Of a DNA stretch of 64,000 nucleotides, positions 1 through 64,000 are shown piece after piece. Origin of the DNA: Selenomonadaceae bacterium (GTDB lineage: Bacteria > Bacillota > Negativicutes > Selenomonadales > Selenomonadaceae); contig JAFRRH010000064.1 of the NCBI GenBank assembly GCA_017428215.1, positions 62,001 through 126,000 of the forward strand, given 5' to 3'. The first letter of the stretch is position 1. The number at the start of each line of letters is the position of its first letter. The position numbers were made by a program, and so were the translations under genes. Under the pieces are notes generated by a model. It was not told the origin of the DNA. It saw only the letters and a program-made list of their open reading frames with translations, and did not search any database.

Positions 1-1229
1 CACACGTTATCGAAGAGGCTCGGCGATGTCTGCAATGCAAAAAACCACTCTGCAGAATCAAAGGTTGCCCGATTGAAACAAATATTCCCGAAATGATTCG
101 CCTATTCCTTGCCGGTCAAACGGTGGAGGCGGGGCGCATGCTCTTTGAAAATAATCCGCTTAGCGTCGTCTGTTCACTCGTCTGCGACCACGAAAACCAA
201 TGCGAGGGCAACTGTATTCAAGGTAAACGCAAAGACGGTTCGGCAGTTCAAATTCCTAGCATTGAAAATTACATTTCCGATTTTTATTTCGATAAGATAA
301 GTCTCGATCGCTTGCCTGATAATGGTCAACGTGTCGCGATTATCGGCTCTGGTCCCGCTGGCATAACTATTGCCATTAAACTTGCCGCGCTCGGTTATCG
401 TATCACTATTTTTGAACGCATGGATAAAGTCGGCGGCATGATGCGCTATGGAATTCCCGCTTTCCGTCTGCCAAAAAATATTCTCGACCGCTATCAAACT
501 AAGTTACGCCAAATGGGAATTCATTTCCGCCCAAATACCGCGATTGGCGGCGCACTTCATCTCGACGATTTATTTAACGACGGCTACGAAGCAATTTTTA
601 TCGGCACCGGCGTTTGGCGTCCGCGCAGACCGCACGTTAAAGGCGAATCTCTCGGCAATGTTCACTACGCGATTGATTACTTGCAAAATCCCGACGCTTA
701 CCAGTTGGGCGATAATGTCGCGATTATCGGCGCGGGCAATTCCGCTATCGATGTGGCGCGTACCGTCGTCCGTCAAGGCTCTCGTCATGTAACGCTTTAT
801 GCTCGTCGTCAAAGAATCGCCGCCAGCCAACGTGAACTAGATTATGCTGCTGTCGACGGAATTGAACTTCAACAAGGCATGGCGATTAAAGAATTCACGG
901 AGGAAGGTCCTATTTTCACGCCGAGAATTTACGACGAACAGGGCAATTTAATTCGTGAGGAAGAACCTGTACTTATGCCTGCTGACAGTACGATTATCGC
1001 CATTAGTCAAGGTCCCAAAGATAAAATTGTAAACACGACGCACGATTTAACAGTTGATAAGAACGGCTTGATTGTCGTTGACGAGGAAGGACGCACCACT
1101 CGCGAAGGTGTCTTTTCTAGCGGCGACGTTGTAATTGGCGCAAAAAATGTCGTGCTTGCCGTCAAATATTCTAAAATCGTCGCTAAAGCTATGGACGAAT
1201 ATTTATCCGCTAAACGTGCCGACAAATAA
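1..1229 (+). CDS. NAD(P)-dependent glutamate synthase small subunit-like flavin oxidoreductase (5' truncated by window)
   Basis: The reading frame is open from base 3, so the gene runs in from the left edge; 408 residues are visible. Near the start is a Cys cluster spaced C-x2-C-x4-C-x4-C, then a second Cys group (C-x3-C, then C-x3-C), as in the 4Fe-4S region of GltD-type proteins. An FAD-binding loop (IIGSGPAGI) follows, then a NAD(P)-binding loop (IIGAGNSAID) and a C-terminal GD flavin motif (SSGDVV). This family passes electrons from NADPH to glutamate synthase, or acts in related complexes such as NfnB or dihydropyrimidine dehydrogenase-like enzymes. With the partner gene outside the window I cannot say which. 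It ends in a bidirectional terminator shared with thiN. Confidence 0.85.
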   Translation, partial: HVIEEARRCLQCKKPLCRIKGCPIETNIPEMIRLFLAGQTVEAGRMLFENNPLSVVCSLVCDHENQCEGNCIQGKRKDGSAVQIPSIENYISDFYFDKISLDRLPDNGQRVAIIGSGPAGITIAIKLAALGYRITIFERMDKVGGMMRYGIPAFRLPKNILDRYQTKLRQMGIHFRPNTAIGGALHLDDLFNDGYEAIFIGTGVWRPRRPHVKGESLGNVHYAIDYLQNPDAYQLGDNVAIIGAGNSAIDVARTVVRQGSRHVTLYARRQRIAASQRELDYAAVDGIELQQGMAIKEFTEEGPIFTPRIYDEQGNLIREEEPVLMPADSTIIAISQGPKDKIVNTTHDLTVDKNGLIVVDEEGRTTREGVFSSGDVVIGAKNVVLAVKYSKIVAKAMDEYLSAKRADK

Positions 1230-1250
1230 ATTTTTAACTACAAAAAAATT

Positions 1251-1276
1251 ATCCCGTCAAGCGGCGGGATTTTTTT
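1251..1276. terminator. Bidirectional rho-independent terminator between GltD-like gene and thiN
   Basis: The hairpin has arms ATCCCG and CGGGAT, with an A-run (7 A) on the left and a T-run on the right, so it can serve both convergent genes. The stop codon of thiN on the minus strand lies in the T-run. Confidence 0.8.
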
Positions 1277-1955
1277 ATTCGTCAAAGCAGAAATAAATTG
1301 CTAATGTGCCACGCTCTAAGCACAAAAAAATTTTATTGTCGTCAGCGCGGTTACTCGTGGCGTTCGGAAAATTTTGCATCAAAGTTGCGCAGTTAAGTTC
1401 CCAATGCAAATTTTTAGTCGTTACACCCGTACAAGTTGAAGTCATCGGCAACAAAGACACGGCAAGCGGTTTTTTAAAAAACTTTACGTCAACTGATTCA
1501 TCGCCGCGCAGATAAAAAATAATTTCGCGGTCATCGGCGAGGAAAATTTTTCTGTTTAAAGCCGCGCAGGAAAAAATCGTGCTATAAAGGTGGTCGAAGC
1601 GTCCGCCAAAACAACCCGTCAAAATTGCGACGTGCTCTCCGAAAATTTCTGTGGCTCGGCTCAAGGCAAGTTGCGTGTCAGTAAAATCTTTATCGGCGGG
1701 ATATTTTTCAACGGGAATATTTTTTGCCCGCGCCCAATCAACAGCAGATTGATTCGCGCTGTCAAAGTCGCCGATTAAAATATCCGGAATCACTTTACAC
1801 GCCTTGCAAAGTTCAATACCTTTATCGATACAAAAAATTTTTCGTCCGCTTGCAACTTCCAAGAAAAATTCGCGGCTCGGAACTCGTCCGCCACTTATGA
1901 ATAAAATTTCCTGCGTACTCGTCGGATAAAAAATTTCACACTGTGGAAGTCTCAT
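1275..1955 (-). CDS. thiN: Thiamine pyrophosphokinase
   Basis: 226 residues. It transfers pyrophosphate from ATP to thiamine to make thiamine diphosphate in the cytoplasm. Family motifs are clear: a substrate-site segment LIGDFDSA, then DKDFTDTQLAL, then TGCFGGRFDH. The ATG at 1955 lies just past the stop of the upstream PBP2 gene (1957), so the two are probably co-transcribed. The open frame extends further upstream into the PBP2 coding sequence, but that part is antisense-free overlap without a family match and is not used. Thiamine pyrophosphokinase downstream of a cell-wall gene is an ordinary Firmicute-style arrangement. Confidence 0.88.
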   Translation of the reverse strand: MRLPQCEIFYPTSTQEILFISGGRVPSREFFLEVASGRKIFCIDKGIELCKACKVIPDILIGDFDSANQSAVDWARAKNIPVEKYPADKDFTDTQLALSRATEIFGEHVAILTGCFGGRFDHLYSTIFSCAALNRKIFLADDREIIFYLRGDESVDVKFFKKPLAVSLLPMTSTCTGVTTKNLHWELNCATLMQNFPNATSNRADDNKIFLCLERGTLAIYFCFDE

Positions 1956-1956
1956 A

Positions 1957-3771
1957 TCAATTACCTGCCTGCGCGGGCGGAGCCATTTCTCCGCGCTGAA
2001 CCATAAGATTGAAAGCTGCCTCCATAATCTGCCGCCCAATCGGAACTGCAGAACTCGCGCCAAAGCCGCCTTGCTCAACAATAACCGCAACGCTGATTGT
2101 CGGATTGTTAAATGGACCGTAGCCGACAAACCAACCGTGATCCGTTCCCTGCGAATTTTCAGCTGTGCCTGTTTTGCCCGCTATATCGTATGGAAAGCCG
2201 ATAAAATTTCTCGCCGCCGTGCCGTTAACTGTAACGTCGTGCAAGCCCGATTGAACTAACTCGATAACCCAAGGCTCAACTTCCAACTCGCCGACAAGTT
2301 CCGGTTGAAAATCCTTAATAACTTCCTTGTCCTGTGTAACGATTTGTCTGACAAGATGAGGCTTAAATCTCTTGCCGTTCGCCGCAATCTCGCCCATAAC
2401 CATTGCCGCTTGCAAGGGCGTAACCAAGTTGAAACCTTGACCAATCGCCGCGTCCATTATCTCCGATAAATAAAACTCGTCGTGATAAACTTCCCACTTA
2501 TATTCCTTCCAATCGGCAAGTCCCGGAGATTCGTAAGGCAAATCAATTCCCGTAACCTTTCCTAAGCCGAACATCATTGCGTATTTTTCTAAGAGGTCGG
2601 CTCCAAGACGATTGCCCATTTCGTAAAAGTAAACGTTATCGGAATGACTTAACGCGGTGTGAAAATCTAACCAACCGAGAGCCTCGCCGCCGGCATTGCC
2701 TTTAGGAACTAACCAATGTTGTCCGCCGTCAAAAATTAATTCGTCGGGAGCAACGCGCCCTGTAGCAAGTGCCGCCGTGCCCGTTACAATTTTAAACGTC
2801 GAACCTGGAGGATATTCACCGGTTATAGCTTTGTTGTCCATCGGGTGGTAGGGATTTTCGTTGATTGCGTTCCAATCTTTGGTTGAAATGCCGTGCGCAA
2901 ATAAATTCGGGTCAAAGGCGGGACGACTTACCAAAGCCAAAACTTCGCCCGTCTGAGGATTTAAAACAACAGCTGCCGCCGCGTGACAACTCAACTGCGC
3001 CAACATATCATCAACGGCTTTTTCTGCGGCAACTTGTAAATCGCGGTCAATCGTCAAAATCAAATCGTAGCCGGGCTTAGGTTCCTTCCTGCCCAAAATT
3101 TGTACAGGCTTGCCCGCAACGTCAACTTCAACTTGCTCGCCGCCATTTTCGCCGCGAATTTCTTTATCGTAAACGCGCTCCAAACCAAACTTGCCGATAA
3201 TGTCGCCCGATTTGTAGCCCTCGTCTTTTTTAGTCTCAAGTTCGGCGTCGGAAATTTCGCTGACGTAGCCAAAAGTATGTGCGCCCTCTTGCTTTAGTGC
3301 GTAATTTCTAAGCGGCTGAACTTCAATAACGACGCCAGGATATAAATCTTTTTGCTCCTCGATAATCGTAACAATATCGGGCGTCACGTCGGGGCGAATT
3401 CTAATTGGGTCAAAGCCGGAGTGCACAGAAATTTTTTGCTCAATCTCTTCTTTGGGGACGTTCAAAAGTTTAGCAACGCGGTCGACGACTTCGGGCGAAA
3501 TGGGCGCAGTCAACGGCAAAAGTGACACGCTGAAACCCGGACGATTACTAACGAGCAGTTGCCCGTTTCTATCGTAAAAAGTTCCACGCGGAGCCATTGA
3601 CGGGATAATTCGGATTCGATTGCCGTCGGCGAGATGTGCATAATATTCACCGTCATAAATTTGTAGATAGCCGACACGCGCAATCAAAATCGCAATGATA
3701 AGCGTCGCCATAATCGCAAGCGGTTTAAGTCGTCCGATATATTCCTCTCCATTGTTCGAGTTGTCAATCAC
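1957..3771 (-). CDS. mrdA: Penicillin-binding protein 2, rod-shape transpeptidase
   Basis: 604 residues, GTG start preceded by GGAGG at good spacing. It cross-links peptidoglycan during elongation, anchored in the inner membrane by a single N-terminal segment (about residues 17-36). A PBP dimerisation domain follows. The C-terminal transpeptidase domain has the three catalytic motifs: STFK at about 324-327, SDN at about 377-379 and KTGT at about 533-536. The SRP(A)FDPN segment near 282 is typical of the PBP2 class. It is divergent from the decarboxylase gene across a 64-bp gap that holds promoter-like sequence. The mreBCD partners are not in the window. Confidence 0.92.
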   Translation of the reverse strand: MIDNSNNGEEYIGRLKPLAIMATLIIAILIARVGYLQIYDGEYYAHLADGNRIRIIPSMAPRGTFYDRNGQLLVSNRPGFSVSLLPLTAPISPEVVDRVAKLLNVPKEEIEQKISVHSGFDPIRIRPDVTPDIVTIIEEQKDLYPGVVIEVQPLRNYALKQEGAHTFGYVSEISDAELETKKDEGYKSGDIIGKFGLERVYDKEIRGENGGEQVEVDVAGKPVQILGRKEPKPGYDLILTIDRDLQVAAEKAVDDMLAQLSCHAAAAVVLNPQTGEVLALVSRPAFDPNLFAHGISTKDWNAINENPYHPMDNKAITGEYPPGSTFKIVTGTAALATGRVAPDELIFDGGQHWLVPKGNAGGEALGWLDFHTALSHSDNVYFYEMGNRLGADLLEKYAMMFGLGKVTGIDLPYESPGLADWKEYKWEVYHDEFYLSEIMDAAIGQGFNLVTPLQAAMVMGEIAANGKRFKPHLVRQIVTQDKEVIKDFQPELVGELEVEPWVIELVQSGLHDVTVNGTAARNFIGFPYDIAGKTGTAENSQGTDHGWFVGYGPFNNPTISVAVIVEQGGFGASSAVPIGRQIMEAAFNLMVQRGEMAPPAQAGN

Positions 3772-3772
3772 G

Positions 3773-3800
3773 TTGCAAATCCTCCCAAAACTTTTATAAT
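3773..3800 (+). promoter_or_regulatory. Sigma-A-like promoter for the Orn/Lys/Arg decarboxylase gene
   Basis: TTGCAA, a 16-base spacer and a perfect TATAAT, 36 bases before the GTG start. A reverse-strand TATAAT (3808-3813) in the same 64-bp gap could be the -10 box of mrdA, but its -35 region is weak. Confidence 0.55.
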
Positions 3801-3835
3801 CGACGAAATTATATCATGCAAAGGAGAAATTTAAA

Positions 3836-5260
3836 GTGGCAAAAAATTTTTATGCACCAATCGCGGCGGCAATGCAAAAATATTCAACGGATAAAGTTTT
3901 ACCGTTCCACACGCCAGGACATAAGCAAGGACGCGGCGCACATGAATTTTTACGAGGACTTTTAACGGCGGAGGGTTTTCGGCAAGAAGTTTCGCTTATG
4001 GAAGAATTGGACGACTTACACGCGCCGCAAACTTGCATAAAAGCCGCGCAGATTTTAGCGGCAAAACTTTGGCACGCGGACGAGACAATTTTTTTCGTAA
4101 ACGGAACGACGTCAGCAGTGCAAGCAATGATTTTCGGAACGCTCAAGGCGGGCGATTTGATTATGATTCCACGCAATGCTCATCGGTCGGTTATCGCGGG
4201 ATTAATTTTGTCGGGAGCAATGCCAATTTTTCTACCGGTGGAATTCGACGCGGAATTTAATTTGCCACTAAATGTAAGTGTCGAGACGATTGAACGAGCG
4301 ATTAAAAAATTCCCACAAGCCAAAGCGATTTTATTAGTATCGCCGAATTATTATGGCGTGGCGGCAGATTTAGAAAAAATTTCTAAGTTGGTACACGCGG
4401 CGGGAATGCTTTTATTAATCGACGAGGCTCACGGAGCACATTTGACATTTTGCGACGAGTTGCCAATTTCGGCAATGGAAGCGGGCGCAGATTTAGCCGC
4501 GCAGTCGACGCATAAAATTTTAGGTTCGTTAACACAAACTTCCATGCTAATGATAAAAAAATCCGTTGACGTGGAGCGCGTTAAAATAGCGGCAAGCCTT
4601 TTGCAGACGACCAGCCCGAATCAGTTATTGTTGGCGTCGTTAGACATAGCTCGCTTGCAAATGGAGCTTGACGGACGGGAAAAAATCTGCGCGGCAGTTG
4701 AGTTATCTAAAAAATTGCGTGGCGAGATAAAAAAAATTCACGGACTGAAAACTTTCGACTCCGTGAAAAATTTTTCGTTAGACTTAACAAAAGTAACTGT
4801 GAACGTTCAAGATTTAGGCTTAACGGGGCAAAAGGCAGAAAAAATTTTGCGCCGCGATTTGAAAGTTCAATGCGAGCTATCAGACGCGGCGAATCTTTTA
4901 TTTTTGATAACGTATGCTGACGACGCGGAGACAATTTCCAAATTGATTGAGGCGTTAAAACTTTTGCCGCGCAGGTCATCTAAAAAATTTTTGTCGTCGT
5001 CATTATCGGCAGAAATTTCATTGGCGGCAATGTCGCCGCGAGAAACTTTTTATTCATCAATAGAAAAAATAAAATTAGAAGAATCGGTCGGGAGAATCTG
5101 CGCGGAGGAAATAACTTTTTATCCGCCTGGAGTGCCGCTCATTATGCCTGGTGAAAAAATATCTGAACAGGCAATCGAAATAATTCAGCAATCGACAGGG
5201 CGAGCAATCGGCGCGAGTGATAAAACTTTGGCTACGATAAAAGTTGTCAAAGGTCGCTGA
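3836..5260 (+). CDS. Orn/Lys/Arg decarboxylase family protein (PLP-dependent, fold type I)
   Basis: 474 residues, GTG start after an AAAGGAG ribosome site. The N-terminal half has the family signature FHTPGHKQG near residue 24, the PLP-site DEAHGAH near 196 and the Schiff-base lysine in STHKILGS (about K227). The C-terminal portion (about 400-470) carries the YPPGVPLIMPGE segment of the family's C-terminal domain. Enzymes of this short class, without the wing domain, decarboxylate lysine, arginine or ornithine to make polyamines; the substrate cannot be decided from sequence. It has its own promoter and overlaps the convergent FtsA-like gene by 14 bases at the 3' ends. Confidence 0.88.
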   Translation: MAKNFYAPIAAAMQKYSTDKVLPFHTPGHKQGRGAHEFLRGLLTAEGFRQEVSLMEELDDLHAPQTCIKAAQILAAKLWHADETIFFVNGTTSAVQAMIFGTLKAGDLIMIPRNAHRSVIAGLILSGAMPIFLPVEFDAEFNLPLNVSVETIERAIKKFPQAKAILLVSPNYYGVAADLEKISKLVHAAGMLLLIDEAHGAHLTFCDELPISAMEAGADLAAQSTHKILGSLTQTSMLMIKKSVDVERVKIAASLLQTTSPNQLLLASLDIARLQMELDGREKICAAVELSKKLRGEIKKIHGLKTFDSVKNFSLDLTKVTVNVQDLGLTGQKAEKILRRDLKVQCELSDAANLLFLITYADDAETISKLIEALKLLPRRSSKKFLSSSLSAEISLAAMSPRETFYSSIEKIKLEESVGRICAEEITFYPPGVPLIMPGEKISEQAIEIIQQSTGRAIGASDKTLATIKVVKGR

Positions 5261-7610
5261 TTGAAAATTTTTTCTGCGGAGTGTCGCGAACGGGCGTTTC
5301 CAAATCGTCAAGCGGTTTGAATTCCATACCGTCGGGCGTCTTTAAAATAATTTCGAGTTGGTCGCCGCTCTTAACTGGGTCGGCAAATTCGACGGGCTTG
5401 CCGTTGACTTTAATTACAAAACTCATACGACTTTTGGCGGGCGGCGGTTTGAAGTTCACGGCAAGGAGCGCGTCGCTTACCATGACAAAATTTTTCTCTT
5501 CGCGCTCGTAAACAATCTGTGCGCCGTCCTCAATAATCGTGTTCTCGTTGGAAACTCTACCGTTGACGCTCAATAAAATCGTTGTCGTCGTCGGAACAGA
5601 ATATTCCTTACTGTTATAAAAAATTTTAACGGCGGCGGCGCGGCTTTCGTCCTTGATAATCTCGCCAACTTTAATCGTGTCGTTGGCAACGTATTCAATG
5701 GCGTCGCCGGCTTTAGGAATGTCTGAAACATCTGCGCGGTCGCCGTTTAGGAAAATATCGGGCGTGCAAGTGTAGTGCGCCTTACTGCCGTTTAGCGTGT
5801 AATAAATTTTTTTACCGGCGGGCGGATAATTCGCCAATCTCAACATTTCGCCGATTGTGCGCTTAACTTTTGTATTTAAAATGTCGCCGTCTTTAAGAAT
5901 TCGGCTAGGCAAGCTAACTTCGTCGTTAACTAAAAGTTTCGGCGCGACAGAAAAATCTTTACCGTTAACGCTGACTGTAAAAGTTGGCTCGATTGCAACA
6001 ATGTCATCAATTTTTACCTGCGCGGAAATGCCGTCTTCGCCAGGCTCAATTTTTATTCGGCAATTATTTTCAATCGGCGTTTCCAAAGTGGCGGGTTCGT
6101 CGTTGACAAAAACTTTCGCGAAAGTCCCAAGCGTGCCGGGAAAAGATTTTTTTTCGCCGTCAACGGTAATCATCAGACCGAATCCGGGCTTGCCGTTAAA
6201 TTTTTTATAATCAATGCCCGCGCTCAAAATCGCGTCGCTAACCGTCAAGTCACGGAAGTGGAAGAGATTTACTTCTTGCTCGTTAATCATGACGTTAAAG
6301 AAATGGAAAGTATCAGTCGAGGCAACTTTTAAAATTCCAAGCGGAGTTGCGGCGTCAGGCGATTGCAACGCGGCGGGAATATTTTTAATGCCTTCGACAT
6401 TATCGGGCTTGCGAACGGCTACGCGGTCAAGTGGCATGTTCAAAGCTTCAGCGACGAGTTTATTTAAATTGGGCGACAATGCTCCGCCACCGACTAACAA
6501 CAGAGCTTGAGGCGGTTCATTGCCGTTGAGTTCCAAAATCGTCTTAGCAATAGCGTTTGCAATCATTCCGACGTTTTCATTAATCGGCATGAGAATTTCT
6601 TCCGCCGTCAAGTCGTAGGGACGTCCGAGAATATCATTAAAAACTGCACCCTTGCCATTAGTTGCCTTGCGTTTAATCTCTTCGGCAACGTTGAAGTCCA
6701 ATAAAAATCTTTGCGAAATCGCCTCTGTAACTTCGTCGCCAGCGAGCGGCACCATACCATAAGCAATAACTGAACCGTTTTTAGTTATGGCAACGTCGGA
6801 AGTGCCCGCGCCAATGTCAACGAGGACAATATTTAAATGGCGCATAGATGGCGGAACCAAAACATTAATCGCGGCAATAGGCTCCAAAGTTAATGCGCGA
6901 ACTTCAAGTCCGGCATAAGCCAGCGCAGTTTGCATAGAATCGACAACTTGACGCGGAAGAAATGTTGCGATGACTTTTGTCTTAGCAATCTTGCCGCGTT
7001 GTCCAATTAAACTTTTTAACCGAATGCCGTCGAGTTCATAGTTAATAATGCTAAAGCCGACGCAGTAATAAATTTTAGTATCAATTTTTTTCTCGATAGT
7101 TAGTTGCGATTGAGCGGCTTGAACAGCGGCAAAATTTAAACTGCTCTGAATTTCGTCGGTAATAACGCCGTTGACTTCGACAGTTGCCTCTCCGTTCATG
7201 GTGTAGAGGGCACGACCAGCCGCCGCGATTGCCGCGCTCTTAAGTTCGCCGACTTGTTCCGCCAAAAAATTTTTCACGCGGATAATAACTTCTGCGACTT
7301 GAGGCACGTCGTGAATTTGACCGTCGAGCATTGCGCGGCTTGTATGTTCCAATCTGTACGTCGCAATGATTTTCATTTTGCCATCGTCGTCTTGTTCTGC
7401 TACAATTCCGATAACCGAGCGCGTCCCAATATCGAGAGCAAAAACTTTTTCTCGTCCGTCGGTTTTGTAGTCAACTTTTTTCCGTTCACGTTTAGGTTTT
7501 AGTTCTATTTTTTTTGCTCGTCCGCGCTTTGGCTTATCGTCTTTTTTAGCTCGTAAGCGTCGCGGTTTTTCTTCAACGGTTTGAGATTCGTCGATAATTT
7601 TATCTGTCAT
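5247..7610 (-). CDS. FtsA/PilM-type actin-like ATPase with long repetitive C-terminal region
   Basis: 787 residues from ATG 7610, which follows AAGGAG at 8-base spacing. An upstream in-frame ATG at 7664 also has a weaker site. Order of parts: a basic, Lys/Arg-rich tail (about 1-55); an FtsA-like ATPase core with phosphate-binding loops LDIGTRSV (about 58) and VDIGAGTSDVAI (about 268), and a glycine-rich LLVGGGALSPN (about 375); then some 350 residues of repeated beta-rich units. Each unit has an NG/ND turn followed by a GD turn (for example VNGKPVEF then VKSGDQLEI). Classical FtsA is about 420 residues and ends in a membrane helix, which I do not see here. It is probably a cell-division or envelope-associated actin-like protein; the partner is unknown. 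Confidence 0.75.
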   Translation of the reverse strand: MTDKIIDESQTVEEKPRRLRAKKDDKPKRGRAKKIELKPKRERKKVDYKTDGREKVFALDIGTRSVIGIVAEQDDDGKMKIIATYRLEHTSRAMLDGQIHDVPQVAEVIIRVKNFLAEQVGELKSAAIAAAGRALYTMNGEATVEVNGVITDEIQSSLNFAAVQAAQSQLTIEKKIDTKIYYCVGFSIINYELDGIRLKSLIGQRGKIAKTKVIATFLPRQVVDSMQTALAYAGLEVRALTLEPIAAINVLVPPSMRHLNIVLVDIGAGTSDVAITKNGSVIAYGMVPLAGDEVTEAISQRFLLDFNVAEEIKRKATNGKGAVFNDILGRPYDLTAEEILMPINENVGMIANAIAKTILELNGNEPPQALLLVGGGALSPNLNKLVAEALNMPLDRVAVRKPDNVEGIKNIPAALQSPDAATPLGILKVASTDTFHFFNVMINEQEVNLFHFRDLTVSDAILSAGIDYKKFNGKPGFGLMITVDGEKKSFPGTLGTFAKVFVNDEPATLETPIENNCRIKIEPGEDGISAQVKIDDIVAIEPTFTVSVNGKDFSVAPKLLVNDEVSLPSRILKDGDILNTKVKRTIGEMLRLANYPPAGKKIYYTLNGSKAHYTCTPDIFLNGDRADVSDIPKAGDAIEYVANDTIKVGEIIKDESRAAAVKIFYNSKEYSVPTTTTILLSVNGRVSNENTIIEDGAQIVYEREEKNFVMVSDALLAVNFKPPPAKSRMSFVIKVNGKPVEFADPVKSGDQLEIILKTPDGMEFKPLDDLETPVRDTPQKKFSISDL

Positions 7611-7709
7611 AGAATTTTCTCCTTGCCAATTAAAGGTTATTGCGTTTATTTCGCGAATTAACATGATTATCCTTTCAACCGAGTAAAAACTTGCAAAGGC
7701 GGTGCGGAC

Positions 7710-8948
7710 ATGACGGGGAGCAGAGAAGTCATAACGGGCGGCGACTTTAAGCGCATGGTTGCCGGCGCGTACAGTGAATTTCTTTTAGAATATGAGACGA
7801 TAAACGGACTTAGCGGCGCGGGGACTTTGGCGGGCACGCACATTTTGCGGACAATGGGCGCGGCGGTTATGCCTCTTGCCGACGCTAAAGATGATTCGAT
7901 TGGCGGCTTATCTCGCAGAGTTTCAACGGCGGCGGTTTTCGGTGCGCGTGGAAATGCGGGTGTCGTCTTGGCTCAAATGTTTCGCGGGATAAGTGCGGGG
8001 CTTGTCGGCAAATATGAGGCGACTGGCTCGGAATTCGGCAAGGCTTTTCAATACGGAATTTTATATGCGCAACGAGTTGTCCCCGACGAACCGGAAATTC
8101 CGTTTATCACAGTTGCAAAGGCGGTGGCAAAGGGAGCCTATCACGCAGTACGCGACGGCATGCCGATTGTAGAAATTTTATACAAGGCGATTCAATCGGG
8201 CGAAACGGCGATTAAAGAATTAGAACTTGGCGACGCGGGCGCAAATATCATGTTAAGCTTTTTGAAGGGTTGCTTAAAAGGGCTTGACGGAAATTTTGTT
8301 TCGCCGGCAGTAAGTTTGTCGTTAGGCTTAGGAACGCATAAAAATATGCCAGATCCGCGCAACGATTTAGTGCGTCCGTATTGCATAAGATTGCGCGTTA
8401 AAAATTCCAAAGCTAGCTTACCCGAACTTGAACGGCAAATGCGCGACTTTAGCAGTTTTTCAATCGTGGAGCGTGCACGCGGCGGCTTAGATGTTCACGT
8501 TCACACAGATCACGTTGGAAAAACTTTGGAGCAAGCAATCGGTTGGGGACCGCTCTCGGAAGTCAAGATAACCAACATGAGCGAGGCGCACGCATTACCA
8601 TTCCACGAAGCGTTAATGAAAGTTGCCGCGCTTGCCGTCGCCAAAGATTCTGAAGAGGCGCAAAAACTTCAAGACGCGGGCGCATCAATTTTAGTTTCGG
8701 GGAGCGCGGAGTCGTCGCCGTCTTTAGCGGAAATAATCGGCGCGGCACATTCGGATTTGGCGTCTAGTTATGTTTTAGTCGCGTCAAGCCCCGATTATCA
8801 TTTGGTTTTCAAGCAGGCTAAAAGACTTTTGGACGGGCGTGTCGAATTAGTTTTAGCTAATACGTTTGAAGAAACTTTAACCGCCCTGAAAAAATTTTCA
8901 ACGGGTTTATCCGCGTTGGAGAACGCAAAACTTATGTCGCAATTTTAA
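7710..8948 (+). CDS. DAK2-domain protein, FakA-like fatty-acid kinase/phosphatase family
   Basis: 412 residues. The N-terminal DAK2 (DhaL-like) domain has the nucleotide-site motif GARGNAGVVLAQMFRG near residue 78. The middle domain has HVHTDHVGKTLEQA near 253 and a KITNM segment, both characteristic of FakA-type proteins. FakA proteins phosphorylate fatty acids bound by FakB for phospholipid synthesis; this one is shorter than the usual ~550 residues, so the substrate is less certain. The last ~99 bases have been copied twice into the GT61 array that follows directly. Only 16 bases separate its stop from the first GT61 start, so the array is probably read from this gene's transcript. Confidence 0.8.
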   Translation: MTGSREVITGGDFKRMVAGAYSEFLLEYETINGLSGAGTLAGTHILRTMGAAVMPLADAKDDSIGGLSRRVSTAAVFGARGNAGVVLAQMFRGISAGLVGKYEATGSEFGKAFQYGILYAQRVVPDEPEIPFITVAKAVAKGAYHAVRDGMPIVEILYKAIQSGETAIKELELGDAGANIMLSFLKGCLKGLDGNFVSPAVSLSLGLGTHKNMPDPRNDLVRPYCIRLRVKNSKASLPELERQMRDFSSFSIVERARGGLDVHVHTDHVGKTLEQAIGWGPLSEVKITNMSEAHALPFHEALMKVAALAVAKDSEEAQKLQDAGASILVSGSAESSPSLAEIIGAAHSDLASSYVLVASSPDYHLVFKQAKRLLDGRVELVLANTFEETLTALKKFSTGLSALENAKLMSQF

Positions 8949-8964
8949 GAAGGAGGTTTTACTT

Positions 8965-10559
8965 TTGACAAATATCGACTATCTCTATAATCCGGACGTA
9001 GCCAAAGCTCAATTTAAAAGAAACTACTTTTTAGACAAGAAATTAGGATTCCAAGTTATAGAACACGGCACAATTCTTCCATATAAAGACGTTGCGAAAA
9101 ACGGGAAGTCTCATTGGAATAAAGGAGGAATTGTCGACAGCAAAGGCGGGTTTATCGCGGGTAGTGGTGCACGTACCCGTGTAACAAACGTAGATTATAC
9201 CCCCCCCATGAATCAATCCAACACAGTTCCGAAACCGCTATTTATATAGGGTTCTTTTATATTGCTTGGGGACATTTCATAACCGATAGTATTCGTCATT
9301 TGTGGTTTTTGAAAAGCGAGTTTATGAATGAATTTAAAAATTGCCCGCTTGTGTACATTACATGGCTTGGCGGAAACTTTAATTCGTTCTCTCCAAATTT
9401 TCGTCGCTTGTTGGAAATTTTAGAAGTTGATATTGATAAATGTCGAAAGATTGACCAGCCGACGCAATTTGATAAAATCATACTACCAGATTCCTCTTTT
9501 GGGGCAATAGCTACCAATGAATGTCGAGAAACAATTGACCGTGTAAGAAATTTTGCGTTAAAGAATAGAATGCCTACCTCTAACAAAAAAGTTTATTACT
9601 TCCACGGACGCATTCAAGTTGGCGAAGAACGGCTAGCAGAATATTTTAAGTCTAAAGGATATGAGATTATAAGCCCGCAAAAGTTGACATTAGACGAACA
9701 ATTGAATTGGTTGATAAACTGCGAAAGCTTCGCCTCGACTCTGGGTTCCTGTTCTCATAATTCCGTTTTTCTGCGTGACAGAACGGAGACCATCATCATT
9801 CCGCGTGAAGGGATTTTTGGTAGAGATTATCAGTTGCCATTGGATCAAATCAATTTGGTTAATGCAACTTATATCGATTCTACAATGTCTATCTTTGACA
9901 AAGGCAATAGATACCACTGCTATATAATCAGCGAACAGTTAAAAAAATTCTTTGGCGATAAGTGGAACGGATATGAAGAAGAGGATTTTAAAATCTTTCT
10001 ACAATACGTGAAAACCTCCTTAACTAAAGGTTTTGATGTAGATTCAGGAGAAAAAAATTACTATGATTTTTCGCCTATTCAAGAGTTTCTGGCTCAACTC
10101 CGTAAGTACGAGGATTTAATGGTAGCTTATGGTATGCCACATAGATGGGAATACTTTCGCTCGCTTGTGAGTTATCAAACACATGTAGACACAAAAGCTT
10201 GGAGTTCATGGAACAGCGAAGAGCAAATTAGTAACCCTCTCAATCAAAAGTTTGATATTCAAGCCGTTAAGATAAATTTTCCCGGTCACAAAGTATATTA
10301 TTCCGTTTATTACAACGACAAAGAGGGCTGGTCGGCGGAAGTCCTCTCGCCTGAAATGGCGGGCACTACCGGAAAAGCTAAATCCATTTACGGCATCAGA
10401 ATTCGACTTGACGAGATGGGCGCAAAAGAATTTGATATTCTCTACCGCGTGCACAAGTTCGACGGTACCTGGACGGATTGGGCTAAAAATGACGAGGCGA
10501 TTTACTCGCATGGCGTTAAGTTAAACGCGATTCAGATAAAATTGGAAGCTAAAACTTAA
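8965..10559 (+). CDS. GT61-family glycosyltransferase copy 1, out of frame at a C8 tract (OFF)
   Basis: TTG start after GAAGGAGG. The frame from 8965 stops at 9249 after 94 residues. The rest of the protein continues in another frame that is open from the poly-C tract (9200-9207) to 10559. Adding one C, or removing two, joins both parts into 531 residues collinear with copy 3. The joined protein has an N-terminal region ending in YTPP, a WGH-x-I-x-D motif, and a GT61-type core (KVYYFHGR, GEERLAEYFKSKGYEI, DEQLNWLINCESFASTLGS). About 130 C-terminal residues resemble clostridial hydrophobic-W repeats (YQTHV, GW, AGTTGK). GT61 enzymes decorate glycans such as capsule or LPS. Called OFF but reversible; a sequencing error at the tract is the alternative. 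Confidence 0.75.
9200..9207 (+). repeat. Poly-C tract, 8 C, in GT61 copy 1
   Basis: Eight consecutive C encode the Pro-Pro after Tyr-Thr at about residue 79. Eight leaves the downstream frame closed; nine would open it (YTPPHES instead of YTPPMNQ). Same position as the tracts in copies 2 and 3. Confidence 0.95.
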
Positions 10560-10657
10560 TTTTAGCTGAAACGTTCGAGGAAACTTTAACCGCGCTGAAA
10601 AAATTCTCAACTGGTTTATCCACGTTGGAAAATGCAAAACTCATGTAACAATTTTAA
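10559..10657 (+). repeat. Duplicated 3' end of the DAK2 gene, remnant 1
   Basis: About 99 bases closely matching 8850-8948, the end of the DAK2 gene. The copy is non-functional and ends with an altered codon giving ATGTAA. It lies between the stop of GT61 copy 1 and the ribosome site of copy 2, showing that the amplified unit included the tail of the upstream gene. Confidence 0.9.
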
Positions 10658-10673
10658 AGAGGAGGTTTTATTT

Positions 10674-12270
10674 TTGGTCAATATTAACTATCTTTACAAA
10701 CCGGACGCCGCAAAAGCTCATTTTACTAGTAATTATTTCGTTGACAAGAAATTAGGATTTCAAGTTATCGAAAATGGCATGATCCTCCCACATCGCGAAA
10801 AGAACGACGAAGGTAAAACTAAATTTTTGGGATTCGGTGGCATTGTAAACATCAACGGTGAATTCATAAGAGGAAGTTTCACTTATGCTAATCATGGTGG
10901 AAAATATACCCCCCCCCCGCGAATCAATTCAACACAGCTCGGAAACTGTCATTTATCTCGGAGTTTCTTTTTACAATTGGGGACATTGCATAACGGATAA
11001 TATTCGCCGTGTGTGGTTCTTCAATAGCGACATCTTCAAACAAGAGTTTAAAAATTGTCCGATTGTATATATTTCACATGGAGGGAAGGCTATAGATAAT
11101 CTGCCAAATTTTAGGCGTCTGTTGGAGATTTTAAATGTTGACGTCGACAAACTTCACCTGATATCTCAGCCTACTCGCTTTGAGAAAATAATTCTTCCGG
11201 ACGAATCATTTTTCTTGGACGAAATTATAAAATTTACCAATGAATACCGCGAAGCGATTGAACGAATAAGATATTTTTCGCTTAAGAATCGCACGTCTAC
11301 TTCAAGTGAAAGAATATACTACTTTCACGGAAGGCGGCAAATTGGTGAAGAACGGCTCGCAGAATATTTTAAGTCTAAAGGATACTCTATTGTTCGTCCC
11401 GAAAAACTTCCGCTCGATGAACAGCTCAACCTTTTGATAAATTGTAAAAGTTTTGCCTCAACGTTAGGCTCTACTTCCCATAATTCTATTTTCCTTAGTG
11501 ATGATACAGAATCTATTTTTATTCCACGTGGATTTAATATTCTTAACCCTTATCAGAGTTCACTCAATCAAGTTCATCCTGTTAATGCTAATTACATAGA
11601 TTCGACGCTGTCTATATTTTATGATAATAAACACTTCATGTATATATTAAGTCCACAATTAAAACGATTCTTTGGCGACAAGTGGAATGGCTATGAAGAC
11701 GACGACTTTTTAAATTTTTTGCAATACGTCAAGGATTCAATTGTAGCGGCATTACCTCCAAAGCAATTAAATGCGTATAGCGAGATTTTACAAAATTTTA
11801 TGGATCAACTTCTTAAACGTGAAGATTTGATAGCGGCTTACAATATGCCGACGTATTGGGATACATTTCAACCGTCATCAGGCTATCAGACGCATGTTCA
11901 TAAAAAAGGCTGGGGTGTATGGCAGAAAAAAAATTCAACCAGCGGTTCCACGAAGGATAAATTGGATATTCAAGCCGTTAAGATAAATTTTCCCGGTCAT
12001 AAAGTGTATTACTCCGTTTATTACAACGACAAAGAGGGCTGGTCGGAGGAAGTCCTCTCGCCTGAAATGGTGGGCACTACCGGAAAAGCTAAATCCATTT
12101 ACGGCATCAGAATTCGACTTGACGAGATAGGCGCAAAGGGGTTTGATATTCTCTACCGCGTGCACACATTTGACGATACGTGGACACCTTGGGCTAAAAA
12201 TGGCGAGGCAATTTATTCGTTTGGAGTTAAGTTAAATGCGCTTCAGATAAAACTGGAACCTAAAACTTAA
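10674..12270 (+). CDS. GT61-family glycosyltransferase copy 2, out of frame at a C10 tract (OFF)
   Basis: TTG start at 10674 after AGAGGAGG. The frame ends at 11000 (108 residues); the main body lies in another frame open from before the tract to 12270. Removing one C (10 to 9) restores one 531-residue protein, the same length as repaired copy 1. The body has WGHCITD, IYYFHGRRQIGEERLAEYF, the GT61 core DEQLNLLINCKSFASTLGS with SHNSIFL, and a ChW-like C-terminus with GW and VGTTGK motifs. The last ~100 residues are nearly identical to copy 1 in DNA as well as protein, while the centre is diverged. It is likely co-transcribed with its neighbours. Confidence 0.75.
10909..10918 (+). repeat. Poly-C tract, 10 C, in GT61 copy 2
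   Basis: Ten consecutive C at the position equivalent to the copy 1 tract. Ten gives a shifted frame (YTPPPRINS); nine gives YTPPRES, which matches copy 1 read with nine C. Confidence 0.95.
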
Positions 12271-12368
12271 TTTTAGTTAACACGTTCGAGGAAACTTTAG
12301 CCGCACTGAAAAAATTTTCAACGGGTTTATCTGCGTTGGAAAATGCAAAACTCATGTAACAATTTTAA
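12270..12368 (+). repeat. Duplicated 3' end of the DAK2 gene, remnant 2
   Basis: A second ~99-base copy of 8850-8948, between GT61 copies 2 and 3. It shares the ATGTAA change with remnant 1, so remnants 1 and 2 derive from one another more recently than from the real DAK2 end. Confidence 0.9.
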
Positions 12369-12384
12369 AGAGGAGGTTTTATTT

Positions 12385-13998
12385 TTGGTCAATATTGACT
12401 ATCTTTACAAACCGGACGCCGCAAAAGCTCATTTTACTGATAATTATTTCGTTGACAAGGAATTGGGCTTTAGTGTTGTCGAAAATGGCACGATTCTCCC
12501 TAGAAAATACATTTCACCTGGCAAAAATATCGGTGGTATAATCAACAACGCGGGAAAAAGTATTCAAGGCTCTTTTGTACACAGAGGAGTAACGATTGAT
12601 TATACACCCCCCTCTGCACTTGTTAAATATCGCCCCGAAACTGTCGTTTATTTGGGTGCAGTTCATGACGTTTGGGGACATCAAATTTCTGATAGCGTGA
12701 AGTATCTTTATTTCTTAAAAAGTTTAGTCTTCGAGCGCGAATTCAAAAAGTGTCCACTGGTTTATGTTTCCGTGGTAAATATAGAGAATGTTTTATTGGA
12801 CAGTAGTTACCAAAATTTTAGGCGATTATTGGAAATTTTAGAGATTGATCCCGATAGATTGCAACAAATTAATCAGCCTACAAAGTTCGATAAAATTATT
12901 CTGCCAGACGAATCTTTTTATTACGACACAGAAAAAAATGTCAGACAATTTACTAAAGAATACCGCGAAACTATTGACAGTCTGAAAAACTTTGCAATAA
13001 AAAATTGGATGCCGACTTCAAGCAAGAAGATTTATTATTTTTACGGGCGTAGAGAGCAAATCGGTGAAGAACGTCTGGCAGAATATTTTAAATCTAAGGG
13101 TTACGAGATAGTTTCGCCCGAAAAATTTACGCTTGATGAGCAACTTAATCTTCTAATAAACTGTGAAAATTTTGCGTCAACAATAGGTTCCACTTCTCAC
13201 AATTCTATTTTTCTTCGTGATGGTGTACAAACTATATTTATTCCGCGCATTGCAAAACAATTTAATTCCTACCAATCGGCACTTAATTGCGTTAATTCAA
13301 TTAACGCAATTTACGTGGATTCTACTTTGTCGTTATTTGGTTCTGCTTATGCCGGATATTGTTTCATAGTTAGTAAACAGTTGAAGAAGTTCTTTGGCGA
13401 CAAATTCAATGGCTATGAAGAAAGAGATTTCGAGACTTTTTTGCGATATATTAGCTACTCTAGCGGCAAAGGGTTTACTTGTAGCCAAGTAGCAAAAGAG
13501 TATTACAATGAAGTTTTTGAAGATTTTTTAGAGCAATTAAAATGCAAAAGAAACATGACGGCAAAATACTATATGCCAGCCAATTTGGCTGATTGGCGTC
13601 CGTTGCTTACCTATCAGACACACGTTTCAAGTAAAGGATGGGGCTCGTGGAATAATGAGGATCAAATAAGTAACCCCCTCGAACAAAAGCTACAAATTGA
13701 AGCCGTTAAAATAAATTTTCTAATTTACAAATTATATTATTCGGTTTACTACAACGACAACGAAGGCTGGTCAGAGGAAGTTACCTCGCCTGAAATGGCA
13801 GGTACGACTGGAAAAGTTAAAGCTATCTATGGAATCAGAATTCGCCTTGACGAGGCGGGAGCAAAGAAATTTGATATTCTCTACCGCGTGCACAAGTTTG
13901 ACGACACGTGGACAGCTTGGGCTAAAAATGGTGAGGTGATTTACTCGCATGGCGTTAAATTAAATGCAATTCAAATAAAATTGGAACCTAAAACTTAA
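12385..13998 (+). CDS. GT61-family glycosyltransferase copy 3, intact (ON), with ChW-like C-terminal repeats
   Basis: 537 residues from TTG 12385, placed 8 bases after AGAGGAGG. It has the same order as copies 1 and 2: an N-terminal region with YTPPSA across a C6 tract, VWGHQISDS near residue 100, a GT61 core around 215-300 (KIYYFYGR, GEERLAEYFKSKGYEIV, DEQLNLLINCENFASTIGS, SHNSIFLRD), and a C-terminal segment of about 130 residues with three ChW-like units (YQTHVSSKGWGSW, NEGWSEEV with AGTTGK, DTWTAWAKNG). GT61 transferases add sugars to surface polysaccharide or protein glycans. No signal peptide is seen, so it probably acts in the cytoplasm. Its stop is 13 bases from the prfB start. Confidence 0.8.
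   Translation: MVNIDYLYKPDAAKAHFTDNYFVDKELGFSVVENGTILPRKYISPGKNIGGIINNAGKSIQGSFVHRGVTIDYTPPSALVKYRPETVVYLGAVHDVWGHQISDSVKYLYFLKSLVFEREFKKCPLVYVSVVNIENVLLDSSYQNFRRLLEILEIDPDRLQQINQPTKFDKIILPDESFYYDTEKNVRQFTKEYRETIDSLKNFAIKNWMPTSSKKIYYFYGRREQIGEERLAEYFKSKGYEIVSPEKFTLDEQLNLLINCENFASTIGSTSHNSIFLRDGVQTIFIPRIAKQFNSYQSALNCVNSINAIYVDSTLSLFGSAYAGYCFIVSKQLKKFFGDKFNGYEERDFETFLRYISYSSGKGFTCSQVAKEYYNEVFEDFLEQLKCKRNMTAKYYMPANLADWRPLLTYQTHVSSKGWGSWNNEDQISNPLEQKLQIEAVKINFLIYKLYYSVYYNDNEGWSEEVTSPEMAGTTGKVKAIYGIRIRLDEAGAKKFDILYRVHKFDDTWTAWAKNGEVIYSHGVKLNAIQIKLEPKT
12607..12612 (+). repeat. Shortened poly-C tract, 6 C, in GT61 copy 3
   Basis: The tract reads ACACCCCCCT, in frame as Thr-Pro-Pro. It is interrupted by an A and only six long, so it should slip much less than the C8 and C10 tracts of copies 1 and 2. 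Confidence 0.9.
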
Positions 13999-14011
13999 AG
14001 GAGATGATTCA

Positions 14012-15119
14012 ATGCTGGAAGACAGAAAAGTAGAGCTAACTGCTCTGCGCGACAAGCTGAACGAAATGGGGAATTCACTTTGACATTGCTCGCAAAGAGG
14101 AAAAAATTGCCGAGCTGGAATATAAAATGGGTGAACCAACTTTTTGGGACAATCCCGACGCCGCGCAGAAAATTACGCAGGAATTAAACGACGTTAAATC
14201 TGGTATCGAGACCTATAAAAACCTCGTGGCTAAATTTGACGACGCGCAGATTTTATTGGAGCTTGCGTTGGAAGAACAAGACGATTCACAGGAAACAGAC
14301 ATTGCGGCAGAAATTTCAGCTATTGAAAAAGGCTTGGAAAATTTGCGGCTTGAAATAATGTTGAGTGAACCTTACGACGCCAACAACGCGATTTTAACAT
14401 TACACGCGGGCGCAGGCGGCACAGAGGCGCAAGATTGGACGCAAATGCTTTTAAGAATGTATGTTCGTTGGGCGGAACGTCACGGCTTTGAAGTCGAGAC
14501 GGTTGACTTGTTACCAGGCGACGAGGCGGGCGTTAAATCGGCTACGGTTTTCGTTAAAGGTCACAACGCTTACGGCTATCTTAAGTCTGAAAAGGGCATT
14601 CATAGATTGGTTAGGATTTCGCCGTTCGATTCAAATGCGCGGCGTCATACGTCGTTCAGTGCGTGCGACATTATGCCTGAAATTGATGACGCGGTTGAAG
14701 TCGATATAAATATGGCGGACGTTCGAGTTGATACTTACAGGGCGAGCGGCGCAGGCGGTCAGCATATTAACAAAACTTCCTCTGCCGTTCGCATGACGCA
14801 TTTACCAACGGGAATTGTAGTTCAATGTCAAAATGAGCGTTCGCAAATTCAAAATCGCGAGCGTTGCTTAAAAATGCTCCGCGCTAAACTTTTCGAGCTG
14901 GAACTTGAAAAAAAAGAGCAAGAAATTGCCGGGCTTGAAGGTGACTTAAAGAAAATCGAGTGGGGCAGTCAAATTCGCTCCTACGTCTTTCAACCTTACA
15001 AATTAGTTAAAGATTTGCGCACGGGCGAGGAAACCGGCAATGTTCAAGCTGTCATGGACGGCGAAATTGATTCGTTTATCCGCGCCTTTCTTGCCGCTAA
15101 AGCCAATGTCAAAATTTAA
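14012..15119 (+). CDS. prfB: Peptide chain release factor 2, with programmed +1 frameshift
   Basis: ATG 14012 follows AAAGGAG. The zero frame runs 23 codons to an in-frame UGA at 14081-14083, preceded by CTT and followed by C. The +1 frame starts with GAC at 14082 and is open to 15119, giving a product of 368 residues, the normal RF2 length. RF2 recognises UGA and UAA stops. The stop-recognition tripeptide SPF (in RISPFDSNARR) and the peptidyl-tRNA hydrolysis motif GGQ (in GAGGQHINKTSS) are present. Low RF2 lets ribosomes pause at the UGA and shift, which autoregulates synthesis. It sits directly downstream of the GT61 array. Confidence 0.95.
14066..14084 (+). promoter_or_regulatory. RF2 programmed frameshift site
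   Basis: The slippery codon CTT (14078-14080) is followed by TGA C. The stimulatory internal ribosome-like sequence is GGGG at 14068-14071, six bases before CTT. In the textbook site (AGGGGG-TAT-CTT-TGA-C) the gap is three bases, so this site has one extra codon between stimulator and shift site. Confidence 0.85.
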
Positions 15120-15134
15120 TGGAGTGCTTAACTT

Positions 15135-15848
15135 ATGAAAAAATTTTTAGCTTTGATAGTTGTCCTGCTGATTGCCGCCGTTGCGTTTATTCAATTCGCG
15201 GTGCCGCGTGCCTTGACGAATTATATTAAAGACAAAGTCATTACGGCTACTAAAGCGCAGGACGTTACCTTATCGCTTGACGCCTTGCCCAGTGCAAAAC
15301 TCGCGTTAGGTTATGTCGATAAAGTTTATTGCAAAGCCGCCGACGCGACGATTGGCGACCTCAACCTTAAACAGGCGGAACTCAACGGCACGTCAATTCA
15401 CATTAATATTAAAGAATTGCTCATGCCGACAGACGGAATTAGCCGCGAAGAGCATACTAATCGTTGCTTGCAATCGGCAACCAGTCTTGAGCTTAGCGGA
15501 ATAATTACAGAGAACAGCTTGAGAGATTTTCTTGCTAACAGGATTGACCAGTTGAAGGATTTGCAAGTAACGATGAATGCCGAAGGAATTACGGCGGCGG
15601 CTAGAGTTAAAATTCTCGGACGTGAAGCCGACGTTCAAATTGGCGGGCAGATTATCGCTCGTGAAGGCGACCTTTACTTCCAAATGAATCACATCAACGT
15701 TGAGAATGCAATTTTGCGCCGCGTCAATCTGGATAAATTTTTGGGCGATTTCAACTTAACTGAGCGCGTTAAAATGCCGTTTGGTCTGCAGTTTAAAGAA
15801 GTCGAGATGCGCAACGGCGAGGCGTTCGTTAAGGCGACAAGGAATTAA
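15135..15848 (+). CDS. DUF2993 (LmeA-like) lipid-binding envelope protein
   Basis: 237 residues, ATG start 15 bases after prfB. An N-terminal hydrophobic segment (about residues 4-22) with a Lys-rich start acts as a signal peptide or anchor. The remainder alternates short hydrophobic strands with the pattern of DUF2993 proteins (LPSAKLALGYVDKV, LNLKQAELNGTSI). Relatives bind phospholipids at the cell envelope, for example LmeA in mycobacteria; the exact role here is unknown. It is 3 bases from the DUF5693 gene, and the prfB-DUF2993-DUF5693 order suggests one operon. Confidence 0.7.
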   Translation: MKKFLALIVVLLIAAVAFIQFAVPRALTNYIKDKVITATKAQDVTLSLDALPSAKLALGYVDKVYCKAADATIGDLNLKQAELNGTSIHINIKELLMPTDGISREEHTNRCLQSATSLELSGIITENSLRDFLANRIDQLKDLQVTMNAEGITAAARVKILGREADVQIGGQIIAREGDLYFQMNHINVENAILRRVNLDKFLGDFNLTERVKMPFGLQFKEVEMRNGEAFVKATRN

Positions 15849-15851
15849 ACT

Positions 15852-17921
15852 GTGAAAAAATTTGCTTACAACAGGACGCTATTAATAATTATCGGCGTCG
15901 GATTGTTCGCCGCGCTGATTATTGCCGGTCAACGTTTTTTCGTCGAGTCGGAGAATATGCAAGTTGACATGGCGGTTGATTATCAAAATATCGTTGACCT
16001 TGCCGAACGCGAGGGCTTGGAGCTTGACGACGTTTTAAAGCTGACTAAAGAAGCGGGCATAACTTCCCTTGCCATTTACGATTCGACGCTGGAAAAACTT
16101 AATCGTGCTGGAAAAGTTTTTGCGTTGGCGGGCAGTGAAATTTTAGCCAACTATCAAACTGGCACGCTTAACAACGAACTTTGGCGGCAGACGATTGAAT
16201 TTGATTTAATCGCGCCAAATAGAGTTTACGTTATTGGCGGCAACCTCGACAGTTATTACGATACCAAAGAGGCACTTTATCAACGGCTGGGGGAAGAGCG
16301 CGTTAAAATTTTTGCTGTCGGCGGCATTGAAGTTATTGAAGTCAAAGCGCAGTTTGGCGACTTAATGAAAATGCCGCTCGGTTTGCCGCATGACGAGATG
16401 AATAAAGCTCGCGTCGCCGGTTTTAATATCCTCGCCCGCCCGATGAATTTTAGGAAGTGCACGGCGCAAAATGTTCAATTTTTCTTTGACAGGATTGAAC
16501 ACTATCCGATTTCCGAAATTGTCTTCGACGGTCCTGAAGTTTTAGGCGCGTCTAATTTTCTTGACTTGACGGCGAATAACTTCACGCAACGCAAGCTGAC
16601 TTTTGGCGTGATTGAGCACTTTACCCAGTTGAAATTTTATCCGCAGTTGGGAATGGAATATTTAGCTAACAAAATCGGTAAAGACCACGTCGCCCGCCTC
16701 TACGCAATTCCAAAGGACGAACAACCTAAGCTTGAGATGAGCACGGCGGTTAATCGCTGGTCGACGACTGACAGAGAGCGCAATATCCGAATCAATCTTT
16801 TGCGTATTTACGAAAAGCCCGAACCCGAAATGACTTTGCTCGAAACTAATATGAAATATTTCAGCGAAGTCCGCGCAGTCCTCGAACGCGACGGCTTTAC
16901 TTTCGGCAAGGCTGGAACTTTCGACAATTATTATCCTAACGTTATCTTGCGCGCTCTCGTAATTGTCGGAGTTGTGGCGGCGGGCGTTTTATATTTGTCG
17001 TTAATTTCGCGTCGTTTCAATCGCAATAGAAAATTTCAGTTGCAATTATTTGCGGTCTTAGCAATAATAGCGGCGATTCCAATTATTATGGGAGCCGGCG
17101 GCAAAGTTAGAATTTTGGCGGCATTCATGAGCGCGAACTTATTCCCCGCCTTAGCGATAATTTGGCAACTTGATTTATTACGTGTGATTCAATATAAAAT
17201 TCGCGTACAGAATCGGGCAATGCGACTTAAAAATAATTTGTCGACGTTGCAACTGGTTTGGACTTCGGCATTTGCGCTTTTAATTACGGGCGTAATGTCA
17301 ATGACGGGCGCGGCTTATTTATCGGGTGCATTGTCGGACGTGTCGTATTTTTTGGAGTTTGAAATTTTTCGCGGCATAAAGTTAACGTTTATCCTGCCGT
17401 TAATCTTAGTCGCTGTAGCATTTTTGCAACGGTTTAATGTCGTCGATGAAGTCAGACACAACGTCCCGGCAACTCAACAAATAAAAGAACTCCTCGACAA
17501 ATCAGTTAGCGTCAAAGCATTGCTCGCACTCCTAATTATTTTGGGAGCGTTTGTAGTTTTAATAGCAAGGAGCGGACATACGTCGGGCATGCCGGTTTCG
17601 GGCTTGGAAATAAAAATTCGCGCCTTGCTTGAGCAAATTTTCTACGCTCGCCCGCGCTCGAAAGAAATTTTCTTTGGACACCCCGCATTTATGTTGGCGT
17701 TCGCCGCCTTCCTAAAAAAATTCCCGAAAATGATTTGTTTCGCGCTGGTTATGGCGGCGACAATCGGTCAAGGCTCTATGGTTGAAACTTTTGCTCATAT
17801 GCGCACGCCAATTTTTATGTCATTCATGCGCGGCATTGACGGCTTAATTCCAGGCGCGATTATCGGCGCGGTGTTGATAATTTTCCTGCAGATCTTTTCT
17901 AAACAACTAAAAAAGGAGTGA
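15852..17921 (+). CDS. DUF5693 family multi-span membrane protein
   Basis: 689 residues, GTG start. One N-terminal membrane segment (about residues 10-27) is followed by an extracytoplasmic domain of about 330 residues. The C-terminal half holds seven to nine hydrophobic segments beginning near residue 365. The match to the DUF5693 family is from overall layout and segments such as DVLKLTKEAGITSLAIYDSTLEKL. In many Firmicutes this gene precedes csaB, which pyruvylates secondary cell-wall polymer; here the GT8 array follows instead, four bases away. That context suggests a role in envelope glycan export or assembly, but no function is proven. Confidence 0.65.
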   Translation: MKKFAYNRTLLIIIGVGLFAALIIAGQRFFVESENMQVDMAVDYQNIVDLAEREGLELDDVLKLTKEAGITSLAIYDSTLEKLNRAGKVFALAGSEILANYQTGTLNNELWRQTIEFDLIAPNRVYVIGGNLDSYYDTKEALYQRLGEERVKIFAVGGIEVIEVKAQFGDLMKMPLGLPHDEMNKARVAGFNILARPMNFRKCTAQNVQFFFDRIEHYPISEIVFDGPEVLGASNFLDLTANNFTQRKLTFGVIEHFTQLKFYPQLGMEYLANKIGKDHVARLYAIPKDEQPKLEMSTAVNRWSTTDRERNIRINLLRIYEKPEPEMTLLETNMKYFSEVRAVLERDGFTFGKAGTFDNYYPNVILRALVIVGVVAAGVLYLSLISRRFNRNRKFQLQLFAVLAIIAAIPIIMGAGGKVRILAAFMSANLFPALAIIWQLDLLRVIQYKIRVQNRAMRLKNNLSTLQLVWTSAFALLITGVMSMTGAAYLSGALSDVSYFLEFEIFRGIKLTFILPLILVAVAFLQRFNVVDEVRHNVPATQQIKELLDKSVSVKALLALLIILGAFVVLIARSGHTSGMPVSGLEIKIRALLEQIFYARPRSKEIFFGHPAFMLAFAAFLKKFPKMICFALVMAATIGQGSMVETFAHMRTPIFMSFMRGIDGLIPGAIIGAVLIIFLQIFSKQLKKE

Positions 17922-17925
17922 GCTT

Positions 17926-19179
17926 ATGATTCATGTTTGTTTTTGTTTTCATGACAGAACAGGCAATTACGCGAAATTCGCGGGCACGGCAATGCTCTCA
18001 ATCTTTGAAAACACCAAATCTTCGGTTACAGTCCATATTCTCCACGACGACACTTTAACTGCCGACAATCTGGATAAATTCTCTTACATTGCCGGTCGCT
18101 ACGGTCAAACTGTGAGATTTCATAACGTCGAAAAACTCTGTCCAGATAAAATAAAAGAATATATAAGCTACGTTCCGTCTATCAAAAACTCAAGGGTCAG
18201 CGTGGGGGCGTTTTATCGTCTCATGCTTTCTAAAGTTCTGCCGTCGAATATTAATAAAATTATTTACTTCGACGCAGATGTTATCGTCAATCTTGATATA
18301 AAAGAACTTTGGCAGATTGAATTAGGCGACAAACCATTGGGAGCCGTTCCTGAAAGCGTTGCCTCTTCCGAAATGTTTAAATCTTCCAGAGGCTACGCCA
18401 TAGAAAAATATCTGATTAAATCTGGCTTAGTTAAATTTGAGGATTATTTTAATTCGGGCGTCATGGCATTGAATTTGGATTACCTGCGACAAAACGACGA
18501 ACTTTTAACGAGCGGCGTGAAGTTCAGAGGGGAAAATAAACAGTGCAGTGCTTTCGACCAAGACATTTTGAATTATCTTTTTGCCAACGATTATCTTAAG
18601 TTGCCTGGACAGTTTGACCAGTTTATAAGAAGTGAACGGCGCAAAGAGGATATGAAGTCCAAAATTCGTCAGGTGATTTATCATTACACTAAAAATACTC
18701 TTCAACTGAATTCCGATGATATTTTTAATCAGTTGTGGCTTAGTTATTTTATGCTCACACCGTGGTTTAATACGGACGCAATCGGGAAACTTTATGCAAG
18801 CTTTCAACAAGCTCGTAACAATTTTAAAAGTTACATATCTAACGCCTCTGCTTTTATGTCGAATAGAGCGCGGGTGTTTTTTGTTGAGCCGCAAAAACTA
18901 AGTGCCGTAAAGGAAGCTTTTTCTATACGCGACGACGAGGAAGTTATTATCGCCGAAAACCAAGAATCTCTTAAAAATTTAGCTAAGTCAATGTTAGAAT
19001 CTCGCGGCAAAAAAATTTTCTATATCATGACGGAAAAAGTTTTGGGTAAAAAATTTCCGTTTAAACAGCTGGCTAGGATTAATTTTGTTGAGGGCAGAGA
19101 TTTCATAAAAGGCTGGGAGATTTTATCCGACGCTAAGGGCACGCCGTTTGATTCTTTCCCATTTATTCAAGCGATGTAA
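17926..19179 (+). CDS. GT8-family glycosyltransferase, copy 1
   Basis: 417 residues, ATG after AAAGGAG, overlapping the DUF5693 operon with a 4-base gap. The N-terminal GT8 domain opens with MIHVCFCFHD and contains HILHDDTLT near residue 45 and a metal-binding DxD in YFDADVIVNLDI (about 110). It also has FNSGVMALNL near 170 and a DQDILNYLF segment near 205. GT8 enzymes retain sugar configuration and act in LPS or cell-surface glycan assembly. A C-terminal module of about 110 residues (FFVEPQKL onward) is shared by all four copies and unknown to me. First of four tandem paralogues. Confidence 0.85.
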   Translation: MIHVCFCFHDRTGNYAKFAGTAMLSIFENTKSSVTVHILHDDTLTADNLDKFSYIAGRYGQTVRFHNVEKLCPDKIKEYISYVPSIKNSRVSVGAFYRLMLSKVLPSNINKIIYFDADVIVNLDIKELWQIELGDKPLGAVPESVASSEMFKSSRGYAIEKYLIKSGLVKFEDYFNSGVMALNLDYLRQNDELLTSGVKFRGENKQCSAFDQDILNYLFANDYLKLPGQFDQFIRSERRKEDMKSKIRQVIYHYTKNTLQLNSDDIFNQLWLSYFMLTPWFNTDAIGKLYASFQQARNNFKSYISNASAFMSNRARVFFVEPQKLSAVKEAFSIRDDEEVIIAENQESLKNLAKSMLESRGKKIFYIMTEKVLGKKFPFKQLARINFVEGRDFIKGWEILSDAKGTPFDSFPFIQAM

Positions 19180-19191
19180 AGGGGTGAGTTT

Positions 19192-20424
19192 ATGATTCAT
19201 GTTTGTTTTTGCTTTCACGATAAGACGGGCAGTTACGCAAAATTCGCGGGCACGGCTATGCTTTCGCTCTTTGAAAATACCAATTCGGAAGTCACGGTTC
19301 ATATCATCCACGACAACACTTTGACGCCTGCTAATCGAGAAAAGTTTTCTTACATTTCCAATCACTATAAACAGTCTATAGTATTTTATAATCTCGACGA
19401 ACTTTGTCCGGATAAAATTGCTATGATTATAAAGTTGGTTCCGGAAGTGGAAACTGCAAAAGTTACTGTGGGTGCGTTTTATAAATTATTAATTCCGCAA
19501 GTCCTTCCTAACGAAATTAGCAAAGCTATCTTTATCGACCCTGACACCATAATTAATTTGGATATAAACGAACTTTGGAAAATAGACCTTGCCGATAAAG
19601 TTCTTGCCGTCGTTCCCGGTACAGAAAACGGAACTGATTGCAGAAAATCTTTCCGCTTGTGCAGAGAGGGCATTGTTAGTAGTTTTGATTATTTTAATAC
19701 CGGCGTCATGCTGATGAACTTAGATATTTTGCGTGGCGAGGAACAAACTATAATGCAGGGGATCAAGTTTAGAGGTGAAAATCCCGCGCACACATTTTTG
19801 GAGCAAACCGTTTTGAACTATTGCTTTTCTAAACGAACTATAAAGCTGAGGGTGCGATTTAACTTGTTCGTTAAGAATGCGCGTAAATATAAGAACTTAG
19901 ACTTCAGCGGAAAAATTCTTCATTATGTAGACGGTTCGTCGCGAATGGGGCTTGATATGAACGACTTCTCCAATCGTTTATGGATGAAGTATTTTATTAA
20001 GACTCCTTGGTTTAACGTGGAAACATTCGGGCGGCTTTATACTAGCTTAAAAGAAATCCGCAATGATTTAAAAGATTCCGCCTTAAATCTCTCTACGATT
20101 GTGTTAGGTAAAGCTCGCGTCTTTTTTATTGCCCCTGAAAAATTAGAGAACATGAAGCAAATTTTTTCCATAGGCGACGACGAAAAAATTATTATCGCCG
20201 AAGATAAAAAGTCTCTACATCAATTAATCTCCACGATGAAAACTTCTAAAGATACAAGCGTAGTTTTTGTCACGACGGAGAAACTTCTGAAGAGAGATTT
20301 CCCCTTCGACCGACTTAATAAAGAAGGCTTTACGGAGGGCAAAGATTTTATCAAAGCTTTTGAGTTCTTACCTAATGCTGAAAACGTCCCGTCCGCGTCG
20401 TATGCTCTTATCGAGGCATTGTAA
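19192..20424 (+). CDS. GT8-family glycosyltransferase, copy 2
   Basis: 410 residues, ATG 12 bases after copy 1, with AAAGGGGTG as ribosome site. The first ~45 residues are nearly the same as copy 1 (MIHVCFCFHDKTG, HIIHDNTLT). The DxD site reads FIDPDTIINLDI, so it is intact as D-P-D. FNTGVMLMNLD and the shared C-terminal module (FFIAPEKLENMKQIF onward) are present. The middle is well diverged from copy 1, as expected if acceptor or donor specificity differs. It is likely transcribed with copies 1, 3 and 4. Confidence 0.85.
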   Translation: MIHVCFCFHDKTGSYAKFAGTAMLSLFENTNSEVTVHIIHDNTLTPANREKFSYISNHYKQSIVFYNLDELCPDKIAMIIKLVPEVETAKVTVGAFYKLLIPQVLPNEISKAIFIDPDTIINLDINELWKIDLADKVLAVVPGTENGTDCRKSFRLCREGIVSSFDYFNTGVMLMNLDILRGEEQTIMQGIKFRGENPAHTFLEQTVLNYCFSKRTIKLRVRFNLFVKNARKYKNLDFSGKILHYVDGSSRMGLDMNDFSNRLWMKYFIKTPWFNVETFGRLYTSLKEIRNDLKDSALNLSTIVLGKARVFFIAPEKLENMKQIFSIGDDEKIIIAEDKKSLHQLISTMKTSKDTSVVFVTTEKLLKRDFPFDRLNKEGFTEGKDFIKAFEFLPNAENVPSASYALIEAL

Positions 20425-20458
20425 AAAATTTTTCCGCTAAATTAAAGGAGTGATTTTA

Positions 20459-21676
20459 ATGATCCATGTCTGCTTTGCGCTCAGGGACGAGACGGGCTAT
20501 TCTGCAAAATTCGTTGGTACGGCAATGCTTTCTATGTTTGAAAATATCTTTAAGCCGCTCCCGTCGATAACAGTGCATATTCTGCACGACAATACCTTAA
20601 CAGCAGACAATCGCAGTAAATTTTCTTATCTGGCTGGTCGTTACGGGCAACAAGTCAAGTTCTATAACGTCGTGGAATTGTGCGCAGATAAAATCGAGGA
20701 AATTAATACAATCTTTCCTAGTGCCGACGATATACCTTCACAAGGGGCGGCGTTTTACAAATTTTTAATTATGCAAGTTCTTCCGCCTGACATTGAACGG
20801 GCAATTTACATTGAATCCAATACTATCGTCAATACGGATATAAGCGAACTTTGGCGTATTAAACTCGGAGGCAATGCGCTCGGTGTAGTTCCCGCGCTTG
20901 ATATTGGTTATGACCTTCATACGCAAGATAAAATCGTCGCTGACGGCTTTGTTCAACAGGAAGATTATTTTAATTCGGGCGTTTTGCTGATGAATTTGCG
21001 TTTTCTGCGCTTCAAAGAAACGGCTATACCAGAGGGCATGAAGTTTGCGCTCAAGCATAGATATTTTAACCTTTTGGATCAAACCATATTGAATTATTGT
21101 TTCTCGCTTCAAACTGTCAAATTGCCGGCGAAGTTTAATCAGTTCGTTAGTTGGGCTAGACGTAGAAACGAGACCGTAGGGAGGAAAATTTATCAGTACA
21201 CGGACTACGCCCTCCGTCTGGAAACGAGTGAGCCGTTTAATTCACTTTGGCTGGAATATTTTTCAAAGACGCCTTGGTTTGACATCTCTACAATCGGCAA
21301 GCTTTACGAAGACTTACAGCAAATTCATATCGCCTTAAAAAAATCAATGGCAAATATTTCGCTGGTAACTAATAATAAAATTCGCGCCTTTTGCGTGATG
21401 CCTAATTACGTTGACGAACTTAAAAAGATTTTTAATGTTCGCAACGACGAAGAAATTATTCTGCTTGAAAATCGCAAATCTCTACAAAAATTAGCTGACA
21501 CCATGAAAGAATCTCAAGGCAAAAAAATTTTCTTCATAATGGCGCAAAATTTCCCGTTCCGCACTTTAACCAAAGCCGGATTTGTTTTCGGCAGAGATTT
21601 TCTTAACGCTATGGAATTTTTATCTGAAGAGCAAGGCGTTTCTTTAAATTCATATAAACTTATTCAAAGTATCTGA
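20459..21676 (+). CDS. GT8-family glycosyltransferase, copy 3, DxD motif degenerate
   Basis: 405 residues from ATG 20459, which follows AAAGGAG at 8-base spacing. The frame also has a GTG at 20450, but the family start MIHVCF fits 20459. Overall layout matches copies 1 and 2, with HILHDNTLT, FNSGVLLMNL and DQTILNYCF. The metal site is altered: where the others have DxD, this copy reads YIESNTIVNTDI, so both aspartates are replaced (E-S-N). In GT8 enzymes this motif binds the metal and sugar nucleotide, so activity may be lost or changed. The C-terminal module is slightly shorter. Confidence 0.82.
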   Translation: MIHVCFALRDETGYSAKFVGTAMLSMFENIFKPLPSITVHILHDNTLTADNRSKFSYLAGRYGQQVKFYNVVELCADKIEEINTIFPSADDIPSQGAAFYKFLIMQVLPPDIERAIYIESNTIVNTDISELWRIKLGGNALGVVPALDIGYDLHTQDKIVADGFVQQEDYFNSGVLLMNLRFLRFKETAIPEGMKFALKHRYFNLLDQTILNYCFSLQTVKLPAKFNQFVSWARRRNETVGRKIYQYTDYALRLETSEPFNSLWLEYFSKTPWFDISTIGKLYEDLQQIHIALKKSMANISLVTNNKIRAFCVMPNYVDELKKIFNVRNDEEIILLENRKSLQKLADTMKESQGKKIFFIMAQNFPFRTLTKAGFVFGRDFLNAMEFLSEEQGVSLNSYKLIQSI

Positions 21677-21689
21677 AAGGATGGATTCT

Positions 21690-22893
21690 ATGATTCACGT
21701 TTGTTTTTGTTTTAATGATAAAACGGGACGATTTTCAAAATTTGCGGGCACGGCTATGCTTTCTGTTCTTGAAAACGTAAATACCCCCACTATTACCGTT
21801 GATTACCGTTCATATCCTGCACGACAACACCTTGACGACCGATAACCGCGAAAAATTTATGTACTTAGCGGGACGTTACGGTCAGCTCGTGAAATTTTAT
21901 AACGTTGAGGAACTTTGTGCGGACAGAATTGCAGAAATACGCAAATATTTTCCAAATTCTGATAAAACGCATTTTACTATCGGTACGTTCTATCGAGTTT
22001 TTATCCCCTTTGTCCTTCCTGCGACTATAGAAAAAGCAATTTACCTCGATTGCGATATTATCGCTACACTGGATATAAACGAGTTTTGGCAAATAGATCT
22101 CGCCGACAAGCCGCTCGGCGTTATGTCTAGTGCCCCTATTAGCTTAAAAGGTATTGTAAAAGAAGAAGATTATTTTAATGCCGGTGTCTTGCTGATGAAT
22201 TTAAATATCTTGCGTAAAGAAGAAGAAACTGTAAAAACCGGAATGAAATTTTTTTCGGAAAATCCCCAACATCTAAGATGGGGAGATCAGTGTCTTCTGA
22301 ATTACTGTTTTGCAACACGTACTATGAAATTACCCCAAAAATTCAACTCTTATATACATTATGAACGAAATCAAAAAGCATCTCCTGGAAGAAAAATTTA
22401 TCATTATATAGGCGATACATTATTTAATGGTATGGATACATCTGACGCTTTTAATCGGCTGTGGATGAGCTATTTTATTCGTACGCCGTTTTTCGATGAG
22501 GATTCAATGGGCAGATTGTATAATGCTTTTTTGCAAGTCCATAGCGATTTGAAGAATTCTGCATTAAAGCTTTCCGCGATTATGTCGGGCAAAACTCGTG
22601 CGTTTTTCGTGGAACCCGCAAAAGTTGATTTCATGAAGAAAATTTTTTCGATATGCGACGACGAAATAATTATCCCTGCCGAAAACGAACAGTCCATTCA
22701 AAAGCTAACCGAAGCTATGAAACTCCACAAGGGCAAATGTGTCTTCTTTGTCATGACGGAAAAATTATCTAATAAAAACTTTCCATTCGATTTATTGACT
22801 AAAGAGGGGTTCATCGAAGCTAAAGATTTTGTAAAAGGCTGGCAATATTTAGATTCGCCGTTAAATTCTTATTCTCTCATTCAAGCAATGTGA
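21690..22893 (+). pseudogene. GT8-family glycosyltransferase, copy 4, frame-broken by a 10-bp tandem duplication
   Basis: The ATG at 21690 follows AAAGGATG and begins MIHVCFCFND like the other copies, but the frame stops at 21843 after 51 residues. The rest lies in another frame to 22893. The break coincides with a tandem repeat: ATTACCGTT at 21792-21800 and again at 21802-21810, period 10. Deleting one 10-base copy restores TITVHILHDN, the sequence expected from the family, and gives a 397-residue protein. The DxD site is intact (YLDCDIIATLDI), as is the C-terminal module, so the gene seems recently disabled. It ends at the array terminator. Confidence 0.82.
21792..21811 (+). repeat. 10-bp tandem duplication that breaks GT8 copy 4
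   Basis: ATTACCGTTG followed by ATTACCGTTC. One unit encodes Ile-Thr-Val at the position conserved in all four GT8 copies; the extra unit shifts the frame by +10. Confidence 0.9.
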
Positions 22894-22900
22894 AAAAATT

Positions 22901-22938
22901 TTTCCTCCCCGCGTAATCTTGCGCAGGGGAATTTTTTT
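22901..22938 (+). terminator. Rho-independent terminator after the GT8 array
   Basis: GC-rich arms CCCCGCG and CGC-A-GGGG (one bulge) around TAATCTTG, followed by a run of seven T. It separates the GT8 array from the glycogen operon. Confidence 0.75.
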
Positions 22939-23063
22939 GTCCGTGAAAAATTTTTCTGAAATTTTGTGCAGGAAAAACCTAAAGCGCGTAGAAATGCCTA
23001 ATTAATGAAGCGTTGCTTCGGAAGTATTGGAGGCATTGTATTTCGTTCAGGGGGGATTATTCT

Positions 23064-24200
23064 ATGAGAAAGACAGAGTGCTTGGCAATGATATTGGCCG
23101 GCGGGCAGGGTAGCCGCCTCAAGGCCTTAACGAAAACCGTTGCGAAGCCGGCAGTACCGTTCGGCGGAAAGTATCGCATTATCGACTTCCCGCTTTCTAA
23201 CTGTGCAAATTCGGGCATTGAAAAAGTTGGCGTGCTTACCCAATATAAGCCGCTCGAACTTCATAACTATCTCGGTAGCGGTAGCTCGTGGGATCTTGAC
23301 CGCACGGGCGGCGGCGTATTTATTCTTCCTCCTTATGCTCGCGAAAAGGGCGCGGATTGGTATCGCGGCACGGCAGATGCGATTTATCAGAACCTTAACT
23401 TTATCGACCTCGCCGACCCCGATTACGTCCTGATTCTCTCCGGAGACCATATTTACACAATGGATTATTCGTGGATGCTCAAAGCTCACAAGATGAATAA
23501 TGCTGACGTTACAATCGGCGTATTTGAAGTTTCTTGGGAAGAAGCTCCGCGCTTTGGTATTATGGTTACCGATAAAGAGACCGGACGTATTACCGAATTC
23601 CAGGAAAAACCAAAAGAACCCAAATCCAACCTCGCCTCGATGGGCATTTACATTTTCTCGAAACCCTTCCTTAAAAAGTACCTCGAAGAAGACGGCGTTA
23701 AAGAAGATTCTACGCATGACTTCGGCAACGACTTGATTCCGAAAATGTTGGCGGATAATGCCCGCATGTTCTCCTATGCATTTGACGGATATTGGAAAGA
23801 TGTCGGAACGATTGAAAGCCTCTGGCAGGCAAATATGGATCTTCTGCAGGATCAGCCGCCCTTCGACCTCAAAGGCGACCAAAAAGTTTATTCGTCCAAT
23901 CCGTCGCTCCCGCCGCATTTCGTAGGACCTTATGCTTCTGTTAAGCAGTCTATGATTAACGAGGGCGCGAAGATTGAGGGCGACGTTGACAAGTCCGTTA
24001 TCTTCCAAGGCGTGCGCGTCGGTAAAGGCGCAACCGTTAGCAGTTCGGTTGTTCTCCCGTCGGCTATTATCGAAGAAGGCGCAGTCGTTAAATATGCGAT
24101 TATCGCTCAAGACGCCGTTATCAGAGCGGGCGCAAGAGTCGAAGGCAAAGAGGGCGAAATTTTCGTCGTTCCCGAAGGTGCCGTCGTCAACGCCGGATAA
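23064..24200 (+). CDS. glgC: Glucose-1-phosphate adenylyltransferase
   Basis: 378 residues from ATG 23064; the GGGGGGA ribosome site lies 8 bases upstream. It makes ADP-glucose from glucose-1-phosphate and ATP, the committed step of glycogen synthesis. The nucleotidyltransferase signature [13 protein letters not shown] begins near residue 9, then [20 protein letters not shown]; the GDHIY catalytic region is near 140 and the ITEFQEKPK substrate loop near 180. The C-terminal ~90 residues form a left-handed hexapeptide repeat domain. First gene of glgC-D-P-B-A. Heptad repeats lie between it and glgD. Confidence 0.95.
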
Positions 24201-24241
24201 GTGATTAGTGGTTAGTGCTTAGAAAAATGCTAACAGCTACC
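24201..24241 (+). repeat. Heptad repeats between glgC and glgD
   Basis: GTGATTA, GTGGTTA, GTGCTTA in tandem, followed after AGAAAAAT by GCTAACA, GCTACCA. The second block belongs to the same family as the AGCTNNN array at 54249-54283. Confidence 0.75.
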
Positions 24242-24258
24242 ATCGGAGGTGCTTTGAA

Positions 24259-25368
24259 TTGAAACAAGTAGTGGGGATTATAAATCTTCAGGAAGGCAAC
24301 AGTTTAATAAGAGAATTGGCTGCAACTCGTGCAGTTGAGGCTCTGCCGTTCGCGGGGCGTTATCGTCTCGTTGACTTCGCTATTTCCAACATGGTTAATT
24401 CCGGCATGAGCATCGTCGGACTTCTTTTGCCCGATTTTTCCCGCGCAGTACTCGACCATATCCGCTCCGGTAAGGATTGGGATTTGGCTCGTCGTCGTGA
24501 CGGCTTAACCTATTTGCCCGCCGCGCTCCCCGACAATGATTCGCGCAAGGGCGACCTTAAAGATATTTATGCCAACCTCGACTTCGCTGAACTCAGCGGC
24601 AGACAATATGTCCTTCTCATCAACGCAAGCTACATTTACAACATTGACTTTGAAAAAGTTCTCCAGTTCCATAAAGACAGCGGCGCGGATATTACAATGG
24701 TTTACTCCAAAGCGCAAGTTGACCGCGCAGGTAAGAGCGTCGTTATCGAAACCAGCACCAATGGCATTGTCACCGACCTCGCCGAAGTTCCTGCGATTAA
24801 AGCCGGACAAAAAGACGTTATGGGCGCGTATCTCATGCCCGTCCCGACGTTCGCTTATATCGTTAAATCTTCTTACGAACGCGGCGGGCAAGACTTCCTG
24901 CTTGATGCGTTGATTCGTCATGCAAATGAATTCAAAATCAGCGCGTACAAACATGACGGCTATGTTGCGCATATCAATTCTACTATGGAATATTATGCGG
25001 CAAATCGTGACTGCCTCAAGCCTGAAGTTTGGGAAGAACTCTTTATGAACAGCGAACGCCCGATCTTTACAAAAGTTAAAGACGAAGTTCCCGTTCAGTA
25101 TAAAGAAACTGCCAACGTTAAAAATTCGCTTATCGCTAATGGTTGCGAAATTCGCGGCACAGTTGAAAACAGCATAATCTTCCGCGGCGTTATCGTCGGC
25201 AATGGCGCAGTCGTTAAAGATTCTATCCTTATGCAACGTTGCGACGTACAGGAAGGTGCTCGCGTCGAAAATGTTATCTGCGACAAAGAAGTTATCATCA
25301 CCAAAAATCGCTGGCTCAAAGGCGCGGAAAATTATCCTTACATTGTTACGAAAAAAGCAAGGATCTAA
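24259..25368 (+). CDS. glgD: Glycogen biosynthesis protein GlgD (ADP-glucose pyrophosphorylase regulatory subunit)
   Basis: 369 residues from TTG 24259, 8 bases after GGAGGT. It is homologous to GlgC in layout (nucleotidyltransferase fold, then left-handed beta-helix) but the GlgC glycine-rich catalytic loop is replaced by GIINLQEGNSLI. This is typical of GlgD, which pairs with GlgC as a non-catalytic or weakly catalytic subunit in Firmicutes. RLVDFAISNMVNSG near residue 37 and RSGKDWDLARRRDGLTYLP near 71 support the family. It is the second gene of the glycogen operon; a strong hairpin follows it. Confidence 0.92.
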   Translation: MKQVVGIINLQEGNSLIRELAATRAVEALPFAGRYRLVDFAISNMVNSGMSIVGLLLPDFSRAVLDHIRSGKDWDLARRRDGLTYLPAALPDNDSRKGDLKDIYANLDFAELSGRQYVLLINASYIYNIDFEKVLQFHKDSGADITMVYSKAQVDRAGKSVVIETSTNGIVTDLAEVPAIKAGQKDVMGAYLMPVPTFAYIVKSSYERGGQDFLLDALIRHANEFKISAYKHDGYVAHINSTMEYYAANRDCLKPEVWEELFMNSERPIFTKVKDEVPVQYKETANVKNSLIANGCEIRGTVENSIIFRGVIVGNGAVVKDSILMQRCDVQEGARVENVICDKEVIITKNRWLKGAENYPYIVTKKARI

Positions 25369-25398
25369 GTCATTAAATTTTAATCGATGAGAAATCGG

Positions 25399-25445
25399 CG
25401 GCGGATTTTTACCTGAGGGACTTGCCTTAGCGTAAAAATTCGCCG
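25399..25445 (+). other. Long intercistronic hairpin between glgD and glgP
   Basis: Arms CGGCGGATTTTTAC (25399-25412) and GTAAAAATTCGCCG (25432-25445) pair over 14 bases with one G-T wobble. Inside them CTGAGG and CCTTAG can pair further around GACTTG. Only a weak T-run follows, so it may be an RNA processing or stability element, or a partial terminator that lowers downstream expression. The remaining ~100 bases of this 179-bp gap show nothing else I can name. Confidence 0.7.
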
Positions 25446-25547
25446 TTTCTGTGGTTTATGATTCGATAAATATTGCCAAGTTTTTCGCTGTTTGATAAAA
25501 TGGCACTTAGAAATATAAACAATCTCGCATTAAAAGGAGGAGTACAC

Positions 25548-28010
25548 TTGGCAAAGGATGCAAATAGAACCGCACACAGTAAGGAGTACGAAAGACTCAA
25601 GGACGCCCTCAAAATGCGCTTTATAAGTTCAGCGCATATCATGTTCGGGCGCGACATCAAAGAACTGCCCATGAACGAGATTTATAAGACTGTCGCGGCA
25701 GTCGCTAAACAGTTCGTTTCCGAAAACTGGATTAAGACGAACAAAGCTTACATGGACAGGCAAGAAAAGCAAGTTTATTATTTCTCGATTGAGTTCTTAA
25801 TGGGGCGTCTCCTTAAAGCAAATCTTATCAATCTCGGCATTGATGAGGCGTTCCGCGAAGTGCTTGAAGACCTCGACTTGAACCTCGATGAAATTTACGA
25901 GGAAGAACCCGACGCAGGACTTGGTAACGGCGGCTTAGGTCGTTTGGCGGCGTGCTTTATCGATTCGCTCGCGGCTCACCGTCTGCCTGGTCACGGTTGC
26001 AGTATTCGCTATCAGTACGGACTTTTTGAGCAGAAAATTATTCAAGGTCAACAAGTCGAAATTCCCGATAACTGGCTCCGCGACGGCTTTGCTTGGGAAT
26101 ATCGCAAACCCGATAAGTCAATCAACGTCAAATTCAACGGCAACGCTTACATGAAGGAACAACCCGACGGCTCGTTAAAGCTCGTCCACGATAACGCAAT
26201 GACTGTTATGGCTGTTCCCTACGACGTGCCGATTGTCGGCTATCACAACAAGACAGTTAACACGCTCCGCCTTTGGAACGCCGAAGTTAACCGCGACTTC
26301 TCTGATTACGGCATGTTGACGCATGAACAAATGCGCGCTAAAAATGAATACCGCCAATTCGTCGAAAGCATTACCGAATACCTCTACCCCGACGACAGCT
26401 CCAGCGAAGGCAAGCGCATGCGCCTGATTCAAGAATACTTCCTCGTTTCGGCGGGCACGCAAAGTATTATTCGCCATTACATTCGCTCCGGCGGAAATAT
26501 TCGCGCACTCGACAAGAAAATTGCAATTCACATTAACGACACGCACCCCGCGCTTTGCGTCGCTGAACTCATGCGCATTTTGGTTGACGAACACGAACTG
26601 GAATGGAACGAGGCATGGACGATTACTCGCAACGTCGTCGCTTATACGAACCATACGATTATGCCGGAAGCTCTCGAAAAATGGCCCGTCGGTATGTTTA
26701 AAGAACTCTTGCCGCGCATTTATATGGTTATCGACGAAGTTAACCGCCGTCATCTCGAATACGTCAAGGCGCGTTATCCGAACAATGTCGAAAAACTTCG
26801 TGCAATGTCGATTATCGAAGGCGGCGAAGTCCATATGGCTCGCCTCGCGATTGTCGGTTCGCACTCCGTCAACGGCGTCGCAAGAATTCACAGCGACATT
26901 CTTAAATCAACAACGCTCCATGACTTCTACGAATATTGGCCGCGCATGTTCAATAACAAAACTAACGGCATAACTCATCGTCGTTGGCTCATGGGCAACA
27001 ATCCTGAACTCGCCGACCTTATCGACAGAACAATTCGCAGCCGCGTGTGGCACCGTCACCCCGAACAGTTGGATTTGTTCAATGAATCCGTTGACGACAG
27101 AAAAGTTTTAAAGGAACTCGACGAGATTAAATTGATTCGTAAGACTGCGCTCGCTAACTTTATCAAGAAACATCAAGGCGTTGAACTCGACCCGAATACA
27201 ATTTTCGACATTCAAGTTAAGCGCATTCACTCCTACAAACGCCAACTTATGAACGCGCTCCATATAATTTGGCAATACGAAAAACTTAAAAACGACCCAA
27301 GTTATAAACCGCTCCCGACGACGTATCTTTTCGGCGGCAAGGCGGCGGCAGGTTACTACATTGCTAAGGAAACTATTCGCCTTATCAACGCTATTGCCGA
27401 CAAGATTAACAACGATAAATCCATTGACAACCGCTTAAAAGTCGTCTTTATCGAAAACTTCGGCGTGTCTATTGGCGAAATCGTTTATCCTGCGGCGGAC
27501 GTTAGCGAACAAATTTCTACGGCGTCTAAGGAAGCGTCCGGTACTGGCAATATGAAATTCATGATGAACGGCGCGATAACTCTTGGCACACTCGACGGCG
27601 CAAACGTCGAAATCCGCGAAGCTGTTGGCGACGAAAATATTGTTATCTTCGGACTTAAGGCGGGCGAAGTGCTTGCTTATTACGAAAACGGCACCTACTC
27701 CGCGTGGAACGAATACACCGGCAATCCTAATGCACGCCTCGTTGTCGATAAACTCACCGACGGCACCTACGGCAACTTCCATTCGATTCGCGACTATCTG
27801 ATTCAGGGCAACGACGAATTCTTTATCCTTAAAGACTTCAACGCTTATATCGACGCGCATAACGAAATCTATGCACGCTATGCAGATCGTATGGGTTGGC
27901 TCCGTTCGGCGGCTATGAATATTGCTAACTCCGGCAGATTTTCTTCCGACAGAACCATTGACGAATACGCCGCTGAAATTTGGAATATCAAACCTTGTAA
28001 GATTCAATAA
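25548..28010 (+). CDS. glgP: Glycogen/maltodextrin phosphorylase
   Basis: 820 residues from TTG 25548, which has AAGGAGGAG just upstream; the frame is open further upstream but without a ribosome site. It releases glucose-1-phosphate from alpha-1,4 glucans using PLP. Family features are clear: YYFSIEFLMGRLL near residue 77, GLGNGGLGRLAACFIDS near 123, a long catalytic region with VKRIHSYKRQLMN near 560, and the PLP-lysine motif EASGTGNMKFMMNGA near 665. In the middle of a synthesis operon it gives the cell both storage and recovery functions. Heptad repeats separate it from glgB. Confidence 0.95.
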   Translation: MAKDANRTAHSKEYERLKDALKMRFISSAHIMFGRDIKELPMNEIYKTVAAVAKQFVSENWIKTNKAYMDRQEKQVYYFSIEFLMGRLLKANLINLGIDEAFREVLEDLDLNLDEIYEEEPDAGLGNGGLGRLAACFIDSLAAHRLPGHGCSIRYQYGLFEQKIIQGQQVEIPDNWLRDGFAWEYRKPDKSINVKFNGNAYMKEQPDGSLKLVHDNAMTVMAVPYDVPIVGYHNKTVNTLRLWNAEVNRDFSDYGMLTHEQMRAKNEYRQFVESITEYLYPDDSSSEGKRMRLIQEYFLVSAGTQSIIRHYIRSGGNIRALDKKIAIHINDTHPALCVAELMRILVDEHELEWNEAWTITRNVVAYTNHTIMPEALEKWPVGMFKELLPRIYMVIDEVNRRHLEYVKARYPNNVEKLRAMSIIEGGEVHMARLAIVGSHSVNGVARIHSDILKSTTLHDFYEYWPRMFNNKTNGITHRRWLMGNNPELADLIDRTIRSRVWHRHPEQLDLFNESVDDRKVLKELDEIKLIRKTALANFIKKHQGVELDPNTIFDIQVKRIHSYKRQLMNALHIIWQYEKLKNDPSYKPLPTTYLFGGKAAAGYYIAKETIRLINAIADKINNDKSIDNRLKVVFIENFGVSIGEIVYPAADVSEQISTASKEASGTGNMKFMMNGAITLGTLDGANVEIREAVGDENIVIFGLKAGEVLAYYENGTYSAWNEYTGNPNARLVVDKLTDGTYGNFHSIRDYLIQGNDEFFILKDFNAYIDAHNEIYARYADRMGWLRSAAMNIANSGRFSSDRTIDEYAAEIWNIKPCKIQ

Positions 28011-28024
28011 TTAGTGATTAGCGG
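28011..28024 (+). repeat. Two heptads after glgP
   Basis: TTAGTGA then TTAGCGG directly after the glgP stop codon; same family as the repeats after glgC. Confidence 0.5.
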
Positions 28025-28040
28025 GAAGGGAGGCTGATTC

Positions 28041-29939
28041 ATGAAAATTGCCAACCTCAGCGAATACGGTCTTTATCTGTTCCATCAAGGCACGAATTAT
28101 CGCGCTTATGAAATGCTCGGTGCACACTTTATCGAACGCGACGGCAAAAAGGGCGTGCGCTTTGCAGTTTGGGCACCTCATGCCAAATCAGTCAGCGTCG
28201 TTGGCGACTTCAACAACTGGGATAATCGCGTTAATCGTATGATTCAGCTTGAAGACGGCGAAACGTGGGAAACTTTTATCGAAGGGCTAAAGCAAGGTGA
28301 CCTCTACAAATATGCAATCCTTCCGCCTAATGGACCGCACATTTTAAAAGATGACCCATATGGCTTTTGGGCGGAGAAACGTCCTAATACCGCGTCGAAA
28401 ATCTACAACCTCGAAGATTACGACTGGCAAGACGACGATTGGCAGGAACTTAAAAAGCGTCAATCTTCCTATTCGCACCCAATGCTGATTTATGAAGTGC
28501 ATGCAGGCTCTTGGCAGCGCAACGGCAGGGATTATCTAACTTATCGCGAGCTTGCCGACAAGTTGATTAAATACGTCAAGGAAATGCACTATACGCATAT
28601 TGAGTTCATGCCGCTGACTGAACACCCGCTTGATAATTCTTGGGGCTATCAGACGACAGGTTATTTTGCTGTGACAAGTCGTTATGGTGAGCCAAATGAT
28701 TTCCGCTACTTAGTTGAGACGGCGCACAAAAATAATATCGGCGTGATAATGGACTGGGTGCCAGGGCATTTCTGCAAAGATACTCAAGGCTTGCGCGAAT
28801 TCGACGGCGTTAACCTCTACGAATCTGACAACACGCAACGTTCCGAGAATCGCGGCTGGGGCACGATTAATTTCGACTACGGACGCACGGAAGTTCAAAG
28901 CTTTTTAATATCAAACGCGCTGTTTTGGTTCGATGAATTTCATATTGACGGCTTAAGGATTGACGGCGTGGCAAATATGTTGTATCTTAACTTCGGGCGC
29001 GAGGAGGGGGAGTGGACTCCAAATCGCTACGGCGACACCGGCAATCTTGAGGCAGTCGAATTCCTTAAAAAACTTAATGAAACTGTTTTCAAGTATAATC
29101 CCCAAGCGTTGATGATGGCGGAAGAATCTACTTCGTGGCCGCTTATCTCCAAACCAGTTTATATGGGCGGCATGGGCTTCAACTACAAGTGGAACATGGG
29201 CTGGATGAATGACATGTTGTTTTATGTCAGCCTCGACCCGATTTATCGCAAATGGAATCACGACAAAGTTACTTTCTCGTTTATGTATGCGTTCGCGGAA
29301 AATTTTATCCTGCCGCTTTCGCACGACGAAGTTGTTCACGGTAAGCGATCTTTGATTGAAAAAATGCCTGGCGAATATGAGCAGAAATTTGCGGGCTTGA
29401 GATGTTTCTTCGGCTACTGGATGGCGCACCCCGGCAAAAAGCTTTTGTTTATGGGCGGCGAGTTCGGGCAGTTTATCGAATGGAACGAAAACGACAGCTT
29501 AGATTGGCACCTCGTCGAGCAATACGAAAAACATAAGCAGTTGCAGGAATATTCGCGGGCATTGAACAAATTTTATATTGATAACAAATCGCTCTGGCAA
29601 GTGGATTTTGATTGGAACGGCTTCCAGTGGATTGACTGCAACGACAACGATAACAGCATAGTTTCCTTTATTCGCAAGGCGGAAAATAGCGACGATTACT
29701 TGATTGCAATTTCCAACTTTACGCCAAATGCGCACGAGGGCTATCGAATTGGCGTCCCCGACAAAGGCAGTTATGTCGAAGTGTTTAACTCGGACGCGGA
29801 AGAATTCGGCGGCAGTGGAATAAAAAATTCCGGTGCTCTGTTAACTGAAGATATTCCGTATCACAATCGCAGTCACTCAATAACCTTGACAATTCCGCCG
29901 CTCGCAACAATTTATCTCAAACACGACGTGATTGTTTAG
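28041..29939 (+). CDS. glgB: 1,4-alpha-glucan branching enzyme
   Basis: 632 residues from an ATG after a GGGAGG site. It creates alpha-1,6 branches in glycogen. The N-terminal CBM48-like domain (VRFAVWAPHAKSVSVVGDFNNW near residue 40) precedes a GH13 barrel. Barrel motifs include DWVPGHF near 240, GLRIDGVANMLY near 312 (nucleophile Asp), the acid/base Glu in MAEEST near 362 and LSHDEVVHGK near 432. The first ~30 residues are a short family-typical leader. It lies 17 bases from the heptads that follow glgP. Confidence 0.95.
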   Translation: MKIANLSEYGLYLFHQGTNYRAYEMLGAHFIERDGKKGVRFAVWAPHAKSVSVVGDFNNWDNRVNRMIQLEDGETWETFIEGLKQGDLYKYAILPPNGPHILKDDPYGFWAEKRPNTASKIYNLEDYDWQDDDWQELKKRQSSYSHPMLIYEVHAGSWQRNGRDYLTYRELADKLIKYVKEMHYTHIEFMPLTEHPLDNSWGYQTTGYFAVTSRYGEPNDFRYLVETAHKNNIGVIMDWVPGHFCKDTQGLREFDGVNLYESDNTQRSENRGWGTINFDYGRTEVQSFLISNALFWFDEFHIDGLRIDGVANMLYLNFGREEGEWTPNRYGDTGNLEAVEFLKKLNETVFKYNPQALMMAEESTSWPLISKPVYMGGMGFNYKWNMGWMNDMLFYVSLDPIYRKWNHDKVTFSFMYAFAENFILPLSHDEVVHGKRSLIEKMPGEYEQKFAGLRCFFGYWMAHPGKKLLFMGGEFGQFIEWNENDSLDWHLVEQYEKHKQLQEYSRALNKFYIDNKSLWQVDFDWNGFQWIDCNDNDNSIVSFIRKAENSDDYLIAISNFTPNAHEGYRIGVPDKGSYVEVFNSDAEEFGGSGIKNSGALLTEDIPYHNRSHSITLTIPPLATIYLKHDVIV

Positions 29940-29995
29940 ATGTATAAGCAAAATATTTTTCCCAACAACAAGATAAACAGGAGGGAGTTTATATT

Positions 29996-31444
29996 ATGAA
30001 AGTTCTTTATGTGGCGTCTGAAGCTGTACCGTTTGTTAAGACCGGCGGTTTGGCTGATGTAGCAGGTTCACTCCCTAAAGCTCTCAAGGAGCAGGGCGTT
30101 GATGTTCGCGTTATTCTTCCGAAGTTCAGCAAAATCGGCGAGAAATATCGCGAAGGTATGGAGCACGTTTACGACGGGACAATCCCCGTTTCTTGGCGTA
30201 CGAAATACGTTGGCATTGATAAATACGAGCTTGACGGCGTGACTTATTATTTCGTCGACAATGAAGAATATTTTGCTCGCGAAGGGCTTTACGGCTACGA
30301 CGACGACGCTGAGCGTTATTCGTTCTTCTGCCGCGCAATTCTGAATTGCTTGCCTGCGCTTGATTTCTTCCCTGACGTTATTAACGCTAACGATTGGCAC
30401 GCTGGTTTGGTTCCCGTTCTGCTGAAACTCGAACATCAGGGCGACGAACGCTACGAAAATATCAAAACGCTGTACACGATTCACAACCTCAAATATCAGG
30501 GCGTCTTCACCAAAGATATTATGGGCGACGTTCTCGGACTCGACTGGAAATATTTCAACAACGGCGACCTCGAATTCTATGATGCGGTCAACTTCATGAA
30601 GGGCGGCATTATCTACGCCGATTACGTCTCGACTGTTAGCAAAACTTATGCGCAGGAAATTCAATACGAATATTTCGGCGAACACCTCGACGGACTTCTC
30701 CGTAGCCGCAAAGATGATTTGTACGGCATTGTCAACGGCATTGACTACACCGTATTTAATCCCGCGACCGATAAGCACTTGTTTGTAAACTATGATAATT
30801 CCGACGCTTATGCCGCGTTCGATAAGAAGTGCGAAAACAAAATTAAGCTCCAAGAGTTGCTCGGACTTCCGCAAGGCAGAAAAATTCCGATTGTGTCAAT
30901 GGTTACTCGTCTTGTTGCGGCTAAAGGTCTTGACCTCGTTGTCCGCATGATGGACGAACTTTTACAGCACGAGGATTTCCAATTCGTTCTGCTCGGCACC
31001 GGCGATAAAGTTTATGAGGATTGGTTCAAAGGCTTGGCGTGGAGATATCCGCAAAAAGTTTCGGCGAATATTTATTTCTCGAATGAACTTGCGCAGAGGA
31101 TTTACGCCTCGTCCGATATTTTCCTTATGCCGTCCAATTACGAGCCTTGCGGCATTGGTCAGCTTATCGCTATGCGCTATGGTGCGGCTCCCGTCGTGCG
31201 TGAAACTGGCGGCTTGAAAGACACCGTTCAGCAATACGACAAGTACACCAAACAAGGCAATGGCTTCGTCTTCTCGAATTACAACGCGCACGAAATGATG
31301 TATGCTCTCAAGCGTGCACTGTCGACTTATGCGCAGTTTGAAGTTTGGCTCCAAATTTCTTCCAACGCCATGAACAGCGACTATAGCTGGAAGAATTCGG
31401 CGCACGAGTACATTGAACTTTACAAAAAACTTATGAACAGCTAA
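29996..31444 (+). CDS. glgA: Glycogen synthase (ADP-glucose type, GT5)
   Basis: 482 residues from ATG after AGGAGGG. It extends alpha-1,4 glucan chains from ADP-glucose. The substrate-binding signature KTGGLADVAGSLPKAL starts near residue 16. NDWHAGLVP lies near 138, then a second Rossmann domain starts with PIVSMVTRLVAAKGLD near 298. The catalytic glutamate region EPCGIGQLIAMRYG is near 384. Length is typical. Last gene of the glycogen operon, followed by a strong terminator. Confidence 0.95.
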   Translation: MKVLYVASEAVPFVKTGGLADVAGSLPKALKEQGVDVRVILPKFSKIGEKYREGMEHVYDGTIPVSWRTKYVGIDKYELDGVTYYFVDNEEYFAREGLYGYDDDAERYSFFCRAILNCLPALDFFPDVINANDWHAGLVPVLLKLEHQGDERYENIKTLYTIHNLKYQGVFTKDIMGDVLGLDWKYFNNGDLEFYDAVNFMKGGIIYADYVSTVSKTYAQEIQYEYFGEHLDGLLRSRKDDLYGIVNGIDYTVFNPATDKHLFVNYDNSDAYAAFDKKCENKIKLQELLGLPQGRKIPIVSMVTRLVAAKGLDLVVRMMDELLQHEDFQFVLLGTGDKVYEDWFKGLAWRYPQKVSANIYFSNELAQRIYASSDIFLMPSNYEPCGIGQLIAMRYGAAPVVRETGGLKDTVQQYDKYTKQGNGFVFSNYNAHEMMYALKRALSTYAQFEVWLQISSNAMNSDYSWKNSAHEYIELYKKLMNS

Positions 31445-31462
31445 TATAAAAATTTTAATCAC

Positions 31463-31495
31463 AATCCGGCGGGTAAATTGCTCGTCGGATTTTTT
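31463..31495 (+). terminator. Terminator of the glycogen operon
   Basis: AATCCGGCG pairs with CGTCGGATT (one G-T wobble) and is followed by a T-run. A close relative of this hairpin lies after scpB. Confidence 0.8.
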
Positions 31496-31510
31496 ATATG
31501 TATATTAAAC

Positions 31511-31539
31511 TTTACAGGAAAATCATTTACAACTATAAT
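31511..31539 (+). promoter_or_regulatory. Sigma-A-like promoter for scpB
   Basis: TTTACA, exactly 17 bases, then a perfect TATAAT, 34 bases before the TTG start codon. One of the best promoter matches in the window. Confidence 0.75.
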
Positions 31540-31572
31540 CAATAAATATCTAATAGAAAAGAAGGTATAAAA

Positions 31573-32370
31573 TTGTTAGTAAACACTGTCATTAAAGATC
31601 GCATTTGTTATGTAGAAATGCAAAACTCGGCTCATTTTAACTGCCTTAGTGAACAGATGTGCACTGAACTTGTCGACGCACTGGATTACGGTTACTCCAA
31701 TGAATGCGTCGGCATCGTAATTAAAGCCCAAACAAGGCGCGGAGTATGGAGCGCAGGACATGATATTCACGAATTGCCGCAAGATGGTACAGACCCGTTG
31801 TCATTTTACGTTCCTATGGAAGCTTTATTGCGTAAAGTTCAGGATACACCCATTCCCGTTATCGCCTGCGTAAGCGGAACCGTATGGGGCGGCGCGTGCG
31901 ACCTTTGCCTGTCGTGCGATATGATTGTAAGTTCTAAGAATGCTACTTTTGCCATAACCCCTGCGAAAATTGGCATACCTTACAATGCGTCGGGTATTCT
32001 GCACTTTATCAATCAACTTGGCATGAATAAAGCGCGTGAAATGTTCTTTCTAGGAACGCCGATTACCGCCGATGACGCTCTCAACGTCGGACTTATCAAC
32101 CGCGTCGCCGAACTTGAGGATTTGGATAAAGTTCTTGAAGAACACTTTTTAAATCCCTTGCGTCACAATAGCGTTTTGTCGATAAGTGCTATCAAACGGC
32201 AATTCCGTATTTTGAGTCGTGCTTCAACCGTCATAAGCGCGGAGAATTTTGAGCGGATTAACGCCTACCGTACCCGCGTGTTCAAGGGCGAAGATTACAA
32301 AGAAGGTATCAACTCCTTTTTAGAAAAACGTACACCGCAATATAAAGGCAAGGCAACAGATTTGGACTGA
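31573..32370 (+). CDS. scpB: Methylmalonyl-CoA decarboxylase (crotonase family, ScpB/YgfG-like)
   Basis: 265 residues from a TTG start with AGAAGG upstream. Crotonase-fold protein with segments diagnostic for the ScpB group: SAGHDIHELP near residue 57, DPLS shortly after, an oxyanion-hole region VSGTVWGGACDL near 98, ITPAKIGIPYN near 127, and a C-terminal EDYKEGINSFLEKR near 240. ScpB turns (R)-methylmalonyl-CoA into propionyl-CoA and CO2 in the succinate-to-propionate route. It stands alone with its own promoter and terminator between the glycogen operon and the REC gene, so it is separately expressed. Confidence 0.85.
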   Translation: MLVNTVIKDRICYVEMQNSAHFNCLSEQMCTELVDALDYGYSNECVGIVIKAQTRRGVWSAGHDIHELPQDGTDPLSFYVPMEALLRKVQDTPIPVIACVSGTVWGGACDLCLSCDMIVSSKNATFAITPAKIGIPYNASGILHFINQLGMNKAREMFFLGTPITADDALNVGLINRVAELEDLDKVLEEHFLNPLRHNSVLSISAIKRQFRILSRASTVISAENFERINAYRTRVFKGEDYKEGINSFLEKRTPQYKGKATDLD

Positions 32371-32420
32371 ACTGAATGAACTTAGATATTTTCGACGACT
32401 GAAATTAATAGTGCTAAAAG

Positions 32421-32453
32421 AATCTGGCGCAAGTAACCTCGTCGGATTTTTTT
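32421..32453 (+). terminator. Terminator after scpB
   Basis: AATCTGGCG pairs with CGTCGGATT using two G-T wobbles, followed by seven T. The right arm and T-run are identical to the terminator after glgA. Confidence 0.7.
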
Positions 32454-32454
32454 A

Positions 32455-32482
32455 TTGACATATCGGCGAATTTTAGTAAACT
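32455..32482 (+). promoter_or_regulatory. Candidate promoter for the double-REC gene
   Basis: A perfect TTGACA, 16 bases, then TAAACT, 50 bases before the ATG at 32532. Confidence 0.5.
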
Positions 32483-32531
32483 AGAAAAAATAATCTTGAT
32501 GTTTTTCGAGGAGGAGGTAGAAGGGACTGCA

Positions 32532-33509
32532 ATGGTACGAAGAGATAGCAGAGCCCGATTGAGCGGCGGCGGTCGACAATGCGTCGGTTGCGGGCGAATT
32601 ATAAAAGGCGGACTTTATTGCGAGTCGTGTCTTGAAAAATTTAGGGAACGGGCAAAAGTTCAGGGTGAACGCATGGAAACTTTAAAAACCAATGCCCTAA
32701 AAAAAGTCGCTGAAGACAGAGTTGAAACTATAATTATGATTGTCAACAGCGACGAACGCAACTTGAGTATAACCAAAATCGTTTTGGAGCGCGGCTTGCC
32801 CGAATACAAAATTCTTGCAGTAAATAATCCTTTGACTGCGATTAATACGCTTGTTAGCCGCGAAATAAATCTTGTCGTCTTAGACGCAGATTATAACGGG
32901 CTGGATATGTTGCGCCGTATTCGCGAAGACGACCGTTTTAAAACTGTGCCCGTGATGATGATGTCCGGCTCAACGCGGCGGGAAATTGTCGCCGATGTCT
33001 TTTCACTCGGCGTGCAGGATTATGTTTCAAAACCTTGCGCCCCAAAAGATTTAGTCGGGCGTGTCAATAAAGTTATAACGGGCAAAGACTTTAAAGGCGA
33101 AATTTTACCCGTCGTTGAAACGCCGCAGAGAGGTTCTTTCCGTGTCCTGCTCATTGATGACGATATTTTCGACTTGCGGCAGGAGAGAGAGACGCTCAAA
33201 AATCGTCTGCCTTGCGATATAACTACAGCTCAAAGCGCGGCGGAAGGCATGAGACTTTTGGAGAGCAACGGCGCAGATTTAGTTCTCGTAAATTTGGATA
33301 TGCCCTTCGTCAACGGCTTGAAATTTTTATCGCTCGTCGACAGCAATCCAAAGCTTAAAAATATCCCCGTAATAATCATGACGGAAACGAGAGACTTTGC
33401 GATAATCAGCGAAATAAATAAATCGTCTGCGGCTGGGCACGTCAAAAAACCGAATTTCACAGAAGACGCTTTGGCTTTAATCGAATCTAAACTTCGCAAG
33501 CGCAGATAA
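32532..33509 (+). CDS. Protein with zinc-ribbon-like N-terminus and two receiver-like domains
   Basis: 325 residues from ATG 32532 (AGAAGGG six bases upstream); an ATG at 32499 in the same frame lacks a ribosome site. Near residue 15 two CxxC pairs (CVGC, CESC) suggest a small zinc ribbon. Two REC-like domains follow, about 65-175 and 195-320. The first keeps the phosphoacceptor aspartate (VVLDADYNGLD) and the lysine (VSKPC), but its acidic pair is replaced (IVNSDE). The second keeps the acidic pair (LLIDDD), but its acceptor is Asn (LVNLDMPFVNG). There is no output domain, so it may act by protein contacts. The GT92-type gene follows 17 bases later. Confidence 0.75.
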   Translation: MVRRDSRARLSGGGRQCVGCGRIIKGGLYCESCLEKFRERAKVQGERMETLKTNALKKVAEDRVETIIMIVNSDERNLSITKIVLERGLPEYKILAVNNPLTAINTLVSREINLVVLDADYNGLDMLRRIREDDRFKTVPVMMMSGSTRREIVADVFSLGVQDYVSKPCAPKDLVGRVNKVITGKDFKGEILPVVETPQRGSFRVLLIDDDIFDLRQERETLKNRLPCDITTAQSAAEGMRLLESNGADLVLVNLDMPFVNGLKFLSLVDSNPKLKNIPVIIMTETRDFAIISEINKSSAAGHVKKPNFTEDALALIESKLRKRR

Positions 33510-33526
33510 ATTGAGGTGAGAAATTT

Positions 33527-34786
33527 TTGAGTGTCAATAAGGATTTGTTTCTCTACGACTTGGCAGTCGGGGCAATTCTGAAAAATGAAGGACGTTACCT
33601 TAAAGAATGGCTTGATTATCATTTGCTTGCCGGAGTTGAGCATTTTTATCTTTATAACAACGACAGCACAGATAACTACAATGAAATTATCGCGCCCTAT
33701 GTGGAAGCTGGCTTGGTTACTAGTAAATATTTTCCTGGCAATGTAATGCAATTCGCGGCTTATCTTGAGGCTGTTCAAGATTATCGATTCCATTGTCGGT
33801 ACATAGCCTTCATTGATTTGGACGAATTTATTTTTCCTAAAAATACCACCGGTACGATAATAGAAACTGCCGATAAAATTTTATCTAGTGATCCGGAAGC
33901 TTCCGGTTTAGGTATTCATTGGCAATGCTTTGGTTCAAACGGACAAGAAAAGGCAGATTATTCTAGCGGTGTGTTAGAACGCTTTACTAGGCGTGCAAAG
34001 AAGGATTTCAATGATAAAGTTAAAAAAGAGGAAAACGTAGATTACAAAATTGGTAACGTTTTTTTAAAATCTATTTTAAATCCTCGACGCATTAAAGGTG
34101 TCAATATTCATTATCCGTATTACTTCAATGAAAATTACACCATAAACGAGAATGGTAGCAAACTCCCAACTGCATTTGGTGTTTATCCCGTCGCTACGGA
34201 AAAAATTGTAGTCAACCATTATATAGTAAAATCCCGTGAAGAATTCAACTTAAAACATAAACGCGGTAGAGCAGATATTAATGATAAATGGCCTGTAGAA
34301 TTTTTTTATGATTATGATCGTAATGATGAATTCGATGACGGCATTTTGAAATACCGCGCAGCACGTGAAAAAATTTTTTCTCTCAAAAGTGATACCCAGC
34401 GGATTAGCCGTGTGATAGAAACTTTGATAAAAACTTTATCCCAATACGCCGCTGAGGAAATTTCTGATTTAGAGACGGCGTTGACTTGTTGGGCATTAAG
34501 TGCTTATCTGTTGAAAAAATTTCCGAATGAGGAACGCTTTAAAGTTTTTGAAGAGGCATCGCTTGCCGCAATTTTAAAATCTCTTGACGGACTTAAACTT
34601 TCTGAAGTTCAGCTTCTGATGGACGAGTTGCCTAATCTTTTAATTTTGCCTTATCCTATTGTCGAGGAGCTTCGTGACGTTTCAATTCAAATTACGTCGC
34701 AGATGATGAATTTAACGCGAGAAAAAACTCTTTGGAAAGATTTTCTTGAATGGAATTACCTGCATCGCCTTCTGAAAAGTTTGTAA
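33527..34786 (+). CDS. GT92/GT2-like glycosyltransferase
   Basis: 419 residues from TTG 33527 after GAGGTGAG. The N-terminal ~250 residues match the GT92 / Glyco_transf_2_4 type: GAILKNEGRYLKEWLDYHLLAGVEHFYLYNNDSTD, split over about 17-50, then a metal-site DLDEF near 101. HYPYYFNE and VNHYIVKSREEF follow. The remaining ~150 residues are helical and unassigned. Such enzymes add galactose or related sugars to surface glycans. It is close to the double-REC gene and 25 bases upstream of coaX, so it may belong to the same transcript as both. Another sugar-transfer gene near the GT61 and GT8 arrays. Confidence 0.75.
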   Translation: MSVNKDLFLYDLAVGAILKNEGRYLKEWLDYHLLAGVEHFYLYNNDSTDNYNEIIAPYVEAGLVTSKYFPGNVMQFAAYLEAVQDYRFHCRYIAFIDLDEFIFPKNTTGTIIETADKILSSDPEASGLGIHWQCFGSNGQEKADYSSGVLERFTRRAKKDFNDKVKKEENVDYKIGNVFLKSILNPRRIKGVNIHYPYYFNENYTINENGSKLPTAFGVYPVATEKIVVNHYIVKSREEFNLKHKRGRADINDKWPVEFFYDYDRNDEFDDGILKYRAAREKIFSLKSDTQRISRVIETLIKTLSQYAAEEISDLETALTCWALSAYLLKKFPNEERFKVFEEASLAAILKSLDGLKLSEVQLLMDELPNLLILPYPIVEELRDVSIQITSQMMNLTREKTLWKDFLEWNYLHRLLKSL

Positions 34787-34811
34787 TAAAAATTTTTAGG
34801 GAGTGGATTAA

Positions 34812-35585
34812 TTGCTTCTTGTGATTGACATTGGCAATAGCAATATTGTTATGGGCACGTACAGCGGAAAAATTTTGCGTAAACACTGGCGCATTTCGAC
34901 GGACAGGCAGAAAACCGGCGACGAATACGGCATGTTGATTAATGACCTTTTCCGCTATCAGGGTGTAAAAATTTCTGACGTTAAAGACATAATTATTTCG
35001 TCGGTGGTGCCGCCGCTGGTCGTGCCGATTGTTAAGATGTGCGAACGTTATTTTAAAATTCGTCCGCTAGTCGTCGGTCCTGGAATTAAAACTGGTATCA
35101 AACTCAACTACGAAAACCCGCGAGCTATCGGCGCAGACAGGATTGTAAATGTCGTTGGAGCTTTCGAGCAATACGGCGGTCCGTTGATTGTGATTGACAT
35201 TGGTACGGCTACGACTTTTGACGTTGTGTCAGAGGCGGGCGACTTTTTGGGTGGAGTGATTGCGCCGGGCATTGTGGCTAGTGCGGAATCTCTTTTCAGT
35301 TCGACGGCTAAACTTCCGCGCATTGAACTTGTCCCGCCGAAAAATATTATCGGGCACAACACGATAACTTGTATGCAAGCGGGAATTATTTATGGCTACG
35401 TCGGGCAGATTGATACTATTGTCGAAAAAATTCGTGCGGAAATGGGCGCGGATTGGCACGCAAAAGTTGTAGCGACGGGCGGGCTTGCGACGATGATTCA
35501 GCGCGAATCAAAGACGATTGATAGAATTGACCACTTCTTGACGCTGACAGGCTTGCGCGTCCTGCACGAGAGAAATTCTCAATGA
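34812..35585 (+). CDS. coaX: Type III pantothenate kinase
   Basis: 257 residues from a TTG start. It phosphorylates pantothenate, the first step of coenzyme A synthesis. ASKHA-fold motifs: the phosphate loop VIDIGNSNIVMG at residues 4-15, GADRIVN near 100, VIDIGTATTFDV near 124 and the adenosine region ATGGLATMI near 225. The length is right for the family. Its end overlaps the start of dus by four bases (ATGA), so the two are translationally coupled. Confidence 0.93.
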   Translation: MLLVIDIGNSNIVMGTYSGKILRKHWRISTDRQKTGDEYGMLINDLFRYQGVKISDVKDIIISSVVPPLVVPIVKMCERYFKIRPLVVGPGIKTGIKLNYENPRAIGADRIVNVVGAFEQYGGPLIVIDIGTATTFDVVSEAGDFLGGVIAPGIVASAESLFSSTAKLPRIELVPPKNIIGHNTITCMQAGIIYGYVGQIDTIVEKIRAEMGADWHAKVVATGGLATMIQRESKTIDRIDHFLTLTGLRVLHERNSQ

Positions 35586-36556
35586 CGGTAGCGGAAATTT
35601 TCAAGACGCCAATTTTCCTTGCGCCAATGGCGGGAGTTACGGATACTGCATTTAGAATTTTAGTGCGCGAGTTGATTGACGACGACTTTGCTAAAAAAAA
35701 TTTACTGATGTTTTCGGAAATGGTTAGCGCGGCGGGTGTCCACTATCGCAACGAAAAAACACTGGCAATGCTTGAAACGGTTACAGAGGAGCGACCAACG
35801 GCAATTCAAATTTTCGGCTCTGACCCGATAATCTGCGCGGAGGCGGCGGCTTACGTCGAACAACTCGGCTCGGCTGCCGTCATTGATTTTAATTGCGGTT
35901 GTCCTGCGCCTAAAATTGTCAAGAACGGTGAAGGCTCTGCTCTTATGAAAAATCCCGTGCTCGTGGAAAAAATTTTGTCAGCCGTAAAAAAATCTGTTAA
36001 ACTTCCTGTCAGCGTCAAAATTCGTCTAGGCTGTGATAGTATTAACGCCGTTGAAGTCGCTAAGCGTGCGGAAAATGCAGGCGTCGATTTTATTGCAGTT
36101 CACGGACGAACGCGAGAACAATTTTATTCGGGCGCGGCGAATTGGGAAGAAATTGCCAAAGTCAAAGCCGCCGTTAAAATTCCCGTCATTGCAAACGGCG
36201 ATGTTCGTGATTTTGATTCGCTGGATAAAATTCTTTCCATAACTAAAGCCAATGGCGTGATGATTGGACGCGCCGCGCAGGGCAATCCGTTTATTATCAA
36301 TCGTCTGCTGAAATATTTTTTAACGGGCGAAAAAATTCCTCCGCCGAATACTCACGAACGCGCAGAAATTATGCGTCGTCACTTAGATAAAATTATTTTT
36401 TATAAGGGCGAATATGTCGGCGTCCGTGAAATGCGTGCTCATGCGGCGTGGTATACCAAAGGTTTAACGGGCGGCGCGGAGCTTAGAAATTTATTCAACC
36501 GTGCAAATTCTGCTCAAGATTTTTTAGAGGTGATTAAGTTTTGTGATGGACGATAA
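35582..36556 (+). CDS. dus: tRNA-dihydrouridine synthase (DusB-like)
   Basis: 324 residues. It is an FMN-dependent reductase of uridines in the tRNA D-loop. Evidence: LAPMAGVTDTAFRILVRE at residues 14-31; the catalytic cysteine in FNCGCPAPKIVKNGEGSALM near 100; the FMN-site residues VHGRTREQFYSGAANW near 168; and IANGDVRDFDS plus GVMIGRAAQGNPF near 215-240. The order coaX-dus is common in Firmicutes. It overlaps the start of the aminopeptidase gene by a few bases. Confidence 0.93.
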   Translation: MTVAEIFKTPIFLAPMAGVTDTAFRILVRELIDDDFAKKNLLMFSEMVSAAGVHYRNEKTLAMLETVTEERPTAIQIFGSDPIICAEAAAYVEQLGSAAVIDFNCGCPAPKIVKNGEGSALMKNPVLVEKILSAVKKSVKLPVSVKIRLGCDSINAVEVAKRAENAGVDFIAVHGRTREQFYSGAANWEEIAKVKAAVKIPVIANGDVRDFDSLDKILSITKANGVMIGRAAQGNPFIINRLLKYFLTGEKIPPPNTHERAEIMRRHLDKIIFYKGEYVGVREMRAHAAWYTKGLTGGAELRNLFNRANSAQDFLEVIKFCDGR

Positions 36557-38054
36557 AATACTTACGACGCAAGTCTCTGAACTTAGAGAGAAATTGCGCA
36601 AATGGAAACAAATTCAAACCGAAAAGGACGAACAACAAATGGAAGAAAAATTGGAGGAAAAAGAAATGGCGAAAAAATTTTCCGCGTGGAATGAATACAC
36701 CGACGAAGACAAGGCGGCTTTGGAGAATTTAGCGACGGGTTATATCGACTTCATAAGCCGTTGCAAAACCGAACGCGAAAGCGTCGTTGAGATTGTTAAG
36801 CAAGCAAAAGCGGCTGGTTACAAAAATCTCGACGACGTGATTAAAAATAATATTCAACTCAATCCTGGCGATAAAGTTTATGCCATATGCATGAAAAAAA
36901 CCGTCGCGCTCTTCCAAATCGGGACTGAACCGCTGGAAAATGGCTTGAAAATTCTCGGCGCACATATTGATACTTGCCGCCTCGACCTTAAACAAAATCC
37001 GCTTTACGAAGACGGCGGATTGGCTTATATGGACACGCACTACTACGGCGGAATAAAAAAATATCAGTGGGTAACGATACCGCTTGCTATGCACGGCGTT
37101 GTTGTCAAGCGAAATGGGCGCGTTATCAACGTTGTTATCGGCGAAAACGAAAGCGACCCTGTTTTTTGTGTAACGGATTTGCTGATTCATCTGTCGAAGG
37201 AGCAACTTAAAAAGACCGCTGATAAAGTTATTGAGGGCGAAGCGTTGGATATTCTCGTCGGCAATTATCCGCTCAAGGAAAATGAAAAAGAGTCCGTCAA
37301 AAAAGGCGTGCTTAAAATCCTCAAGGATACCTACAACATTACGGAAAAAGATTTTTTATCGGCGGAAATCGCGTTGGTTCCGGCTGGCAAGGCTCGCGAA
37401 CTCGGTTTTGATAGAAGTATGGTTCTCGGTTACGGGCAAGATGATCGCGTTTGCTCCTATACGTCGCTCGTGGCAATGTTGGAAATGGCGGAGCAAACTT
37501 TAGGTAAAACGGCTTGTTGTTTACTCGTCGACAAAGAAGAAATCGGCAGCTATGGCGCAACCGGCATGAAGTCTAGATTTTTTGAAAATACACTTGCTGA
37601 ACTTATGAACGCCTGCGGGCAATACAACGAACTTGCTTTGCGTCGCGCTTTGAAAAATTCGTTTATGCTTAGCTCTGATGTGTCCAGTGCTTACGACGCG
37701 CTTTATGCTAACGCTTACGAAAAAAAGAACGTCGCCTATCTTGGTAAAGGCATGGTTTTTAATAAATTTACTGGCTCGCGTGGCAAAAGCGGTTCAAGCG
37801 ACGCCAATGCCGAATACGTCGCTAAGCTCCGCGCCATTTTAAATAAGCACAACGTCCGCTTTCAATTTTCCGAACTCGGTAAAGTTGACTTGGGCGGCGG
37901 CGGCACGATTGCTTACATGATGGCGGAATATGGCATGGAAGTTATCGACAGCGGCGTTGGAGTTTTGAGTATGCACGCCCCTTGGGAGGCGACTTCCAAA
38001 GTTGACATTTACGAAACTAAAAAAGGTTATGCGGCGTTCTTGGCGGAGATTTAA
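36546..38054 (+). CDS. M18-family aminopeptidase
   Basis: 502 residues from ATG 36546 (a GTG lies just before). An internal ATG at 36666 has a stronger ribosome site (GGAGG, 8 bases) and matches the family's usual start (MAKKFSAWNEY), so about 40 charged residues at the N-terminus may not be made. It is a zinc peptidase trimming N-terminal residues from cytoplasmic peptides. Metal-site and family segments: GAHIDTCRLDLK, DTHYYGGIKKYQW, VDKEEIGSYGATGM (catalytic Glu), and the C-terminal GGGTIAYMMAEYGMEVIDSGVGVLSMHAPWE, read in parts. It ends before the fba promoter. Confidence 0.88.
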   Translation: MDDKILTTQVSELREKLRKWKQIQTEKDEQQMEEKLEEKEMAKKFSAWNEYTDEDKAALENLATGYIDFISRCKTERESVVEIVKQAKAAGYKNLDDVIKNNIQLNPGDKVYAICMKKTVALFQIGTEPLENGLKILGAHIDTCRLDLKQNPLYEDGGLAYMDTHYYGGIKKYQWVTIPLAMHGVVVKRNGRVINVVIGENESDPVFCVTDLLIHLSKEQLKKTADKVIEGEALDILVGNYPLKENEKESVKKGVLKILKDTYNITEKDFLSAEIALVPAGKARELGFDRSMVLGYGQDDRVCSYTSLVAMLEMAEQTLGKTACCLLVDKEEIGSYGATGMKSRFFENTLAELMNACGQYNELALRRALKNSFMLSSDVSSAYDALYANAYEKKNVAYLGKGMVFNKFTGSRGKSGSSDANAEYVAKLRAILNKHNVRFQFSELGKVDLGGGGTIAYMMAEYGMEVIDSGVGVLSMHAPWEATSKVDIYETKKGYAAFLAEI

Positions 38055-38080
38055 ATTGTCAAAAAATTTTTGATTGCTTG

Positions 38081-38110
38081 TTGCAACTTTGCCCGTGAAT
38101 ATGTTAAAAT
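38081..38110 (+). promoter_or_regulatory. Sigma-A-like promoter for fba
   Basis: TTGCAA, 18 bases, TAAAAT, with a TG one base before the -10 hexamer. The implied leader is about 60 bases and includes an extra AGGAGG (38123-38128) that has no start codon behind it. Confidence 0.55.
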
Positions 38111-38178
38111 GCACTTGTTTTTTAGGAGGGGTTAAAATCCCGCGAATCTGTGTAATAATTTTTTGGGAGGTATGCTAA

Positions 38179-39180
38179 ATGCCGTTAATCACAACTAAAG
38201 CTATGTTCAAGAAGGCTTATGAAGGCGGTTTCGCTATCGGCGCGTTCAACGTCAACAACATGGAAATCGTCCAGGGCATCACCGGTGCCGCTGCCGAACT
38301 TCAATCCCCTGTTATTCTCCAGTGCTCCGCTGGCGCAAGAAAGTATGCTAATCATCAATATCTTGTCCACCTCGTCCGCGCAGCTCTCGAAGTCAGCGAC
38401 ATTCCGATTGCTCTGCACCTCGATCACGGTCCGGATTTCGCAACCTGCAAATCCTGCATCGACGGCGGATTTACCTCCGTTATGTTCGACGGCTCGCACT
38501 ATTCCTTTGCAGAAAACATTGAGAAGACTAAAGAAGTCGTCGAATATGCTCATGCACACGGCGTAGTTGTCGAGGCTGAACTTGGTCAGCTCGCAGGTGT
38601 TGAAGATGATGTTTCTGTTGACGCCGACAAAGCTCACTACACCAAACCCGAAGAAGTTTTCGAGTTCGTTGAGAAAACCGGCTGCGACTCCTTGGCAATA
38701 GCTATCGGCACCAGTCACGGCGCATTCAAATTCACCCCTGAACAGTGCACCCGCAATCCCGAAACCGGCGTACTTGAGCCGCCTGAACTGCGTTTCGACA
38801 TTCTTGCCGAAATCGAAAAGAAAATCCCCGGCTTCCCGATTGTTCTTCACGGCGCATCTTCCGTTATTCCGAAGTATGTCAAAATCATCAACGACAACGG
38901 CGGCAACCTTAAAGACGCTGTCGGCATTCCTGAAGCACAACTCCGTAAAGCGGCAAAATCGGCTGTCTGCAAAATCAACATTGACTCCGACCTCCGCCTT
39001 GCATTGACTGCAGGTATCCGCGAACACTTCGTGCAACACCCCGAACACTTTGACCCGCGTCAATATCTCGCTCCTGGTCGCGCTTATATCAAAGAACTCG
39101 TTGAGCACAAGATTAAAGAAGTTCTCGGCTCTGACGGCTCTGCACCCGCTATCATGGAACTTGCTAAAGAACTTAAGTAA
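38179..39180 (+). CDS. fba: Class II fructose-1,6-bisphosphate aldolase
   Basis: 333 residues from an ATG after GGGAGG. It cleaves fructose-1,6-bisphosphate in glycolysis with a zinc ion. The zinc and catalytic segments are LHLDHGPD near residue 75, VVVEAELGQLAGVEDD near 130, AIAIGTSHGAFKF near 173, and VLHGASSV near 222 with a final INIDSDLRLALT near 272. Codon use is the most biased of the window, as expected for a highly expressed gene, which also produces a long spurious antisense frame. It is monocistronic, between its own promoter and terminator. Confidence 0.95.
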   Translation: MPLITTKAMFKKAYEGGFAIGAFNVNNMEIVQGITGAAAELQSPVILQCSAGARKYANHQYLVHLVRAALEVSDIPIALHLDHGPDFATCKSCIDGGFTSVMFDGSHYSFAENIEKTKEVVEYAHAHGVVVEAELGQLAGVEDDVSVDADKAHYTKPEEVFEFVEKTGCDSLAIAIGTSHGAFKFTPEQCTRNPETGVLEPPELRFDILAEIEKKIPGFPIVLHGASSVIPKYVKIINDNGGNLKDAVGIPEAQLRKAAKSAVCKINIDSDLRLALTAGIREHFVQHPEHFDPRQYLAPGRAYIKELVEHKIKEVLGSDGSAPAIMELAKELK

Positions 39181-39205
39181 TTTTTTATCCAACTTGCAAC
39201 AAATA

Positions 39206-39238
39206 AACCGCTCTCAAAATTTGGGGGCGGTTTTGCTT
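39206..39238 (+). terminator. Terminator after fba
   Basis: AACCGCTCTC pairs with GGGGGCGGTT (two G-T wobbles) around AAAATTT and is followed by TTTTGCTTT, an interrupted T-run. Confidence 0.7.
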
Positions 39239-39303
39239 TGCACAGGAAAAAACTTTTTTGTGTCGAAAATTTAGCGCGTAAAATTTTTAAGGGGAGATTT
39301 TCA

Positions 39304-40110
39304 ATGGTTAAAATAATTTTCTGCGACATGGACGGCACACTCCTGACGAGTGAAAATAAATTGCCCGAAGGCTTCGACGAAATGATTGCCGAACTCAAAC
39401 GACGTAATGTAATTTTTGCACCGGCAAGCGGACGGCAATTTTTTTCGCTGATTCGTTCGTTTGAAAAGTATAGCGACGAATTTTTATTTTTAGCCGAAAA
39501 TGGGACGCTCGTTATGTATAAGGGCGAAGAAATTTTTAGCTGTCCTTTGGGCGTCGAGGCGGCAAGAAAAGTTTTGGCGGCAAGTGATAATTTTGGAAAA
39601 AATATTTTGCGTGTCTACTGCGGCAAGAAGGACGCTTACATTTTGCGCGAGCAAGACACGCCTGAATTTCGCGCCGAGTTGGAAAAATATTACACGCATA
39701 ACGGTATTATCGACAGCTTTAACGAAGTTGACGACGAAGTTTTGAAAATCGCGCTCTTCGACCCAACTGCCAACGCTAAGAAAAATATTTATGATAAACT
39801 TGCGCAGTTTTATGATTCGTTGCAAGTTGTCTTGAGTTCGGATTATTGGGTTGATGTCATGTCGCCTAGCATTAGCAAGGGCGAGGCTGTCAAAAATATT
39901 CAGCGCGTTATGAACTTCAAGCCCGAAGAATGCGCGGCTTTTGGAGATTATCTCAACGATTACGAAATGCTCCAAGCAGTCGGCTATAATTTTGCAATGG
40001 CGAACGCTCATCCCGATTTGAAAAAAATTTCCAAATTCGAGACGACAAGCAATGATCAAGCGGGCGTCTTAGTCGGAATTCGCCGGCTCATTGCTTATGG
40101 GTTGATATAA
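39304..40110 (+). CDS. Cof-type HAD-superfamily phosphatase
   Basis: 268 residues from ATG 39304, which has GGGGAG upstream; the open frame reaches back to 39238 but without a ribosome site. HAD motif I is FCDMDGTLL near residue 5, motif II lies at FAPASGRQF near 38, motif III is the lysine in SKGEAV near 195, and motif IV is FGDYLNDYEML near 215. These hydrolases remove phosphate from sugar phosphates or flavin-type phosphates; the substrate cannot be told. Its stop overlaps the ispD start by one base. Confidence 0.87.
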   Translation: MVKIIFCDMDGTLLTSENKLPEGFDEMIAELKRRNVIFAPASGRQFFSLIRSFEKYSDEFLFLAENGTLVMYKGEEIFSCPLGVEAARKVLAASDNFGKNILRVYCGKKDAYILREQDTPEFRAELEKYYTHNGIIDSFNEVDDEVLKIALFDPTANAKKNIYDKLAQFYDSLQVVLSSDYWVDVMSPSISKGEAVKNIQRVMNFKPEECAAFGDYLNDYEMLQAVGYNFAMANAHPDLKKISKFETTSNDQAGVLVGIRRLIAYGLI

Positions 40111-40799
40111 TGGTTACAGCAATTTTCCCTGCTGCCGGTTCAAGCACTCGCATGGGCGGCGGCGTAAATAAAAATCTATTAAAGCTTGCTGGCGAGCCAA
40201 TTTTGATTCGGACGCTGAAAACTTTTTCGCAGGTCGAGCGCGTAAATCTCTTAATCGTTGCAGTCGCTGAACACGAAGTTGAGACGGTTGAAAAACTTTT
40301 AAGCGCGACGGAAAATCTCAAACCGTATTGTGTAACAGTCGGCGGGAGCGAACGCCAATATTCTATCGCGAATTGCTTAAAACTTTTGCCTGACGACGCG
40401 GAAATAATTTTGGTGCATGACGCGGCACGCCCATTAATTTCACTGCAAACTATTAATGACGTAATCGACGCGGCAGAGGAATTCGGCGGAGCAATAGCGG
40501 CAGTTCCGGCTAAGGACACGATAAAAATTGTCGACGCGGAAGGATTCGTAAAATATACGCCGCCGCGCAGAGAATTGGCAGTAGTTCAGACGCCACAAGG
40601 ATTTAAGCGAGAAATTTTATTGCGGGCTTATGATAAAGCGGCAAAAGAAAAATTTTTGGGCACGGACGACGCAAGCTTAGTCGAGCGGCTTGGCATTAAG
40701 ATAAAAGTTGTAACGAGCAGTTATGAAAATATAAAAATCACGACGCCTGAAGATATTCACGTCGCGGAAACTTTCTTGCAAAGGAACGATAAAAAATGA
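40110..40799 (+). CDS. ispD: 2-C-methyl-D-erythritol 4-phosphate cytidylyltransferase
   Basis: 229 residues. It makes CDP-methylerythritol in the MEP isoprenoid pathway. The nucleotide-binding start AIFPAAGSSTRMGGGVNKNLL, the central GGSERQYSI, the VHDAARPLI near 108, and the VQTPQGFKR segment near 157 are all as expected. It overlaps ispF by four bases, giving the common ispD-ispF pair for consecutive pathway enzymes. Confidence 0.95.
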   Translation: MVTAIFPAAGSSTRMGGGVNKNLLKLAGEPILIRTLKTFSQVERVNLLIVAVAEHEVETVEKLLSATENLKPYCVTVGGSERQYSIANCLKLLPDDAEIILVHDAARPLISLQTINDVIDAAEEFGGAIAAVPAKDTIKIVDAEGFVKYTPPRRELAVVQTPQGFKREILLRAYDKAAKEKFLGTDDASLVERLGIKIKVVTSSYENIKITTPEDIHVAETFLQRNDKK

Positions 40800-41266
40800 T
40801 TCGTTTTGGAATTGGCTATGACGTTCATAAACTTGCGCCGAATCGTAAATTAATTTTGGGCGGTGTAGAAATTGAACACACGCTGGGACTTGAGGCGCAT
40901 TCGGACGGCGACGTTTTGATTCACGCGATAATTGACGCATTATTGGGCGCGGCGACGCTCGGAGATATTGGACAACATTTCCCGATGACGCCGGAGTTTA
41001 AAAATATTTCAAGCGTCGAATTACTTAAGAGAACTTGCGAACTCGTTAAAGCTAAGGGTTACTCAATCGGCAATGTTGATTCAATAATCGTTGCACAAAA
41101 ACCAAAACTCGCGCCGCATATTTTAGAAATGCGTAAACGGCTTGCAGAAGTTTTGCAAATAGAACTTGACGCGGTGAGCGTTAAAGCAAAAACTGAGGAA
41201 GGGCTAGGCTTCACGGGCACGGAGCAAGGCATAGCGGCTTATTCAGTAGCAAGTTTAGAAAAATAA
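40796..41266 (+). CDS. ispF: 2-C-methyl-D-erythritol 2,4-cyclodiphosphate synthase
   Basis: 156 residues. It cyclises the CDP-ME phosphate intermediate, releasing CMP. The zinc-site motif GIGYDVHKL is at residues 4-12, and GGVEIEHTLGLEAHSDGDVLIHAI (read in parts) follows near 22-45. DIGQHFP near 58 and the C-terminal KAKTEEGLGFTGTEQGIAA, in parts near 130, complete the family. Translationally coupled to ispD. Followed by a repeat-rich 138-bp gap before cysE. Confidence 0.95.
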   Translation: MIRFGIGYDVHKLAPNRKLILGGVEIEHTLGLEAHSDGDVLIHAIIDALLGAATLGDIGQHFPMTPEFKNISSVELLKRTCELVKAKGYSIGNVDSIIVAQKPKLAPHILEMRKRLAEVLQIELDAVSVKAKTEEGLGFTGTEQGIAAYSVASLEK

Positions 41267-41283
41267 TCGTCGGTTGAGGTGTC

Positions 41284-41421
41284 GTCCATGAAATTTTTTT
41301 CGCGGCCGCTTTAAAAGCGGCGGAACAGCGGTCGCGCCAAACATTACAAAAATTTTAAATTAATCGCCGCGTTTGAATGTAATCTAATCGTTGGGGGATT
41401 GTCCATGAAATTTTTTTCGCG
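41284..41421 (+). repeat. Dispersed palindromic element, copy 1, bracketed by a duplicated cysE start
   Basis: A perfect 21-bp repeat covering the start of cysE occurs at 41284-41304 and again at 41401-41421. Between them is a ~71-bp element (41301-41371) with the palindrome GCCGCTTTAAAAGCGGC at 41305-41321, the string CGGAACAG, an AAAAATTTTAAAT core, and an end CGCCGCG that mirrors its start CGCGG. The second copy is at 51718-51789. Confidence 0.75.
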
Positions 41422-42274
41422 CATTAAGAAAGATATTCGCGTCATCTTTGAGCGCGATCCTGCAGCAAAAAGCGTATTGGAGGTTGTCCTGTGTTATTCG
41501 GGACTTCACGCTATTTGGTTGCATAGAATTTCGCACGCCCTCTTCAAACGCGGCTGGATAGTATCTGCGCGGCTCGTGTCAAATTTTTGCAGATTTTTAA
41601 CGGGCATTGAAATTCACCCTGGCGCGACGATTGGCGACGGACTTTTTATAGATCACGGCACGGGAATTGTTATCGGCGAAACGGCGGAGCTTGGCAAGAA
41701 CGTGACACTTTATCAAGGCGTGACTTTGGGCGGCACAGGTAAAGAAAAGGGTAAACGTCACCCGACAATCGGCAATAATGTCGTCGTGGCGACGGGCGCA
41801 AAAGTTTTAGGCTCGTTTAAAGTTGGCGACCATGCTAAAATCGGCGCGGGTTCTGTCGTATTAAAAGAAGTTCCGCCTCATGCGACTGTTGTCGGCATTC
41901 CAGGCAGAGTTGTAGTTTTGCACGGCAAGCGCGTTCACAACGAGGAAGAATATCGCGAGGCTGTTGCAGAATTATGCAAGGCTCGCGGCTACGATTTAAA
42001 CAATCCGAACGTTTACGCTGAACTTATGGAGGAAATCGACGTTGATTTGAATCATGACATTTTGCCCGACCCTGAACGCGAAATGATTGAGGTTGCACTT
42101 AGACAAATTCAGCGGCTTGAAAATCGCGTTGAGGAATTAGAAAGGGAACTTGCCGCCGCCCGCGCAGAAATTTCCGCCGAAGCAATGCGCACCTCGTCCA
42201 TTGAAGTTTCTTTAAATTATAAAGTTGACTTGACTAAAAGGAGTGTTGAACATGGAACTGAAAACCATTCGTAA
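41405..42274 (+). CDS. cysE: Serine O-acetyltransferase
   Basis: 289 residues from ATG 41405, GGGGGA upstream. It acetylates serine for cysteine synthesis. The N-terminal helical region reads [20 protein letters not shown] near residue 18; the left-handed beta-helix follows with [22 protein letters not shown] near 75 and [19 protein letters not shown] near 110. The C-terminal ~90 residues beyond the core form a charged helical extension with little similarity I can place. The extension's end overlaps the start of the next small gene by 23 bases, which may mean the tail was changed when that cassette arrived. Confidence 0.92.
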
Positions 42275-42521
42275 GGAAATGACGGCAGGCGACTTGAAAG
42301 GGATAATTGAACTGCCCAACTACGCTGACAACCAGCGAGTGAAAATTACCGTCGCGCCCGCCGAACCCGTCGAGGTTCGCAAAAAAATGAGTCCCGAAGA
42401 AATCGACGAGATTATGGGCAGACTTATCGGTTGCTTGGAAGGTTTGGATCCGACGAAAACTATGGCAGATTGGCGCGAAGAAAGGTTGGCGGAAAAATAT
42501 GGAATTAAATTTGCTGATTGA
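42252..42521 (+). CDS. Putative antitoxin of a PIN-toxin pair
   Basis: 89 residues from ATG 42252 (AAAGGAG upstream), starting inside the 3' end of cysE. The protein begins with a short beta-like segment ([21 protein letters not shown]) and continues with a charged helical C-terminus ([19 protein letters not shown]). Small size, position and a 23-base overlap with the PIN gene fit an antitoxin that binds the toxin and represses the operon. I do not recognise the family by sequence, so the call rests mainly on context. Confidence 0.6.
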
Positions 42522-42933
42522 TTCAAATGTTGTCTTGGATATATTTTTGAAACGCGAGCCTTTCTTTTCTATGAGTGTGCGAGCAGTTTCTCTTTCGAGA
42601 AGCCACGATGTAAATAACTTTATCTCGGCGGCGTCCATCACGGATATTTATTACTTGGCTTACAAGAAATTGAAGGATCATCAAGCTTTGCGTAAAATGT
42701 TCAAAGATATTTTCGAGTTTGTGGGAGTCGTCAACGTTACCGATAAAGACATTCATGCCGCCTTCGCTCTGAATTGGAAAGACTTTGAAGACTCCGTTCA
42801 ATACGCCGTTGCCAAGTCGAATAATTTTGACGGAATAGTTACGCGCAACATGCAGGGCTTTGAGGGCGACGAAGTTAAAATTTTTACGCCCGAAGATATT
42901 TGCAAATATGTCGAGGAAAATTTAAAGGAGTGA
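42499..42933 (+). CDS. PIN-domain ribonuclease toxin (VapC-like)
   Basis: 144 residues. PIN-fold acidic residues are in place: [12 protein letters not shown] at residues 5-16 (first Asp), SAASITDIYYLAYK near 44 (Ser/Asp position), and DFEDSVQYAVAKSNNFDGIVTRN near 95-117 (third and fourth acids). VapC-like toxins cut specific RNAs to slow growth. It is paired with the upstream antitoxin-like gene and sits between cysE and cysS, which are adjacent in many Firmicutes, so the pair looks inserted. cysS starts seven bases after its stop. Confidence 0.82.
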   Translation: MELNLLIDSNVVLDIFLKREPFFSMSVRAVSLSRSHDVNNFISAASITDIYYLAYKKLKDHQALRKMFKDIFEFVGVVNVTDKDIHAAFALNWKDFEDSVQYAVAKSNNFDGIVTRNMQGFEGDEVKIFTPEDICKYVEENLKE

Positions 42934-42939
42934 TTTCTT

Positions 42940-44466
42940 ATGATTAAAGTTTATAACACGATGAGCGGGTCGAAGGAAATTTTTAAGCCGCTCAAAAAAG
43001 GCGAGGTCAGTATTTATTGCTGCGGAGTTACACCTTACAACGCGCCACATATCGGCAACGCCCGCCCGTTCGTTACTTGGGACGTTATTCGTCGATTTTT
43101 TATAAAGAGCGGCTACAAAGTTCGCTACATTCAAAATTTCACCGACGTTGACGACAAGATTATTAAAGCGGCAAATGAACAGGGCGTAACGTGGAGTGAT
43201 ATTGCCGAAAAAAATATCGCCGCTTATTTCAAGAGTATGGATGCGCTTAACGTCCGCCGCGCAGATTTTTATCCCAAAGTTTCAGAGACAATGGACGATA
43301 TTATCAATATGATTCAAACGCTCGTTGACAAGGGCTTTGCTTATGTGCTGGGCAATGGCGATGTTTTCTACAGCGTCGAACAGGATAAAAATTACGGCAA
43401 ATTGAGCGGACGAAAACTTACCGACATGATGGCAGGTGCTCGCGTCGAAGTTGACGAACGTAAACATCACCCAATGGATTTTGCGCTGTGGAAAGCGGCT
43501 AAGCCTGGCGAGCCGTATTGGGAAAGTCCGTGGGGGCAAGGGCGTCCTGGTTGGCATATCGAGTGCTCGGCAATGTCGCTGAAATTTTTGGGCGAAAAAT
43601 TTGACTTTCACGGCGGCGGCTCCGATTTAATCTTCCCGCACCACGAAAACGAAATCGCACAAAGTCAAGCGGCTCTCGGCGATGAAAATTCTTTTGCGCA
43701 GTATTGGTTGCATAACGGCTTTATAACCAACGGCAACGAGAAACTTAGCAAGTCGAATAAGGAAATGGTTAAGCGCAATAAAGGTTTCTTCACAGTCGAA
43801 GAAGTTTTAGCGAAATATCCTGGCGAAGTGATTCGTTTGCTGTTGTTGCAGACGCATTATCGCAATCCGCTTGAGTTCAACGAAACTAGAGTAATTGAGG
43901 CGCAAGAATTTTTCGGCAAATTGGCTAAAGCTTATTGGCAACTGGACGACTTAGCGCGGCGGATTCATGCGGGCGAATTTATTAAAGACACGGGCGAGAA
44001 AAATTTTGCAATAACAGTAAGTCCTGCAGGCGGGCTTGTCGAAGAGGGCGAGCGGCTTTTGTCGAATTTCTACGCGGCAATGGACGACGACTTTAACACC
44101 GCGCTGGCTATAACTTATATGTTCGAGTTGGCTAAAGAAATCGGCGAATACTACGGCGAATTTATTAACGGAGAAATTTTGCCCGTGACGATTGACGGCG
44201 ATATAATTCTGCGTGTTCGGGATATTTATATGGAAATGGCGGAAATTATCGGGATATTTGAACAGCCCGTGCCCGTCGAAAAGACAGAAGAAAAAACTGC
44301 CGAGCCGGAACTTGTCAACGCGCTCATGAAAATTATCCTTGCACTTCGACAGGACGCACGCGCCGCAAAAAATTGGGCAGTTGCCGATAAAATTCGCGAC
44401 GAACTCAAAGTGGCAGGAATTGTCGTTGAGGATACGCCGCAAGGAGCAACATGGAAGAAAGCTTAA
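42940..44466 (+). CDS. cysS: Cysteinyl-tRNA synthetase
   Basis: 508 residues, somewhat longer than the usual ~460. It charges tRNA-Cys. The zinc and active-site region begins IYCCGVTPYNAPHIGNARPF near residue 23 (HIGN); the WHIECSAMS zinc region is near 203, HHENEIAQSQA near 230 and the KLSKS signature near 268. The extra length lies partly in a C-terminal insertion rich in Glu and Thr (near 445-460). It ends 16 bases inside the following Mini-III gene. Order with mrnC, rlmB and rae1 is the standard Firmicute cluster. Confidence 0.95.
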   Translation: MIKVYNTMSGSKEIFKPLKKGEVSIYCCGVTPYNAPHIGNARPFVTWDVIRRFFIKSGYKVRYIQNFTDVDDKIIKAANEQGVTWSDIAEKNIAAYFKSMDALNVRRADFYPKVSETMDDIINMIQTLVDKGFAYVLGNGDVFYSVEQDKNYGKLSGRKLTDMMAGARVEVDERKHHPMDFALWKAAKPGEPYWESPWGQGRPGWHIECSAMSLKFLGEKFDFHGGGSDLIFPHHENEIAQSQAALGDENSFAQYWLHNGFITNGNEKLSKSNKEMVKRNKGFFTVEEVLAKYPGEVIRLLLLQTHYRNPLEFNETRVIEAQEFFGKLAKAYWQLDDLARRIHAGEFIKDTGEKNFAITVSPAGGLVEEGERLLSNFYAAMDDDFNTALAITYMFELAKEIGEYYGEFINGEILPVTIDGDIILRVRDIYMEMAEIIGIFEQPVPVEKTEEKTAEPELVNALMKIILALRQDARAAKNWAVADKIRDELKVAGIVVEDTPQGATWKKA

Positions 44467-44960
44467 TTAAAACTTTGTCGCCATTGGTTTTAGCGCACAG
44501 CGGCGACGGCAACGTGACGTTGCATCCAGATAGCGCGATTGATTCTTCAACAACCGAAGTTGCTCGCCGCGCTTTGGGTTTTCCTGCTGACGAAATTAAA
44601 ACTTTATCACCTCTTGTTTTAGCGCATATCGGCGACGCTTATTTTCATCTTTACGTTCGCACGCGCCTCTTGCAAGTTACACACAACATAACCCGCTTGC
44701 ACGAGCTTAGCGCGGAAATTGTTTCAGCGACCGCGCAGGCAAAAACTTACCACGCGATAGAAAATTTTTTAACGGACGATGAACGCGACATTTTCCGACG
44801 CGGCAGAAATGCCAAAAGTCATGCGCCGAGAAAAGCTACCGTTGCCGAATATCACGCGAGTACAGGTTTTGAAGCATTATTGGGCGAACTTTATCTAAAG
44901 AAAAATTTTACACGGCTTGACGAAATTTGCGAGCTGGCGTTTAAGGAGGCGTCCCTATGA
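44451..44960 (+). CDS. mrnC: Mini-ribonuclease III with duplicated N-terminal segment
   Basis: 169 residues; usual Mini-III proteins are about 130-145. It trims 23S rRNA precursor ends. The RNase III-like core starts at about residue 48 with IKTLSPLVLAHIGDAYFHLYVRTRLL; GRNAKSHAPRKA near 124 and STGFEALLGELYL near 143 complete the family. Before the core, residues 6-21 repeat the same motif (IKTLSPLVLAHSGDGN), and the DNA is also alike (about 44462-44508 versus 44591-44637). The leading copy lacks the residues after the Asp, so it is a partial duplication. Overlaps cysS by 16 bases. Confidence 0.85.
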   Translation: MEESLIKTLSPLVLAHSGDGNVTLHPDSAIDSSTTEVARRALGFPADEIKTLSPLVLAHIGDAYFHLYVRTRLLQVTHNITRLHELSAEIVSATAQAKTYHAIENFLTDDERDIFRRGRNAKSHAPRKATVAEYHASTGFEALLGELYLKKNFTRLDEICELAFKEASL

Positions 44961-45646
44961 AAAAATTTTTTGCCATTACATTTTTGTTAACGGCAATTTT
45001 TATCGGCACTGCTTGCGCGGAAGAGGAATCGTCCAGCCCTGCCGCCGCGCCCAAAGAAATTAATCACCCTCATTCGATTTATTACAAGCACCCCGATTTT
45101 TACAATATGACTTCTACAGACAGCAGAATTATTTTGACGCACTATCCGACTTATCAGCAAACGACCGAATTCAGTTGCGGACCTGCCGCCGCGTTAACCG
45201 TGCTGAATTATTACGGCAACCGCGACTTCGACGAGGCGACGTTGATTAAACGCATGGACAGCAAGCCCGAAATCGGCACGAGTCTCGCCAACATGGTAAA
45301 ATTTTTCAAGGAGCTTGATTGGGACGTTCAAAGCAACCTCGATACGCCGCCTATGGATGAGTTTGAATTTCAAAAATTTGTAATGAAAAATCTTTCCGAA
45401 GGTAAGCCGATTATCGTTGAGAACGTCGAATGGGGCGGACATTGGCGCGTGATTATCGGTTACGATGCACTGAGCACGCCAGCTGATCTTTATGACGACG
45501 TTTTGATTTTCGCAGATTCTTACGATACGAGCGACCACGATCAAGACGGCTACACAATCGGGAGTTTCGACAGATTTTTTTGGATGTGGTTTGACAAGCA
45601 CGAACGCCCTCAAGCTTGGCTCATCGTTGCGCCAAGGAGGCTTTAA
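44957..45646 (+). CDS. Secreted C39-like peptidase
   Basis: 229 residues, overlapping mrnC by four bases. An N-terminal signal peptide is clear (MKKFFAITFLLTAIFIGTACA); the TACAEE end could be a lipoprotein-like or ordinary signal cleavage site. The papain-like C39 fold is indicated by the catalytic cysteine in EFSCGPAAALTVLNYYG near residue 73, the catalytic histidine in WGGHWRVIIGYD near 165 and an Asp in IFADSYDT near 184. It probably processes a peptide or wall-associated substrate outside the cytoplasm. The target is unknown; no transporter lies beside it. Confidence 0.75.
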   Translation: MKKFFAITFLLTAIFIGTACAEEESSSPAAAPKEINHPHSIYYKHPDFYNMTSTDSRIILTHYPTYQQTTEFSCGPAAALTVLNYYGNRDFDEATLIKRMDSKPEIGTSLANMVKFFKELDWDVQSNLDTPPMDEFEFQKFVMKNLSEGKPIIVENVEWGGHWRVIIGYDALSTPADLYDDVLIFADSYDTSDHDQDGYTIGSFDRFFWMWFDKHERPQAWLIVAPRRL

Positions 45647-46371
45647 TGGACAATTTAATTTTCGGGCGCAACGCCGTAATGGAGCTGTTAAAGTCGGGGC
45701 GAAGCGTCAATAAACTTTTTATATCGGAGGGCAGTCGCGACGGTTCGATACAAAAAATTTTTTCACTTGCCAAAACAGCGGGCGTTGTTGTAGAATTTGT
45801 AAAGCGTGACAAACTCGATAAGCTGTGCGACGGTCGTCATCAAGGCGTAGCGGCATTGGCGGCGGCGATTAATTATTCTACGCTGGAAGAAATTTTAGAG
45901 CTTAACGAATCACCATTTATAATTTTGCTAGACGAATTGGAAGATCCGCAAAATTTCGGCGCAATACTTCGGACGGCGGAGGCAGTCGGCGTGCACGGCG
46001 TGATAATTCCAAAACGTCGAAGTGTTCAGCTCAATTCAACGGTTTTTAAAACGTCGGCGGGCGCGGCAGAATACGTCAAAGTTGCGCAAGTTACAAACGT
46101 CGCTCAAACTTTAAAAAATCTGCGCGGGCGTGGATTAAAAATCGTTGGCGCAGACATGAGCGCGAAAATTGATTTTAGGCAAGCAGATTTAACGGGCGGA
46201 ATTGTTTTGATAATCGGTAGCGAAGGTAAAGGTATGAGACGCTTGACGCGGGAGAATTGCGACATGCTAATAAAAATTCCGATGGTCGGCAAAATTAATT
46301 CGCTAAATGCCTCGGCGGCGGGCGCAGTGCTCATGTACGAAATTTTTTCCCAGCGGAGCCTAGCAAAATGA
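45646..46371 (+). CDS. rlmB: 23S rRNA (guanosine-2'-O-)-methyltransferase RlmB-like (SpoU family)
   Basis: 241 residues from ATG 45646, AAGGAGG upstream; its start overlaps the previous stop by one base. The N-terminal substrate-binding part (IFGRNAVMELLKSG) is followed by a knotted SPOUT domain: LLDELEDPQNFGAILRTAEAVG near residue 90, an internal VQLNSTVFKTSAGAAEYV near 128, and the SAM-binding IVLIIGSEGKGMRRLT near 186 with a final NSLNASAAGAVLMYE. It modifies ribosomal RNA. Clustered with cysS, mrnC and rae1 as usual. Confidence 0.93.
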   Translation: MDNLIFGRNAVMELLKSGRSVNKLFISEGSRDGSIQKIFSLAKTAGVVVEFVKRDKLDKLCDGRHQGVAALAAAINYSTLEEILELNESPFIILLDELEDPQNFGAILRTAEAVGVHGVIIPKRRSVQLNSTVFKTSAGAAEYVKVAQVTNVAQTLKNLRGRGLKIVGADMSAKIDFRQADLTGGIVLIIGSEGKGMRRLTRENCDMLIKIPMVGKINSLNASAAGAVLMYEIFSQRSLAK

Positions 46372-46890
46372 CTAAAAAGCGACCGCATTATCTCGTTGAC
46401 GGCTACAATCTGATTCACGTTTGGCAGGAGATTAATACCGATGATTTGGCGACGGCGCGGGATTTTTTGATTCGCAGTCTAAACGAATACGGCGCGTATG
46501 AAAAATTTGAGATTACACTCGTCTTTGATGCCGCACGCAGCGAGGACGAGGAGCGCGTTGAAGCCTACGACGATTTTTTTTCGCGTAGTGTACAGCGGCT
46601 TTAATGAGACGGCGGACAGCGTTATTGAGCGGCTTTCCTACGAAGAAGTTCGCAAGCGGCGCGAGGTGCACGTTGTCAGTTCGGACGCGACGATTGAGAC
46701 CGTCATCTTAGGTGCAGGAGCTTATCGGCATCCTTCGCGGGAATTTTATCGGGCGGTTAAACGTGCTAAACAACATTTGCGCAAAGAATATCTCGGCAAT
46801 GTAACTTTGCCCGTCAAGCGCAATGAAATTGGCGACCGAATTGGCGCAGATGTTTTCGCTAAGCTTGAAAAACTTCGGCGAGCAAAATAA
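46368..46890 (+). pseudogene. rae1: rae1/yacP-like NYN-domain ribonuclease, frame-broken at a T8 tract
   Basis: The start (overlapping rlmB by four bases) gives 78 residues with the NYN motif LVDGYNLIHVW and VFDAARSEDEERVEAYDDFF, then a stop at 46602-46604. The rest of the family (VVYSGFNETADSVIERL, VVSSDATIE, LGAGAYRHPSREFY) continues in another frame to 46890. Both parts meet at eight T (46574-46581): seven T would give one ~172-residue protein, the normal length. Rae1 cuts mRNA on the ribosome. The gene may be a mutant, may be read by transcriptional slippage on the U-run, or the T count may be a sequencing error. Confidence 0.82.
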
Positions 46891-46919
46891 TAATTTTTTT
46901 ATTAGGAGTGTGATTATCT

Positions 46920-48482
46920 GTGGCAGTAACCAAAAGAATTTTCCAACTGTCTAAAGAATTTGAACGCGACGAAAAGGAAATTATCGCGTTCTTAGCCACG
47001 CAAGGAATTAAAGTTTCAAACCGGCTCAGCGCAGTCAGCGAAGAAGCTTATAACATGTTGAAGGCGAAATTTGCGGCACCGCCCGAACCTGAACCCGCGC
47101 CCGAACCCGCTCCCCAACCTGCACAGGAAGTTAAAGAAACCGCGCCTGCCGAATCAACCGAAGCTCCGACGCAACCTAATCAGCCTGAACAGCAGAATCA
47201 ACCCGCGCAGGGCAACAAAAAAAAGAAGAAAAAAAATAAACCTGCTCAACCCGCCGCCGAGACAACGGAGCAACCTCAACAGCCGGGACAAGAGCAAACG
47301 GAAGAACCAACCTTTAAAGTAATTTCTGATGAAAAAGTCGCGAATATGGCAAAACGCACGCAAACTATCCTCTGCGAGGGAATTAAGGCGGGCAACGAGT
47401 TTATCAACCACTACACCCCAAACGCGGGCAGTACCACTTTACTCAACAATAAGAACAAGCCGATACTTACGGCAAATATGGATATTTGGGGCGTTCTTTA
47501 CAATCACAAATTTGAATATCCCGATTCCTCGCCCGCACGCTATTGGCAATCCGTCGCCAAATTGATGACTAGAGCTTTTAAAGTCATGAACGGTTTCGGC
47601 TTGGCTAACAAAGAGGCTTTAGCGGAAATGCGTAATGCTATGATGCCACTCGGAACAAAATATCAGCCGCGCGAAATTTTCACGGACGAAGAGAATCAAA
47701 AATTCGAGGCGCAACAAAAGCTGTTATTTGTATCGTTTGGACACGGCATGGGGCTTGTTAATGATAATCTCTACGATTTGAAGTTGAAAGCCGAACGCAT
47801 GAAAGTTAAGTACGAACGCATGAGTTTTCTTGAGTACGTCACCAATCCCCAAGACGAACTTAGAAGTAATGATCGCGTGCCCTTTAATGAACTCGTCGAA
47901 GCTGTCGTTTACAGTATACGCGGTGTTGCTCGCCGATTCGAGTTTTATCAACAAAATAAGGAACGTATAAATAAAATTATTACGCGATTTTTCGAGTGGC
48001 TTGACGGCTATGCCAAACTCAAGGAGCAGGGCGCAGACGCCGCTAAGTTAGAAAAATATTTGGAGCTTGAGGAAAAATTCATTTCGATTGCCGAGTACAT
48101 GTCGTTTGATAATTTGATTTATAATCCTGCAAGCAAGCAAGGCAAGAAAAATAAGCCTGCGCCTTTTGATTTGATAACTGACCTGTTGCTAAATTATCGC
48201 GACAACTTGGACGACCCCGACGCCGAGCGCGATTTCAAATACAAAGTTCGCGGCGTCACCAACATCATTTACAAGCCGAAAGAATATGTATTTATATATC
48301 GATTCGCGGGTTTGGAGCCTAATAAAGATTATCGTCCGCCTGAAGTAATTGCCGCCGCTGAAGCCGCTAAAAAAGCCGCCGAAGCTGAAGCTGCTAAAAA
48401 AGCTGCCGAAGCTGAAGCTGCCAAAGCCGCCGCTGAAACTACCGAACAAGAAGAAAACCCCGCCGATAACGACGAGGCTTAA
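46920..48482 (+). CDS. IF2_N-domain protein with unknown helical domain
   Basis: 520 residues, GTG start. Residues 4-50 match the IF2 N-terminal domain (RIFQLSKEFERDEKEIIAFL then GIKVSNRLSAVSEEA). A Pro/Glu/Gln-rich linker with a seven-lysine run within NKKKKKKNK follows (about 52-135), then about 320 residues of mainly helical sequence with no family I know, and an Ala/Glu/Lys-rich repeat tail (units AAEAEAAKK). No GTPase domain is present, so it is not IF2. It follows rae1, where Firmicutes often carry sigH. It may bind nucleic acid or ribosomes through the IF2_N part; the role is unknown. Confidence 0.7.
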   Translation: MAVTKRIFQLSKEFERDEKEIIAFLATQGIKVSNRLSAVSEEAYNMLKAKFAAPPEPEPAPEPAPQPAQEVKETAPAESTEAPTQPNQPEQQNQPAQGNKKKKKKNKPAQPAAETTEQPQQPGQEQTEEPTFKVISDEKVANMAKRTQTILCEGIKAGNEFINHYTPNAGSTTLLNNKNKPILTANMDIWGVLYNHKFEYPDSSPARYWQSVAKLMTRAFKVMNGFGLANKEALAEMRNAMMPLGTKYQPREIFTDEENQKFEAQQKLLFVSFGHGMGLVNDNLYDLKLKAERMKVKYERMSFLEYVTNPQDELRSNDRVPFNELVEAVVYSIRGVARRFEFYQQNKERINKIITRFFEWLDGYAKLKEQGADAAKLEKYLELEEKFISIAEYMSFDNLIYNPASKQGKKNKPAPFDLITDLLLNYRDNLDDPDAERDFKYKVRGVTNIIYKPKEYVFIYRFAGLEPNKDYRPPEVIAAAEAAKKAAEAEAAKKAAEAEAAKAAAETTEQEENPADNDEA

Positions 48483-48485
48483 GGC

Positions 48486-49445
48486 TCAACCCCAGAACAT
48501 GTGTTTTTTCCAGAAAATTATTGCCGCGACGATTGACGCAAGCAACGCTATCGCAATTACGATTATAAATCCCAAATTATTCTCGGCAAGCGGAACGGGC
48601 ACATTCATTCCAAAAAAGCTGGCGATAACTGTTGGCACCGCGATTATAATCGTCATCGCCGCAAGGAATTTCATAACCATATTTTGATTATTAGAGATTA
48701 TTGACGAGAAAATATCTGCCATTTGCGAAAGGATTTGGCTGTACATTTCAACCATCTCACGCGCCTGTTTATTCTCAATGATGACGTCTTCGAGTAAGTC
48801 CTCGTCCTCCTCGTAAATTTCCAAAATCCCTTCGACGGTGCGACTGTTCCGCAAGCGCAGAAGTTTTTCAAAGACCGCATCATTGGAACGGAGCGAGGCA
48901 TTAAAGTAAGTCAAACCCTTTTGCAATTCCATTAGCCGCAAAATGTCCGCATTACGCATTGAGCGGCGCAGTTGCTCTTCGATTTCGTCGGAGAGCTTAT
49001 TTATTTGCCGCAAGTACCGCAGATAAAATGTCGCCGAACGATACAGTATCTCGAATAAAAATTGTGTGCGCTTGTAAGTGTGGAAAAGCCGCGCCGTTCG
49101 CTGATTGAAACTCGCCATGACAGGCGTTTCCTCCAAACAAACCGTGATTATATATTGCTTTGTTAAAATGATTGATAGCGGCAACGTGTCGTAACTTTCT
49201 TCCTCATAGACGATTGGCACGTTCGTTAAAATCATGACGGATTCGTCTTCAACGTCTAAATGCGAGCGTTCTTCCTCGTCGAGTGCGGCGCGTAAAAAAT
49301 CTGGCTCCACATGCGTTAACGAGCTGACTTCGCGCAGTTCATATGGCGTCGGGTCAACTATGTTTATCCACGCGCCCTTCTGCAACGTTCGGAGCGTCAA
49401 CTTCTCCAAATGCCCCGACTCCTGCGATTTGTAAATTTCAACCAA
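48486..49445 (-). CDS. corA: CorA-family magnesium transporter
   Basis: 319 residues from TTG 49445, with AAGGGGG upstream. A large cytoplasmic N-terminal domain and long stalk helix end in two membrane segments near residues 255-275 and 290-312. The selectivity motif is GMN in SFFGMNV, between the two segments. The C-terminal tail is basic (FWKKHMFWG). It carries Mg2+ or other divalent ions into the cell as a pentamer. It is convergent with the IF2_N gene, with a three-base gap, and probably has its own promoter in the 77-bp gap before holA (TTCAAA-17-TAAAAT on the minus strand). Confidence 0.92.
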   Translation of the reverse strand: MVEIYKSQESGHLEKLTLRTLQKGAWINIVDPTPYELREVSSLTHVEPDFLRAALDEEERSHLDVEDESVMILTNVPIVYEEESYDTLPLSIILTKQYIITVCLEETPVMASFNQRTARLFHTYKRTQFLFEILYRSATFYLRYLRQINKLSDEIEEQLRRSMRNADILRLMELQKGLTYFNASLRSNDAVFEKLLRLRNSRTVEGILEIYEEDEDLLEDVIIENKQAREMVEMYSQILSQMADIFSSIISNNQNMVMKFLAAMTIIIAVPTVIASFFGMNVPVPLAENNLGFIIVIAIALLASIVAAIIFWKKHMFWG

Positions 49446-49522
49446 CGGTATCGCCCCCCTTCCGTGATTATTTTACTACATTTGAACTGCACTTTGAAGG
49501 AAATTTTTTCACGACGCATAAT

Positions 49523-50518
49523 TTATCGTTTGCAAAGTTTGATGAGGATTCTTTCTAAAATTTCAATATCTGCGCGACCTGTCTTTAATTTAAAATCTGC
49601 CTCTGCCAATTCGATAAAAGTTTCCTCTAAAAGTTTTTCCGAATAAGTTTTGGCAACCTCTGAAAATTTTTGTGCAATGTAAGGATTCATTTCAAGCGGC
49701 TCGCCCAATCGTCGTCCTGTGATTCCCTGCGCCATGAAAAATTTTGCTCTTATAAGGCGGCGCACGTGATTAACCAACAGTGTCATCACTAGCGGAATTT
49801 TTGCGGGGATTCGTGCCTGCTGTTTTAAAAGGTAGAACGCTTTTTTAACCTTGCGTTCGTCAACGGCGTCCGTTAATGCAAAGTTCGATACTTCCGGCGG
49901 CGCAAGCATATTTTTCCGTAAATCTGCCGCTGTTATCTCGTTGCCTGTCACGTTAAGCGCAACTTTGTTTAATTCATTTTCCAAATACCACAGCGAAATT
50001 TCCGGCAAAATTCCAAGCCGTTCGTTAAAATGCCGACGTGCCTCGCCGCGCATGATTTTTCCCAGCGATGAAAGTTTTTCGTTAAGCCACTCATCAACTT
50101 CCCACGAGCGCAGAGGATTTGCCTCTAATATCGCGCCGACTTGCGAAATTATTTTGTAAAGCTTGCGCCGCTTATCTGCCGTCTTCGCCGTGAAGATTAC
50201 GTAATTTGTCGGTTGCATATCTTGCAAAATATTTTCGAGTCGCTCAATTTTTTTATCCGCGCTGAAAAACGTAGCGTTCTTAACGAGCACAACATTTTTC
50301 GGACTAAAGAAAGGCGAACTGTCAATCGCGCTGATAATTTCGCCGAGTGCAGGTTTAGTGTCACAGTCGAAGGTTATCAGCTCCGTTTGTTTATCAACGC
50401 CGAGCCGCGCCAAAATTTTTTCCCGCGCCTTATCGATAAAAAAAGTTTCCTCGCCGCTAAGCAGATAGACATTTTTAATATCGCCGTCGAGCGCGTCCAT
50501 AAATTCTTTGAACTTCAA
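49523..50518 (-). CDS. holA: DNA polymerase III subunit delta
   Basis: 331 residues from TTG 50518, after AGGGGTG; an in-frame open stretch upstream runs antisense to alr and is not used. The delta subunit opens the sliding clamp in the clamp loader. Family segments include NVYLLSGEETFFIDKAREKI near residue 15, VVLVKNATFF near 70, ILEANPLRSWEVDEWL near 125 and the C-terminal LLKQQARIPAKIPLVMTLLVNHVRRL near 235. It is divergent from alr, with only 33 bases between the two start codons. Confidence 0.88.
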   Translation of the reverse strand: MKFKEFMDALDGDIKNVYLLSGEETFFIDKAREKILARLGVDKQTELITFDCDTKPALGEIISAIDSSPFFSPKNVVLVKNATFFSADKKIERLENILQDMQPTNYVIFTAKTADKRRKLYKIISQVGAILEANPLRSWEVDEWLNEKLSSLGKIMRGEARRHFNERLGILPEISLWYLENELNKVALNVTGNEITAADLRKNMLAPPEVSNFALTDAVDERKVKKAFYLLKQQARIPAKIPLVMTLLVNHVRRLIRAKFFMAQGITGRRLGEPLEMNPYIAQKFSEVAKTYSEKLLEETFIELAEADFKLKTGRADIEILERILIKLCKR

Positions 50519-50551
50519 ATTATCACCCCTATTGATTGGAGATGTTTTAAA

Positions 50552-51661
50552 ATGATTCTTCGTGATGTTTATGCCGAAATTGATTTGAACGCCATACGCC
50601 ATAACCTTACTGAAATTCGCCGCCACATTAACCCCGCGTCCAAACTCTGCGCGGTCGTCAAAGCCAATGCTTATGGGCACGGCGCGATTGAAGTTTCTAA
50701 AGTCGCCGTTGAATGCGGAGCCGATTTTTTAGCCGTCGCTACCGTCGATGAAGGTTTGGAACTTCGCCGCGCAGATTTTAGCTTGCCAATTTTGATTCTT
50801 GGTTTGATTCCTAAAGCCGCCGTTGATGTCGTCGTAGCAAACGATTTAACGCAAGCCGTTGTTGACTTTGAACTTGCCGAAAAAATTTCTGACGCCGCGC
50901 AACGTCTTAACAAAGTCGCCAAAGTTCACTTGAAGATTGAAACGGGCATGGGCAGAATTGGCGTTGCGCCCGATAAAGCCGTTGAGCTTGCCGAAAAAAT
51001 TTCTCGCTTGCCGAACGTCGAATTGGAAGGCGTCTTTTCGCATTTCGCCGACGCCGATAATCTCGATAGAACTTTTACGAATCATCAAATAGAAATTTTC
51101 AAAGAGACGGCTAATAAGATTCGGGCGGCAGGTGTTGATATAAAAATTTTCCACATAGCAGAATCCGCCGCAATTCTCGACATTCCCGAAGCGCATTTTG
51201 ATATGGTTCGTTCAGGAATTATAACTTATGGCTTGTATCCTTCCGCTGACGTTCGCCGCACGATTGAACTCAAGCCCGCTATGAAACTCGTCGCGCGTAT
51301 TGCTTATCTTAAAAAAATTTCTGCGGGAGTGTCGATAGGTTATGGGCGCGAATTTGTCGCCAAACGTGATTCGCTGATTGCGACGTTGCCGCTGGGTTAT
51401 GCTGACGGTTATATCCGTGCCTACAAAAATTTTCATGTGGAGATTCGCGGACAACTTGCGCCGATTGCGGGGCGAATTTGTATGGATCAAACTATGGTTG
51501 ATGTGACAGATATTGACGGCGTTAAAATTGGCGATGAAGTAATTTTATTCGGCTCCGATTTGATTTCGATTGACGACGCCGCACGCCATTTGAACACGAT
51601 TAATTACGAGATAACCTGCCTTATATCTGCGCGGGTGCCAAGAGTTTTCAAAAGGCTCTAA
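50552..51661 (+). CDS. alr: Alanine racemase
   Basis: 369 residues from ATG 50552. The frame is open back to 50141, but that part is antisense to holA and lacks a ribosome site, so it is rejected. It makes D-alanine for peptidoglycan. The PLP lysine is in VVKANAYGHGA near residue 37, the second catalytic tyrosine lies in VSIGYGREF near 265, and the PLGYADGY and AGRICMDQTMVDVT segments follow near 285 and 310. Any promoter must lie in the 33-bp gap or inside holA. A repeat-rich 138-bp gap follows. Confidence 0.95.
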   Translation: MILRDVYAEIDLNAIRHNLTEIRRHINPASKLCAVVKANAYGHGAIEVSKVAVECGADFLAVATVDEGLELRRADFSLPILILGLIPKAAVDVVVANDLTQAVVDFELAEKISDAAQRLNKVAKVHLKIETGMGRIGVAPDKAVELAEKISRLPNVELEGVFSHFADADNLDRTFTNHQIEIFKETANKIRAAGVDIKIFHIAESAAILDIPEAHFDMVRSGIITYGLYPSADVRRTIELKPAMKLVARIAYLKKISAGVSIGYGREFVAKRDSLIATLPLGYADGYIRAYKNFHVEIRGQLAPIAGRICMDQTMVDVTDIDGVKIGDEVILFGSDLISIDDAARHLNTINYEITCLISARVPRVFKRL

Positions 51662-51662
51662 G

Positions 51663-51877
51663 TTTGGCGAAAAATTTTGCCTTCCACAATCTAAATTTAA
51701 ATTCCGTTAATCCGAAACGCGGGTCGCTTTAAAAGCGACGGAACAGTTAGCGCGATTTGACGATAAAAAATTTTCAGATGGTCGCCGCGATTTAACGTTT
51801 TAAAAGATATTTCTGACTTTGGCAAAGAATTTTGCTTTCCACAATCTAAATTTAAATTCCGTCAATCCAAAGCGCGG
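51663..51877 (+). repeat. Dispersed palindromic element, copy 2, bracketed by a duplicated deacetylase gene end
   Basis: Sixty bases at 51663-51722 repeat, with six mismatches, the 3' coding end of the deacetylase gene at 51818-51877. Between them is a ~72-bp element (51718-51789) like that at 41301-41371. Its palindrome GTCGCTTTAAAAGCGAC (51723-51739) differs from copy 1 by a matched C-to-T and G-to-A change, so pairing is preserved. Confidence 0.78.
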
Positions 51878-52564
51878 CTTGCGAATGTGGACGCGATAAA
51901 GTTCATAAGGATTCGTCGCCAAAGTATTCAAGCCCGCCTCGCCAGTTACCGCCGTCAAATAATTTTCCTCGCGCAAAATTTTTTCTATATCGGTATTAAA
52001 CGCGCCGTTCGGATAAGACAAGCTGTAAATCGTCTGCAAGCCGCTCCACTCCAGAAAAATTTTCGAGTCGCGAATTTGTTTAAGGCGGGTTGTCGCGTCC
52101 AATGAAGTCAGCGGTAAATGGTCGGCAGTATGTGAGCCGATTTCAATTCCGCGTCTTTGCATGTCCTTAAGCTCGTCAAGCTTGAGGTAATTTTTTTTGC
52201 CCAGCTCGTTGGTTATGACGTAAACAACCGCCGTCATGCCGTGCGCCTCTAAAATCGGCAACATCGTCGTATAATTATCTTCGTAGCCGTCATCGAAGGT
52301 TAGCACAATCGGCTTGTCGGGTAAAGTGCCCTTGCCGTGAACGACGCGCATAAAATCTTGCAGTGTTATCGTCGTGTAGCCTTCCGCCTGCAAATAATCC
52401 AACTGCGCGGCGAATTCGGCGGGCGGCACGTTATAAACTTCAAAGTCGGGATCAAGCTGTTCATCTGTCACTTGATGATATTCTAAAATCGGGAAACCTT
52501 CAGGCTCCGGCAACATAAAAATTATTAAACTCAAAATAAAAACTGCTCCGCAGATGATTCGCAA
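51800..52564 (-). CDS. Polysaccharide deacetylase (NodB homology, CE4)
   Basis: 254 residues from TTG 52564, which has GGAGG eight bases upstream; an ATG at 52585 is in frame but lies before that site. A signal anchor (about residues 2-18) places it outside the cytoplasm. NodB motifs: ILEYHQVT near 27, LTFDDGYEDN near 88 (metal and catalytic Asp), GSHTADH near 143 (metal His pair) and SYPNGAFN near 184. Such enzymes remove acetyl groups from peptidoglycan or a surface glycan. Its 3' end has been duplicated beside the palindromic element. Confidence 0.87.
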   Translation of the reverse strand: MRIICGAVFILSLIIFMLPEPEGFPILEYHQVTDEQLDPDFEVYNVPPAEFAAQLDYLQAEGYTTITLQDFMRVVHGKGTLPDKPIVLTFDDGYEDNYTTMLPILEAHGMTAVVYVITNELGKKNYLKLDELKDMQRRGIEIGSHTADHLPLTSLDATTRLKQIRDSKIFLEWSGLQTIYSLSYPNGAFNTDIEKILREENYLTAVTGEAGLNTLATNPYELYRVHIRKPRFGLTEFKFRLWKAKFFAKVRNIF

Positions 52565-52639
52565 TTCAATCACCTCCGCGAGCATTTTATCATGTTGAAA
52601 AATTTTTTTGCAAGGAGTTATTTAAATTGATAGCATTGT

Positions 52640-53485
52640 TTAATCGTAGCTTAGCCATGTAAAGATAAAAATCGCGATTGAAACTATTCCGTTGCGCATG
52701 AAGTAAGCTTGAGTGACTTCGCGATAATCATTAGGGCGAACAATCGCATGCTGATAAATTAAAGCCAACGCCGCAATCGCCACGCCAACGAAATAAAATT
52801 TGCCTAAACCGAGCATAAACCCGACGATTATAAAGCAGACGATTGACACGACGTGAAGACCTTTTGCGATATTCAAGGCACCCGCCGCGCCATATTTTGT
52901 CGCTAAGGAGTGGAGCCGTTGAGATTTGTCAAATCGCTCATCTTGTGCGCCATAAACCGCGTCGAAAGCTCCAATCCACAGCGCGACCGCCACGCATAAA
53001 ATTATCATCGGCAGAGAAATTTTTTCGGTAATGGCGACCCACGCTCCCGCCGGAGCCATTGCGATTGCCACGCCTAAACATAAATGACACCATGCGGTAA
53101 ATCTTTTCGTGAACGGATAAATTATAAATGGAATTGCGGCGACGGGCAAAAGTTTTAAGCAAATCGGCGGCAACTGCGCGACCGTAACGACGAGGACAAT
53201 CATACACAGCAGGATAAAAATTAATGCCTCGCCTTTGGAAATTTCGCCGCGCACCATTGCCCGATAAGATAATCGCGGCTGAAGTTTATCGTATTTTAAA
53301 TCGGCGATATTGTCGATTGCGATTGCCGCCCACCGCGCAGAAGTTATCGCCAGCAAAATTAAAATGACTGTCCAAAAGTCGGGGTGCCCGTCCGCCGCCA
53401 TAAATGCACTTGCCAACGCGAACGGTAAACTAAAAATTGTGTGTGGCAGTGCTACGTTGTTTGCATGTGATTTAAATTTATTCAT
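52640..53485 (-). CDS. UbiA-family prenyltransferase, MqnP-like (menaquinone pathway)
   Basis: 281 residues with eight or nine hydrophobic segments. The first Asp-rich motif is NIADLKYDKL near residue 60 and the second DAVYGAQDERFDKSQRLHS near 175, both typical of UbiA proteins that prenylate aromatic acids. The second motif's form favours MqnP of the futalosine menaquinone route over UbiA proper. ALPHTIFSLPFALASAF at the start is also family-typical. It overlaps the kinase gene by four bases. No other menaquinone gene is in the window. Confidence 0.82.
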   Translation of the reverse strand: MNKFKSHANNVALPHTIFSLPFALASAFMAADGHPDFWTVILILLAITSARWAAIAIDNIADLKYDKLQPRLSYRAMVRGEISKGEALIFILLCMIVLVVTVAQLPPICLKLLPVAAIPFIIYPFTKRFTAWCHLCLGVAIAMAPAGAWVAITEKISLPMIILCVAVALWIGAFDAVYGAQDERFDKSQRLHSLATKYGAAGALNIAKGLHVVSIVCFIIVGFMLGLGKFYFVGVAIAALALIYQHAIVRPNDYREVTQAYFMRNGIVSIAIFIFTWLSYD

Positions 53486-54234
53486 TGCTTTTCAAAGTCG
53501 CCGTCGGGTAAAAGTTTCCAAGTCTCATCCGCCCGCGCAGAATTTTTTAAGACGCGCTCAATATTTTTGCCGTCGCTGAAGTCGAAAAATTTTTCAGCTT
53601 CCTCACGAGACTTGCCGCCCGCAATTTTCCGATTAATCAGCCGTTCGCGCAAAAAGTGCGGTTCAGCGTCAATGAACACAGAATAATCAGCCAGCACGCG
53701 GACATTTGTCCAGCCCGCCTCTTTGAGCAAAAGATAATTGCCTTCAATCAAAATTATATCATCCTCGACGCTCCAATAATCTGGCAATACGTCATGAATT
53801 TTTCTGTCGTAAATATTCCAGTTGGTACCTTCAGAGCGGACTTCGCGAATTTTTTCAACGAGTAAATCCACATCAAAAGTTTCGGGCGCACCTTTAATAT
53901 CGCGCATTAAAATTTGCTCGCCGTCGCGTTCAACCGTCGTGACGTTCATATAAGCCGCCGTGTAGTGATAGCCGTCCATTGGCAAGGCGCGAATAACTTC
54001 AACTTCTCTGGAACGTTCGTGGCTAAGTTGCTCCAAAAATTTTGCCAGCGTCGATTTTCCGGCTCCAGGCGGCGCGACAAGATACGCGATAACTTTTCTG
54101 TCCATTGTCATTTTTAAATCGGTCAACTCGTGCAGAAACGGCATAAAAATTTCTTCGACGGTTGACTCGCTGAATTTAACTTCCTGCCACAGCCCGTTGA
54201 CTTCCATATTGTACGTTAAAAAGTTTTTCTCCAT
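53482..54234 (-). CDS. P-loop nucleoside/nucleotide kinase family protein (phosphoribulokinase/uridine kinase-like)
   Basis: 250 residues. The Walker A loop is VAPPGAGKSTLAKFL near residue 52, preceded by a ~45-residue N-terminal extension. A substrate-site DGYHY near 87 and the aspartate region DDIILIEGNYLLL near 160 fit the PRK/uridine kinase group, as does LRERLINRKIAGGKS near 205 (lid arginines). It phosphorylates a small alcohol substrate, perhaps a sugar or nucleoside, but I cannot choose. It is translationally coupled to the mqnP-like gene. The truncated RelE-like gene lies upstream on the same strand. Confidence 0.75.
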   Translation of the reverse strand: MEKNFLTYNMEVNGLWQEVKFSESTVEEIFMPFLHELTDLKMTMDRKVIAYLVAPPGAGKSTLAKFLEQLSHERSREVEVIRALPMDGYHYTAAYMNVTTVERDGEQILMRDIKGAPETFDVDLLVEKIREVRSEGTNWNIYDRKIHDVLPDYWSVEDDIILIEGNYLLLKEAGWTNVRVLADYSVFIDAEPHFLRERLINRKIAGGKSREEAEKFFDFSDGKNIERVLKNSARADETWKLLPDGDFEKQ

Positions 54235-54248
54235 AATTCCTCCCCTTT

Positions 54249-54283
54249 AGCTTTTAGCTAATAGCTACAAGCTAACAGCTAAT
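54249..54283 (+). repeat. Five tandem heptads truncating a RelE-like gene
   Basis: AGCTTTT, AGCTAAT, AGCTACA, AGCTAAC, AGCTAAT in direct succession. The stop codon of the RelE-like gene (54265-54267) lies inside this array. Confidence 0.85.
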
Positions 54284-54468
54284 CTTCCGACGCGATAACG
54301 CCAATGACCCTCCCAACCGCCTTGCAATGCTTTACCAATTCTGCGCGGATTTTCGCAACCCACCAAGTTTTTATCAATCCACTTTATGATTCGATTACGA
54401 ACGGGCGCATCAAGTTTGTTAAGTTTTTTTATTACATGCGGATCGTAATCTATGCTGTATTTTTTCAT
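54265..54468 (-). pseudogene. RelE/ParE-family toxin, truncated
   Basis: 67 residues. It begins like a RelE toxin (MKKYSIDYDPHVIKKLNKLD, IKWIDKNLVGCENPRRIGKAL) and reaches the conserved WRYRVG, but then reads five residues from the heptad repeat and stops. Normal relatives continue for about 20-25 residues, including residues needed for ribosome-dependent mRNA cleavage. It is therefore probably inactive, with the antitoxin left behind. Start overlaps the antitoxin stop by four bases, the usual antitoxin-toxin coupling. Confidence 0.75.
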
Positions 54469-54695
54469 AACAATCCAAGCTCCCGTTTTAATTGTTCGTG
54501 CGAAATCGTCACGGGATTTTTCAGATATTCAGCGTAAGCCGCGTCTGCGTCGCGAATGTCTTCGTCGTCTTCGAGGTGGTCGAGCGCGGCTTGCTTAACA
54601 TATTCCGAAAGGCTGATACCTTTTTTAGCCGCAAAACCTTTCATCAATTCGACAGCTCCTTCAGTGAAAGTTGCAGTCACTTCAACCATTTTCAT
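54465..54695 (-). CDS. RelB/DUF6290-like antitoxin
   Basis: 76 residues from ATG 54695, with AGGAGCG upstream; the open frame extends further but without a ribosome site. The N-terminal beta strand and two helices (VEVTATFTEGAVELMKGFAAKK then ISLSEYVKQAALDHLED) match ribbon-helix-helix antitoxins, followed by an acidic toxin-binding tail. It should bind its own promoter and the downstream toxin. Because the toxin is truncated, it may now act only as a regulator or as protection against related toxins. Confidence 0.75.
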   Translation of the reverse strand: MKMVEVTATFTEGAVELMKGFAAKKGISLSEYVKQAALDHLEDDEDIRDADAAYAEYLKNPVTISHEQLKRELGLL

Positions 54696-54711
54696 TTTAA
54701 TCACGCTCCTT

Positions 54712-55212
54712 TCAAGAAAAATCTCCGCGCTTGACGAGTTCACGAGCCGCCTTGCCCGTTAAATGTTCAATCGTCATAACGGGTACAACCAACGCGCTCA
54801 ATCTGCCGAGTTCCTTAGCACGACGCTCCGCGCTTGCCGCCGAAGAATATTTATCTGCTAAAAGTTCAAGCCCGCGCAGTTTATCGGGGTCGTCGTTATC
54901 CTCGACAATCCTTATCCGCCCAAAGGCAATTACGCTGCTGAAATATGTCGTGAACTCTTCGGAAATAACTTCGTGGCGGTCGACGACGCAAAACGAAACT
55001 TTATCGTTATTCTTAATCGCGTCAAGTTTGTGTCCGGTCTTCGCGCTGTGGAAATAAATTTTGTTGCCCTCGACGGCGTAATTAATCGGTACAGCGTAAC
55101 TATAACCGTCATCGCCTGAAAGTGCCAATACTCCAAAGTCACCTTCGCGCAAAATTTTTTCCGCCGCCTCTTGCGACAAAATCTGTTTACTGCGCCTCAT
55201 TTCCCTAAACAA
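54712..55212 (-). CDS. Pyridoxamine 5'-phosphate oxidase-like flavin protein (NimA-like)
   Basis: 166 residues from TTG 55212; ATG 55200 is an alternative start, but its upstream spacing is poor. A split-barrel flavin fold is indicated by ILREGDFGVLALSGDDGYSYAVPINYAVEGNKIYFHSAKTGHKLDAI, read in parts from about residue 20 to 66, then VSFCVVD and FSSVIAFGRIRIVED. NimA-type proteins reduce nitro groups, but the general family also includes small-molecule reductases, so no resistance role is claimed. Between the antitoxin gene and the unknown coiled-coil gene on the same strand. Confidence 0.78.
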   Translation of the reverse strand: MFREMRRSKQILSQEAAEKILREGDFGVLALSGDDGYSYAVPINYAVEGNKIYFHSAKTGHKLDAIKNNDKVSFCVVDRHEVISEEFTTYFSSVIAFGRIRIVEDNDDPDKLRGLELLADKYSSAASAERRAKELGRLSALVVPVMTIEHLTGKAARELVKRGDFS

Positions 55213-55218
55213 ATTTAC

Positions 55219-55602
55219 TCAACTCCCTGCAGAAACTCCGTCTTTGATGAGCTTGGCAAGTTTATCGCTTTCCTTAGCCGCGCTGTCAATCTTCATAATT
55301 TCGCGGCGGCAATCTTTAAGCGTTTTAATTGCGTCATCAATTTTTTTGAGCGTGAGGGTATTCTCGTCGGCGGCGAGCTTTTTTATTGCCTGCCTACAAC
55401 TTTTGAAGAGTTCGTCTTTCAAACTAGCGCGGGAACGTTTGCGATTTTCAATCTCCCGTGCGAGTTTATCGAGTTGCTCCATAGTGTGAATCGCCGCGAG
55501 GTAATCGTACTTCATCTGCGCGGAAAGCGGAACTTCCAAGTCATTCGCGTCGGTGACTGTGCCCATTTCTACTGCGTCTTTGAATCTGTCAAGCGTTGCC
55601 AT
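55219..55602 (-). CDS. Unknown coiled-coil protein
   Basis: 127 residues from ATG 55602, which has AGGGGG upstream; the frame extends back into pnp without a better start. The whole protein is charged and helical (KLAREIENRKRSRASLKDEL, KKLAADENTLTLKKIDDAIK) with heptad-like hydrophobic spacing, no signal peptide and no metal or nucleotide motif. It is 13 bases downstream of pnp on the same strand. I do not recognise the family; a scaffold or RNA/protein-binding accessory is possible but unproven. Confidence 0.6.
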   Translation of the reverse strand: MATLDRFKDAVEMGTVTDANDLEVPLSAQMKYDYLAAIHTMEQLDKLAREIENRKRSRASLKDELFKSCRQAIKKLAADENTLTLKKIDDAIKTLKDCRREIMKIDSAAKESDKLAKLIKDGVSAGS

Positions 55603-55615
55603 AAAAAATCCCCCT

Positions 55616-57940
55616 TTATCTATCTCGTCTGCGACGTCCGTCACGAGAATTTTTCAAGTCTTTAAAATCTTTAATCGTCCGTGATTCACTGCGTCTCGGC
55701 GGGCGGTCGTTACTTCTTTGTTGCCTATCATTACTTCTTGGCGAGCGGTCATCATTGCGCGGCGGGCGATCATTGCTTCGCGGTCTATCAAAAGTTCTTT
55801 GCGAACTATCACTACTGCGCGGACGGTCAAAAGTTTTCGGCTTAGGCGAATCGCCCTCAAGTAAGGCGCGGTGGCTAGCATTAATTCTGCCTTTCTCGTC
55901 AATCTCGGTAATTTTAACTTTGAGCATGTCGCCAACTTTAACGGCGTCCTCAACAGTCGGAATTCGTTTATCGGAAAGTTGCGAAATGTGACACATAGCC
56001 TCTTTACCAAAAGCAATTTCAACAAATGCGCCCGTCGGAATAATTCGCGTAACAGGTCCCTCGTAAACTTGCCCAATCGTCACATCTCGAACAATCTGTT
56101 CAATAATCTCAACTGCGCGGTCAATGCCCTCGACGTTGCGGCTCGTAACGAAAACTTGTCCGTCGTCGTTAATATCAATGTCAACGCCCGTTTCTTCGAT
56201 AATTCTGTTGATAATCTTGCCGCCCGTGCCGATAACCTCGCGAATCTTATCAACGGGAATTTTAAGTGTACGAACTCGCGGAGCATACGGCGACAAATCG
56301 GGCGCAGGTTCGCTGATAACTTCAAGCATTTTGCCCAAAATAAAACTTCTGCCGCGCTTAGCTTGCGCCAATGCGTCGCTCAAAATTTCTCGTGAAATGC
56401 CCGCAACTTTAATATCCATTTGAATCGCCGTGACGCCTTCGGTTGTGCCCGCAACTTTGAAGTCCATATCGCCAAGCGCGTCTTCCATGCCTTGAATATC
56501 CGTTAAAATCGTGTGCGCGTCGCCGTCTTTAACCAAACCCATTGCCACGCCGCTGACGGGACGTTTAATCGGAACGCCAGCTTGCATTAAACTTAACGTA
56601 CTGCCGCAAACACTGCCCATTGAACTTGAGCCGTTGCTCTCCAAAACCTCTGAAACTAAACGAATCGTATAGGGAAAATCTTCAGTCGACGGAATGACGG
56701 GAACTAAAGCCCGCTCCGCTAATGCTCCGTGACCAATTTCGCGACGACCGGGACTCCGCGCAGGACGTGCCTCGCCGACGCTGTAACCTGGAAAATTGTA
56801 ATGGTGTATGTAATGTTTGGTATATTCCGGCTCAAGCCCGTCAATAATCTGTTCGTCGCCAATCGCGCCCAAAGTTGTAATCGTTAAAACTTGCGTCTGT
56901 CCACGTGTGAAAAGTCCAGAGCCGTGCGTCCTTGCGAAAAGTCCAACCTCGCAAGTAATTGGGCGAACTTCCTCAAGCTCGCGACCGTCGGGACGAATTT
57001 TTTCATGCGTTATCATTTTACGCACGACTTCTTTTTCCACTTTATAAAAAACCGCGCCGATGTCTTTCTCAACGTTCGGATAATCTTCGACGGGAAATTT
57101 TTCTAAAAGAGTTTCGACGACTTGAGTTTTAACCTCGTCAAGTGCCGCCTCGCGTGCCAATTTGTCGGGGTTGCGAACGACGGTATCAATTTTTTCCGTT
57201 GCAAGCTCCCGAACTGCCGCGTCAATTTCCTCGTCTGGTTGGAAAAGTGTAACTTCTTTTTTCTCTTTACCGACGGCGGCTGTTATTTCTTCTTGGAACG
57301 CGACAATCTTTTTAATTTCCTCGTGCCCAAATAAAATCGCTTCCAAAACAATTTCTTCCGGCAACTCTTTAACGCCCGCCTCAACCATCATTACGGCATC
57401 TTTGGAGCCAGCAACGATTAAATCCATTTCCGAAATATCAAGCTGTTCTTTAGTCGGATTGATAATAAACTCGCCGTCAATGCGTCCGACGTGAACACCC
57501 GCAATCGGTCCGGCAAAGGGAATATCACTTACACAAAGTGCACAGCTCGCGCCAATCATGCCGGCAATTTCGGGCGCGTTATCCTCGTCAAAGCAAATCA
57601 CCGTTGCGATAATCTGTACGTCGTTTCTAAAGCCGTCGGGGAAAAGCGGTCTAATCGGTCTGTCAATCAGTCGGCTCTTGAGGATTGCGCTAGTTTGCGG
57701 ACGACCTTCGCGCTTAATGAATCCGCCAGGAATTTTGCCTGCCGAATACATTTTTTCCTCGTAATCGACAGTCAGCGGGAAGAAATCGACGCCTTCGCGA
57801 GGTTCAGCAGACATTGTAGCCGCAACTAAAACCGCCGTGTCGCCGTAGCGTACGAGAACTGCGCCGTTAGCCTGTTTAGCCATTTTGCCATGCTCGACGA
57901 TTAATTTTCTGCCGCCAAGTTCCATTTCAAAAGTTTCCAA
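55616..57940 (-). CDS. pnp: Polyribonucleotide nucleotidyltransferase (PNPase)
   Basis: 774 residues from TTG 57940, which has GGAGG eight bases upstream; a GTG 45 bases earlier is less likely. It is a phosphate-dependent 3'-5' exoribonuclease. Two RNase PH domains ([26 protein letters not shown] near 64; [15 protein letters not shown] near 400) precede a KH domain ([20 protein letters not shown] near 565) and an S1 domain ([18 protein letters not shown] near 630). A C-terminal tail of about 75 residues repeats Arg/Pro/Ser/Asp units (DRPRS, DRPPR), an unusual basic extension likely to bind RNA. Confidence 0.95.
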
Positions 57941-58067
57941 ATTTTTTTCCTCCTCATTATTTATCACGCCGCTAACCTTCGACACAAAAACATTTTTTCC
58001 TGTACAAATTGGCTTGCTTTTAATCGCTGGCAGTGTGATAATTATTTTAAAAACGGAGGCTAGACGA

Positions 58068-59087
58068 TTGAAAAATCTATTCGGGTTGACTTTAGCAGAA
58101 TTGGAAACAGAACTTGCGCCGTTGCCAAAATTCAGAGCAAAACAAATCGCCGCTCACATTTATAAACACAGCATGAAAAATTTCGACGAAATGAACGACT
58201 TACCTAAAAATCTGCGCGGGGAATTGGCTACACGTTATGAAATAAAAATCGCTGAACTTTTAAAGCGCGTGGATTCTAAAGACGGCTTGACGACGAAATT
58301 TTTATTGGGCTTAGTTGACGGCGCGGCGATTGAAGTTGTCTTAATGCGTCATGACTATGGTAACAGCGTTTGCATTTCAAGCCAAGTCGGCTGTCAAATG
58401 GGTTGCAAGTTTTGCGCGTCAACGCTTAAAGGTTTGGAGAGAAATTTGACGGCGGCGGAAATGTTAGGCGAAATTTTTTTTGCCAATGAAATTCTCGGCA
58501 AAGTTGTTGATTCGATTGTTATAATGGGAACGGGCGAACCGCTTATGAATTATGACGAGCTGATTAAAATGTTGCGTCTTTTGCACGAAGATTATTGCTT
58601 AGGCATGAGCTATCGTAAAATTACAATCTCGACGTGCGGCATTGTTCCCGCGATAAAAAAATTACGCGACGAAAAAATTCCCGTCACGCTGTCAATTTCG
58701 TTGCACGCGCCCGACGATAAATTACGTTCCGCACTCATGCCGATTAACTCCGCGTTTGATTTGAAAAGTTTGCTCGCGGCTGGCAATGATTATGCTCAAT
58801 CGACGGGGCGGCGTGTCACCTACGAATATATTTTGATTGGCGGCGTAAACGACACGGAAGAACAAGCCCGACGCCTCGCCAAAATTTTAAGTGGGCAACT
58901 TGCCAACGTGAATTTGATTCCGTTTAATCCCGTCAACGAACGAAGTTTTAGCCCGCCGACAAATCACGCCATTAAAAAATTTTTCCATTTTCTAAACACG
59001 CACGGTATAGGCGCGACAATTCGCAAGGAAATGGGCGCAGATGTCAACGCCGCCTGTGGTCAACTTAGAGCAAAAATTACGCGATAA
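58068..59087 (+). CDS. rlmN: 23S rRNA / tRNA adenine-C2 methyltransferase
   Basis: 339 residues from TTG 58068, nine bases after CGGAGG; the frame is open back to 57885 but antisense to pnp. A radical SAM enzyme that methylates A2503 of 23S rRNA and A37 of some tRNAs. The CxxxCxxC cluster motif is in [11 protein letters not shown] near residue 113, [13 protein letters not shown] near 155, the STCGIVP segment near 188 and the catalytic C-terminal cysteine in [14 protein letters not shown] near 325. Divergent from pnp and convergent with the lactate permease. Confidence 0.95.
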
Positions 59088-59090
59088 AAA

Positions 59091-59123
59091 AATCCCCCGC
59101 AACATTCGCAGGGGAAATTTTTT
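59091..59123. terminator. Bidirectional terminator between rlmN and lactate permease
   Basis: AATCCCCCGC and CGCAGGGGAAATT pair around AACATT with one C-A mismatch, A-rich on the left and T-rich on the right; it can serve both convergent genes. Confidence 0.75.
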
Positions 59124-59134
59124 ATTAAAATTGT

Positions 59135-60661
59135 TTACAACATTGATTGCCCGAAATAAATCATAACACCGATAATCAAGATAAACGGTAAGTAAACTTT
59201 AACGGCGAACTTCATAATTTGAGACTCGACGCCAAAGGCACCAACTGCCGCCGCACCGATTGCGATTGATTGCGGAGAAATAATTTTGCCGACGCAAGAA
59301 CCCGCCGCATTTGCCGCCGCTATCCAAGATTGAGCAGTTTCACTAAGACCGATTGCGACAGCCGAGTCAACTTGCAATTTGCTGAGCAGAACACAGCTTG
59401 AAGTTGCCGAGCCAGTTATAAATGCACCGATTGAGCCGATAAGCGGCGAAATAAACGGATAAAAAGTACCCGTCGCCGCAACCGTCGTAGTCGCAATCGC
59501 CATAGTCATTCCGCTGTAGCCCATGATACGCGCAGTTGCTATGATTGTGATGATTGTTATAAATGTCGGGATCAAAGTTTTCACCGTGCGCGACAGGACG
59601 TTAATCATGTCGCCAACAGTGGCGTTGTTGACCAAGCCGGCGATTATTGCAGATACAAAAAGGATTGTCGGAGTTGTTATCCATTGGAAAGAGGTTGGCG
59701 CGGCGTCCGGTCCAGTATAAATCATAACTTTAGTAACTACGGTTTTCAGTACGTCGGCAATGGCAGGTATGGAGCATATAATCAAGAAAACAAAAATAAG
59801 CAAGAAGACCAGCCAAGCGCGTACTGCCTCGCCGAACGTGATAGAAAAGTTTTCGTTGTAGTCGTCAATTTCGTATTCGGGATCTTTTATCGGGAATTTT
59901 TTGGCATAAATAACCATAGAACCCATAGCACCAACGGCACCGGCTATACCCGCCAAAGAGGCTCCCAATATCGAGGCGGCTATAAAAGACGGAATAAAGA
60001 AACCAAAGCCGCCGATAATGCAAGCGGGAATCATAGCTTTAAGAGCTTTAAATCCTCCGAAAGCCAACATCATAATAAACGGCATGAGTATTATCATTGG
60101 ACCAAGCTGAATCGTGGTATATAAAGCGATTTGCAATGGATCAAAATTGGTGAGCTTGGCGAGTGTGGTTAACGGCAGACCAACAGAGCCGTATGAACTC
60201 ATTGCGGCATTGGACAGCAAACAGACGATAACGGCGGATACAGGATTGACGCCAACAGTAACCAACATGCTTGCGCCGATAGCAACCGCCGTGCCGAATC
60301 CCGACATACATTCGAGGAAGCTACCAAATCCCCATGCGATAATTAATATGAGCATTCGCTTATCTGTTGACACGGAGGACAGCATATCTTTAATTTTTTC
60401 CATGCCGCCAGTATGCACAGTTAAGTTATATGCAAATATCGCCGACACAATAACGCCGAGAATTGGCCATATCGCCATAAGTGCGCCTTCCAATGTGCCA
60501 GTCATTACGTCCGTAAGCGGCATATCAAAAAATTGCCACGCCACGAAAAACGAAATAACCAACGCTATGGGACACGCCTTCCACGCCGGCAATTTCAGAA
60601 CGCTAAGCGCGACAATGAGCCACAGGATTGGTGATAAACCTTGAATAAACAATCTCCTCAA
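59135..60661 (-). CDS. lctP: L-lactate permease family transporter
   Basis: 508 residues with about thirteen hydrophobic segments. Family features: SPILWLIVALSVLKLPAWKACP near residue 9, GFGSFLECMSGFGTAVAIGASML near 110, SSYGSVGLPLTTLAKL near 155 and the C-terminal SPQSIAIGAAAVG near 465. Transporters of this type bring in lactate or glycolate with protons. The start is uncertain: TTG 60661 gives the longest frame and TTG 60652 has better spacing from AAAGGG. Lactate uptake suits an anaerobe making propionate. It follows the methyltransferase gene by 22 bases. Confidence 0.85.
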   Translation of the reverse strand: MRRLFIQGLSPILWLIVALSVLKLPAWKACPIALVISFFVAWQFFDMPLTDVMTGTLEGALMAIWPILGVIVSAIFAYNLTVHTGGMEKIKDMLSSVSTDKRMLILIIAWGFGSFLECMSGFGTAVAIGASMLVTVGVNPVSAVIVCLLSNAAMSSYGSVGLPLTTLAKLTNFDPLQIALYTTIQLGPMIILMPFIMMLAFGGFKALKAMIPACIIGGFGFFIPSFIAASILGASLAGIAGAVGAMGSMVIYAKKFPIKDPEYEIDDYNENFSITFGEAVRAWLVFLLIFVFLIICSIPAIADVLKTVVTKVMIYTGPDAAPTSFQWITTPTILFVSAIIAGLVNNATVGDMINVLSRTVKTLIPTFITIITIIATARIMGYSGMTMAIATTTVAATGTFYPFISPLIGSIGAFITGSATSSCVLLSKLQVDSAVAIGLSETAQSWIAAANAAGSCVGKIISPQSIAIGAAAVGAFGVESQIMKFAVKVYLPFILIIGVMIYFGQSML

Positions 60662-60678
60662 CCCTTTCCAAACTTTTT

Positions 60679-60691
60679 AACCACTAACTTA
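60679..60691 (-). repeat. Heptad repeat at the end of the methyltransferase gene
   Basis: On the minus strand GTTAGTG followed by GTTA; it overlaps the stop codon of the methyltransferase gene, as the heptads at 54249-54283 do for the RelE-like gene. Confidence 0.5.
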
Positions 60692-61685
60692 TTTTTTGAA
60701 TGACAATTTCTATTTGATATTCGCCGTCACTATGAACAAGTGGGTCGATTATTGTGTGCCCTTCGTCGCAAGTCTTAATATATTTGATGTCGTAACCTTC
60801 AAGGGCATTTTTTATTTCTTCAACAATATCAAGAGTATCGGGCGGTTCAGAGCGTCCGATTAAAAACATGTGCTTATGGTCGTTATTCCAGCGCGAGGGC
60901 AGTTGTTTTCTTTTTTCGTAAAGGTCGCGGTGCGGAATGGCAAGCAAAAGATAACCGCCCTTTTTGACGACACGGAACCAATTTTTCAACGCAGTTTGCA
61001 CGTCGTACATATGCTCCAGACAATGCGACGAATAAACAAAGTCAAAGCTCTCGTCATCTATTCCTGCAAGATATTGCGCGTCACCATTCCGAAAATCCCA
61101 ACCTGAACAGTCTGGAACAATTATATCGCCGCCATAGCCAACGTCTAGCCCCTCACCTTTGCAGTACTTGTCGAAAAAACCTTCGCGGACTCGTCTGTCG
61201 TGAGCTTTTGCAGTTTCACCGGCATATTCTCTATAAATTTCGGCAGGTGCTTTTTGGAAGGGAACTTCCGGTGGAAGCTTTGGTAGAATAAAAATTTCGT
61301 CAAGCGGACAGTGACATTTAAAGATTGGATCGGCAGTCACGGAAAAGTAGCTGTTGCCTCCGTCAAAAAATTGTTTCCACATTCCATAAGTCATGGAAAT
61401 TTTTTTGTGGTCGATTCCTAAATCAAGAAGTTGTTGCCTCAATTCAAAATCCGCACCGATGATATAAATCTTATCGAATTTAGTTTTATCGAGTTGAATG
61501 GAAGAAACTTCTTTCATCTTAACTTTTAAAAGATTTTGATTCAACCCGCAATGAAATTTATATAATTTTTGGTCGCTAAGCTCAAGGAATCCGGTAAGAT
61601 CTACACCAGATTGAAGTTTGGCATTGCTAAGAATTTCAGTAAAAAACTTGTAGTACTTTGCTCTGGCAAAAACAATGCACCGCAA
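60684..61685 (-). CDS. SAM-dependent methyltransferase with unknown N-terminal half
   Basis: 333 residues from TTG 61685, with GAGGAGG upstream. The C-terminal half has a Methyltransf_11-like fold: GEGLDVGYGGDIIVPDCSGWD near residue 177, FDFVYSSHCLEHMYDVQTALKNW near 208 and KKGGYLLLAIPHRDLYEK near 237. The N-terminal ~150 residues are only loosely Rossmann-like (IYIIGADFELRQQLLDLGI) and I do not recognise them. In GT-rich regions such proteins can modify surface sugars, but the substrate here is unknown. Its stop codon lies in a heptad repeat. Confidence 0.72.
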   Translation of the reverse strand: MRCIVFARAKYYKFFTEILSNAKLQSGVDLTGFLELSDQKLYKFHCGLNQNLLKVKMKEVSSIQLDKTKFDKIYIIGADFELRQQLLDLGIDHKKISMTYGMWKQFFDGGNSYFSVTADPIFKCHCPLDEIFILPKLPPEVPFQKAPAEIYREYAGETAKAHDRRVREGFFDKYCKGEGLDVGYGGDIIVPDCSGWDFRNGDAQYLAGIDDESFDFVYSSHCLEHMYDVQTALKNWFRVVKKGGYLLLAIPHRDLYEKRKQLPSRWNNDHKHMFLIGRSEPPDTLDIVEEIKNALEGYDIKYIKTCDEGHTIIDPLVHSDGEYQIEIVIQKIS

Positions 61686-61686
61686 T

Positions 61687-62556
61687 TTATAATCCTCCTC
61701 GAAGTTTATATAAAATATTTTTCATATCATTGGGCAAGGGTGCAGTGAAATTCATTTGCTTCCCTGTCGTCGGGTGAATCAAATTCAATGTGTGCGAGTG
61801 AAGTGCTTGCCCCGTTATGTCGAAAGGATTTTTCCGCGCAGTATATTTTATATCGCCAAGTAGCGGGTGCCCGATTGCCGTCATGTGAATGCGGATTTGA
61901 TGTGTCCTGCCCGTTTGAAGCTTGCACTCAACGTAAGTAAAATTTTTAAACCGCTCAAGGACTTTAAACTCTGTGACTGCAGGCTTGCCATTCGGGACAA
62001 TCGCCATTTTTTTACGGTCAACTTTATCGCGCCCGATTGTCCCCGTGATAATTCCCGCGTTGTCAGTCAACACGCCGTGAACAATCGCCAAATAAGTCCG
62101 CGTCGCAATTTTGTCCTTAATCTGCGCGGCTAAGCTCAAATGCGCGGTGTCAGTCTTCGCAACAACCATAACGCCGGAAGTATCCTTATCAAGGCGGTGA
62201 ACAATGCCAGGACGCTTTACGCCGTTAATGCCCGATAAATCACTGCAGTGATACAACAGCGCATTTACTAAAGTTCCGTGCTTGACGGTTTCGGCGGGGT
62301 GAACAGTCATTCCGCGAGCTTTGTTGATGACGATTAAGTCCGCGTCTTCGTAGAGAATATCCAGCGGCAAATTTTCGGGCAAATATTCAACGTCAGCGGC
62401 GTCGACTTCCTTAATAGAAATTTCTTCGTCGCCATTAAGTTTGAAACTGGCTTTAACTTTTGCGCCGTCAACGGTTATCAGTCCGTCCGCGATTAATTTC
62501 TGAACATGCGAACGAGTTTTGCCAAGTTTTTCGCTAAGGTATAAGTCAAGCCTCAT
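61687..62556 (-). CDS. rluD: Large-subunit pseudouridine synthase RluD-like
   Basis: 289 residues. An N-terminal S4 RNA-binding domain (MRLDLYLSEKLGKTRSHVQKLIADG) precedes the catalytic domain with LIVINKARGMTVHPA near residue 74, the catalytic aspartate in GIVHRLDKDTSGVMVVAKT near 120 and the RTHQIRIHMTAIGHPLLGD region near 215. It isomerises uridines in 23S rRNA helix 69. It overlaps lspA by four bases, in the common divIVA-lspA-rluD order of Firmicutes. Confidence 0.93.
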   Translation of the reverse strand: MRLDLYLSEKLGKTRSHVQKLIADGLITVDGAKVKASFKLNGDEEISIKEVDAADVEYLPENLPLDILYEDADLIVINKARGMTVHPAETVKHGTLVNALLYHCSDLSGINGVKRPGIVHRLDKDTSGVMVVAKTDTAHLSLAAQIKDKIATRTYLAIVHGVLTDNAGIITGTIGRDKVDRKKMAIVPNGKPAVTEFKVLERFKNFTYVECKLQTGRTHQIRIHMTAIGHPLLGDIKYTARKNPFDITGQALHSHTLNLIHPTTGKQMNFTAPLPNDMKNILYKLRGGL

Positions 62557-63074
62557 CGTTCAGTTTCCACCTTGCCCGCGTCAAGCCGAAAAATTATCGC
62601 GTAAATCATAAAGCCCATACCGACGACAATCGCAATATCTGCGACGTTGAAAACTGGCCAAATCCTAAAGTCAAAAAAATCTACAACATAGCCCGTTTGC
62701 GCCCTGTCGATTAAATTTGCTACCGCGCCGCTCAAAATCGCCGTTGCTCCCACTCGGAGGAAAATATCAGATTTTTTTAGGAGCGGATAAAAATAAGCAG
62801 TCGCCGCAATCAGTACCGCGCCCGTGATTAACAAAAACATTCGCTGATTAGATAAAATCCCAAAAGCCGCGCCAGGATTTAAAACGTAAGTCAAATGGAA
62901 AATGTCTTGAATAATCGGGATTGACTGCCCAGGCACCATTGAACGCATTACCAACGCTTTTGTAAATTGGTCGAGCACGACAATCCCAAAGAATAAAACT
63001 TTTTCCCAATGAACGAACGCTATCACAAACGCAAGCTCTATAATCAGCAGAATCTTTTTGAGGAAGTCAATCAC
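62553..63074 (-). CDS. lspA: Signal peptidase II (prolipoprotein signal peptidase)
   Basis: 173 residues; the GTG start overlaps divIVA by four bases and has AAGGAGG just upstream. It removes lipoprotein signal peptides. Catalytic aspartates are in VANLIDRAQTGYVVDFFDF near residue 118 and FNVADIAIVVG near 141; VLDQFTKALV near 32 and LNPGAAFGIL near 65 are family motifs. About 25 residues before the usual first membrane segment form an extra hydrophobic stretch (KKILLIIELAFVIAFVHW), giving one more helix than typical. Confidence 0.93.
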   Translation of the reverse strand: MIDFLKKILLIIELAFVIAFVHWEKVLFFGIVVLDQFTKALVMRSMVPGQSIPIIQDIFHLTYVLNPGAAFGILSNQRMFLLITGAVLIAATAYFYPLLKKSDIFLRVGATAILSGAVANLIDRAQTGYVVDFFDFRIWPVFNVADIAIVVGMGFMIYAIIFRLDAGKVETER

Positions 63075-63805
63075 TTCGCCGCCTCCTTGTCGAGTTTCGG
63101 CTTAACGGGCTTATAAGTTTTAGTTTCGTCGTTGACAGCGGATTTTTCTGCGACAGGCTTTGTTGACACGTCTACGAGATTCATCTCTAATGTATTGTCA
63201 ATGTCCTCTGACTTTTCTTCAGGCTTAGGGACTTCAACGGGCGGTTCTTTAATGGGTTTTTCAATGGGCTTTTCTGCAGGCTTATTTTCGGGCAACGGAT
63301 TTTTGTCAACCTCTTCAAAGCTCGGCAGGGTGCTGATAACATGGTTCGTTATTGCAAGCTCCGATTCAAGTATCGTGCGCATTTTCGCCAAAAAAGTATT
63401 GCGTTCGCGAATGAGCCTAGCATAATCCTCTAAAATCGCGTCGCGTTTCTTATTTGCGGCGTCAATGTGCTGTTTAGCTTCGAAATGTGCCTGGTCACGA
63501 ATTTGTTGACATTCGCGGGCGGCTTGTTCCTTAATATCGTCGGCACTTTTTTTGGCATTGGAAATAACTTCGTCCGCCGTGCGCTGAGCTACTATCAACG
63601 TATCGTTCATAGTTTTTTCCAGTCCGCGATATTGTTCAAGCTCCTTTTTACTTGTATACAGCTCATTTTTCAGCCGCTCGGTTTCGTTCAAGAGCTTTTC
63701 AAAGTCTACAACAACCTTGTCTAAAAAATCATCGACCTCGTTCTCGCTGTAGCCGCGAAAACTTTTCTTGAATTGATGATCGTGAATATCCATTGGCGTA
63801 AGCAA
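63071..63805 (-). CDS. divIVA: DivIVA-family cell-division/polarity protein
   Basis: 244 residues from TTG 63805, seven bases after GGAGGT, which gives the family's usual start MLTPMDIHDHQFKKSFRGYS. The N-terminal membrane-binding domain is followed by NEVDDFLDKVVVDFEKLLNE and a long coiled coil to about residue 150. The C-terminal part is a Pro/Glu/Lys-rich tail with repeats such as PAEKPIEKPIKEPP. DivIVA recruits partners to curved membrane at poles and septum. It is the first gene of divIVA-lspA-rluD as seen here. Confidence 0.93.
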   Translation of the reverse strand: MLTPMDIHDHQFKKSFRGYSENEVDDFLDKVVVDFEKLLNETERLKNELYTSKKELEQYRGLEKTMNDTLIVAQRTADEVISNAKKSADDIKEQAARECQQIRDQAHFEAKQHIDAANKKRDAILEDYARLIRERNTFLAKMRTILESELAITNHVISTLPSFEEVDKNPLPENKPAEKPIEKPIKEPPVEVPKPEEKSEDIDNTLEMNLVDVSTKPVAEKSAVNDETKTYKPVKPKLDKEAAK

Positions 63806-63823
63806 GTACACCACCTCCAAACT

Positions 63824-64000
63824 TTACTTGGGTTCGGGAAGTTCAAATTTCTTTTCGTACTTGAAATTGTGCCCGCCCTTAATCGGTTCTTGTTCTTGCC
63901 TTTTTTTGTCGCGTTCTTCCGCCAAATCTTCAGCCAAAAGCCACCCTGCCGCCTCCAACATTGCAACGGAAATTGACGGCGCGACCAGTTGTCCGATAAA
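63824..64000 (-). CDS. Partial unknown gene (C-terminal end only)
   Basis: The last 58 codons of a frame entering from the right edge and stopping at 63824-63826, 18 bases before the divIVA start. The visible protein is acidic and helical (LVAPSISVAMLEAAGWLLAE, DLAEERDKKRQEQE) and ends FELPEPK. It is probably co-transcribed with divIVA. I cannot assign a family from this fragment. Confidence 0.6.
   Translation of the reverse strand, partial: FIGQLVAPSISVAMLEAAGWLLAEDLAEERDKKRQEQEPIKGGHNFKYEKKFELPEPK

Follow-up and report, generated by a model that had tools for sequence, protein, structure and literature searches.

Candidate slipped-strand switches in tandem GT61-ChW glycosyltransferase genes of an uncultured Selenomonadales genus

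Three tandem genes encoding family 61 glycosyltransferases (GT61) with ChW repeats lie within a 64-kb stretch of the genome of an uncultured Selenomonadales bacterium (the window). In two of them the reading frame is broken at a run of cytosines. We judge it probable (about 0.88), from comparisons of sequence, that slipped-strand mispairing makes copies 1 and 2 phase-variable, as contingency genes. We prefer this reading because other species have C7–C11 at the same site, some in frame and some not, because tract-free copies are almost never broken, because near-identical paralogues in one genome differ mainly in tract length, because purifying selection continues past the break, and because long poly-G/C runs are in excess throughout the genus. 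Several features that mark contingency loci were found: an over-long tract, a placement at which a change of one unit either way would toggle the gene, and both on and off lengths among orthologues and paralogues. Slipped-strand contingency had already been proposed by a sequence-only reading of the window, and relatives, selection, paralogues and the genus-wide run excess now support it. We infer that the genes switch reversibly in cells, with an effect on surface sugars; any acceptor or sugar assigned to the enzyme would likewise be a prediction.

The array is enclosed by a FakA/DAK2-like gene and prfB (Table 1). The tandem unit is ~1709 bp long and takes in the last ~100 bp of the FakA-like gene. 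This tail recurs before copies 2 and 3 in a self-comparison (8847 to 10556 and 8847 to 12267), and the matches to it at 10544–10654 and 12255–12365 are 81% identical. Each copy has a TTG start (8965, 10674 and 12385) with AGGAGG ahead of it. All three copies matched Glyco_transf_61 (PF04577) above the curated Pfam cut-off of 27 bits, with scores of 30.8, 40.5 and 37.7 bits, in agreement with the GT61 identity first assigned to them; Pfam also detected C-terminal ChW repeats, which had been missed. The repeats (10190–10559, 11890–12270 and 13620–13998) are fused to a GT61 enzyme that has no obvious signal peptide. ChW repeats are known from secreted clostridial proteins. A structure search for the GT61-ChW enzyme found no solved relative, and its putative role is read from the family names alone.

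Table 1. Features of the GT61-ChW array and poly-G promoter tracts elsewhere in the same genome
Feature	Position	Strand	Basis
DAK2/FakA-like (YloV-type) gene, upstream neighbour	7710–8948	+	Pfam Dak2, FakA-like_M/_C
GT61-ChW copy 1, frame broken: 94 aa to the stop at 9249, catalytic frame open to 10559	8965–10559	+	
C8 tract, copy 1	9200–9207	+	
Duplicated FakA-like gene tail; tandem unit 2 begins	10556–10657	+	self-comparison
GT61-ChW copy 2, frame broken: 108 aa to the stop at 11000, catalytic frame open to 12270	10674–12270	+	
C10 tract, copy 2	10909–10918	+	
Duplicated FakA-like gene tail; tandem unit 3 begins	12267–12368	+	self-comparison
GT61-ChW copy 3, frame open (537 aa)	12385–13998	+	
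C6 tract, copy 3, homologous codons, in frame, probably stable	12607–12612	+	
prfB (release factor 2), downstream neighbour	14012–15119	+	sequence; synteny
TTGACA-polyG-ATAAT tracts	L009:6093, L012:3571, L015:10743, L026:3673, L022:3540		

In all three copies the C run lies directly 3' of a conserved Tyr codon (TAT ACC.. or TAT ACA..), at residue ~74–79 and N-terminal to the GT61 domain. The three runs reported by the sequence-only reading are all present, and the frame is broken in copies 1 and 2 and open in copy 3, as it had stated. Reading through the tract yields 531 aa for each of copies 1 and 2, the length given for the repaired genes, and the catalytic frames of both are free of stops to their ends; the claim that the breaks lie at the tracts only, in genes otherwise intact, holds. 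The proposal that all three runs are switches is supported for copies 1 and 2 (C8 and C10). Copy 3 is probably locked on and no third switch, since C6 is under the length normally regarded as hypermutable; a survey of Campylobacter used a tract cut-off of 7 (PMC6321876).

The site was then compared across 66 genomes of the genus, one per species (~65 related species). Copy 3 had a match in 61 of these, in many cases to the ChW part only, and the homologous tract site could be read in 57 GT61 copies. Runs of C7–C11 occupy the identical Tyr-Thr-Pro-Pro codons in many species. Where the site held C7 or longer, 10 copies were off and 8 on, versus 1 off and 38 on for C6 or shorter (Fisher P = 9e-6, 57 copies), a value that, like the other Fisher P values, somewhat overstates the evidence because related copies are not fully independent. 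The off copies are spread over eight species, the window's own included. A FakA-like gene and/or prfB adjoins the GT61 gene in about a dozen species, and at this conserved locus the tract is absent or is C7, C8, C9, C10 or C11, with both states represented. In several GT61 genes of more distant kinship the frame is broken at a poly-G tract in another part of the gene (G008, G048, G005 and G051), such that most frame breaks in the GT61 family occur at G/C tracts. The GT61 tree, whose deep branches are weak, needs about 12 tract gains or losses, at least 4 of them on well-supported branches, which suggests that turnover of the tract is likely; the idea that the tract is a single inherited feature was rejected on the same count.

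A second tract family is found in genes for DUF1919 proteins. Three adjacent DUF1919 genes in the window's genome (G000:C45; L031:3600-6000) carry tracts of G10, G8 and G13, all out of frame, and their flanks are 91–97% identical (4–12 differences each, over 136 nt on the upstream side and 151 nt on the downstream side). Tract length in this trio changes faster than its surroundings; this within-genome evidence concerns the DUF1919 family and not the GT61 copies of the window. Across the genus, DUF1919 genes whose tract is at least 7 long were off in 15 cases and on in 7, and those without a tract were off in none and on in 15 (P = 2e-5). The off share of tract-bearing copies pooled over the two families, 25/40, is compatible with the two thirds expected under tract-length drift.

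Long runs are abundant in the genome as a whole, which comprises 2.82 Mb and is 88.6% complete; the window has a GC content of 44%. Exact C-run counts on both strands of the 2.82 Mb were 50 for C6, 8 for C7, 13 for C8, 12 for C9, 14 for C10 and 1 each for C11 and C13, with no fall in number from C7 to C10. Runs of 8 or more thus total 41, against about 1.5 expected from a geometric tail fitted to C6 and C7. The median number of runs of 9 or more was 15 in the 66 genomes of the genus versus 3 in 123 other genomes of the family, from sister genera (Mann-Whitney P = 4e-18), a comparison of raw run counts regardless of genome size, GC content and relatedness. Most sister genera are at the background level. 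The highest count of all, 88 C/G runs of 9 or more, was in another genome of the same genus (G018, 100% complete). In G111, from another genus, 15 such runs all lie on the same strand. Five genomes (G119–G122 and G174, from sister genera g13 and g14 and one from g23) contain 17–26 long C/G runs, and the trait is therefore not confined to one genus.

Within the window's genome, 28 of the 41 runs (68%) lie inside long reading frames, 16 of them off and 12 on, and there is one further short case. Strict codon-score thresholds left many tracts unclassified, and these calls were made instead by an open-frame test, which may take adjacent genes on the same strand for one broken gene. The genes that carry tracts encode GT61, GT2, GT92 and GT11 enzymes, three FkbM methyltransferases, a TylF-type methyltransferase, a hexapeptide transferase, the three DUF1919 proteins and two acyltransferases, one of which is split at the tract into halves that match successive parts of one Pfam model. 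Another (L010:2143-3921, minus strand) encodes a methyltransferase-kinase-coiled-coil protein with an in-frame G9 tract and a domain order like that of WbdD, the O-antigen chain terminator. Judged from domain names, 19 of the 28 tract genes are of surface-glycan type; the others are unknown, regulatory or of other kinds.

Homopolymers are where indel errors are commonest, and one of the relatives is a metagenome assembly, so errors of sequencing or assembly have to be considered. The real tracts would then be in frame and all copies intact. We regard this as very unlikely. In the same loci, A/T runs of 8 or more were mostly in frame (41 on and 8 off, several of the off cases resembling gene borders), whereas G/C runs were on in 12 cases and off in 17. 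Error cannot produce the genus-wide excess of long runs, nor can it make the tracts of near-identical copies differ by as many as five bases, although individual lengths could be wrong. A still smaller chance is given to decay, in which copies 1 and 2 would be early pseudogenes and their frameshifts ordinary disabling mutations. Both copies are off in the assembly and an intact copy adjoins them, as decay would have it, but neither contains another stop or shift. Past the break, substitutions between these two off copies fall mostly at third codon positions (dN/dS about 0.2), and the tract is in frame at the same codon site in other species.

Tracts of the same kind also occur outside reading frames. 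In the window's genome several intergenic tracts separate a good −35 box from a good −10 box (TTGACA...G8-G10..ATAAT); flanks are shared by four of these tracts, and at least two precede genes with RTX-type repeats identified by Pfam. TTGACA-G7+-ATAAT promoters were found in 36 of the 66 genomes of the genus and a reversed-pattern control gave none; these promoters usually have a 19-nt spacer and a run of 9–10 G. In Neisseria, poly-G/C runs lie inside the reading frames of lgt and pgl glycosyltransferase genes, and in porA/opc-type genes a homopolymer separates the −35 box from the −10 box; the poly-G promoters described here resemble the porA pattern. Recoding, in which transcriptional slippage or ribosomal frameshifting gives some full-length enzyme and the tract tunes its level, is the least probable account: long homopolymers can promote slippage and recoding could add to switching at the DNA level, but homologues show offsets both ways as well as in-frame tracts, unlike a fixed recoding signal, and promoter-spacer tracts fall outside any such account.

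Slipped-strand mispairing would act on the poly-C at the Pro-Pro site that separates the N-terminal segment from the GT61 catalytic domain, and this tract would gain or lose C during replication. One length in three would keep the frame, and the others would yield only a short product, here of 94 and 108 aa, lacking the catalytic domain. In the present assembly copies 1 and 2 would be off, and copy 3, its C6 too short for frequent slipping, would give constant activity. Two independent switches and one fixed copy could give up to four enzyme combinations that act on a surface glycan. The GT61 locus would belong to a phasome common to the genus, which in this genome comprises several promoter tracts and about 28 intragenic ones. 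Hypermutability through loss of MutS or MutL was considered and rejected, as both genes are present in the window's genome (MutS_I at G000:C42:64028 and MutL_C at G000:C42:52391) and in most of the genus. Their retention suggests that slip rates may be below those of Campylobacter or Helicobacter.

The mechanism itself is already known. Poly-G/C tracts in Campylobacter peak at a length of 9–10, lie in ORFs in 77% of cases and affect 5–81 candidate genes per strain (PMC6321876). The window's genome is alike in that lengths peak at 8–10, most tracts (28/41, 68%) are in ORFs and tens of them (41) occur per genome; in both, surface-modification genes are involved and the off share is near neutral drift. 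It is unlike Campylobacter in belonging to another phylum and in keeping MutS and MutL. We know of no tandem GT61-ChW array in Campylobacter. Neisseria (for its phasome see PMC5953494) shares both the poly-G/C tracts in glycosyltransferase frames and the homopolymers between −35 and −10 boxes, and differs in that some promoter tracts here are upstream of RTX-repeat-like proteins and the organism is an uncultured Selenomonadales bacterium. Homopolymer-tract genes of Helicobacter canadensis (PMC2823697) also belong to a different phylum. A literature search for homopolymer phase variation in Negativicutes, Selenomonas or Veillonella found no report, which is weak evidence of absence given that preprints and most subscription papers were outside its scope; the case presented here thus adds to an established mechanism, on the scale seen in Campylobacter, from an order for which no report was found.

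Campylobacter, Neisseria and other pathogens are the best-known users of slippery on/off switches. To our knowledge the window's genus contains no pathogens. We think it likely that this genus, uncultured and equipped with mismatch repair, has a phasome of Campylobacter scale that acts on the frames of glycan enzymes (tandem GT61 and DUF1919) and on promoters of RTX-like genes, and by which each population would reshuffle its surface coat in a combinatorial way. Individual cells of such organisms may then carry different surface sugars, which bears on interactions with phage, the immune system and the community. Many of the tract genes will be called broken or split by standard gene callers.

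Two further observations concern the surroundings of the array. The start of prfB (14012–14084) contains the in-frame TGA customary for this gene, at a site of programmed +1 frameshifting (CTT TGA C), and the ORF list begins the gene late, at 14127. Farther downstream (17926–22893) are four tandem genes for family-8 glycosyltransferases, about 45% identical and free of long C/G tracts; the N-terminal 36 aa of the last one are seemingly in another frame (21690–21800).
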